Assembly: GCA_003023665.1 (NCBI GenBank)
Contig: PXYR01000002.1
Coordinates: 1-40,234 of the forward strand
Direction: 5' to 3'
Source: Bacteroidota bacterium
Lineage (GTDB): Bacteria; Bacteroidota; Bacteroidia; Flavobacteriales; Schleiferiaceae
DNA: 40,234 bases
The notes below the pieces were generated by a model that searched no databases, was not told the origin of the DNA, and was given only the letters and a program-made list of their open reading frames with translations. Positions within the stretch are counted from its first letter, which is position 1. Each line of letters starts with the position of its first letter. Made by a program: the position numbers and the translations under genes. Shown here one piece after another: positions 1-40,234 of this stretch.

Positions 1-804
1 GCCCGTAAACGAACTTTCATTTACAATGGATACGCCTTCAACCACAATGCCGTCTACCGGAATGCGTTCGCCAGGTTTAACCAAAACAATTTCATCTATC
101 TCAAGGTCGGCAACGTCAACCGTGTAAGCTGAACCGTCAACCATTCTTGTGGCTTGTTTAGGTTGCAAATCAAAAAGACTCTCTACGGCTTTGGCGTTCT
201 GTAATTTGCCCCTTTGCTCAAAATATTTACCGATTAGAATAAAAGCGATAATTAGACCTGCGCTTTCAAAATAGATTTCATGTTGTCCAAGAATCACGTT
301 ATATACGGAATAGCTATAGGCGGCAATACTTCCCAAGCTGATCAGAGTATCCATATTAAAACGTCCTATTTTAATCAGTGAAAATGCTTTTCTATGGATA
401 TTCCGTCCAAAATACCCGCTTAAAATGAGGGCTAGAACACCTTGGATGAGCAGATAGGGAAATGCTGTTTTGTGCGTCATTCCCAAATAAAGCAAGGGCA
501 GCGCAAAAAGAGGTGTAAAAAGAAGTTCAGTACGTTGACTTTTTAAAGCTTTTCGTTCGCGAGTAAATCGGTCTTCAATGGTTTCTTTTTCGGGTTTAAG
601 CGTATAGCCTGCTTGCGCTAATTTATCTACTAAAAGTTGAAGGTTGAACACATCTTGATCAATAGTGCCCTTGAAGGTTTGACTCGCGTAGCGAATGACA
701 ACCTCATCAAGCCCAGGACTGCCCTGAGCAATAGATGCCGCACTCTGTGCGCATCCAGAACAGGTCATCCCATTTATTGTCCAATTCACCTTCACTTTTG
801 CCAT
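1..804 (-). CDS. copper-type P1B cation ATPase, N-terminal part (cut by window edge)
   Basis: This gene is absent from the ORF track because it runs off the window; 268 codons are visible. Residues 1-70 form a heavy-metal-associated domain with the motif GMTCSGC, whose two cysteines bind Cu(I) or a similar soft metal. Several hydrophobic segments follow (for example LFALPLLYLGM and LIIAFILIG), then the start of the actuator domain with PVDGIVVEG. The sequence stops after NESSFTG, so the E of the TGE dephosphorylation motif, the CPx channel motif and the DKTG phosphorylation site lie outside the window. Family knowledge says such ATPases export copper from the cytoplasm; the exact metal cannot be decided here because the metal-site helices are missing. 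The ATG at 804 follows a TACCTTTG promoter box by only 4 bases. The gene is divergent from the M3 peptidase. Confidence 0.93.
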   Translation of the reverse strand, partial: MAKVKVNWTINGMTCSGCAQSAASIAQGSPGLDEVVIRYASQTFKGTIDQDVFNLQLLVDKLAQAGYTLKPEKETIEDRFTRERKALKSQRTELLFTPLFALPLLYLGMTHKTAFPYLLIQGVLALILSGYFGRNIHRKAFSLIKIGRFNMDTLISLGSIAAYSYSVYNVILGQHEIYFESAGLIIAFILIGKYFEQRGKLQNAKAVESLFDLQPKQATRMVDGSAYTVDVADLEIDEIVLVKPGERIPVDGIVVEGVSIVNESSFTG

Positions 805-808
805 AAAT

Positions 809-816
809 CAAAGGTA
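809..816 (-). promoter_or_regulatory. candidate Bacteroidota -7 promoter box for the P-type ATPase
   Basis: The minus strand reads TACCTTTG, a full match to the Bacteroidota -7 consensus TAnnTTTG. No TTTG is seen at the usual -33 distance. The box lies 4 bases before the ATG, so transcription would begin at or next to the start codon. Confidence 0.5.
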
Positions 817-861
817 GTAAATGTTTGTCCTGCGTATCTTCGTATAAATTATTCTGTACGA

Positions 862-2889
862 ATGAATCCATTGATAGAGTTTGGGAAAACCCCATTTGAA
901 AGTTTAGATTTTAACAAGATTGAACCAGAGCATTTTATGCCTGCGGCGTTGCATTGGATGGATGTTAGCAGAAAGAGAATTGATGCAATTTGTTCAAACA
1001 GTGAATTACCGTCGTTTAAAAACACCGTGGTAGAATTAGAGTTTTCAACGAAAGAGTTGAATATCGTGAGCGGATGTTTTTTCAATTTGAATAGCGCGGA
1101 AACCAATGAATATATCCAAAAGATAGCGCGTGAGTTAAGTCCAAAGCTATCCTTGTTTCATAATGAAACACTTTTGAATCAAAAGCTATTCGAACGCATA
1201 AAAGAAGTTTGGCAAAAAAGACAGGATTTTGTGCTGAGCACTGAGGACCATAGATTGTTGAAAGAAACCTATGAGGGATTTGTAAGGAATGGTGCTCTTC
1301 TACAAGGCGAACAGAGGGAGCAATTGAAGGCATACAGCGAAAAATTGAGTAAACTTTCTCTTTCCTTCGGCGAGAATGTACTCAAAGAAACTCAAAATTT
1401 TGAGTACCATACTACCCATGTAGAAGAATTAGATGGCCTTCCAGAAGGCACTGTTGAAGCTGCAAAATCTTTAGCCAAAGAGCGCAACAAAGAGGGATAT
1501 GTTTTTGGTTTGGACATGCCCACTTATATGAGTATTATGAAATATTCGAATTCTTCTAGTTTTCGCGAATATTTTTATCGTGCCTATAGCACAAGGGCCG
1601 CAAAGGGCAATGCTTTCAATAATGAGGAGAATATTAAAGAGCTTGTAAATACACGTCTTAATAAGGCACAGCTTCTTGGGTTTAGTTCTCACGCAGAATT
1701 AACGCTGCAAAAGAGAATGGCTAAGACCCCTGAAACCGTAATATCGTTTTTGAACGACCTGAAAGAACTTGCAAAACCTGCAGCAGTAAAAGACCTAAAG
1801 GAAGTTCAAAACTTTGCGGCAGAACATGGTCATCAAGGTGATGTAATGGCTTGGGATTTTAGCTATTGGTCAGAGAAGTTAAAGAAAGCAAAACTTGAAT
1901 TAGATGATACCCTCTTGAAGCCCTATTTCATGCTTGAAAATGTGCTCGATGGGGTTTTTGAGATCAGTGGGAAACTTTATGGCTTACGTTTTACAAAGAA
2001 TGATGAGATTGCTACGTATCATCCTGAGGTTGATGTGTACGAAGTGTATGACTCGAATGGTAATTTTTTAAGTTTATTGTATACGGACTTTTTCCCAAGA
2101 GAAGGCAAAAGAGCTGGTGCTTGGATGACCAGTTACCGCAGTATGCATGTACTAGATGGTAAAGAGGTAAGACCCCATATAAGTATCGTATGTAATTTCA
2201 CAAAGCCTACGGTAGATAAACCTTCATTGCTCACTTTTAACGAAGTGACTACGCTGTTTCACGAGTTTGGACATGCTCTCCATGGTATGATGGCTCGTGG
2301 GACTTATCCATCGTTAACAGGTACTAATGTGTATTGGGATTTTGTAGAACTACCTTCTCAAATTTTAGAGAATTGGTGTTACGAACCTGAGGCTCTAGAG
2401 CTTTTTGCCAAACATTATGAAACAGGCGAAATTTTACCTAAAATATATGTAGACAGAATAGTTGAAAGTCAACAGTTTATGGAAGGTTATATGACGCTTC
2501 GCCAATTGAATTTTGGTTATTTGGACATGGCTTATCACAATTTAAAGAGACCTTTGAAAAGTTCAATTACAGAATTCGAAAGGGCTGCTACCGCTGAGAC
2601 GCAATTGTTTTTACCTGTTGAAGGCTCCATATCGTCTACAGCATTCAGTCATATTTTCCAAGGAGGCTATAGTGCAGGATATTACAGTTACAAATGGGCG
2701 GAGGTTCTAGATGCAGATGCGTTCGAGCTTTTCAAGGAGAAAGGGATTTTCAATAAAGATGTCGCTTCACGTTTTGGTGAGATTTTGTCCCGTGGAGGAA
2801 CAGAGGCTCCTGACGAACTCTATCAGAAATTTAGGAATCGAAACCCAAGAGTAGAAGCGTTATTAAGGCGAGCTGGAATTGCCAGTTAG
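862..2889 (+). CDS. M3 family zinc oligopeptidase (Dcp/PrlC type)
   Basis: A 675-residue zinc metallopeptidase of the thimet/oligopeptidase A/dipeptidyl carboxypeptidase family, about the usual length of 680. The zinc motif HEFGH sits in FHEFGHALHGMM, and the third ligand region follows in DFVELPSQILENW. The C-terminal half also has the conserved FQGGYSAGYYSYKWAEVL block near the substrate-binding tyrosines. The family degrades short peptides, including released signal peptides, in the cytoplasm or periplasm; no signal peptide is seen, so cytoplasmic is likely. The ORF track starts at 637, but that extension overlaps the divergent ATPase in antisense and lacks family similarity. The ATG at 862 (MNPLIEFGKTPFESLDF) is the natural start. 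A TTTG at 824-827 could be a -33 element, but the -7 match is poor. Whether it is Dcp or PrlC is left open. Confidence 0.95.
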   Translation: MNPLIEFGKTPFESLDFNKIEPEHFMPAALHWMDVSRKRIDAICSNSELPSFKNTVVELEFSTKELNIVSGCFFNLNSAETNEYIQKIARELSPKLSLFHNETLLNQKLFERIKEVWQKRQDFVLSTEDHRLLKETYEGFVRNGALLQGEQREQLKAYSEKLSKLSLSFGENVLKETQNFEYHTTHVEELDGLPEGTVEAAKSLAKERNKEGYVFGLDMPTYMSIMKYSNSSSFREYFYRAYSTRAAKGNAFNNEENIKELVNTRLNKAQLLGFSSHAELTLQKRMAKTPETVISFLNDLKELAKPAAVKDLKEVQNFAAEHGHQGDVMAWDFSYWSEKLKKAKLELDDTLLKPYFMLENVLDGVFEISGKLYGLRFTKNDEIATYHPEVDVYEVYDSNGNFLSLLYTDFFPREGKRAGAWMTSYRSMHVLDGKEVRPHISIVCNFTKPTVDKPSLLTFNEVTTLFHEFGHALHGMMARGTYPSLTGTNVYWDFVELPSQILENWCYEPEALELFAKHYETGEILPKIYVDRIVESQQFMEGYMTLRQLNFGYLDMAYHNLKRPLKSSITEFERAATAETQLFLPVEGSISSTAFSHIFQGGYSAGYYSYKWAEVLDADAFELFKEKGIFNKDVASRFGEILSRGGTEAPDELYQKFRNRNPRVEALLRRAGIAS

Positions 2890-4232
2890 CTCATTTTTAG
2901 AGTTTTATGACGAAACCGCCTGTACAAAGCGATTGAAGCTACAGTCAAACCAACAGTAAGCCCTACCCATACACCTATTGGACCCAATTCTAGAGTCACT
3001 CCTAGATAATAGCAGATCGGTAATGCGATTATCCAATAGGCTACAAAACATATAATTGTCGGGATATTTACATCTTTAATCCCTCTGAGCGCTCCTAAGG
3101 CTGTTGCTTGTATTCCATCTGGAAGTTGAAAGATTCCTGCAGCTACCATTAAAACAGTGGTATACTCTAGTACCTCAGAATCCATACTATAAAATTCAGG
3201 AAGGAAATTGCGAAGTACAATTAGAATAGTCATTGTAATGAGCATGAAAAAGAAAGTCAAATGAAAGAGGCTTTGTCCGGCTAATCTGAGCAATGGATAA
3301 TCTTTACGACCTAATTGGTTTCCTATTCTTATTGCAGCAGCAGCGCCTAATCCGCTAACCATCATATAGCTTACAGATGCAATATTTAATGCTATTTGAT
3401 GTGCAGCTTGTTGAACGGGGCCAATCATTCCTACTATCACTCCGCTCATTCCGAAAGCGCCTGCTTCAAAAACGTATTGCAGACCACTTGGAACGCCAAT
3501 GTTCAATATTTCCTTTATGGTTAGACCATTAATCTTTGAATTGCGCCAATGGGACCAATACAATGCGAATTTCTCTTTCTTTCTTATGTAGATCGCCATG
3601 CCTCCAAGCATAATGAATCGGGTAATTAATGTACTCACACCCGCGCCAATTAACCCGAGTTCAGGGAATGGCCCCCAGCCGGTAATCAATGGGTAATTCA
3701 AAATTACGTTCAAAAGGTTTGCAGCTAGACTTACTCGCATGGCGGCTTTTGTATCACTCAAACCTTCCGCAAATTGTTTAAATGCAAAAAAACTCATCAT
3801 CGGTAGAATAGAGAATCCTACGATATAAATATAAGGTAGTGCCGCTTCAACCACCCTTTCATCTTGGCCCAGCAAATAAGCACCTTGGGCAAAAATCATG
3901 ACTAATCCAAAAATCATCAATCCCATAATGCTGTTCAGAAGCAGTCCGTTTTTGAAATACTTGGTGGCTGCAGCGGGGTCATTTTCACCATCTGCTCCAG
4001 CAACAAGTGGTGTTAGACCATATGCAACACCTATAGCAAACACAATGGGAATTATAAGTATGGACGCTGCAAGACTTATGGCAGCTAGTGGGATAGTACC
4101 CAAAAACTTACCTACCATAATAGAATCAGCTACGCTTACCAGAATTTGACCTAATTGACCAATAATTACTGGATACGCTAGATTAAGACTGATTTTATAC
4201 TGTTCACTGTATGTACTCCAGCGGAAGAACAT
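2886..4232 (-). CDS. MATE family multidrug/cation efflux transporter
   Basis: A 448-residue integral membrane protein with about 12 hydrophobic segments, the normal size for MATE transporters. The N-terminal half has the family pattern (NLAYPVIIGQLGQILVSVAD and MVGKFLG, Pfam MatE), repeated in diverged form in the second half (GVPSGLQYVFEAGAFGMSG). MATE proteins export drugs, dyes or metabolites in exchange for Na+ or H+; the substrate cannot be told from sequence. It is translationally coupled to the small upstream gene through a TAATG overlap of one base, and its stop codon overlaps the stop of the convergent M3 peptidase by four bases. No terminator is visible between these convergent genes. 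Confidence 0.96.
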   Translation of the reverse strand: MFFRWSTYSEQYKISLNLAYPVIIGQLGQILVSVADSIMVGKFLGTIPLAAISLAASILIIPIVFAIGVAYGLTPLVAGADGENDPAAATKYFKNGLLLNSIMGLMIFGLVMIFAQGAYLLGQDERVVEAALPYIYIVGFSILPMMSFFAFKQFAEGLSDTKAAMRVSLAANLLNVILNYPLITGWGPFPELGLIGAGVSTLITRFIMLGGMAIYIRKKEKFALYWSHWRNSKINGLTIKEILNIGVPSGLQYVFEAGAFGMSGVIVGMIGPVQQAAHQIALNIASVSYMMVSGLGAAAAIRIGNQLGRKDYPLLRLAGQSLFHLTFFFMLITMTILIVLRNFLPEFYSMDSEVLEYTTVLMVAAGIFQLPDGIQATALGALRGIKDVNIPTIICFVAYWIIALPICYYLGVTLELGPIGVWVGLTVGLTVASIALYRRFRHKTLKMS

Positions 4233-4459
4233 TAAAGATTATAGCGGTCTACTTCGCGTTGGTAGAAGTTTTCAGCCTCTGTAATTAGGCTCTCTAATGT
4301 TTTAGTGAGATCCCCTTCACTCTCATCGCTAATATCATCCAGCCATTTTACTTCGTCATTTTCTAAATTGAGAATAAACGCGGGGAATTCAGTATGCACG
4401 ATGAAGATCGCATCAGGACTATCTGTATTATCTGCCACTAAGAATTTTGGAAAACTCAT
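4232..4459 (-). CDS. small acidic conserved hypothetical protein (75 aa)
   Basis: A 75-residue soluble acidic protein with the N-terminal motif MSFPKFLVADNTDSPDAIFIVHTEFPAFI and a C-terminal helix rich in E and D ending in FYQREVDRYNL. It has no membrane segment, signal peptide or cysteine. I recognise the pattern (short protein, VADN, HTEFP, W-rich acidic middle) as a conserved small family of Bacteroidota, but no function is known to me. It has its own TACTTTTG promoter box and overlaps the MATE start by one base, so the two are surely co-translated. It could serve the transporter or merely share its promoter. Confidence 0.85.
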   Translation of the reverse strand: MSFPKFLVADNTDSPDAIFIVHTEFPAFILNLENDEVKWLDDISDESEGDLTKTLESLITEAENFYQREVDRYNL

Positions 4460-4476
4460 TTGCTTATGATTTTGCG

Positions 4477-4484
4477 CAAAAGTA
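4477..4484 (-). promoter_or_regulatory. candidate -7 promoter box for the 75-aa gene and MATE
   Basis: The minus strand reads TACTTTTG, a full TAnnTTTG match, 17 bases before the ATG at 4459 and just after the stop of the upstream sigma-54 activator gene. It overlaps a perfect 12-base palindrome, TTTTGCGCAAAA (4470-4481). No clear -33 TTTG is present. Confidence 0.45.
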
Positions 4485-4487
4485 CGC

Positions 4488-5651
4488 TTATTTCCTTGCG
4501 AACTTGTCTACGCAAGATTTACTTATTGGATTTCCGCTCAAAATATGCAAGCGTTCCATTACATTCCGAAATTCGCGGATATTTCCCGTCCAATCGTAAT
4601 CTTGTAATACACTTATCGCATCGTTATCAATTCCTTTTGGACTTACGCCATATTCTTCAGCGATTGATTTTAAGAAGTGGTCTGCGAGCAATGGAACATC
4701 ACCTCTGCGCTCATTTAAACCTGGGACTTTCATAATAATGACGCCTAGACGGTGGAAGAGGTCTTCTCTAAATTTACCTTCTTCAATCATCTTTCTAAGG
4801 TTTTTATTGGTTGCAGCCAAAACACGTACATCAACCTTAATACTCTTGTCACCTCCAACCGGTGTGATTTTGTGTTCTTGCAAGGCACGGAGTACTTTTG
4901 CTTGTGCTCCAAGGCTCATATCACCTATTTCGTCAAGGAATAAAGTTCCTCCATGGGCCAATTCAAATTTCCCTTTGCGGTCTTTCTGGGCGCCTGTGAA
5001 TGCACCTTTTTTATGTCCAAAAAGTTCGCTTTCAATTAATTCTGCAGGTATTGCTGCACAATTAACTTCAATCATAGGGTTCTTTCTTCTTTCGCTTTGC
5101 TCATGAATCTGGTGCGCCACTAATTCTTTACCAGAGCCATTGGGTCCAGTAATAAGGACACGTGCTTCAGAAGGAGCAACCTTGGAAATAATATCTCTAA
5201 GCTCATTCATTCCATCACTTTCCCCAATCATCTTGTACTTTTTGCTCACGCGCTTTTTGAGCGTTTTCACTTCCGTTACCAATTCTTTTTGAGTCAACGC
5301 ATTACGCACTGTACTCAATAATCGATTGAGATCTGGAGGTTTTGGTAGATAATCGTAAGCACCTTTTTTTAAACAATCCACGGCTGTGTTGATATCGCCG
5401 TGACCAGATATCATAATTACAGGAACATCTGCATTGATAGACATCATGTGTTCAAGAACTTCAACACCGTCTTTATGCGGCATTTTTATGTCACAGAAAA
5501 CTAGATCCCAATTCCCTTCACCGAATAATTCAACAGCTGATTTACCGTCTTCCGCTTCGTGGATATCATTATTAGGATCTTCTTCAAGCAAGATCTTTTT
5601 GAGGACTCGACGAATAGCAACTTCATCTTCTATTAGTAATATTCTGCTCAT
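4488..5651 (-). CDS. NtrC-type sigma-54 response regulator lacking a C-terminal HTH
   Basis: A 387-residue two-domain regulator. Residues 1-120 are a receiver domain with acidic pair ED (9-10), phosphoacceptor Asp54 in VFCDIKMPHKDG, and a lysine in YLPKP. Residues about 140-375 are an AAA+ sigma-54 interaction domain with Walker A GPNGSGKE, the sigma-54 contact loop GAFTGA, Walker B GGTLFLDEIGD and the R-finger region FREDLFHRLGV. The protein stops at VDKFARK directly after the AAA+ lid (WTGNIREFRNVMERL), so the usual Fis-type DNA-binding domain (about 45-60 residues) is missing. Only 28 bases separate its stop from the next gene, so no frameshifted remnant exists. It is last in a cluster with natAB-like genes and mscS, 10 bases after mscS. 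No partner histidine kinase is in the window. Confidence 0.95.
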   Translation of the reverse strand: MSRILLIEDEVAIRRVLKKILLEEDPNNDIHEAEDGKSAVELFGEGNWDLVFCDIKMPHKDGVEVLEHMMSINADVPVIMISGHGDINTAVDCLKKGAYDYLPKPPDLNRLLSTVRNALTQKELVTEVKTLKKRVSKKYKMIGESDGMNELRDIISKVAPSEARVLITGPNGSGKELVAHQIHEQSERRKNPMIEVNCAAIPAELIESELFGHKKGAFTGAQKDRKGKFELAHGGTLFLDEIGDMSLGAQAKVLRALQEHKITPVGGDKSIKVDVRVLAATNKNLRKMIEEGKFREDLFHRLGVIIMKVPGLNERRGDVPLLADHFLKSIAEEYGVSPKGIDNDAISVLQDYDWTGNIREFRNVMERLHILSGNPISKSCVDKFARK

Positions 5652-5661
5652 ACTTTATACG

Positions 5662-6594
5662 TTATACAGCACCGTTCTCTTCGTCAGTATTAGGGTGAAT
5701 TTCTCCGGCTCCCACAATTCCGTCGCCAAATTGGGTAATTCTGTCTGGTCCGCGCCAAACTGTACGCTGAGGAAAAGGAATGATAATTTTGTTCGCTCTA
5801 AATTGTTGGTCAATTTCAAATCTTAAATCGCTTTTTATTTTTTCTACAAAAAACAAATCGCGGGTATAGAAATTAAGCTCGAATACAAGGGCACTATCAC
5901 CAAAGTCTTTCAATAATACTAGCGGTTTCTCTTTATCATCAGCTTTGGGGTGCTCTAAAGCAATTTTATAAAGGATGTCTGAAACTTGTGCAGTATCGCT
6001 CCCGAAAGCGACACTTACATTAACGGCAAAACGAGTTGTTTCTTCGCTATGCGTTAAATTAATGACTGTTTCATTAGTCAATTTGGAATTGGGTACAATG
6101 ATTAGAATATCATCCCTTGTTCTGACTGTGGTAGTTCTGAGACCAACTGCTTCTACTTTCCCAATTTGGTTTTCTAATTGAATAATGTCACCTACACTTA
6201 AGGTGCGCTCCATGAGTATGATTACTCCTGCGCTCAAGTCTTTGAATGCATCCTGAAGACCAAGGCCTAAACCCACAAAGAGCGCGGTTGACGCAGCTAA
6301 AAGGGCAGTAACCTTAACGCCAATTGTTTCTAAGGCAATAACAATTACTACGGTATAGATGATGTATTTAGAAATCTGCAGAATAGTGTAGCGTCTTCCT
6401 TCATCATATTGCTCTCCCGCTTTGCTTCGCAAGAAGATTTTTTTCAATAGCCAGAATCCATAGCGTGCGCTTGCAAAAAGCAGCAATACTTGTAAAAGGC
6501 CTTTAACAGAAAGCCTGAAAAAGTCGGTAGACCAAATTCCAAAACTTAAGAATTCTTTAATCCACTCTTGGATATTATTTAATACTTCAACCAT
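5662..6594 (-). CDS. small-conductance mechanosensitive channel (MscS family)
   Basis: A 310-residue membrane protein. Three or so hydrophobic segments lie in residues 1-115, ending in the glycine/alanine-rich pore helix (TALFVGLGLGLQDAFKDLSAG). The beta domain follows with the MscS signature DIIQLENQIGKVEAVGLRTTTVRT and IIVPNSKL, then an alpha/beta C-terminal domain. The family opens under membrane tension to release solutes during osmotic downshock. The length is close to E. coli MscS (286). Its start overlaps the 3' end of the ABC permease by 16 bases, showing tight coupling with the upstream transporter genes. Confidence 0.95.
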   Translation of the reverse strand: MVEVLNNIQEWIKEFLSFGIWSTDFFRLSVKGLLQVLLLFASARYGFWLLKKIFLRSKAGEQYDEGRRYTILQISKYIIYTVVIVIALETIGVKVTALLAASTALFVGLGLGLQDAFKDLSAGVIILMERTLSVGDIIQLENQIGKVEAVGLRTTTVRTRDDILIIVPNSKLTNETVINLTHSEETTRFAVNVSVAFGSDTAQVSDILYKIALEHPKADDKEKPLVLLKDFGDSALVFELNFYTRDLFFVEKIKSDLRFEIDQQFRANKIIIPFPQRTVWRGPDRITQFGDGIVGAGEIHPNTDEENGAV

Positions 6595-7886
6595 TTATAT
6601 AATTCCTTCCAGGTAACTTTTTTTCCGTACATCAATATACCAACTCGATAGATTTTTCCTGCTAATGCCACCACGCCAAAAAATGTGCCTACTAAAATTA
6701 AAGCACTTAAGCCTATTTGCCATATAGGAACACCAAAAGGTAGGCGAATCATCATACTTATTGGTGAAGTCAAGGGAATCATGCTCATCCAGAACGCTAA
6801 GGGTCCATTAGGATCTTGAATTACATTCATTGCCGTGGTGATTGCAATAATCATTGGAGCGGTAACAGGTAACATAAATTGCTGTGAGTCTGCTTCTTGG
6901 TCAATCGCTGAGCCTAGTGCAGCAAAAAGAGCACTGTATAAGAAGTAGCCTCCAAAGAAATAGAATACAAATCCACTTAAAACCACAGGGAAATTGATGC
7001 TATTGAGCATGGAGAACAAGTTTGTTTGATCCACTGTACTTAAATCCGGTGAACCAGGGCCTGCTGGAACTTGCTGCGCAAAAATCTCGGGATAGATAAA
7101 AGTACTGACCACGGCGTAAATTGTGCCCGACAAGATGACCCAAATAAGAAATTGTACCACGCCAACTAATCCAATTCCAAGAATTTTACCCATCATTAAT
7201 TGTCTTGGTCGCACACTAGAGATAATGACCTCTACAATCCGGCTTGTTTTTTCTTCTATTACACCGCGCATTACTTGAACTGCATAGAAAAATATGAAGA
7301 AGTAAATGAGAATACCAGCAATATAACCAAGTCCCATTTTTAGCGGTGTTGCGCTTGTTTCCTCGTTGCCTTCTTCTCCCATAGTAAAGCTCTTAATAGT
7401 CACTTTAGTCTTGGTTTGAGACACTACCTCAGGGTCTACGCCTTGGCGAATGAGCTTTTGCTGATTTATTTTTTCTTCTAACTGACGCTCAACAAATCGC
7501 TGCAGATCAATTCCTATATCTTCTTTTCCAAAAAGAAGAATATTGTTCTTAATAAAATCCGGGTCCCATCCATTCCCAGAAGGGATATATAATAGGGCAT
7601 CTTTATCCGATTCCCTTAAAAATGTTTTCCCTGTTTCCAAGTCAAATTCATTTGGATTCAAGTACTCCAACGAAAATTGTGAAGTACCTTCTTCGGGAAC
7701 CAAAATAGAGGGTTCATCTAAGACAATTATGCTCTTATCATCCTCTGGCATTGATGCGAGTAATCCAGGAACTATCATTACCGCGGCTAGAAGCAGCGGT
7801 GCTAATAAAGTCATCAATAAGAATGTTTTTTTGCGTACGCGTGTGATGAATTCACGCTGAATAATCAGTAGGATGGGGCTTTTCAT
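6579..7886 (-). CDS. ABC-2 type exporter permease (NatB-like)
   Basis: A 435-residue permease of the ABC-2 family. An N-terminal anchor helix (FLLMTLLAPLLLAAVMIVPGLLA) precedes a large extracytoplasmic domain of about 150 residues, then five or six membrane helices. The motif REFITRVRKKTF at the start and VEEKTSRIVEVIISSVRPRQLMMGKI in the middle are typical of NatB/YhaP proteins, which in Bacillus are linked to Na+ export; the substrate here is uncertain. It overlaps its ATPase partner by four bases (ATGA) and mscS by 16, so all are translated from one mRNA. Confidence 0.93.
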   Translation of the reverse strand: MKSPILLIIQREFITRVRKKTFLLMTLLAPLLLAAVMIVPGLLASMPEDDKSIIVLDEPSILVPEEGTSQFSLEYLNPNEFDLETGKTFLRESDKDALLYIPSGNGWDPDFIKNNILLFGKEDIGIDLQRFVERQLEEKINQQKLIRQGVDPEVVSQTKTKVTIKSFTMGEEGNEETSATPLKMGLGYIAGILIYFFIFFYAVQVMRGVIEEKTSRIVEVIISSVRPRQLMMGKILGIGLVGVVQFLIWVILSGTIYAVVSTFIYPEIFAQQVPAGPGSPDLSTVDQTNLFSMLNSINFPVVLSGFVFYFFGGYFLYSALFAALGSAIDQEADSQQFMLPVTAPMIIAITTAMNVIQDPNGPLAFWMSMIPLTSPISMMIRLPFGVPIWQIGLSALILVGTFFGVVALAGKIYRVGILMYGKKVTWKELYKWLKY

Positions 7887-8785
7887 GAGTTCAAAGGTTT
7901 AGGTCCGTTATTCACTATATCAATGAAGATATCACTAACTCGCGGCAATACTTCCTCAAAACCAAGCAACTGATTTTCTTTAGCTAATTTTTGAATTAAT
8001 GCACTTGGATAAGCTTCGCTTTTAATTGTTGCCGTGTGTCCTGTATGTTGTAAGTCTCTATGCAAAACATCCATTCCTGAAAAGGTCTGTTGCTCTTTTG
8101 TCGTAAAGGCGTAAGTACCGTTCATGTAATGCTTTCGAATATCCAATAAAAGGCCTTCTACCATAACCTTACCGTTATTTATTAGACCTATATGGTCACA
8201 TATTTCTTCCACACTTTCCATACGGTGAGTAGAAAAAATAACCGTAGCGCCTTCTTGATTTAACCGTTTTATTTCGTTTTTAATCAAATTCGTATTGATA
8301 GGATCAAAACCAGTAAAAGGTTCGTCAAATATCAACAGGGCTGGCTTGTGAAGAACGGTGGTTACAAACTGTACCTTTTGTGCCATTCCCTTACTCAAGT
8401 CCTCAACCTTCTTTTCCCAAAAGTCTTCCATTTCAAGGCGAACAAACCATTCTTTGGCTCTTGATTTAGCTTCTGAACTACTTAGACCTTTAAGCTTAGC
8501 CAAATACAAAACTTGCTCCCCAACCTTCATTTTCTTATACAGACCACGCTCTTCAGGCAAATAACCTATTCGTCCTATATCTGCAGGCTTCAATGGTTCG
8601 TTGTCAAATAACACTACGCCGCTATCCGGAGCAGTTATTTGATTCATTATTCTGATAAAGGAAGTTTTTCCAGCTCCATTTGGACCAAGTAATCCATAAA
8701 TGCTTCCTGAGGGAATATTTAAGTTGATGTTTGCTAGTGCTACTTTATTACCGTATTGCTTACGGACATCTTTTGCTCTTATCAT
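7883..8785 (-). CDS. ABC transporter ATP-binding protein (NatA-like)
   Basis: A 300-residue ATPase with Walker A GPNGAGKTS near residue 37, Q-loop in LPEERGLYKKM, signature LSKGMAQK, Walker B LLIFDEPFTGFD and the switch histidine in FSTHRME. The C-terminal 80 residues form the extra domain seen in NatA/YhaQ-type ATPases. It powers the permease encoded directly downstream. This is the first gene of the natA-natB-mscS-sigma-54-activator cluster. An inverted repeat (8797-8814) lies 12 bases before the start codon. No standard TAnnTTTG box is visible in the short leader. Confidence 0.95.
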   Translation of the reverse strand: MIRAKDVRKQYGNKVALANINLNIPSGSIYGLLGPNGAGKTSFIRIMNQITAPDSGVVLFDNEPLKPADIGRIGYLPEERGLYKKMKVGEQVLYLAKLKGLSSSEAKSRAKEWFVRLEMEDFWEKKVEDLSKGMAQKVQFVTTVLHKPALLIFDEPFTGFDPINTNLIKNEIKRLNQEGATVIFSTHRMESVEEICDHIGLINNGKVMVEGLLLDIRKHYMNGTYAFTTKEQQTFSGMDVLHRDLQHTGHTATIKSEAYPSALIQKLAKENQLLGFEEVLPRVSDIFIDIVNNGPKPLNS

Positions 8786-8796
8786 ACGTTTTAGGT

Positions 8797-8814
8797 TTCG
8801 ACTGCTCTGTCGAA
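8797..8814 (-). promoter_or_regulatory. inverted repeat in the leader of the natA-like gene
   Basis: TTCGAC and GTCGAA form perfect 6-base arms around a 6-base spacer, ending 12 bases before the ATG at 8785. It could be an operator or a leader hairpin. Short arms make chance occurrence possible. Confidence 0.3.
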
Positions 8815-8833
8815 TGAGTTAGGTTGTACTGGG

Positions 8834-8864
8834 AAATAAAACTCCCGTCTTAATGACAGGAGTT
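8834..8864 (-). terminator. intrinsic terminator of grpE-dnaJ
   Basis: On the minus strand, AACTCCTGTC pairs with GACGGGAGTT (one G-T wobble) around loop ATTAA, followed by a T-rich run. It begins 21 bases after the dnaJ stop codon. Confidence 0.85.
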
Positions 8865-8885
8865 GGAAGTTAGCAAATTCAAAAG

Positions 8886-9995
8886 TTATGAGAACATTTC
8901 TTTGACCCTATCAAAGAATCCTTTATCTGATTTACCAGGATTTGGTTCAAAATTTTTACTTTCTTTTAAACCTTCTAAGGTCTTCTTTTCTTCATTGCTG
9001 AGGTTCTTAGGTACCCAGACGTTGATATGTATCAATTGATCGCCTCGGCCGTATCCTTGAACACTAGGCAAGCCTTTGTTTTTTAAACGAAGAATTTTAC
9101 CGGGCTGTGTTCCTTTGTCAATATTGATTTTAACTGATCCGCTTACTGTGGGAATTTCTACGCTTGTACCCAATGCCGCATCTGGAAAACTAAGGGTTAA
9201 TTCATAGTGCAAATTTTCTCCGTCTCTTGTTAATGAATCGTGAGGTATTTCTTCTATTAAAACTATGAGGTCTCCCGGTATACCGCCCAAAGCTTCATTC
9301 CCTTTACCACCAACGCGCAACTGCATGCCGTCTTGAACCCCACCAGGAATTTTTACTGCAACAACTTCCTCTTTGCGCTCTAGTCCATCAGAACCGACTC
9401 CACTGGGCTTTTGGTCTACAATTTTTCCAGCACCATTACAGGTAGAACATGTAGCTGCGGTTCGCATTTGTCCTAGAATAGTATTGGTGACTTGTTGTAC
9501 TTGACCTGCACCGTTGCAGGTTGGACATGTTTTAAAGGTTACGCCTTCGGCAACCTTCGCCCGACGTATCTTAATTTTCTTTTCGACACCATCGGCAATT
9601 TCCTCAAGTGTTAATTTCACTTTTATTCGGAGGTTAGAGCCTTTTGCTTGACGCTGACGTGCGCCTCCACCGCCAAAACCGCCAAAGCCACCTCCACCGC
9701 CAAAGATGTCTCCGAACATATCAAAGATGTCATTCATATTCCCGTGGAATCCGCCTCCGCCTGCACCGGCACCAAATGCTTGGTGACCAAACTGGTCGTA
9801 CTTGCGTCGTTTTTCCTCGTTGCCCAATATGTCATAGGCTTCAGCAGCCTCTTTGAATCTATCTTCTGCTTCTTTGTCGTCTGGATTCCGGTCCGGATGA
9901 TTTTTTAACGCAACTTTCCGGTACGCCTTTTTAATTTCATCTTGACTAGAGTTTTTATTGACTCCTAGAACATCGTAATAATCGCGCTTCGCCAT
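8886..9995 (-). CDS. dnaJ: co-chaperone DnaJ with a half-lost zinc domain
   Basis: A 369-residue Hsp40 that stimulates DnaK ATPase and delivers unfolded proteins. The J domain (1-70) has HPD at 33-35; a Gly/Phe-rich linker follows (75-112); two beta C-terminal substrate domains and a dimerisation tail complete it. The cysteine-rich region normally has four CxxCxGxG repeats. Only repeat 2 (CPTCNGAG, Cys157/160) and repeat 3 (CSTCNGAG, Cys183/186) are present. Repeat 1 is replaced by RAKVAEGVTFK and repeat 4 by DQKPSGVGSDG. Repeats 2 and 3 make zinc centre II, which is known to be needed for work with DnaK; repeats 1 and 4 make zinc centre I. The reading frame is intact, so this is a family variant, not damage. 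The start lies one base after the grpE stop. Confidence 0.97.
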   Translation of the reverse strand: MAKRDYYDVLGVNKNSSQDEIKKAYRKVALKNHPDRNPDDKEAEDRFKEAAEAYDILGNEEKRRKYDQFGHQAFGAGAGGGGFHGNMNDIFDMFGDIFGGGGGFGGFGGGGARQRQAKGSNLRIKVKLTLEEIADGVEKKIKIRRAKVAEGVTFKTCPTCNGAGQVQQVTNTILGQMRTAATCSTCNGAGKIVDQKPSGVGSDGLERKEEVVAVKIPGGVQDGMQLRVGGKGNEALGGIPGDLIVLIEEIPHDSLTRDGENLHYELTLSFPDAALGTSVEIPTVSGSVKINIDKGTQPGKILRLKNKGLPSVQGYGRGDQLIHINVWVPKNLSNEEKKTLEGLKESKNFEPNPGKSDKGFFDRVKEMFS

Positions 9996-9996
9996 A

Positions 9997-10551
9997 TTAT
10001 GCTTCTTTACCGACTACAACTTTAGCATAACGAATCACTCTATCGCCAATTTTGTATCCTTTTTCAACTTCATCAATTATTTTACCAGCCATCTCAGGGC
10101 TAGGAGCGGGAATTTGAGTAATAGCTTCCATTTCTTCTACGTCAAATTCTCTTCCAACCGTACTTTCCATTGCGCTCAGACCCTTCCCTTTGAGGGTTTC
10201 CATGAGCTTGTGTTGAATGAGCTTGAGTCCTTCTAAAACGGCAGTGTTTTCCTCTGTTTCTTCAGTATTCTTTAATGCTCTTTCAAAATCATCAAGAATT
10301 GGCAGAAGCGCTGTTAAAGTGTCTTCATTAGCACTCTCCATGAGGGCTAATCTTTCTTTAGCTGTTCTACGTCGGAAGTTTTCAAATTCCGCATATAAAC
10401 GCAAATTTTGATCTTTCAAGTCTTTAACCTCATCCTCAAGTTTGACTACCGGATCTTGCTCAACACTAGTTTCCTCGGTAGTTTCAGGGTTTTGATTTCC
10501 GTTTTTTTCTTCCTGTAATTCTTCGTTATTAGAAGCTTCTTTCTCTGACAT
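9997..10551 (-). CDS. grpE: nucleotide exchange factor GrpE
   Basis: A 184-residue protein. Residues 1-60 are acidic and disordered, residues 60-110 form the coiled coil (LRLYAEFENFRRRTAKER, a GrpE hallmark), and the C-terminal beta domain ends in GYKIGDRVIRYAKVVVGK. GrpE releases ADP from DnaK. It is the first gene of the grpE-dnaJ operon; dnaK is not in the window. Upstream are a TAATTTTG box and a perfect inverted repeat that may control heat-shock expression. Confidence 0.97.
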   Translation of the reverse strand: MSEKEASNNEELQEEKNGNQNPETTEETSVEQDPVVKLEDEVKDLKDQNLRLYAEFENFRRRTAKERLALMESANEDTLTALLPILDDFERALKNTEETEENTAVLEGLKLIQHKLMETLKGKGLSAMESTVGREFDVEEMEAITQIPAPSPEMAGKIIDEVEKGYKIGDRVIRYAKVVVGKEA

Positions 10552-10613
10552 TTCTATAGAATTTACGGCTTTATTTGCATCTCTTATTGCAAATTGTTCG
10601 CCATCTAATGTTC

Positions 10614-10632
10614 CGCTGACAACGTGTCAGCG
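10614..10632 (-). promoter_or_regulatory. perfect inverted repeat at the grpE transcription start (candidate operator)
   Basis: The 19-base sequence CGCTGACAACGTGTCAGCG has perfect 8-base arms and a 3-base centre. It begins 5 bases downstream of the -7 box TAATTTTG, so it would cover the transcription start and the first bases of the mRNA. It is unlike CIRCE (TTAGCACTC-N9-GAGTGCTAA). The place suits a repressor site; an mRNA hairpin is the alternative. Confidence 0.55.
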
Positions 10633-10637
10633 AGGCG

Positions 10638-10645
10638 CAAAATTA
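10638..10645 (-). promoter_or_regulatory. candidate -7 promoter box of grpE-dnaJ
   Basis: The minus strand reads TAATTTTG, a full TAnnTTTG match, 86 bases before the grpE ATG. The -33 region is occupied by the tlpA terminator and shows no TTTG. Confidence 0.55.
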
Positions 10646-10650
10646 GACAT

Positions 10651-10680
10651 AAAAAAGGCGTCGGGATTGCGCCAACGCCT
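10651..10680 (-). terminator. intrinsic terminator after the TlpA-like gene
   Basis: On the minus strand AGGCGTTGG pairs with CCGACGCCT (one T-G wobble) around a short loop, followed by six T. It ends the uvrD-DUF4290-murA-tlpA transcript, 27 bases after the last stop codon and just before the grpE promoter box. Confidence 0.85.
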
Positions 10681-10706
10681 ATTATTTATTTGGAGTTAAG
10701 GAGTAT

Positions 10707-11267
10707 TTATCTCTTCAGGGAAGCCAGGGTGTTTTCTAAAGCTTTACCTCTTAAATTCTTTTTGATGATTATACCTTCTCCATCAAGTAAAAATGTAGCA
10801 GGAATAGAATTTACATTATACTGTTGGGCTGCTGCATTTCGCCACGACTGCAAGTCGCTAACATGATTTTCCCACGTTAATTTGTCTTGCAGAATTCCTT
10901 TTTGCCATGCAGCCTTGTTTTGATCCAAACTTACCGAAAACACCTCAAAGCCGTCGCCGTTTTTGAAGGCTGCATCTTTATATTGGCTGTAGGTTCGCAC
11001 AACATTCGGGTTTTCCATTCGGCATGGACGGCACCAAGATGCCCAGAAATCTATTAAAACCACTTTTCCCTTTAAATCAGATAGTTTACGAATATTACCC
11101 TGAGGGTCACGCATCTGTATTTCTGGCGCTTTGTCACCTACACTTAAGCTGGCAATTTGACCATTGGTTGCGATAATGGCATCGGAATATTCACTTTGTG
11201 AAGAGGTTAATAAAATCGCTGAGAAAACTATTGCGAAACCTCCTAAAATCAGGGTTAACTTTTTCAT
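10707..11267 (-). CDS. TlpA-like membrane/periplasmic thiol-disulfide oxidoreductase
   Basis: A 186-residue thioredoxin-fold protein. A signal peptide or membrane anchor (KKLTLILGGFAIVFSAILL) is followed by an AhpC/TSA-like TlpA domain with active site WASWCRPC, central VSLDQNKAAW and cis-proline SIPATFLLD. Such proteins reduce cysteines or deliver electrons in the periplasm, for example in cytochrome c maturation; the partner is unknown here. The ORF track starts at 11315, but those 16 residues overlap murA and precede the signal peptide, so the ATG at 11267 is preferred. It is the last gene of the murA transcript. Confidence 0.9.
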   Translation of the reverse strand: MKKLTLILGGFAIVFSAILLTSSQSEYSDAIIATNGQIASLSVGDKAPEIQMRDPQGNIRKLSDLKGKVVLIDFWASWCRPCRMENPNVVRTYSQYKDAAFKNGDGFEVFSVSLDQNKAAWQKGILQDKLTWENHVSDLQSWRNAAAQQYNVNSIPATFLLDGEGIIIKKNLRGKALENTLASLKR

Positions 11268-11289
11268 AATTGTTGTGGTAATTTTCGCT

Positions 11290-12594
11290 TTACAATCTAA
11301 CAATTTCCGCGCCAAGGGCCTTTAATCTGCCGTCAATATTTTCATAACCTCGGTCTATTTGATTGATGTTATGAATGGTAGAAGTTCCTTCTGCACTGAG
11401 CGCAGCAATAAGCAAGCTTATTCCCGCTCTAATATCTGGAGAAGTCATGGTGGTGGCGCGCAAAGGGCTTTGCTTATCAAGTCCAATAACGGTTGCACGA
11501 TGAGGGTCACAAAGTATAATTTGCGCACCCATGTCAATGAGCTTATCTGTGAAAAAGAGGCGCGATTCAAACATCTTTTGATGAATTAAAACCGATCCCC
11601 TTGCTTGTGTAGCTGTTACCAATACAATACTCAATAGATCAGGTGTGAAACCTGGCCAAGGTGCATCTGCTATGGTCATGATAGACCCGTCAATGAAGCT
11701 TTCTATTTCATAATGCTCTTGAGAGGGTACGTGTAAATCATCGCCTTGTAATTCGGTATGGATACCTAGTCGTCGGAAGACTGTAGGGATAATTCCTAAA
11801 TCGGGGTAGCTGACATCCTTAATAGTAATTTCAGAACCAGTCATTGCAGCGAGACCAATCCAAGAGCCTATTTCTATCATATCAGGTAGAATTCGGTGGT
11901 CCGTTCCACCCAATTCATTGACTCCTTCAATATGAAGCATGTTAGATCCAATACCGTCTATTTTAGCCCCCATTCTTACAAGCATTTTACACAATTGCTG
12001 CAAGTAAGGTTCACATGCTGCGTTGTAAATGGTTGTTTTTCCTTTAGACATCACCGCAGTCATTACAACATTTGCGGTTCCGGTTACAGAAGCTTCATCT
12101 AAAAGCATGTAGGTTCCTCTTAGTTCAGAGGCGTCTACACTGTAAAAAGAATCTTTGCTGTTGTAATCGAATTTTGCGCCTAATTTTTGGAAGCCAAGAA
12201 AGTGAGTATCTAAACGACGACGACCTATTTTATCACCGCCGGGCTTAGGTATAAAGGCTTTGCCAAATCGAGCCAAAAGCGGACCTACGATCATTATAGA
12301 CCCTCTAAGGCTGGCCCCTTTTACCTTGAAGGTGTCTGAGGTGAGATAGTCAAGATTAACATGTTCCGCTTTGAAGGTATAATCTCCATGACCGTTTTTT
12401 TTGACGTACACGCCAAGATCGCTAAGTAGATCTATCAGCTTATTGACATCAACAATATCAGGGATATTCGTAATTCGTACTTCCTCCGGGGTCAATAAGA
12501 CTGCGCAAAGAATTTGTAAGGTTTCATTTTTGGCACCTTGAGGCGTTATGGTTCCGTTGAGTTTCTTGCCTCCAGTAATCTTGAATGTTCCCAT
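11290..12594 (-). CDS. murA: UDP-N-acetylglucosamine 1-carboxyvinyltransferase MurA
   Basis: A 434-residue enzyme for the first committed step of peptidoglycan synthesis, joining phosphoenolpyruvate to UDP-GlcNAc. The substrate-binding GAKNETL motif is at 20-26, and the two inside-out alpha/beta domains of the EPSP synthase fold span the protein. The active-site loop reads PGGDKIGRRRLD; Asp121 stands where E. coli has Cys115. Cys115 is the residue alkylated by fosfomycin, and Asp forms (as in Mycobacterium and Chlamydia) are active but resistant. The gene lies 4 bases after the DUF4290 gene, so coupling is likely. Confidence 0.98.
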   Translation of the reverse strand: MGTFKITGGKKLNGTITPQGAKNETLQILCAVLLTPEEVRITNIPDIVDVNKLIDLLSDLGVYVKKNGHGDYTFKAEHVNLDYLTSDTFKVKGASLRGSIMIVGPLLARFGKAFIPKPGGDKIGRRRLDTHFLGFQKLGAKFDYNSKDSFYSVDASELRGTYMLLDEASVTGTANVVMTAVMSKGKTTIYNAACEPYLQQLCKMLVRMGAKIDGIGSNMLHIEGVNELGGTDHRILPDMIEIGSWIGLAAMTGSEITIKDVSYPDLGIIPTVFRRLGIHTELQGDDLHVPSQEHYEIESFIDGSIMTIADAPWPGFTPDLLSIVLVTATQARGSVLIHQKMFESRLFFTDKLIDMGAQIILCDPHRATVIGLDKQSPLRATTMTSPDIRAGISLLIAALSAEGTSTIHNINQIDRGYENIDGRLKALGAEIVRL

Positions 12595-12597
12595 GGA

Positions 12598-13212
12598 TTA
12601 ATATCTCCTTTTCTTATTTTTCTTCTTACGGTTATTCTGGTTCTGTTTGCGTTCGGTTTGTGTTATACCAAAGGATTTTTCGTTAGGTAAATCAAACTCA
12701 CCTAATTTGAGTTTCCCCTCAGACATTTCTAATAAATCTCCTAGAATTGTTTGGTCGCTTACCGTGTCTTTATTGTATTTCAAATAATTGCGTTTCATGG
12801 CATAAGCAATGCCATAAACCAAAGCATCTTTTTCTTCACCTTGCTCCATCTTTAACGCATGAGCAATCATGTTTTTTACCACCGATCCATAATGACGGAA
12901 TCTCCTGGATTTATCTGGATACGGTACTTCGTCCGGCAAACCAACGAAGCTTTCTGCAGTTGGAATCGGATAAGGACTGTCAACATCTAATTTAAAGTCT
13001 GACATTATAAAGAGATGATCCCATAGTTTATGGGCATAATCCGGGGCATCTCTAATAGCTGGATTTAAATTCCCAATAACATCTATGATACTTTGGGCAA
13101 CTTTACTTCTGTGCTCTTTGTCCTCAATAGTTAAACAATAATCCACCATACGTTGGACATTGCGTCCATATTCAGGTATTTTCAGTTGAGTTCTATCCGT
13201 ATTGTATTCCAT
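12598..13212 (-). CDS. DUF4290 domain protein
   Basis: A 204-residue soluble protein matching the Bacteroidota family DUF4290 (MEYNTDRTQLKIPEYGRNVQRMVDYC at the start is characteristic). It is mostly helical with a very basic tail (QNNRKKKNKKRRY), which may bind nucleic acid or membrane. There is no known function. It is placed directly before murA, with 24 bases between it and the helicase gene, an arrangement I recall from other Bacteroidota. Confidence 0.9.
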   Translation of the reverse strand: MEYNTDRTQLKIPEYGRNVQRMVDYCLTIEDKEHRSKVAQSIIDVIGNLNPAIRDAPDYAHKLWDHLFIMSDFKLDVDSPYPIPTAESFVGLPDEVPYPDKSRRFRHYGSVVKNMIAHALKMEQGEEKDALVYGIAYAMKRNYLKYNKDTVSDQTILGDLLEMSEGKLKLGEFDLPNEKSFGITQTERKQNQNNRKKKNKKRRY

Positions 13213-13236
13213 ATTTCGAATAACTTAAATCTTTAT

Positions 13237-15648
13237 TTATGCAGCACTGACCTTGGCGAATTTTAGTAACAATCTTTTTTCACCTGCATTGTCAAAGTTG
13301 ATGATTGCTTTGGCATCTGCACCTTCACCTTCCATTCGAACGACCGTTCCAAGACCAAATCGCCCATGTACTACTCTTTTTCCTTCATGCAGTTCATTGG
13401 GTTTCAAAAAATCTCCGCTACTAATTCCAGCGCCTGTATTATTTACCGGTGTCAACGTTTTGCCCCTCAATTTAGGGTTTTTTGCCGCATTGGTAACGGG
13501 GTTTATTTTCTTCCCTTTTCTTTCTGCGGAAGACGGTTTGCCCCAGTTTTTATTTTTCCCTTGATAGACCGTTCTTCCCTTACTTTTCTCATTAGGTGAC
13601 CCAAAAGCATTGTTTAGGGCAGAGGAACTAAAACTCGTGGGGGAGAATTCGGGAATTTGAATGTCCAAATAAGTTTCGTCTATTTCATCTATGAACCGAG
13701 AAGGTTCGCAATCAATTAATTTCCCCCACCTATACCTTGTATGTGCATAGGTTAAATGAGCGCGTTTCTCTGCTCTTGTAAGAGCAACATAAAAAAGTCT
13801 TCGTTCTTCTTCAAGCTCACTTCTGCTGCCACTACTCATCATGCTTGGGAAGAGGTTTTCTTCTAGCCCTACAATGTATACATATGGAAATTCTAACCCT
13901 TTTGCGAGGTGAATAGTCATCATGCTCACTTTTGGTGTTCCGTCGTCCACTTCATTGTCTCTATCGGTTAACAATGCAATGTCTGATAGATAATTAGCCA
14001 GGGATGGATCGCCTTCTGCGAGTTCTTTTTGTTGCTCGGTAAAATCCTTGATTCCGTTCAGTAATTCTTGGACATTTTCATAACGAGTTACTCCTTCTGG
14101 TGTTTTATCCTCCCCCAAAACTTTAATGAGGCCTGCGCTTTTTGCTACATGTGCTACTAAATCAAAAGCGTCTTGCTGCTTGGACAAAATTTCAAATGAG
14201 TTTATGAGCGTAGAAAAGTCACTGATTTTCCTAACGGTTGGTTTATTTAAACCACATTCTATGCGCTGTATACGCTCGCAAACTTCCCATAGAGAGCAAT
14301 TTTCTCTTTCTGCTGCTAAGACTAGTTTAGCAAGAGTAGTAGCACCAATACCTCGTGCGGGGTAGTTGATTACTCTTCTAAATGCCTCTTCATCTTTAGG
14401 GTTGATGATAAGCCTTAAATAAGCCAATACATCTTTAATCTCTTTACGCTGGTAAAAGCTAAGTCCACCATAAATTTTATAAGGAATATTCTTTTTACGC
14501 AAAGCGTCTTCAAAACTTCGACTTTGCGCATTCGTTCTGTATAAAACGCAAAAATCATCATGCTTTGCATTTTCATTCATACTGGTCTGCCAAACATTGG
14601 TAGCGACGTAGTTGCCTTCATCCGTATCTGAAATACTTTTATGAACTATTATTTTTTCTCCTCCGCTATTTTGGGTCCATACATTCTTCTGAATCTGCTC
14701 TTTGTTTTTTTCAATGATGCTATTTGCTGCCTGGACTATATTGTTGGTTGATCTATAGTTCTGTTCCAGCTTAAATAGTTTTGTATCCGGGTAATCCTTC
14801 TGAAAATTAAGAATGTTGCGAATGTTTGCGCCTCGGAATGCATAAATGGATTGTGCATCATCACCAACAATGCAGATGTTTTCAAATTTTGCTGCTAATG
14901 CCTTAACAATTAGGTATTGGCTATGATTGGTGTCTTGGTACTCATCTACTGAGATGTACTTAAACCTGTTCTGATATTTGGCTAAGACATCTGGAAAGGT
15001 GTACATCAATTCATTTGTCTTGAGTAAAAGATCATCAAAATCCATACAGCCGGCCCGAAAACATCGCTCTGTATATGCTTGGTAAATTTCTCCAAACATG
15101 GGGATTTTTGCTGTACTGTCTTGAGCTTGTAATTCGCCATTTTGGAAATACGCTTTGGGCGTTATCAAGTTGTTTTTAAGGGACGAAATGCGACTGATTA
15201 TGGACTTTGCCTTATAGATATCTTTGTCAAGATTTTTTTCTTTGATAATATTCGCGACTACTTTTTTACTGTCGTCGGCATCATAAATAGTAAAATTAGT
15301 TGGGTAGCCCAACTTACTTGCTTCAATCCTTAGTATTCGGGCAAAGACACTATGGAAAGTGCCCATCCATAAGTTTTTTGACTCTGTATCTCCAACTAAT
15401 TTTCCAATGCGTTCTTTCATCTCTCGGGCTGCCTTATTAGTAAAGGTTAGCGAAAGGATATTGAATGCGTCCACTCCCTTCTCTAAGAGATAGGCTATGC
15501 GGTAAGTAAGCACACGTGTTTTCCCAGACCCAGCACCTGCAATAACCATAACGGGCCCCTCTGTTTGCTCTGCTGCTTTGCGCTGAGCATCGTTTAATTG
15601 ATCGAGAAAATGTGTCAAAGAATTGTTGTTGAATTGTTCAGTAAACAA
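13237..15648 (-). CDS. UvrD/PcrA-type superfamily 1 DNA helicase
   Basis: An 803-residue 3'-5' helicase for excision repair, mismatch repair or conflict resolution. SF1 motifs in order: Walker A AGAGSGKT, motif II DEYQDTN, motif III GDDAQSIYAFRGA, motif IV QNYRSTNNI, motif V MTIHLAKGLEFPYVYI and motif VI LFYVALTRAEKR. A basic linker leads to a C-terminal Tudor-like domain (GKRVVHGRFGLGTVVRMEG), which in PcrA/UvrD contacts RNA polymerase. The start codon is TTG at 15648; the frame upstream meets a stop before any ATG or GTG. The TTG is 7 bases after the -7 box TACATTTG. Confidence 0.96.
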   Translation of the reverse strand: MFTEQFNNNSLTHFLDQLNDAQRKAAEQTEGPVMVIAGAGSGKTRVLTYRIAYLLEKGVDAFNILSLTFTNKAAREMKERIGKLVGDTESKNLWMGTFHSVFARILRIEASKLGYPTNFTIYDADDSKKVVANIIKEKNLDKDIYKAKSIISRISSLKNNLITPKAYFQNGELQAQDSTAKIPMFGEIYQAYTERCFRAGCMDFDDLLLKTNELMYTFPDVLAKYQNRFKYISVDEYQDTNHSQYLIVKALAAKFENICIVGDDAQSIYAFRGANIRNILNFQKDYPDTKLFKLEQNYRSTNNIVQAANSIIEKNKEQIQKNVWTQNSGGEKIIVHKSISDTDEGNYVATNVWQTSMNENAKHDDFCVLYRTNAQSRSFEDALRKKNIPYKIYGGLSFYQRKEIKDVLAYLRLIINPKDEEAFRRVINYPARGIGATTLAKLVLAAERENCSLWEVCERIQRIECGLNKPTVRKISDFSTLINSFEILSKQQDAFDLVAHVAKSAGLIKVLGEDKTPEGVTRYENVQELLNGIKDFTEQQKELAEGDPSLANYLSDIALLTDRDNEVDDGTPKVSMMTIHLAKGLEFPYVYIVGLEENLFPSMMSSGSRSELEEERRLFYVALTRAEKRAHLTYAHTRYRWGKLIDCEPSRFIDEIDETYLDIQIPEFSPTSFSSSALNNAFGSPNEKSKGRTVYQGKNKNWGKPSSAERKGKKINPVTNAAKNPKLRGKTLTPVNNTGAGISSGDFLKPNELHEGKRVVHGRFGLGTVVRMEGEGADAKAIINFDNAGEKRLLLKFAKVSAA

Positions 15649-15655
15649 GCGTTCA

Positions 15656-15685
15656 CAAATGTACTTTTATCCATTCTTAAAACAA
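15656..15685 (-). promoter_or_regulatory. promoter of the uvrD-like helicase operon
   Basis: The minus strand has TTG (15683-15685), a 19-base spacer and TACATTTG (15656-15663), a full match to the Bacteroidota -33/-7 pattern. It is divergent from the rpsL promoter about 100 bases away. Confidence 0.7.
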
Positions 15686-15780
15686 GTCTATCTCAACCAT
15701 GATGTTCGAGATTTTTTAATCTCTTTTCAACACCTGCTGTAATTATTTCAGAACGAGCTAATTATTTTAATAACATGGCG

Positions 15781-15811
15781 TTTGGTTATGGAGATAATAT
15801 CACTACATTTG
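15781..15811 (+). promoter_or_regulatory. promoter of the rpsL ribosomal operon
   Basis: TTTG (15781-15784), a 19-base spacer and TACATTTG (15804-15811) match the Bacteroidota consensus exactly. Transcription would start near 15816, giving a leader of about 54 bases before rpsL. It is the only strong promoter I find for the whole 16-kb run. Confidence 0.8.
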
Positions 15812-15869
15812 CAGTCCCCAAAAAATGGGTAATTGATTATTGGAATAAACTAGAAATCAAAAGGTACGT

Positions 15870-16244
15870 ATGCCAACGATTCAACAGCTTGTAAGAAAAG
15901 GTCGCAAACAGATCAAACAAAAGAGTAAATCTGCTGCGCTGGATTCCTGCCCACAACGCAGGGGTGTATGTACTCGTGTCTACACAACGACGCCGAAAAA
16001 ACCAAATTCGGCAATGCGTAAGGTGGCAAGGGTGCGTCTATCAAATGGAAATGAAGTAAATGCCTACATCGGAGGTGAAGGACACAATCTACAAGAGCAC
16101 AGTATTGTACTTGTTCGTGGGGGTCGTGTAAAAGATCTTCCCGGGGTTCGATACCACATTGTTCGTGGAGCTCTCGATACTGCAGGTGTAGACGGAAGAA
16201 CACAGCGCCGTTCAAAATATGGTGCTAAGAAACCTAAGAAATAA
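15870..16244 (+). CDS. rpsL: 30S ribosomal protein S12
   Basis: A 124-residue decoding-centre protein. The motif [12 protein letters not shown] carries the lysine whose change gives streptomycin resistance, and KDLPGVRYH carries the aspartate modified by RimO in other bacteria; both are wild type. It is the first gene of the fused str-S10-spc-alpha run. The leader shows no Shine-Dalgarno sequence. Confidence 0.99.
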
Positions 16245-16265
16245 ACTACTTCTAGATAAGAACTC

Positions 16266-16733
16266 ATGAGAAAAGCTAGAGCTAAAAAGCGTCCGTTACT
16301 TCCGGATCCTCGATTCAACGACACGTTAGTCACGCGCTTTGTAAATAATTTAATGTTAGACGGTAAGAAGTCAATTGCGTTTAACATATTCTATGATGCC
16401 ATTGATATTGTTTCTGAAAAAACAGAAAACAATGGACTTGAAGTGTGGAAAGAAGCGCTTAACAATGTAATGCCACATGTTGAAGTGCGTTCACGTCGTG
16501 TTGGTGGAGCAAATTTCCAGATCCCAATGCAGGTGCGTCCAGATCGCAAGATTACTCTTGGAATGAAGTGGATGATTACTTACGCGAGAGGCCGTAACGA
16601 ACGTTCAATGTCTCAAAAGTTAGCTGCTGAAATTATTGCTGCCTCCAAAGAAGAGGGAGCTGCAGTGAAAAAGCGTACAGAAGTTCACCGCATGGCGGAG
16701 GCAAACAAAGCATTCTCTCACTTTAGATTCTAA
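16266..16733 (+). CDS. rpsG: 30S ribosomal protein S7
   Basis: A 155-residue primary 16S rRNA-binding protein of the 30S head (RFVNNLMLDGKKS, EVRSRRVGGANFQIP). It follows rpsL by 21 bases, the standard str order. In E. coli S7 is the translational repressor of this operon; no such site was identified here. Confidence 0.99.
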   Translation: MRKARAKKRPLLPDPRFNDTLVTRFVNNLMLDGKKSIAFNIFYDAIDIVSEKTENNGLEVWKEALNNVMPHVEVRSRRVGGANFQIPMQVRPDRKITLGMKWMITYARGRNERSMSQKLAAEIIAASKEEGAAVKKRTEVHRMAEANKAFSHFRF

Positions 16734-16745
16734 ATAGAATAAATC

Positions 16746-18851
16746 ATGGCAAAAGGAAATAGAGACTTAACGTATACCCGAAATATTGGTATTGCTGCGC
16801 ACATTGATGCAGGTAAGACAACCACTACGGAACGTATTCTTTACTATACTGGAGTGAGTCATAAGATAGGTGAGGTTCATGACGGTGCTGCTACTATGGA
16901 TTGGATGGAGCAGGAGCAAGAACGCGGTATTACAATTACGTCCGCAGCTACCCATTGTGAATGGAGATATGCAGATAAGGCATATGCCATCAATATCATT
17001 GATACCCCAGGACACGTTGATTTTACAGTAGAAGTAGAGCGCTCATTGAGAGTTTTAGACGGTGTTGTAGCCTTGTTTTCAGCGGTTGATGGTGTAGAGC
17101 CACAATCTGAAACAGTTTGGCGCCAAGCGGATAAATACCGTGTTCCTCGATTAGGGTTCGTGAATAAAATGGATCGTCAAGGTTCAGACTTTTTTAATGT
17201 TTGTCGTCAGGTAAAAGAAATGTTGGGTGGTAACCCAGTAGCTCTTCAAGTGCCTATTGGTGACGAGGCTGATTTTAGAGGTGTTGTTGATTTAATTAGC
17301 AAGAAAGCTATTGTTTGGAATGACGATGACATGGGTATGACCTATGAGGAAATTGACATTCCAGCAGAATTAACAGCTACTGTTGATGAGAAGCGTGCCG
17401 AGCTTATTGAGGCCGTTGCCGAATACGACGAGACGTTAATGGAGAAATTCTTCGAAGATGAAGATAGCATTACTGAAGATGAAATAATTGCAGCTCTACG
17501 TGCAGCCACTATAGATATGAGTATCATACCTATGATGTGTGGTTCTGCATTTAAGAATAAAGGAGTTCAGGCTATGCTAGACGCGGTAATGCGTTATTTG
17601 CCTTCTCCATTGGATGTTGAAGCAATAGAAGGAACAAATCCAAATACGGGCGATGCGGATTCTCGCAAGCCTTCGGTTGAAGAACCTTTTGCAGCACTTG
17701 CTTTTAAGATTGCTACAGATCCGTTTGTGGGTCGTTTATGTTTCTTTAGAGTATACTCAGGAGCTCTAGATGCAGGGTCTTATGTTAAGAACACACGTTC
17801 AAACAAAAAAGAGCGTATTTCTCGCATCTTCCAAATGCACTCAAACAAGCAGCAACCAATTGACCAGATTACTGCAGGTGATATTGGGGCTGGAGTAGGT
17901 TTTAAAGACATTAGAACCGGAGATACATTATGTGATGAAAAGGCGCCGATTGTTTTAGAAAGTATGACTTTCCCAGAACCGGTAATAGGTATTGCTGTTG
18001 AGCCAAAATCTAAAGCTGATGTAGATAAAATGGGTACAGCCCTGGCAAAATTGTCTGAAGAGGATCCAACGTTTCGAGTTCAGACGGATGAGGCTTCAGG
18101 TCAAACCATTATTTCTGGTATGGGTGAGCTTCACCTAGACATCTTGATTGATCGCATGAAACGCGAGTTTAAGGTTGAGGTGAATGTAGGTGAACCACAA
18201 GTGGAATACAAAGAGGCATTGAACGGAAGTACGAGTCACCGGGAGGTCTACAAAAAGCAGACAGGTGGTCGCGGTAAATTTGCTGATATCATTTTTGAAA
18301 TCTCACCAGTGGATGCAGATTTTGAAGGAGAAGGTCTTCAGTTTGTCAATGAAGTGAAGGGTGGTAATGTTCCTAGAGAATTTATTCCTTCTGTTGAAAG
18401 TGGCTTTAAAGCTGCAATGGTAAATGGTCCTTTAGCAGGTTTCAATGTTGATTCATTTAAGGTTGTTTTGAAAGACGGTTCGTTCCACCCGGTGGATTCT
18501 GATCAATTGTCATTCGAATTGGCTGCGAAAATTGGATTTAAGGAAAGTGCTAAAAAGGCTTCTCCTGTAATTATGGAGCCAATCATGAAACTTGAAGTGG
18601 TAACGCCAGAGGAATACATGGGTGACATTGTTGGTGATTTGAATCGCCGCCGTGGTCAAGTTAATGATATGTCTGACCGAAATAACGCGAAAGTGATTAA
18701 GGCAGATGTGCCATTATCTGAGATGTTTGGATACGTCACAACACTTCGTACGTTGAGTTCGGGTCGTGCAGCATCGACAATGGTATTCTCGCACTATGCA
18801 GAAACACCGTCAAACATTTCGGAAAAAGTAATAGAAGAATCAAAAGCTTAA
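16746..18851 (+). CDS. fusA: elongation factor G
   Basis: A 701-residue translocase GTPase. G motifs: [10 protein letters not shown] (G1), the [10 protein letters not shown] switch, DTPGHVDF (G3) and NKMDRQG (G4). Domains II-V follow, including GGRGKFADI and the C-terminal [17 protein letters not shown]. It moves tRNA and mRNA through the ribosome and helps recycling. It lies 12 bases after rpsG. The usual next gene tuf is absent; rpsJ follows after 12 bases. Confidence 0.99.
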
Positions 18852-18863
18852 TAATAGACTACA

Positions 18864-19169
18864 ATGAGTCAAAAAATTCGCATCAAGCTCAAGTCATACG
18901 ATCACAACTTAGTAGATAAATCTGCTGAGAAGATTGTAAAGACAGTGAAGAGTACTGGCGCCGTTGTTAATGGACCTATTCCATTACCAACAAACAAGCG
19001 TATTTACACGGTACTCCGCTCACCTCACGTAAATAAAAAATCACGCGAGCAATTCCAGCTTAGCAATTACAAGCGTTTGCTGGATATATACTCTTCTTCT
19101 TCAAAGACTATTGATGCTTTGATGAAATTGGAGTTACCGAGTGGTGTAGAAGTAGAAATCAAAGTCTAA
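18864..19169 (+). CDS. rpsJ: 30S ribosomal protein S10 (NusE)
   Basis: A 101-residue head protein that also joins the NusB antitermination complex. The core [20 protein letters not shown] and [25 protein letters not shown] are conserved. It opens the S10 gene order directly behind fusA, joining the str and S10 operons. Confidence 0.99.
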
Positions 19170-19198
19170 CAGTAGACTAAAATTAAATTCCAGAAAAC

Positions 19199-19816
19199 AT
19201 GCCAGGATTAATTGGTAAAAAAGTCGGAATGACCAGCATTTTTAGCCCAGAGGGGAAAAACTTACCATGTACTGTACTTGAAGTCGGTCCATGTACAGTT
19301 ACCCAGGTGAAAACTGAAGATGTCGATGGTTACAATGCAATCCAACTTGGTTGGGGAGAGGCAAAGGAAAAAAACACCTCTAAGGCATTGAAAGGTCATG
19401 TACAAAAAGCGAGTACCTCTGCCAAGAAAAAATTAGTAGAATTCACAGACTTCGCGGAGGAATTAGAACTCGGCCAAGTTGTAACAGTGGAATTATTTGA
19501 GGAAGGAAGCTTCGTAGATGTTGTGGGTACTTCCAAAGGTAAAGGATTCCAAGGTGTGGTCAAACGTCACGGTTTTGCCGGTGTGGGTCAAGCTACTCAC
19601 GGTCAGCATAACCGTCTACGTGCACCGGGTTCAATTGGTGCTGGTTCAGATCCATCACGTGTATTCAAGGGTATGCGAATGGCCGGTCGAATGGGTGGTA
19701 AGCGTGCTAAAGTTCAAAATCTACAAGTTTTGAAGGTAGATGCTGAAAAGAACTTACTAGTAGTTAAAGGTTCCGTTCCTGGAGCTAAGAATTCAACTGT
19801 AATTATCGAGAAGTAA
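19199..19816 (+). CDS. rplC: 50S ribosomal protein L3
   Basis: A 205-residue early-assembly protein near the peptidyl-transferase centre ([15 protein letters not shown] start; [20 protein letters not shown] loop). At the place where E. coli L3 has the methylated Gln150 (SIGQNQ) this protein has Ala148 (SIGAGS). Its stop overlaps the rplD start (TAATG). Confidence 0.99.
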
Positions 19817-20442
19817 TGGAACTCAAGGTAGTAGATATTAATGGTAAAGAAACCGGGAAGAGCGTTAAGTTAAACGCTTCTGTTTTCGGGATAGAACCTA
19901 ACGAGCACAGCATTTACTTGGATGTAAAACAATTCTTGGCAAATGCACGTCAAGGTACGCACAAGGCAAAAGAAAGAGGCGAAGTAAATCGCACAACTAA
20001 AAAGCACCACAAGCAGAAAGGTACTGGTGGTGCTCGTGCTGGCTCCATGCGCTCACCTATCCAACGTGGTGGTGGTACTGTGTTTGGTCCTCGCCCTCGC
20101 AGCTATGGTTTTAAATTGAATAAAAAGGTTAAGCAGCTCGCTCGTCGATCAGCTCTTTCTATGAAGGCGAAAAGCAAAGCACTAACAGTGTTGGAAGACT
20201 TCACCTTTGATGCACCAAAAACAAAAAGCTTTCTATCTGTAATTGATTCACTAGGGCTGGGAGATAAAAAGTCCCTATTTGTAGTGGCAGATTACGATAA
20301 AAATGTATATTTGTCCTCCCGCAATTTAACAGGGGTAAAGGTTGTAAACTGTTCAGAATTAAGCACTTACGATATAATGAATGCTTCTGCATTAGTTGTT
20401 TCAGAGGGTGCGATTGAAAAAGTAACAGCAATTTTAAGCTAA
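19816..20442 (+). CDS. rplD: 50S ribosomal protein L4
   Basis: A 208-residue protein whose long loop (KGTGGARAGSMRSP, then GGGTVFGPRPRSY) reaches the exit tunnel, where macrolides act. The start overlaps rplC by one base. In E. coli L4 represses its own operon; a matching leader hairpin is not seen. Confidence 0.99.
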   Translation: MELKVVDINGKETGKSVKLNASVFGIEPNEHSIYLDVKQFLANARQGTHKAKERGEVNRTTKKHHKQKGTGGARAGSMRSPIQRGGGTVFGPRPRSYGFKLNKKVKQLARRSALSMKAKSKALTVLEDFTFDAPKTKSFLSVIDSLGLGDKKSLFVVADYDKNVYLSSRNLTGVKVVNCSELSTYDIMNASALVVSEGAIEKVTAILS

Positions 20443-20449
20443 AGAGGCT

Positions 20450-20740
20450 ATGAGTATTTTGATTAAACCAATCATTACAGAGAAGGCGACTGCACAAAGC
20501 GAAGACTTAAATGTGTACGCTTTTGAGGTTGCTCGTTCTGCTAATAAGGTTGAAATAAAAAAAGCCGTAGAGGAATTCTATGGCGTTAATGTAGAAACCG
20601 TTCGTACGGCAATTGTTCCAGCTAAGTTCCAAACCAAGTATACAAAAGCAGGTTTGGTGCGTGGCAGGAAGCCAGCTTACAAAAAAGCCTTAGTGAAGGT
20701 AGTAAGCGGTGAATCAATTGACTTATACGGTAATATTTAA
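20450..20740 (+). CDS. rplW: 50S ribosomal protein L23
   Basis: A 96-residue tunnel-exit protein ([14 protein letters not shown] at the N-terminus), the docking site for trigger factor and SRP. The purine stretch AAAGAGG before the ATG is one of few SD-like tracts in the run, but it sits very close to the start. Confidence 0.99.
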
Positions 20741-20745
20741 ATCCA

Positions 20746-21570
20746 ATGGGTGTAAAAAAGTTAAAACCGATTACTCCTGGACAGCGTTTTCGCGTAGTCA
20801 ACGACTTTGAGCAAGTTACGGCAGCGAAACCTGAGAAGAGCCTTGTAAAAGGGAAATCCAAGAGTGGTGGCCGAAACAATCAAGGACGCATGACAATGCG
20901 TTATGTTGGTGGTGGTCACAAGCAAAAAGTACGCGTAGTTGATTTCAAGCGCGACAAAGCTGGTGTTCCAGCTACTGTAAAGGCTATTGAATACGATCCA
21001 TTACGTTCGGCATACCTCATGTTATTGGTGTATGCTGACGGCGAGAAGCGTTATTCAATTGCTGTTAATGGCGTTTCAGTTGGTGACACTTTGATGAGTG
21101 GCGCTGATGCGGCTCCAGAAATAGGTAATGCGCTATTCTTAGGAGATATTCCCTTAGGTACTATTGTATCTAATATTGAAATGCGTCCAGGTCAAGGTGC
21201 TATTATTGCTCGCTCTGCCGGTACATTTGCTCAGTTAGTAGCAAGAGAAGGTAAGTATGCAATTGTCAAGTTGCCTTCTGGGGAGACCCGTATGATTTTA
21301 ACCACGTGTATAGCTACAATAGGTACTGTAAGTAATTCCGAACATATGCTTCAGGTGAGTGGTAAAGCCGGTCGAAGCAGATGGCAAGGTCGTCGTCCTA
21401 GAGTTCGTGGTGTGGTAATGAATCCTGTTGATCACCCAATGGGTGGTGGTGAAGGTCGTGCGTCTGGGGGTCATCCTCGCTCACGTAATGGAATTCCTGC
21501 GAAGGGATATAAGACTCGTGCGCCTAAGAAGGCTACGAACAAGTATATCATCGAACGTAGAAAGAAATAA
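20746..21570 (+). CDS. rplB: 50S ribosomal protein L2
   Basis: A 274-residue protein needed for subunit joining and peptidyl transfer. The C-terminal [19 protein letters not shown] contains the conserved histidine close to the active centre. Length and order (L23-L2-S19) are standard. Confidence 0.99.
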
Positions 21571-21581
21571 TCTGATAGTAT

Positions 21582-21848
21582 ATGGCACGTTCGCTTAAAA
21601 AAGGACCTTATATCCACTACAAGCTAGAAAAGAAAGTTTTAGCTAATGTGGAAAGTGGAAAGAACACAGTGATTAAGACGTGGTCGAGAGCGTCAATGAT
21701 TTCTCCGGATTTTGTTGGTCAGACCATCGGTGTTCACAATGGAAAAACATTTGTACCAGTATATGTGACTGAAAACATGGTAGGTCATAAACTGGGTGAA
21801 TTTTCACCGACGCGTAACTTCCGCGGTCACGGTAAGAATAAGAAATAA
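21582..21848 (+). CDS. rpsS: 30S ribosomal protein S19
   Basis: An 88-residue head protein ([35 protein letters not shown] tail) that touches the A-site tRNA and the B1a bridge. It lies 11 bases after rplB. Confidence 0.99.
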
Positions 21849-21853
21849 TAGAG

Positions 21854-22252
21854 ATGGGAGCTAGAAAAAGACAAGCAGCTGAAGCGCTCAAGACGGCGAA
21901 AAAGGCGATTGCGATTGCCAAGCTAAACGACTGTCCTACTTCCCCACGAAAGATGAGACTCGTTGCAGATCAGATTCGTGGTGTTGAAGTAGAGAAAGCA
22001 TTGGCCATCTTAAAGTACAGCCCTAAAGAGGCGTCGATTCGTTTAGAAAAACTGCTACTTAGTGCAATTGCTAATTGGCAAAGCAAGAACGAGGGAGCCA
22101 ATTTAGAAGAAGCTGGGTTGGTAGTTAAAGAGATTAGTGTTGATAGCGGTAGAATGCTAAAGCGCATACAAGCAGCTCCTCAAGGAAGAGCTCACCGTAT
22201 TCGCAAGCGTAGTAACCACATCACGCTAATTGTAGGTAATAAAGAATCTTAA
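21854..22252 (+). CDS. rplV: 50S ribosomal protein L22
   Basis: A 132-residue protein with the exit-tunnel hairpin ([28 protein letters not shown]). The N-terminus is about 20 residues longer than E. coli L22 (110 aa), mostly basic and alanine-rich. Confidence 0.99.
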
Positions 22253-22262
22253 TAAGGGAAAG

Positions 22263-22967
22263 ATGGGACAAAAAACCAACCCTATTGGTAATAGACTTGG
22301 AATCATACGTGGCTGGGATAGTCAATGGTACGGTGGTCGCAATTACGGTGAGAAAATCGCAGAGGATGCGAAGATTAGAAACTATTTGTATGCTCGTTTA
22401 ACCAAAGCGAGTATCAGTAGAATTATCATAGAACGAACACTTCGTTTAGTAACCGTAACGATTACAACTGCTCGTCCAGGGGTGATTATTGGTAAAGGCG
22501 GTCAGGAAGTTGATAAGCTTAAAGAAGAGCTGAAGAAATTGACTGGCAAAGAAGTTCAAATTAACATCTACGAGATCAAGCGCCCTGAATTGGATGCTAA
22601 GCTAGTGGCTGATTCAATCGCTCGTCAAATTGAGGGTCGTGTAAGTCACCGTCGTGCTATTAAAATGGCAATTAGTGCGTCAATGCGTATGGGCGCAGAG
22701 GGCATTAAGGTTCTAATAGCTGGTCGTGTTAATGGGGCAGAAATGGCTCGTTCTGAAATGTATAAAGATGGGCGTACGCCTTTGAGTACATTTCGTGCAG
22801 ATATCGATTACCACCTAAGTGAGGCTCATACAACGTATGGTCGTCTTGGAATTAAGGTGTGGATTATGAAAGGTGAAGTTTATGGTAAGCGCGATCTAAG
22901 CAATCAATTAGGTTCTACGAAATCAGGTGGTGGACGTGGTCGTGGAAAACGCAACAACCGCAAATAA
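22263..22967 (+). CDS. rpsC: 30S ribosomal protein S3
   Basis: A 234-residue protein of the mRNA entry channel with a KH domain ([15 protein letters not shown]) and the C-terminal [12 protein letters not shown] block. The tail is Gly/Arg/Lys-rich. The leader AAGGGAAAG is weakly SD-like. Confidence 0.99.
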
Positions 22968-22976
22968 TATTTAGAG

Positions 22977-23396
22977 ATGTTACAGCCAAAACGCACAAAG
23001 CATAGAAAGGTCTTTAAGGGCCGAATGAAAGGAAACGCTCAGCGTGGTGCTCAATTGACTTATGGATCTTTTGGATTAAAGTCTTTGGATTCGAAGTGGA
23101 TTACTGCTCGTCAAATTGAGGCAGCTCGTATTGCAGCCACGCGTTACATGAAGCGTGAAGGACAAATGTGGATTAGAATTTTCCCTGACAAGCCTATTAC
23201 CAAGAAACCATTGGAAGTACGTATGGGTAAAGGTAAAGGTGGTGTAGAATACTATGCTGCGGTTGTCAAGCCGGGTCGCATTATGTTTGAAATGGATGGG
23301 ATTCCAATGGAAGTAGCTCAAGAAGCTTTGCGTCTTGCGGCCCAAAAACTTCCAGTACGTACCAAGTTTGTAATACGTAGAGACCTACAAGACTAA
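22977..23396 (+). CDS. rplP: 50S ribosomal protein L16
   Basis: A 139-residue protein that positions A- and P-site t[22 protein letters not shown] and EVRMGKGKG are conserved; the arginine in EVRMGKG corresponds to the one hydroxylated by YcfD in E. coli. Confidence 0.99.
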
Positions 23397-23408
23397 TAAG
23401 ACAGAGTC

Positions 23409-23603
23409 ATGAATTACAACGAGATAAAAGAATTGACCACTGCAGAATTAGCAGAACGTCTTTCAGAAGAAAAATCGAGCTACATGAATTTGAAGTTGAC
23501 TCATGCATTGAGTCCTCTGGAGAATCCATTACAGATTCGTGAGGCTAGAAAAACAATTGCTCGTTTGAGCACTGAATTGAGCTCGCGCTCAACAGAAGAA
23601 TAA
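23409..23603 (+). CDS. rpmC: 50S ribosomal protein L29
   Basis: A 64-residue helical hairpin protein at the tunnel exit ([33 protein letters not shown]). It sits between L16 and S17 as in nearly all bacteria. Confidence 0.99.
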
Positions 23604-23608
23604 GTATT

Positions 23609-23869
23609 ATGGAGAATACAAGAAACTTACGTAAAGAGCGTATCGGCGTTGTATCGAGCAACAAGATGGATAAGTCTGTTGTAGTGAAAGTCGAGCGTAA
23701 AGTAAAGCATCCTAAGTACGGTAAATTCGTAAAATTCACGAGCAAATTTCATGCGCACGATGAAACCAACGATTGCAATGCGGGGGATACAGTAAGAATT
23801 ATGGAAACAAGACCACTTTCGAAGTCGAAAAACTGGAGAGTGATTGAAGTTATTGAAAGAGCTAAGTAA
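23609..23869 (+). CDS. rpsQ: 30S ribosomal protein S17
   Basis: An 86-residue OB-fold protein that binds 16S rRNA early ([36 protein letters not shown]). It closes the S10 gene order and is followed by rplN after two bases. Confidence 0.99.
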
Positions 23870-23871
23870 TC

Positions 23872-24240
23872 ATGGTACAAACAGAATCAAGATTAAGAGT
23901 AGCAGATAATACAGGCGCCAAAGAAGTTTTGGTGATTCGTGTATTGGGAGGTACAAAAAGAAGATACGCTAGCGTAGGTGACAAGATTGTTGTTACTGTT
24001 AAGGATTCAACTCCAGCAGGAACAGTAAAAAAGGGTCAAGTCAGCACTGCGGTGGTCGTTCGTGTAAAGAAAGAAGTTCGTCGTCCGGATGGTTCATATA
24101 TCCGTTTTGACGATAATGCATGTGTATTATTGAACACAGGTGGAGAAATGAGAGGAACTCGTGTATTTGGTCCTGTCGCGCGTGAATTGCGAGACAAACA
24201 ATACATGAAGATTGTTTCATTGGCACCAGAGGTTCTTTAA
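23872..24240 (+). CDS. rplN: 50S ribosomal protein L14
   Basis: A 122-residue protein ([43 protein letters not shown]) at the subunit interface. It opens the spc gene order and is the docking site for the silencing factor RsfS in other bacteria. Confidence 0.99.
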
Positions 24241-24260
24241 TCTAAAAGATAACCATTACA

Positions 24261-24581
24261 ATGGCAAAGTTTAAAGTTAAAAAGGGAGATACAGTTAAGG
24301 TGCTGGCAGGAGAGAGCAAAGGCTCTACAGGTCGAATCGTTCGCGTTATCCCTAAAATGAATCGCGTAGTTGTTGAAGGTGTGAATATGATTAAGAAACA
24401 CCAGAAACCAAGTGCTGCGAGCCCTCAAGGTGGTATTGTTGAAATGGAAGCTCCAATTCACATTTCAAATGTTGCGTTGGTAGACCCTTCTACAAACGAA
24501 CCCACTCGTGTAGGTAGAAAATTTGATGATAACGGTAACGTTGTACGTTACGCTAAAAAATCCGGTGAGGTATTATCATAA
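24261..24581 (+). CDS. rplX: 50S ribosomal protein L24
   Basis: A 106-residue KOW-domain protein ([20 protein letters not shown]) that starts 50S assembly. Length and place are standard. Confidence 0.99.
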
Positions 24582-24586
24582 AAAGT

Positions 24587-25129
24587 ATGACACCTAGATT
24601 CAAAACAAAATACAGAGAGGAAATCATTGCGAGTTTGCAGGAAGAATTCAACTACAAAAACGTAATGATGGTACCAAAGCTTGAAAAAATTGTAGTCAGC
24701 CAGGGTATTGGTGCTGCAGTAGCTGATAAGAAGTTGGTAGACCAAGCAATCGCTGAAATGACCATGATTACAGGTCAAAAAGCAGTGTCAACTAAGTCTA
24801 AGAAAGATGTAAGTAATTTCAAGTTACGTAAAGGGATGCCAATTGGTGCTCGCGTTACATTACGTGGAGATCAGATGTATGAATTCCTTGATCGTTTAGT
24901 TAGTGCTTCATTACCTCGAATAAGAGATTTTCAAGGAATTAAAGCTTCAGGCTTTGACGGAAGAGGGAATTACACCTTCGGTATAACTGAGCAAATTATT
25001 TTCCCTGAAATAGATATTGATAAAGTGAACCGTATCGGAGGTATGGACATCACTTTCGTAACCTCTGCTCCAACAGACAAGGAAGCAAAGGCATTATTAA
25101 TGGCATTTGGTCTACCATTTAAAAAGTAA
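24587..25129 (+). CDS. rplE: 50S ribosomal protein L5
   Basis: A 180-residue central-protuberance protein that binds 5S rRNA and the P-site tRNA elbow ([37 protein letters not shown]). It lies five bases after rplX. Confidence 0.99.
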
Positions 25130-25134
25130 TTAAG

Positions 25135-25404
25135 ATGGCTAAAGAATCAATGAAAGCCCGCGAGATTAAACGCGCCAAGTTAGCAGCAAAGTATGCGGCT
25201 AAGCGTGAAGCGTTGAAAGCGGCCGGCGATTATGAAGGATTGCAGAAGCTTCCTAAAAATGCTTCTCCAGTTCGTGGGAGAAACCGTTGTAAACTAACTG
25301 GTCGCCCGAGAGGGTATATGCGTCAGTTTGGTCTTTCGCGGGTAACATTCCGTGAAATGGCTAATCAGGGATTAATCCCAGGGGTTAAGAAAGCTAGCTG
25401 GTAA
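25135..25404 (+). CDS. rpsN: 30S ribosomal protein S14, zinc-free long form
   Basis: An 89-residue S14 of the zinc-free (C-minus) class: the C-terminal core [23 protein letters not shown] retains one cysteine and lacks the CxxC pairs of the 61-residue zinc form. It sits in the head near S3 and S10. Confidence 0.99.
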
Positions 25405-25423
25405 TTTAGAAGAACTAGGAATT

Positions 25424-25822
25424 ATGTACACAGATCCAATAGCAGATTTCTTAACGCGTATTCGTAATGGCCAAAGTGCTGGTTTACGTGTGGTAGAAAT
25501 CCCTTCAAGTAAGACAAAAGTAGCAATGGCCGAAATCCTCAAGGATCAAGGTTATGTTCACGATTTTAAAGTAGTAGAAGTAGCACCTCAGAATGTTCTG
25601 AAAGTTGCTCTTAAATACGACAGATTAACAAAAGTTCCTGCCATTCGGGAGATCAAGCGTATCTCGAAACCTGGTTTACGTCAGTACCGTAGTGCTGGTG
25701 ATTTGCCTCGTGTAAAAAATGGTCTTGGGATAGCTTTAGTTAGTACGTCAAAAGGATTAATGACAGACAAGCAAGCCCGCAAAGAGAATATCGGTGGTGA
25801 GCTTCTTTGTACTGTAAGCTAA
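25424..25822 (+). CDS. rpsH: 30S ribosomal protein S8
   Basis: A 132-residue 16S rRNA-binding protein (DPIADFLTRIRNGQSAG; C-terminal STSKGLMTDKQARKENIGGELL). In E. coli it represses the spc operon. ACTAGGA before the ATG is one of few SD-like tracts here. Confidence 0.99.
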   Translation: MYTDPIADFLTRIRNGQSAGLRVVEIPSSKTKVAMAEILKDQGYVHDFKVVEVAPQNVLKVALKYDRLTKVPAIREIKRISKPGLRQYRSAGDLPRVKNGLGIALVSTSKGLMTDKQARKENIGGELLCTVS

Positions 25823-25836
25823 TTAATAAGAAGATT

Positions 25837-26388
25837 ATGTCTAGAATAGGTCAAGCACCAATTGCCGTGCCTGCAGGCGTTGAAGTTGCCATCAGTGGTG
25901 ACAGCGTAACTGTAAAAGGAAAATTAGGTGAGTTATCGCAAGAAGTATCGAGCGGAATCACTGTAAAAATAGAGGACAGCACCATAACGCTGGAGCGTCC
26001 ATCTGATGCAAAAGAGCACAAAGCCAAGCATGGTCTATATCGTGCGCTCATTAACAATATGATTGTTGGGGTAAATGAAGGCTTTAGCCATACCTTGGAG
26101 TTAATAGGTGTAGGATATAGAGCTTCAAATCAGGGTCAATTATTGGATTTAGCGCTAGGTTACTCTCATAACTTCCTTATCAACATTCCAAAGGAGGTAA
26201 AGATTGAGACTACCATGGAAAAAGGTAAGGCGCCGACTATAAAATTATCGTCACACGATAAGCAATTACTGGGTGCTGTTACTGCGAAGATTCGCTCTTT
26301 ACGCAAGCCAGAACCGTATAAAGGAAAAGGAATTAAGTTCCAAGGTGAACATATCCGTAGAAAAGCAGGTAAGTCTGCAGCTAAATAA
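25837..26388 (+). CDS. rplF: 50S ribosomal protein L6
   Basis: A 183-residue protein with two repeated domains near the factor-binding site (SRIGQAPIAVPAGVEV start; KPEPYKGKGIKF near the end). The ORF track starts at 25807 and overlaps rpsH; the ATG at 25837 gives the family's standard MSRIG start. Confidence 0.98.
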   Translation: MSRIGQAPIAVPAGVEVAISGDSVTVKGKLGELSQEVSSGITVKIEDSTITLERPSDAKEHKAKHGLYRALINNMIVGVNEGFSHTLELIGVGYRASNQGQLLDLALGYSHNFLINIPKEVKIETTMEKGKAPTIKLSSHDKQLLGAVTAKIRSLRKPEPYKGKGIKFQGEHIRRKAGKSAAK

Positions 26389-26397
26389 TATTAAGAC

Positions 26398-26754
26398 ATG
26401 GCATTAACTAAATCAGAAAGAAGACTACGCATTCGTAGAAGAATTCGCAAGGTAGTTACAGGTACAGCTGCAAAGCCTCGTCTTTCAGTTTTCAGAAGCA
26501 ACAAAGAAATTTATGCTCAGTTGATTGATGATGTGAAGCAAGAAACTTTACTGTCATTTTCATCAAGGAGTAAAGGGATAGATGGTGCAACTGGTACTAA
26601 AAGTGATAAAAGCTTTCAAGTTGGCGAAGAATTGGCCAAGATTGCTGTAGAGAAAGGAATTACTGAAGTTTGTTTTGATCGCGGTGGTTATTTATACCAC
26701 GGTCGTGTGAAACAATTAGCAGAAGGCGCCCGTAAAGGCGGCTTGAAATTTTAA
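26398..26754 (+). CDS. rplR: 50S ribosomal protein L18
   Basis: A 118-residue 5S rRNA-binding protein ([44 protein letters not shown]). Its stop codon directly abuts the rpsE start with no spacer. Confidence 0.99.
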
Positions 26755-27279
26755 ATGTCGAGTAAAATGCATAACTCACGTAAAGTAAAGCCTACGGGTA
26801 TTGAATTGGTAGATCGCTTGGTAGCGGTTAACCGTGTAACTAAAGTAAATAAAGGTGGACGTACGTTTAGCTTCTCTGCAATTGTGGTTGTAGGTGATGA
26901 AAACGGTACTGCTGGATACGGAACAGGTAAGTCAAAAGAAGTTAGTGAAGCTATTGCGAAGGCAGTAGAAGACGCTAAGAAAAATTTGTATCGTATTTCA
27001 TTACTTAAGAGCACTATTCCTCACGAAGAAAATGGAAAATTTGCAGGCTCTCGAGTTTTCTTGCGACCAGCTTCAAGTGGTACTGGTGTTATAGCAGGGG
27101 GTGCAATGCGTGCAGTTTTAGAAAGTGTTGGTGTACACGATGTACTAGCTAAGAGTAAAGGCTCTTCTAATCCGCAAAATGTTGTGAAAGCGACTTTCGA
27201 TGCGTTATTGAAAATGCGTAGTGCTCAAGATGTTGCTAAGACTCGCGGCATTTCATTGGACAAAGTGTTTAACGGATAA
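26755..27279 (+). CDS. rpsE: 30S ribosomal protein S5
   Basis: A 174-residue protein for decoding fidelity and mRNA unwinding. The loop [21 protein letters not shown] is the spectinomycin-contact region and looks wild type. The ATG at 26755 touches the rplR stop; a second in-frame ATG at 26767 (MHNSRKV) is also possible. Confidence 0.99.
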
Positions 27280-27290
27280 TCTAGATCAGC

Positions 27291-27470
27291 ATGGCAAAAA
27301 TTAAAATCACACAAAAACGCAGTGTAATTGGTCGTTCAGGTCGTCAAAAGGCGACGATGGAAGCGCTAGGTTTACGTAAGATAAACGCTACAGTTGAAGT
27401 GGAGGGAACTCCGCAAATATTGGGTATGGTACGCAAAGTATCTCATCTAGTAGAAGTAGTAGAACTTTAA
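27291..27470 (+). CDS. rpmD: 50S ribosomal protein L30
   Basis: Missing from the ORF track because it is short (59 codons plus stop). The translation [20 protein letters not shown]..., then [12 protein letters not shown] and the end [10 protein letters not shown] are clear L30. It lies between rpsE and rplO as in the spc operon. Confidence 0.98.
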
Positions 27471-27485
27471 TAAAAAAGAATAGAA

Positions 27486-27935
27486 ATGGATTTATCAAAT
27501 CTTCAACCTGCGAAGGGAGCAACCCACAGCCGTAAGCGAGTAGGTAGAGGTGAAGGCTCTGGACACGGAGGTACCTCTACGCGCGGACACAAGGGTGCTC
27601 AGTCGCGTTCAGGTTACAGCCGTAAAATCGGTTTTGAGGGTGGTCAAATGCCACTACAACGTCGTGTTCCTAAGTTTGGTTTCACGAATCCAAATCGCGT
27701 TGAATACAAAGGATTGAACTTAGATACTTTGCAATCCTTAGTAGAGGCGAAAAAATTAAAAACGAAGATTACTTTCGAAGATCTTGTAAAGAATGGTCTT
27801 GTAGGTAAGAAGGAGCTTGTCAAAGTGTTGGGAAGAGGTGAATTAACTAAGAAGTTAAATATTACTGCTCACGCTTTTAGTAAATCTGCAGTAGCCGCCA
27901 TTGAAGCACAGGGCGGTACAGCAACTACTCTATAA
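27486..27935 (+). CDS. rplO: 50S ribosomal protein L15
   Basis: A 149-residue late-assembly protein with the Gly-rich basic N-terminus ([20 protein letters not shown]) and [18 protein letters not shown]. It lies five bases before secY. Confidence 0.99.
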
Positions 27936-27940
27936 TCGCA

Positions 27941-29287
27941 ATGAAGAAATTCGTAGAAACCATAAAAAATATTTGGAGCATCGAAGAGTTGAAGGATAAA
28001 ATCCTGACGACCCTTGGTCTGCTTTTAATATATAGAATTGGTTCAACGGTTCTGTTACCTGGGGTCGATCCGGATAGTTTAACGCAGCTTCAGGCACAAA
28101 CTTCCGAAGGTCTCTTAGGTGTATTGAATGCATTTACCGGTGGAGCTTTTTCTAGAGCTTCTGTTTTGGCTCTAGGTATTATGCCGTACATCTCTGCATC
28201 AATTATTATTCAATTGATGGGTATGGCGGTTCCGGCAGTGCAAAAAATGCAGAAGGATGGTGAAAGCGGTCGTAGAAAGTTGAATCAAATCACGCGTTAT
28301 TTGACAATTTTAATCGCTGGTGTTCAGGCACCAAGTTATCTAGCAAATCTTAGTGCACAAGGTGTTGTATTAACCTTAGATCCTGGTACATTTTGGTTCT
28401 TGGCTTGGGTGACTCTTACTACTGGTACTATTTTCGCCATGTGGTTAGGTGAACGAATTACTGACAAGGGTATTGGTAATGGTATTTCATTATTGATTAT
28501 GGTCGGTATAATTGCAACTTTACCACAGGCCTTTTTCCAGGAGATGCTTTCTCAGGTGAACCAAGGAGCCGGATGGGTTGCATTTATTATTGAATTGTTT
28601 GCCTTGTTTGTGATCACCATGTTCGCAATCGCATTAACCCAAGCGGTAAGACAAATACCTGTCCAATATGCGAAGCAGGCTGCAGCGGCTGGTAAGGGAG
28701 TTACAACGCCTACGGCTCGCCAATATTTACCCATGAAGGTGAACGCAGCTGGTGTAATGCCAATCATTTTCGCTCAAGCGATTATGTTCATCCCAATTAC
28801 TGTCCTCCAATACAGTGGTGCAGAGGGAGATGGTATCAGTTGGATAATTACAGTTTTTGGTAACATTCAAGGGTTTGGATATAATTTAACTTTTGGGCTG
28901 TTGATCATCATATTTACCTATTTCTACACTGCGATACAGGTAAATACCAATTCTATTGCTGATGATTTGAAAAGAAACGGCGGATTTGTACCGGGAATTA
29001 AACCAGGTGCGCCAACCGCTGAATTTTTGGATACGGTTTTAAGTAGAATCACTTTCCCTGGTTCGCTTCTCCTAGCGCTAATTGCAGTGTTACCTGCGGT
29101 AGCTATGGTTGTGGGGTTAAATACACAATGGGCTTACTTTTACGGAGGAACGTCCTTGTTGATTACAGTAGGTGTGATTTTAGATACACTTCAACAGGTA
29201 GAAAGTTATTTGTTAAACCGTCATTACGATGGTTTAATGAAGTCGGGAAAATTGAGAGGAAGAACACAAACTAGCACCTTCAGTTAA
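27941..29287 (+). CDS. secY: protein translocase subunit SecY
   Basis: A 448-residue channel of the SecYEG translocon with ten predicted membrane helices. Signatures include the plug region after [44 protein letters not shown] and the cytoplasmic loop [13 protein letters not shown]. It passes secreted and membrane proteins through the inner membrane. It is the last spc gene; infA follows one base later, with no adk or map between. Confidence 0.99.
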
Positions 29288-29288
29288 T

Positions 29289-29504
29289 ATGGCTAAGCAA
29301 AATGCAATAGAACAAGACGGTACAGTAACCGAAGCATTGTCAAATGCCATGTTCCGAGTGGAGCTAGAAAATGGTCATATTGTTACAGCGCATATCTCAG
29401 GAAAAATGAGGATGCACTATATCAAGTTGCTACCAGGAGATAAAGTAAAACTAGAAATGAGTCCTTACGATTTAACTAAGGCTCGTATAACGTACAGATA
29501 CTAA
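29289..29504 (+). CDS. infA: translation initiation factor IF-1
   Basis: A 71-residue OB-fold protein ([40 protein letters not shown]) that blocks the A site during initiation. It lies between secY and rpmJ. Confidence 0.99.
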
Positions 29505-29508
29505 TAAA

Positions 29509-29625
29509 ATGAAAGTAAGAGCTTCAGTTAAAAAGCGCAGTGCGGACTGCAAGATTGTTCGTCGTAAAGGACGCTTGTATGTTATTAACAAAAAGAACCC
29601 AAAGTTCAAGCAACGTCAGGGTTAA
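29509..29625 (+). CDS. rpmJ: 50S ribosomal protein L36, zinc-free form
   Basis: Missing from the ORF track because of its size (38 codons plus stop). The translation starts [20 protein letters not shown] and ends [10 protein letters not shown]. The zinc ligands of classical L36 (CxxC...C...H) are reduced to one cysteine (position 14), so it is a zinc-free form. It lies four bases after infA. Confidence 0.98.
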
Positions 29626-29647
29626 TTGATATTATAGAAAGAATACT

Positions 29648-30025
29648 ATGGCAAGGATTGCAGGGGTAGATTTACCTAGAACTAAGCGCGGTGTGATTGG
29701 ACTAACCTACATTTACGGTATAGGTCTTAGCCGGTCTCAAGAGATCTTGGCGAAAGCTGGCGTTCATGAAGATGTAAAGGTTCAAGAATGGACAGATGAC
29801 CAACTTACTACTATTCGAGGATTGATTTCTGATGAATACATAGTAGAGGGTGAGTTGCGTTCAGAAATTCAATTGAACATCAAGCGTATGATGGATATTG
29901 GTTGTAATCGTGGTATCCGTCATCGTGTGGGTCTTCCACTTCGAGGACAGCGTACCAAGAACAACTCGCGCACAAGAAAGGGTAAGAGAAAAACAGTTGC
30001 AAACAAGAAAAAAGCGACTAAATAA
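29648..30025 (+). CDS. rpsM: 30S ribosomal protein S13
   Basis: A 125-residue head protein that forms bridges B1a/B1b ([26 protein letters not shown]-terminal [18 protein letters not shown] touching P-site tRNA). It opens the alpha gene order. Confidence 0.99.
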
Positions 30026-30037
30026 TAGTTATTAGTT

Positions 30038-30430
30038 ATGGCTAAGAAACAAGCAAAACAGACGAAGAAGCGTAAAGTACGCGTTGAAGCGATGGGTGAA
30101 GCACACATCGGATCTTCGTTCAACAATATTATTATCTCATTGACAAATCAACAAGGACAAGTTATTTCTTGGTCTTCAGCTGGTAAGATGGGATTCCGCG
30201 GAAGCAAGAAAAACACTCCTTATGCTGCCCAAATGGCTGCTGAGGATTGCGGAAGAGTTGCATTGGAAGCGGGCTTGAAGAAGGTTAAAGCATACGTTAA
30301 AGGTCCTGGAAACGGTCGTGAAAGTGCGATTCGTTCATTACACAATCTGGGTATTGAAGTGGTTGAAATTATTGATATCACTCCAACACCGCATAACGGT
30401 TGTCGTGCGCCAAAAAAACGTCGCGTTTAA
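30038..30430 (+). CDS. rpsK: 30S ribosomal protein S11
   Basis: A 130-residue platform protein ([49 protein letters not shown]). Length and order are standard. Confidence 0.99.
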
Positions 30431-30452
30431 TAAATAGTAGAAGTAAAGTATT

Positions 30453-31058
30453 ATGGCAAGATATAGAGGACCAAAATCAAAGATCGCACGCCGCATGGGT
30501 GAGCCTATCTTTGGACCAGATAGCTCTTTTGAGAAGCGAAAATATGCTCCAGGACAGCACGGTAATGCGCGTCGTCGCGGTAAGAAAAGTGAATATGCGG
30601 TTCAATTGCAGGAAAAGCAGAAAGCAAAATACACGTATGGTATTTTGGAAAGACAATTCGCCAATATGTTTGACAAAGCTTCTCGAAGCAAAGGAAAAAC
30701 GGGTGATGTCTTGTTACAGCTCTGTGAGAGTCGTTTAGACAATGTTGTTTTCCGTTTAGGATTAGGTAAGACTCGTGATGCTGCAAGACAATTGGTAGGT
30801 CACCGTCATATTACCTTAAACGGTGAATTAGCAAGTATTCCATCCATAAATGTGAAGCCAGGCGATGTCATTGGTGTTCGCGAAAAATCAAAGTCATTGG
30901 TAGTTATTGGGGACTCTTTAGCCTCCAAAAGTGCCGATCATCCATGGATAGAATGGAATGAAAGCAAAATGGAAGGAACATTCCTCAGCGTACCTTCTCG
31001 TGATGCTATCCCTGAAAATATCAAGGAGCAGTTGATTGTAGAATTGTACTCTAAATAA
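30453..31058 (+). CDS. rpsD: 30S ribosomal protein S4
   Basis: A 201-residue primary assembly and fidelity protein of the zinc-free form; no N-terminal cysteine cluster. The S4 RNA-binding domain lies at about residues 90-150 ([30 protein letters not shown]). In E. coli S4 represses the alpha operon. Confidence 0.99.
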
Positions 31059-31080
31059 TAACACCTTATACCCATTCAAT

Positions 31081-32073
31081 ATGGCTATTCTTAATTTCCA
31101 AAAGCCGGACAAAGTAATCATGAACGCATCAACTGACAAAGATGGTCAGTTTGAGTTCAGACCTTTAGAGCCGGGTTACGGCTTAACAGTTGGTAATGCA
31201 CTTCGTAGGGTATTACTGTCAGGACTTGAAGGTTTCGCTTTGACTTCTTTGAGAATTGACGGCATTAACCACGAATTCAGCACAATTGAAGGTGTTGTAG
31301 AAGACGTTACAGAAATCGTACTTAATCTAAAGCAAATTCGTTTCAAACAGCAAATTGAATCAGTTGACAATGAAACTGTGAAGATTTCAGTTAGCGGTAA
31401 AGAGCAACTCTTGGCTGGTGATTTAGCTGCACATATTACTTCTTTTCAGGTATTAAACCCTGACTTGGTGATATGTAATATGGACGCCAGTGTTAACCTT
31501 TCGTTAGAGGTTGTAATAGAGAAAGGTCGCGGTTACGTGGGAGCTGAAGTTAACAAAAAAGTGGACGCTCCAATTGGTACTATCGCTCTTGATAGCATCT
31601 ACACGCCCATCAAAAATGTAAAGTATTCAATTGAAAATTATCGTGTTGAACAGAAAACCGATTTTGAAAAATTGATCATGGAGATTGAAACAGACGGTTC
31701 AATTCTTCCTAAAGATGCTTTGACTGAGGCGGCAAAAATCCTAATTCACCACTTCATGCTGTTCAGTGATGAGCGCATAAGTTTAGAAGATGAGGAAAGT
31801 GCTGAAACTGAAAGTTACGACGAAGAAGCGCTACACATGCGTCAGTTGCTCAAGACTAAGCTACACGACATGGACTTGAGTGTACGTGCTTTGAATTGTT
31901 TGAAAGCGGCAGAGGTTGATACCCTAGGTGATTTAGTCACTTACTCTAAGTCTGATTTGATGAAGTTCCGCAACTTCGGTAAGAAATCTCTTACTGAATT
32001 AGAAGAATTAGTTGATAGTAAAAACTTGAGCTTTGGAATGGATATTTCCAAATACAAGCTTGATAAAGAATAA
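31081..32073 (+). CDS. rpoA: RNA polymerase subunit alpha
   Basis: A 330-residue subunit. The N-terminal assembly domain (to about 235) has [20 protein letters not shown]; the C-terminal domain (about 255-330) has [22 protein letters not shown] and [13 protein letters not shown], which binds upstream DNA and activators. Linked to ribosomal genes as usual, between rpsD and rplQ. Confidence 0.99.
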
Positions 32074-32075
32074 AA

Positions 32076-32582
32076 ATGAGACACGGTAAGAAAAATAATC
32101 ACCTCGGCAGAAAGACTGCGCACAGAAAAGCGATGTTGAGTAATATGGCTGGCTCACTTATTGAGCATAAGCGTATTAACACTACTGTTCAAAAGGCAAA
32201 AGAACTACGCAAGTTCGTTGAGCCTTTGATTACTCGTGCTAAAGAGAACACTACTCATAATCGTAGAACTACGTTTGCGGTATTGAGAAATAAGTATGTA
32301 GTTACTGAGTTATTCACTGTGGTTGGTCCAAAGGTGGCTGATCGTCCAGGTGGGTACACACGTATCATTAAAACAGGTAACCGATTGGGAGACAACGCAG
32401 AGATGTGTATGGTTGAGTTGGTAGACTTTAATGAACTATATACAAAAGAAGAAAAGAAGAAAACGACTCGTCGTAGCCGTCGTGCGAAACCAGCTGCTGA
32501 ACAGGTTGCACCTGCCCCTGCTGCTGAAGAGGTTACTGAAGAAGTTGCGGTAGAAGAAACTAAGGAAGAATCTGCTGAATAA
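32076..32582 (+). CDS. rplQ: 50S ribosomal protein L17 with acidic tail
   Basis: A 168-residue protein; residues 1-120 are the L17 core ([21 protein letters not shown]). The last 40 or so residues are a basic patch ([12 protein letters not shown]) followed by an Ala/Glu-rich acidic tail that E. coli L17 (127 aa) lacks; such tails are common in Bacteroidota. It is the last gene of the ribosomal run, two bases after rpoA and before a strong terminator. Confidence 0.98.
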
Positions 32583-32623
32583 GGAAAAACAAATGCGCCA
32601 AATAGGTCATTGTTGATTAATTT

Positions 32624-32661
32624 AAAGGGGAATTGGGCTTAGGCCGAATTCCCCTTTTTTT
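32624..32661 (+). terminator. intrinsic terminator of the ribosomal operon
   Basis: AAAGGGGAATT and AATTCCCCTTT form a long stem (with one G-G mismatch and a GGC/GCC top) around loop TTAG, followed by seven T. It lies 42 bases after rplQ and 14 bases before carA. Confidence 0.92.
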
Positions 32662-32675
32662 ATAAACTATTATCC

Positions 32676-33776
32676 ATGGAGAATAAATCAAAAAAAGCAA
32701 CCCTTCTGTTAGACGACGGCACTGTTTTTTATGGTAGCGCCACTGGTCTAGATGGAACTGCGTATGGCGAAATTTGTTTCAATACAGGGATGACGGGATA
32801 TCAGGAAATATTTACCGATCCCTCTTACTTTGGTCAATTAATGGTAATGGCCACGTCTCATATTGGAAATTATGGAGTTCATGCAGAAGAAATAGAATCA
32901 AGCAACATTCAAGTAGCTGGATTGATTACCAAGAACTTTAGTGAGGTAGCTTCTCGTGCAGGAAAGATGGACAGTCTTTATGGTTATTTTGAAAAAGAAC
33001 AAAAAGTTGCCATTAAGGATATTGATACGCGCGCATTGGTACGTCATATTCGCGATGCGGGTACAATGAATGCTATTATCTCCACAGAGACACACGATGT
33101 TTCTTCACTTAAGGAAGAGCTTAAGAATTGTCCTAATATGGAAGGTTTAGCTCTAGCGCCATTAGTGAGTGTAAAGGAAGCTTATGAAGTGGGTCCCGCA
33201 GATAGTGAATATCGGATTGCAGCTTTAGACCTTGGTGTTAAGAATAACATTATAAAATGCTTGACTGATCGCGGTGCACGGGTTAAGGTTTTTCCTTATA
33301 ATACTTCTACGGAAGAAATGCTGGCCTGGAATCCTAATGGATTGTTCTATTCTAATGGACCTGGTGATCCTGCTGCATCCCCGGAGATCGTTGCAGAAGT
33401 AGCTAAAGGTATAGCTACTGGTTTACCGGTTTTTGGGATTTGTTTAGGTCATCAGATGATAGCCCTTGCCAGTGGTCTTTCTACTTTTAAAATGCACAAC
33501 GGTCATCGTGGGATTAATCACCCTGTTAAAAATATTGAGACGGGACTTGGAGAAATTACTTCACAAAATCACGGCTTCGTGGTGAGTATGGAGGATGTTG
33601 AGCGCGCCAATAATGTTGAATTGACACACATCCATCTAAACGATCATACTGTAGCTGGAATAAAACGAACAGATGCGAATTGCTTTTCTGTTCAATATCA
33701 TCCTGAGGCATCACCAGGGCCACATGACAGCCGATACCTCTTTGATACATTTATTGAGAACATCAAAAACAATTAG
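32676..33776 (+). CDS. carA: carbamoyl-phosphate synthase small subunit
   Basis: A 366-residue glutaminase subunit that releases ammonia from glutamine for carbamoyl phosphate (pyrimidine and arginine synthesis). The N-terminal CarA domain (LLLDDGTVFYGSATG, CFNTGMTGYQEIFTDPSYFGQL) is followed by a class I glutaminase with nucleophile Cys256 in GICLGHQM and the His/Glu pair in YHPEASPGPHDS. The carB partner is not in the window. The start lies only 14 bases after the ribosomal terminator, so it either uses readthrough or a promoter I cannot see. eno follows after 34 bases. Confidence 0.98.
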   Translation: MENKSKKATLLLDDGTVFYGSATGLDGTAYGEICFNTGMTGYQEIFTDPSYFGQLMVMATSHIGNYGVHAEEIESSNIQVAGLITKNFSEVASRAGKMDSLYGYFEKEQKVAIKDIDTRALVRHIRDAGTMNAIISTETHDVSSLKEELKNCPNMEGLALAPLVSVKEAYEVGPADSEYRIAALDLGVKNNIIKCLTDRGARVKVFPYNTSTEEMLAWNPNGLFYSNGPGDPAASPEIVAEVAKGIATGLPVFGICLGHQMIALASGLSTFKMHNGHRGINHPVKNIETGLGEITSQNHGFVVSMEDVERANNVELTHIHLNDHTVAGIKRTDANCFSVQYHPEASPGPHDSRYLFDTFIENIKNN

Positions 33777-33804
33777 GACACATACTAACTAACACTATAA
33801 ATAA

Positions 33805-35100
<1,296 letters not shown>

Positions 35101-35119
35101 TCAATTCTAAAACCCTATC

Positions 35120-36424
35120 ATGGATAGAATTAAAGAACAATTTCGGGACACTTTCCCATCAATAGTCGCTGATACCAGGGCATTCTTGAAAGAGAATTCC
35201 AATCAGAAGGTTGGTGAGATAAGCTTAGGTCAACTTTATGGAGGGATGCGAGGAATGCCCGCGTTAATCTGTGAAACCTCCAAATTAGATCCAGAGGAAG
35301 GAATACGCTTTAGGGGCTACAGTATTCCTGAGCTTCAAGAAAAGCTGCCTAAGTATCCTGGGGGTGAGCAACCTTTGCCTGAAGGCCTTTTTCATTTAAT
35401 GCTAATGAATGAGCTGCCTACGGAAGATCAAGCTCGCCGTTTAAGTAACAACTGGGTTCGTAGAAGTAATGTTCCTGTCCATGTTTTTAAGGCTATTGAC
35501 GCTTTGCCAAACCGTACACATCCAATGACTCAATTTTCAATTGCTATTATGGCAATGAGAACGGAGAGTGAGTTTGCAAAAGCATATTCAAATGGTGTGC
35601 ACAAGAGTGAGTATTGGGATGCCACTTATGAGGATAGCATGAATTTGATCGCTCGTTTACCTCGAGTAGCGGCATACATCTACAGAAGAATGTACCACAA
35701 TGATCAACATATAGAACCAGATCCTAAACTTGACTGGGCGGGCAATTTTGCACATATGCTTGGTTTTGATAATGATGAGTTCAAGGAACTTATGCGAATG
35801 TACCTCACTATTCACGCGGACCACGAAGGCGGAAATGTGAGTGCTCATACGGTGCACCTCGTTGGATCGGCACTCAGTGATGCCTATTTGAGCTTTTCGG
35901 CTGGAATGAATGGTTTAGCTGGTCCATTGCATGGCTTGGCTAATCAAGAAGTAATAAGATGGATAAATAATATGCGACAAGAATTGGGAGGTGGACTACC
36001 AACCAAAGAGCAGATAGCAAATTATTGTAAGCAAACATTGGCCTCTGGTAAGGTGATTCCTGGCTTTGGTCATGCAGTGTTGCGTAAAACGGATCCAAGG
36101 TATACAGCACAGCGCGAGTTCGCTCTAGCGAAAATGCCCAATGATGAGCTATTTAAGATTATTAGTATGGTTTATGAGGTTGTTCCAGATATTTTGGCAG
36201 CGACCGGGAAGGTGAAAAATCCATGGCCAAATGTTGATGCGCATAGTGGTCAATTGCTTACTCATTATGGATTTGTAGAATATGAATTCTATACTGTCTT
36301 GTTTGGGGTTGCTCGTTCTTTGGGTACGCTATCAAATTTAATTTTGGACCGTGCTATCGGTATGCCAATTGAACGTCCTGGTTCCACAACCACCGAGTTG
36401 TTGAAGAAACAATTTGAGAAATAG
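35120..36424 (+). CDS. gltA: citrate synthase of the eukaryotic (mitochondrial) type
   Basis: A 434-residue enzyme that condenses oxaloacetate and acetyl-CoA, the entry to the TCA cycle. Catalytic regions: HADHEGGNVSAHT, PLHGLANQE (His), PGFGHAVLRKTDPRY (His) and NVDAHSGQLL (Asp). From memory, long blocks match the mitochondrial enzymes far better than typical bacterial GltA: YGGMRGM, DPEEGIRFRGYSIPE, LPEGLFHLM, and SALSDAYLSFSAGMNGLAGPL. It lacks the beta-rich N-terminus of the hexameric bacterial type. There is no targeting peptide. It is the last gene of the carA-eno cluster and has its own terminator. Confidence 0.95.
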   Translation: MDRIKEQFRDTFPSIVADTRAFLKENSNQKVGEISLGQLYGGMRGMPALICETSKLDPEEGIRFRGYSIPELQEKLPKYPGGEQPLPEGLFHLMLMNELPTEDQARRLSNNWVRRSNVPVHVFKAIDALPNRTHPMTQFSIAIMAMRTESEFAKAYSNGVHKSEYWDATYEDSMNLIARLPRVAAYIYRRMYHNDQHIEPDPKLDWAGNFAHMLGFDNDEFKELMRMYLTIHADHEGGNVSAHTVHLVGSALSDAYLSFSAGMNGLAGPLHGLANQEVIRWINNMRQELGGGLPTKEQIANYCKQTLASGKVIPGFGHAVLRKTDPRYTAQREFALAKMPNDELFKIISMVYEVVPDILAATGKVKNPWPNVDAHSGQLLTHYGFVEYEFYTVLFGVARSLGTLSNLILDRAIGMPIERPGSTTTELLKKQFEK

Positions 36425-36446
36425 ATTAAAAAGTTATTTTTTATTG

Positions 36447-36477
36447 ACCCTAGGGCATTTAGCTCTAGGGTTTTTTA
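36447..36477 (+). terminator. intrinsic terminator after citrate synthase
   Basis: ACCCTAGGGC pairs with GCTCTAGGGT (one G-T wobble) around loop ATTTA, followed by a T run. It separates the carA-eno-gltA transcript from the S1 gene. Confidence 0.9.
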
Positions 36478-36510
36478 TTGCTAACTATATAATAACTAGA
36501 AGGATAATTG

Positions 36511-36518
36511 TATATTTG
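36511..36518 (+). promoter_or_regulatory. candidate -7 promoter box of the S1 gene
   Basis: TATATTTG is a full TAnnTTTG match 34 bases after the gltA terminator. No TTTG lies at the usual -33 distance. The predicted leader is about 105 bases long, the longest of the transcripts here. Confidence 0.6.
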
Positions 36519-36628
36519 CACCCCTTTTGGACACGAAGCATGCAGCCAATTGGATTTAAATTTTAAAAAACGCTCTCAAGGACGAGTGATAATTGTATGT
36601 AATGTCCTGGGATACAAGTAAATCTCTC

Positions 36629-38602
36629 ATGTCAGAAGAGAATAAAGTACCAAAAGAAGAGGTACAGCAAGAGACTCCAGCTCAGGAGGCTCCTCAAACA
36701 GAAGAAACACCAATAGTTGAAGAAGCCGTAGCCGAAACTCCTGCAACGGAAGTCTCGGAAGAAACAGAGGCGGTTGAAGAGACTGAATCTGAAGCGAGTA
36801 AAGCCGAAGAAACAAAAGAAGAACCAACAGCTGAAGAGACGGTTACCGATGAGCCAGCTTTTAGTTGGGACGATGTTGAAGCCGGTGAAGCCACTGTAAG
36901 CGAAGACCGTAAGGCTTTGGCAGCAATGTATGAGGAAACTTTAGGATCATCTTTAGAACATCAGGTTGTAGAGGGTAAAGTAACTTCTAAAACAGATCGC
37001 GAAGTAATTATTGATATCAATTCCAAGAGTGAAGGAGTTGTTAGTTTAAATGAATTCCGTTACAATCCAGAGTTGACTGTTGGCGATACTGTTGAAGTAT
37101 TGGTGGACCGTCAAGAAGATAAATATGGACAATTGGTTCTTTCACATAGGAAAGCCCGCTCCATTAAGGCTTGGGATCGTGTAAATGAAGCTCATGATAA
37201 TGATGAAATCGTTAAAGGTTACGTTAAGGCACGTACCAAGGGCGGTATGATCGTTGATGTATTTGGCTTAGAAGCGTTCTTACCAGGTTCACAAATTGAT
37301 GTTAAGCCTATTCGTGACTACGATCAATACGTAGACAAGACCATGGAGTTTAAAGTGGTGAAAATCAATCACGAATTTAAAAATGTAGTTGTTTCGCACA
37401 AGGCACTCATTGAGGCTGATCTAGAAGAACAGAAAAAAGAAATTATCTCGAAACTTGAAAAAGGTCAAGTATTAGAGGGTATCGTTAAGAACATCACCTC
37501 TTATGGTGTATTCATTGATCTTGGTGGTGTAGATGGTTTGGTTCATATTACTGATTTAAGTTGGAGCCGTATCAATCACCCTTCAGAGGTAGTAGAATTA
37601 GACCAAAAGATTAATGTTGTAATCCTTGACTTTGACGAAGGTAAGACACGTATTCAGTTGGGTATTAAGCAACTTGAGAAACACCCATGGGATGCTCTTG
37701 ATGAGAATGTTGGTGTAGGTGATAAGGTAACGGGTAAAGTAGTTGTCCTTGCTGATTATGGTGCCTTTGTTGAGGTATTGCCAGGTGTTGAAGGTTTGGT
37801 TCATGTTAGTGAAATGAGCTGGTCAGCACACTTACGTAGTGCAGGTGATTTTATGAAAGTAGGAGATTCTGTAGAAGCTGAAGTTTTAACTTTAGACAGA
37901 GAAGAGCGTAAGATGAGTCTTGGAATCAAGCAGTTAACTACTGATCCGTGGACTGATATCACGACTAAGTACCCTCAGGGTTCTAAGCATAGCGGAACCG
38001 TTCGCAATTTTACAAACTTTGGTATTTTCTTAGAGCTTGAAGAGGGAATTGATGGATTGATTCATATTTCTGATTTGAGCTGGAATAAAAAGGTAAAACA
38101 CCCGTCTGAGTTTACTTCTATTGGAGCCAATTTAGATGTAGTTGTGATGGATATTGATGCGGAGAACCGTCGTTTGAGTCTTGGACACAAGCAGGTTACT
38201 GACAACCCATGGGACGGGTATGCTGATTCCTTTAAAGTGGGTAACAAAGTAACTGGTACCATGATAAATTCTGGTGAGAAAGGCGGCGACGTGAAGTTTG
38301 CGGATTTCGAAGGTGTTGAAGCTTACTGTCCTGCACGTCACATTACTAAGGAAGACGGCGGTAAACTTGCTAAGGGCGAAACCGCTGAATTCGTTGTGAT
38401 AGAATTCAACAAGGATAACCGGAGAATTGTGGTTTCACATGTGGGAACATACAAGGAAGTTGAAATGAAAAAGAATACTGGTAGAGGCGGTAACAAAGGC
38501 GGAAACGTTGCAGTACCTAATCAAAATGTAGAACGTTCAACCATGGGTGATTTAGATGCATTAGCTGCATTGAAAGAGCAGATGGATAACGGCGACAAAT
38601 AA
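36629..38602 (+). CDS. rpsA: 30S ribosomal protein S1
   Basis: A 657-residue mRNA-binding protein. An acidic Glu/Ala/Thr-rich N-terminal extension (about 75 residues) precedes six S1 OB-fold repeats: VVEGKVTSKTD, VKGYVKARTKGG, LEGIVKNITSYGVF, VTGKVVVLADYGAF, HSGTVRNFTNFGIF and a weaker sixth, VTGTMINSGEKGG. The tail is Gly/Asn/Lys-rich. Repeats 1-2 bind the ribosome and 3-6 bind mRNA in E. coli. In a phylum with little Shine-Dalgarno use, S1 may carry much of mRNA recruitment (inference). The ORF track starts at 36593; the ATG at 36629 (MSEENK) gives the usual acidic start. An ATG at 36602 is an alternative. Confidence 0.96.
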   Translation: MSEENKVPKEEVQQETPAQEAPQTEETPIVEEAVAETPATEVSEETEAVEETESEASKAEETKEEPTAEETVTDEPAFSWDDVEAGEATVSEDRKALAAMYEETLGSSLEHQVVEGKVTSKTDREVIIDINSKSEGVVSLNEFRYNPELTVGDTVEVLVDRQEDKYGQLVLSHRKARSIKAWDRVNEAHDNDEIVKGYVKARTKGGMIVDVFGLEAFLPGSQIDVKPIRDYDQYVDKTMEFKVVKINHEFKNVVVSHKALIEADLEEQKKEIISKLEKGQVLEGIVKNITSYGVFIDLGGVDGLVHITDLSWSRINHPSEVVELDQKINVVILDFDEGKTRIQLGIKQLEKHPWDALDENVGVGDKVTGKVVVLADYGAFVEVLPGVEGLVHVSEMSWSAHLRSAGDFMKVGDSVEAEVLTLDREERKMSLGIKQLTTDPWTDITTKYPQGSKHSGTVRNFTNFGIFLELEEGIDGLIHISDLSWNKKVKHPSEFTSIGANLDVVVMDIDAENRRLSLGHKQVTDNPWDGYADSFKVGNKVTGTMINSGEKGGDVKFADFEGVEAYCPARHITKEDGGKLAKGETAEFVVIEFNKDNRRIVVSHVGTYKEVEMKKNTGRGGNKGGNVAVPNQNVERSTMGDLDALAALKEQMDNGDK

Positions 38603-38624
38603 TCCAAGATTTTTCAGATAATGC

Positions 38625-38658
38625 AAACCCTCGGACCGATCAGGTTCGAGGGTTTTTT
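38625..38658 (+). terminator. intrinsic terminator after rpsA
   Basis: AAACCCTCGGACC pairs with GGTTCGAGGGTTT (one G-T wobble) around loop GATCA, followed by six T. It starts 22 bases after the S1 stop. The ORF-track extension of the next gene runs through this hairpin and is not real. Confidence 0.92.
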
Positions 38659-38672
38659 ATTGGATAAAACTT

Positions 38673-38680
38673 TAACTTTG
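38673..38680 (+). promoter_or_regulatory. candidate -7 promoter box of the NIF3-family gene
   Basis: TAACTTTG is a full TAnnTTTG match lying directly after the rpsA terminator and 6 bases before the ATG at 38687. No -33 TTTG is found at the right distance. Confidence 0.5.
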
Positions 38681-38686
38681 GGAACT

Positions 38687-39778
38687 ATGAAAATTGGAGA
38701 TATTATTAGCGACCTAGAACAATGGGCGCCGCCCTTTCTTCAGGAGTCCTATGACAATAGTGGATTAATTGTAGGGGCAAAAGATTGGGACACGAAAGGT
38801 GTGCTTGTGGCGCTAGACTGTTTAGAAGAGGTTGTTGATGAGGCGATTGACAAGGACATTAGTTTGATTGTCACACATCATCCTATTGTTTTTAGTGGTT
38901 TGAAACGATTTAATGGTGCTACTTATATAGAGCGTGTGGTGATGAAGGCTATCAAGAATGACATAGCCATCTATGCTATTCACACGAACTTAGATAATGT
39001 TCACTGGGGTGTGAATGCTAAAATTATTCAAATGCTTGGATTAGAAAAGCATAGTGTTCTGAGTCCAATGAAGAATAGCTTGAAAAAATTTCAAGTCTAT
39101 GTTCCAAGTTCTCATGCGGAATCTGTTGAGTCAGCAGTTTTCTCTGCTGGTGGAGGCAAGGTTAGCGCATATGAAGAATGCAGCTTTAAAAGCAATGGTG
39201 TAGGGTCATTCAAAGGTGGTAAAGGGACAAACCCATTCATTGGTGAAGCGGGTAAGCGTGAGTTCGTGGAAGAAATAAAACTTGAGTTTATTGTCCCCGC
39301 ATTTGTCGTAAAAGATGTTGAACGTGCTGCGCGCACTGCTCATCCCTACGAGGAAATGGCCTTTGAATGGCTAGCAATAGAAAACAATGCAACTCTTTAT
39401 GGAGCAGGTGCAGTTGGAGAGTTTGAAAAACCTATAAAATTTCATACGTTCTTAGAAGATGTGAAAACTGCTTTTGGTACCACTTTAAAATATACGCCAT
39501 CACCAAAGGATACGGTACAAAGAGTAGCGGTTTGTGGCGGTTCAGGAAGCTTTTTGTTGGGCGCCGCAAAAGCAGTGGAAGCGGATGTTTTTATCACCGC
39601 TGATTATAAATACCATCAATTTTTTGATGCTGACGGCACCATCTCCATATTAGATGTGGGACATTTTGAAAGCGAGCAATTTACAATCGACTTAATAGCT
39701 GATAGACTGTCAGAAAAATTCCCTAAATTTGCCGTTCTCAAAACTGAGGTTAATACAAACCCTATTCAGTACTATTAG
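38687..39778 (+). CDS. NIF3-family dinuclear metal protein (YqfO type)
   Basis: A 363-residue protein of the NIF3/YbgI family, annotated in databases as GTP cyclohydrolase I type 2-like, though a true substrate is not established. Metal-site motifs: IVTHHPIVFSG (His64, His65), AIHTNLDNVHWGVN (His99, Asp103) and the C-terminal HFESEQFT. The middle third (about residues 125-235) is the CutA-like insert of the long YqfO type, with FVVKDVERAARTAHPYEEMAF. The ORF track starts at 38621 inside a terminator; MKIGDIISDLEQWAP at 38687 is the family start. The next gene starts one base after its stop (TAGTATG), a pair often seen in Bacteroidota. Confidence 0.95.
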   Translation: MKIGDIISDLEQWAPPFLQESYDNSGLIVGAKDWDTKGVLVALDCLEEVVDEAIDKDISLIVTHHPIVFSGLKRFNGATYIERVVMKAIKNDIAIYAIHTNLDNVHWGVNAKIIQMLGLEKHSVLSPMKNSLKKFQVYVPSSHAESVESAVFSAGGGKVSAYEECSFKSNGVGSFKGGKGTNPFIGEAGKREFVEEIKLEFIVPAFVVKDVERAARTAHPYEEMAFEWLAIENNATLYGAGAVGEFEKPIKFHTFLEDVKTAFGTTLKYTPSPKDTVQRVAVCGGSGSFLLGAAKAVEADVFITADYKYHQFFDADGTISILDVGHFESEQFTIDLIADRLSEKFPKFAVLKTEVNTNPIQYY

Positions 39779-39779
39779 T

Positions 39780-40234
39780 ATGGCTAAGAAGGCAAAAGAG
39801 TTAAGCGTAGAAGATAAATTAAGAACGCTTTACGATCTTCAGATTATTGATCGTCGCATAGACGAAATACGTGCAATGCGCGGCGAACTTCCATTAGAAG
39901 TTGAAGATCTTGAAAACGAGGTGGCCGGAATGGAAACCCGTATGGAAAAAGTGAATCATGAAATTGCCGACCTTGAGGTAGATATCAAGGAAAAACAACT
40001 GTTGATCAAAGAGAGCCAAGAAAAAATGGCTAAATATTCAAAAGATCAAGAGCAGGTTAGAAACAACAGAGAATTTGAAGCGATAGCTAAGGAAATTGAA
40101 TACCAAGAATTGGAAATTCAATTGGCAGAGAAACGCATTTTGGAATATTCAGCAAGAATAGATGCAAAGAAAGAGGCTAACGAAGCGAGCACAGAGAAAT
40201 TAAATGATCGTAAGACGCATTTATCTCACAAAGT
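39780..40234 (+). CDS. coiled-coil zinc-ribbon protein (DUF164 type), N-terminal part
   Basis: 151 codons are visible before the window ends; the ORF track omits it. The sequence MAKKAKELSVEDKLRTLYDLQ is followed by a long charged coiled coil with KYSKDQEQVRNNREFEAIAKEI, the pattern of the DUF164/C4-type zinc-ribbon family. The zinc ribbon itself would lie outside the window, so this part is inferred. It is coupled to the NIF3 gene with one base between stop and start. The cellular role is unknown. Confidence 0.88.
   Translation, partial: MAKKAKELSVEDKLRTLYDLQIIDRRIDEIRAMRGELPLEVEDLENEVAGMETRMEKVNHEIADLEVDIKEKQLLIKESQEKMAKYSKDQEQVRNNREFEAIAKEIEYQELEIQLAEKRILEYSARIDAKKEANEASTEKLNDRKTHLSHK

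What the first reader, a model, noticed from the sequence alone, without database searches (positions are those of the whole stretch)
10614..10645. Perfect inverted repeat at the presumed grpE transcription start: candidate heat-shock operator that is not CIRCE
CGCTGACA-N3-TGTCAGCG (8-base perfect arms) begins 5 bases downstream of a TAATTTTG box, so it covers +1 to about +19 of the grpE-dnaJ mRNA. The DNA is otherwise not repetitive here and the terminator of the upstream operon is a separate hairpin. The place is where a repressor would block transcription. HrcA/CIRCE has a different sequence. An mRNA hairpin acting on stability or as a thermosensor is the alternative.
Basis: partly seen in the sequence, partly recalled or inferred. 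Interest (0 to 1): 0.6.

Follow-up and report, generated by a model that had tools for sequence, protein, structure and literature searches.

The report
Activator site of a sigma-54 chaperone promoter

Summary
The repeat CGCTGACA-N3-TGTCAGCG is real (10614-10632). Alone it is not improbable (about 0.8 such repeats expected per window), but it is conserved upstream of grpE in 24 of 24 genomes of the genus. A sigma-54 -24/-12 promoter (TGGCGAACAATTTGC, 10603-10589, minus strand) lies 13 bp downstream of the inner element TGACA-N3-TGTCA in 24 of 24, so the repeat is most likely upstream of the transcription start and not in the mRNA.

The module TGNCA-N3-TGNCA / about 12 bp / TGGCA-N7-TTG precedes grpE across Bacteroidota (63 of 64 loci). 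In an unbiased scan of 60 genomes, 51 of 60 hits lie upstream of grpE, groESL, htpG, clpC, lon or pspA. At dnaK the elements lie further upstream in multiples of 10.5 bp. The same element stands before miaB-EBP2, an operon with a sigma-54 activator linked to groESL; EBP2 is also the only such activator kept in a 345-kb endosymbiont. HrcA is absent from all 60.

Sigma-54 control of these chaperones was already published; I found no published activator or site. The heat-shock-operator idea is right in spirit, but as an activator site.

The parts
10614..10632 (.). perfect inverted repeat CGCTGACA-N3-TGTCAGCG (the finding)
   Evidence: conserved in 24/24 genus genomes
10617..10629 (-). inner element TGACA-CGT-TGTCA, the phylum-wide conserved part; proposed dimer site of the sigma-54 activator EBP2
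10604..10616 (-). 13-bp spacer between element and -24 box (13 in 24/24 genus genomes; 11-13 across Bacteroidota)
10589..10603 (-). sigma-54 promoter TGGCGAACAATTTGC (-24 TGGC at 10603-10600, -12 TTGC at 10592-10589)
   Evidence: GG/GC spacing fits the sigma-54 consensus; rpoN present in own genome and 58/60 relatives
10575..10578 (-). inferred transcription start, about 12 nt after the -12 element; 5' UTR of about 25 nt
   Evidence: inference from promoter geometry (sequence)
9997..10551 (-). grpE (184 aa)
   Evidence: PF01025, 143.8 bits
8886..9995 (-). dnaJ (369 aa)
7883..8785 (-). ABC transporter ATPase, same direction as grpE-dnaJ
   Evidence: sequence
6579..7886 (-). ABC-2 permease
   Evidence: PF12698
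5662..6594 (-). MscS-type mechanosensitive channel
   Evidence: PF00924
4488..5651 (-). EBP1: response-regulator receiver plus sigma-54 AAA+ domain with no DNA-binding domain; one of only two sigma-54 activators found in this genome
10638..10645 (-).
10651..10679 (-). intrinsic terminator of the upstream gene (hairpin 10679-10657, T-run 10656-10651)
   Evidence: sequence

Best explanation
The repeat is the upstream activator element of a sigma-54 promoter that drives grpE-dnaJ. RNA polymerase with sigma-54 (RpoN) sits at TGGC-N7-TTGC in a closed complex. An AAA+ enhancer-binding protein dimer docks on TGACA-N3-TGTCA, centred near -45 on the helix face that allows contact, and opens the complex. 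The likely activator is EBP2, the AAA+/Fis-HTH protein encoded in the miaB-EBP2-lptE-(TPR)-secG-groES-groEL cluster. EBP2 also appears to bind at its own sigma-A promoter, probably limiting its own synthesis, and activates groESL, dnaK, clpB/clpC, htpG and lon: a proteostasis regulon. Shown here (sequence and comparative data): conservation, promoter geometry, fixed or helically phased spacing, regulon membership, the site before miaB-EBP2, EBP2 synteny and retention. Inferred: binding by EBP2, activation, autorepression, heat inducibility and the signal (possibly free chaperone titration, since EBP2 has no N-terminal sensor domain).
For: Genus: sigma-54 promoter 13 bp from the element in 24/24, TAnnTTTG upstream in only 7/24; arms invariant while the loop varies. 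Other Bacteroidota grpE loci: of 64 with a -24/-12, 63 carry TGNC.-N3-TGNC. at 11-13 bp (61) or 23 bp (2). Unbiased pattern scan of 60 genomes: 60 hits against 14 for the reversed control; 51 hits upstream of grpE (15), groES (25), htpG (7), clpC (2), lon (1), pspA (1), and 9 others mostly inside open frames. clpB and groES of this same genome carry it. dnaK: sigma-54 promoter with elements at 11-12, 21-23, 31-33, 42, 54, 63-65, 75-76 and 86 bp; phase test at 10.5 bp p = 2e-5 for 10 non-genus sites. EBP2: strict TGNCA-N3-TGNCA occurs 22 times in 136.5 kb (2 expected), 12 before miaB-EBP2 and 9 before groES; conserved before miaB in the genus. Only two strong sigma-54 activators in G000, G010 and G017, and EBP1 lacks an HTH. 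A 345-kb, 23% GC endosymbiont-like genome keeps rpoN, EBP2 as sole GAFTGA activator, and the module at groES and grpE. HrcA absent in 60/60. Independent experiment: mapped sigma-54 start sites for groESL, lon, dnaK, grpE-dnaJ, htpG and clpB in Flavobacterium psychrophilum (PMC9723704).
Against: No binding, expression or start-site data exist for this organism. The centre near -45 is much closer than the usual -80 to -150 of sigma-54 enhancers. The -12 element at groES in this genus is poor (TTTC/TTCC). G026 and the reduced genome G051 lack the element upstream of miaB. The genome is 92% complete, so another activator could be missing. F. psychrophilum data show induction on blood agar and other stresses; heat was not the reported inducer. 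The phasing test used a chosen match threshold and a small number of partly related sites.
Confidence: 0.8

Rival explanations
1. The element is an activator or accessory site of the sigma-54 chaperone promoter, but the protein that binds it is not EBP2 (for example an unlinked regulator, or a co-factor of EBP1).
For: Binding is inferred only. EBP1 lies in the same gene string as grpE and also carries the sigma-54 contact domain. The fixed spacing next to the promoter is unusual for a classical enhancer.
Against: EBP1 has no DNA-binding domain. The element stands before miaB-EBP2 in 12 of the 14 non-genus lineages examined (13 with that region held), the usual sign of a regulator's own site. 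EBP2 is the only activator retained in the reduced genome G051.
Confidence: 0.14
2. Repressor operator on a sigma-A promoter: TAATTTTG is the -7 box and the repeat covers +1 to +19. In a mixed form the same bound activator would block this sigma-A promoter while opening the sigma-54 one.
For: A TAnnTTTG box is present at the same place in 7/24 genus genomes including this one. At miaB-EBP2 the element lies near a sigma-A box, so the protein may act as a repressor there.
Against: The box is absent in 17/24 genus genomes with the same repeat. No clear -33 TTG is seen upstream of it here (sequence). The sigma-54 promoter is the conserved partner across the phylum.
Confidence: 0.08
3. RNA hairpin in the grpE leader acting on stability or as a thermosensor.
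For: Perfect 8-bp stem with a 3-base loop. Outer flanks extend the symmetry in some lineages (sum of extensions 80 versus 22.6 +/- 7.1 in shuffles).
Against: With the conserved sigma-54 promoter the repeat is not transcribed with grpE. Core arms do not vary in step; one genome changes one arm only (G020). The extension is zero in this genome and near zero in a whole sister clade. In other families the two half-sites are often direct repeats (TGACA-N3-TGACA), which cannot pair. No Rfam match above chance.
Confidence: 0.03
4. CIRCE/HrcA-type control.
For: Position upstream of a chaperone operon; a CIRCE-like repeat does occur before groES in one distant genome, G097.
Against: Different sequence; HrcA found in 0 of 60 relatives while the control genomes ring.
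Confidence: 0.01

Closest known systems
Sigma-54 regulon of Flavobacterium psychrophilum, motif SM4 (PMC9723704) and predicted Bacteroidota sigma-54 chaperone genes (PMC12316311)
   Same: Same target genes (groESL, lon, dnaK, grpE-dnaJ, htpG, clpB) and same -24/-12 promoter type; start sites mapped there.
   Different: In the text read there, neither the activator nor its binding site is identified (PMC9723704 notes three PF00158 proteins as candidates). The TGNCA-N3-TGNCA element, its spacing and phasing, and the link to the groESL-linked activator are from this work.
PspF / phage shock (sigma-54, pspA)
   Same: An activator with no N-terminal sensor domain, AAA+ then Fis-type HTH, controlling a stress regulon; one module hit lies before a pspA gene (L328).
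   Different: EBP2 scores far below the PspF equivalog cut-off (272.6 versus 443.55 bits) and is linked to groESL; its regulon is cytoplasmic chaperones and proteases.
FleQ-type promoter-proximal activation (own knowledge)
   Same: A sigma-54 activator site close to the promoter rather than at -100; FleQ is among the best solved-structure matches of EBP2's AAA+ domain.
   Different: Different regulon and site. The dnaK sites lie at more usual distances, on the same helix face.
HrcA/CIRCE and sigma-32 heat-shock control
   Same: Controls the same core chaperone genes.
   Different: Repressor, or different sigma factor. HrcA was sought and is absent; sigma-32 was not separately tested.

Membership tests
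sigma-54 promoter | GG and GC dinucleotides 10 nt apart (TGGCA-N7-TTGC) | tested here: met
   TGGCGAACAATTTGC in the window; TGG[CT]-N7-TTGC in 24/24 genus genomes; at grpE across the phylum
sigma-54 promoter | rpoN in the genome | tested here: met
   own genome and 58/60 relatives
sigma-54 promoter | AAA+ activator with GAFTGA loop | tested here: met
sigma-54 promoter | transcription start 12 nt after the -12 element, rpoN-dependent | not testable with these tools
   5'-end mapping with the sigma-54 motif at grpE of F. psychrophilum (PMC9723704), not for this organism
enhancer-binding-protein site (UAS) | dyad element conserved before the regulon genes | tested here: met
enhancer-binding-protein site (UAS) | helix-phase dependence at variable distance | tested here: met
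   dnaK; grpE at 12 or 23 bp; small sample
enhancer-binding-protein site (UAS) | usual location -80 to -150 | tested here: not met
   grpE and groES elements centre near -45; dnaK elements reach the usual range
enhancer-binding-protein site (UAS) | bound by the activator | not testable with these tools
   indirect: the same element stands before miaB-EBP2
PspF family | NCBIfam PspF equivalog score above cut-off | tested here: not met
   EBP2 272.6 bits against cut-off 443.55
CIRCE/HrcA | hrcA gene present | tested here: not met
   0 of 60
RNA thermometer or leader hairpin | part of the mRNA with pairing preserved by compensatory change | tested here: not met
   upstream of the conserved promoter; core invariant; half-sites often direct repeats elsewhere
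sigma-A repressor operator | conserved TAnnTTTG promoter overlapped by the site at grpE | tested here: not met
   7/24

The most novel reading that the evidence does not exclude
EBP2, the sigma-54 activator encoded beside groESL, is the ancestral master proteostasis regulator of the Bacteroidota. It binds TGNCA-N3-TGNCA on one helix face from about -45 outward, controls its own gene, and is the reason why flavobacterial insect endosymbionts keep RpoN.
Probability: 0.62. Interest if true: 0.75.

Novelty: new variant of a known kind. Interest (0 to 1): 0.6.

Why it matters
How the Bacteroidota, which include major gut and marine bacteria, switch on their chaperones is poorly defined: HrcA is absent from the order studied here. 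Sigma-54 control was already suspected, but without an activator or a site. This work names candidates for both and makes the whole circuit testable with one gene deletion and one promoter mutation. It also offers an explanation for a noted oddity, the retention of RpoN in tiny endosymbiont genomes, which has been ascribed tentatively to nitrogen metabolism (PMC3971599).

Tried and rejected
Inverted repeat as significant on its own: rejected, about 0.8 expected per window. Exact CTGACA-N3-TGTCAG as a genome-wide operator: only one exact copy in the genome; the true element is the degenerate TGNCA-N3-TGNCA tied to the promoter. First regex for -24/-12 with a wrong spacer found nothing useful and was corrected. 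The outer-arm symmetry was examined as evidence for a hairpin: significant against shuffles but lineage-specific and absent in this genome. The loop reads CGT in some genomes and ACG, its reverse complement, in others, which fits template-switch mutation better than function. Rfam: nothing above chance. Sabree et al. 2009, cited by PMC12316311 for sigma-54 control of grpE, is not held and was not read. Sigma-32 presence was not tested.

Full report
THE OBSERVATION. The repeat CGCTGACA-ACG-TGTCAGCG is at 10614-10632. It is upstream of grpE (9997-10551, minus) and dnaJ (8886-9995, minus). By itself it is ordinary: about 0.8 perfect 8-bp repeats with a 3-base loop are expected in the window and 2 are present. 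It is the only exact CTGACA-N3-TGTCAG in the 1.85-Mb assembly.

CONSERVATION IN THE GENUS. Named relatives with near-identical DnaJ (84-92%) are Schleiferiaceae / Flavobacteriales MAGs. Of 24 genus genomes with the grpE upstream region held, 23 have the exact core and one (G020) has a single change. Arms are invariant and the 3-base loop varies. In contrast TGG[CT]-N7-TTGC, a sigma-54 -24/-12 promoter, follows in 24 of 24 with exactly 13 bp between TGTCA and TGG. In the window it is TGGCGAACAATTTGC (10603-10589). The start of transcription should then be near 10576, giving a leader of about 25 nt, and the repeat is upstream of it.

CONSERVATION IN THE PHYLUM. Upstream of grpE in 72 non-genus loci (Flavobacteriales, Cytophagales, Sphingobacteriales, Saprospiraceae and others), 64 have a TGGC[AT]-N6-TTG promoter by a strict pattern, and 63 of these carry TGNC.-N3-TGNC. 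upstream, at 12 bp (47), 13 (12), 11 (2) or 23 (2). The one without it (L134) ends 16 nt upstream of the promoter. The half-sites may be inverted or direct, because TGNCA is its own reverse complement in form.

UNBIASED REGULON SCAN. The module TGNCA-N3-TGNCA-N11..13-TGGCA was searched in 60 whole Flavobacteriales genomes: 60 hits against 14 for the reversed pattern. Identified by downstream gene, or by coordinates known (one groES assignment, G024, rests on sequence likeness only), 51 lie upstream of grpE (15), groES (25), htpG (7), clpC (2), lon (1) or pspA (1); the other 9 are mostly inside open reading frames. In the window's own genome the groES module is TGTCA-GAG-TGGCA-N12-TGGCATAAAATTTCG, and a weaker one precedes clpB.

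DNAK AND HELICAL PHASE. dnaK also has a sigma-54 promoter in 21 of 24 genomes read by the strict pattern. Its elements are further away, but the spacers cluster at 11-12, 21-23, 31-33, 42, 54, 63-65, 75-76 and 86 bp. With the grpE spacing of 12 as reference phase and a 10.5-bp period, V = 0.84, p = 2e-5 for 10 non-genus sites and p = 5e-6 for the 13 sites that exclude the 11-12 class. Sites are few, partly related, and chosen at a 7-of-8 match, so this is strong support but not proof. A face-of-helix rule at distances up to 86 bp is expected of an activator that touches the polymerase, not of a blocking repressor.

WHICH PROTEIN. RpoN is in this genome and 58 of 60 relatives. This genome has two strong sigma-54 activators. 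EBP1 (window 4488-5651, minus, same gene string as grpE-dnaJ) has a receiver and an AAA+ domain but no DNA-binding domain. EBP2 (406 aa, contig C5) has AAA+ and a Fis-type HTH and is encoded in miaB-EBP2-lptE-TPR-secG-groES-groEL. G010 (99% complete) and G017 also have just these two. EBP2 lies a few kilobases upstream of groES on the fetched loci, and the core of its recognition region (ISERTLYRK) is invariant in 31 sequences. In 136.5 kb around these clusters in 17 non-genus genomes, strict TGNCA-N3-TGNCA occurs 22 times against 2 expected: 12 are 89-148 bp before the miaB match and 9 are 82-131 bp before groES. In the genus a GACA-AAT-TGTCAG element stands before miaB just upstream of a TATCTTTG-type sigma-A box. 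A regulator's own promoter carrying its site, near a housekeeping promoter and without a sigma-54 promoter, suggests negative autoregulation (inference).

THE REDUCED GENOME. G051, a 345-kb, 22.8% GC Flavobacteriales genome (endosymbiont by its size; unnamed here), keeps rpoN and exactly one GAFTGA activator. It is the EBP2 ortholog (51% identity), still between miaB and groES. Its groES has TGACA-TTA-TGTCA 23 bp before TGGCATATTTTTGGA, its grpE has TGTCA-AAA-TGACA before a TTGCATAAATTTTGC promoter, and lon has TGGCATAACTATTGT. PMC3971599 notes RpoN retention in such endosymbionts as unusual and suggests nitrogen assimilation; chaperone control fits better (inference).

WHAT IS KNOWN. PMC9723704 mapped start sites in F. 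psychrophilum: groESL, lon, dnaK, grpE-dnaJ, htpG and clpB have sigma-54 motif SM4, the first five in one co-expression cluster; it leaves the activator open among three PF00158 proteins, and lists the sigma-54 regulator-lptE gene pair as having its own (SM5) promoter. PMC12316311 predicts enrichment of sigma-54 promoters at these chaperones in Bacteroidota. Neither text mentions the element by the terms searched. Sigma-54 control is therefore prior knowledge; the element, its phasing and the EBP2 assignment appear new within the literature I could search.

ALTERNATIVES. HrcA/CIRCE: HrcA 0 of 60. mRNA hairpin: not transcribed with grpE under the conserved promoter; half-sites are direct repeats in other lineages; no Rfam match above chance. 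Repressor on a sigma-A promoter: box not conserved; a mixed role in lineages that have the box is not excluded.

CONFIDENCE. Activator element of a sigma-54 proteostasis promoter: about 0.8. EBP2 as the binder: about 0.65-0.7. Heat as the natural signal: plausible, untested; F. psychrophilum data point to several stresses.

Noticed in passing
window 10598-10650 and genus loci L016-L073: Flanks of the repeat extend the palindrome in some lineages (up to 17-bp arms in G024) with different sequences (sum of extensions 80 versus 22.6 +/- 7.1 in shuffles), and the loop reads CGT in some genomes and ACG, its reverse complement, in others: a likely signature of template-switch mutation in a palindrome.
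   Followed up: partly
window 4488-5651 (minus): EBP1, a response-regulator/sigma-54 AAA+ protein without a DNA-binding domain, lies in the same gene string as grpE-dnaJ and near grpE in many relatives; its kinase and targets are unknown.
   Followed up: partly
G051 (L297-L314): A 345-kb, 23% GC genome keeps rpoN, EBP2 and the element at groES and grpE; this may explain RpoN retention in flavobacterial endosymbionts.
   Followed up: yes
L364, L365, L366, L376, L377, L378 upstream of groES: In several families an element copy is embedded in the secG terminator hairpin (e.g. TGCCAGCCTGTCAAAGCTGGCATTTTTTTT), so the terminator may double as an activator site.
   Followed up: no
L272 (G097), upstream of groES: A distant Bacteroidia genome carries a CIRCE-like TTAGCACTC...GTGCTAA repeat before groES and no obvious sigma-54 module, suggesting a replacement of the control circuit.
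   Followed up: no
L328 (G054:C1:1032154): The module also occurs before a pspA-like gene, linking the regulon to envelope stress in that lineage.
   Followed up: no
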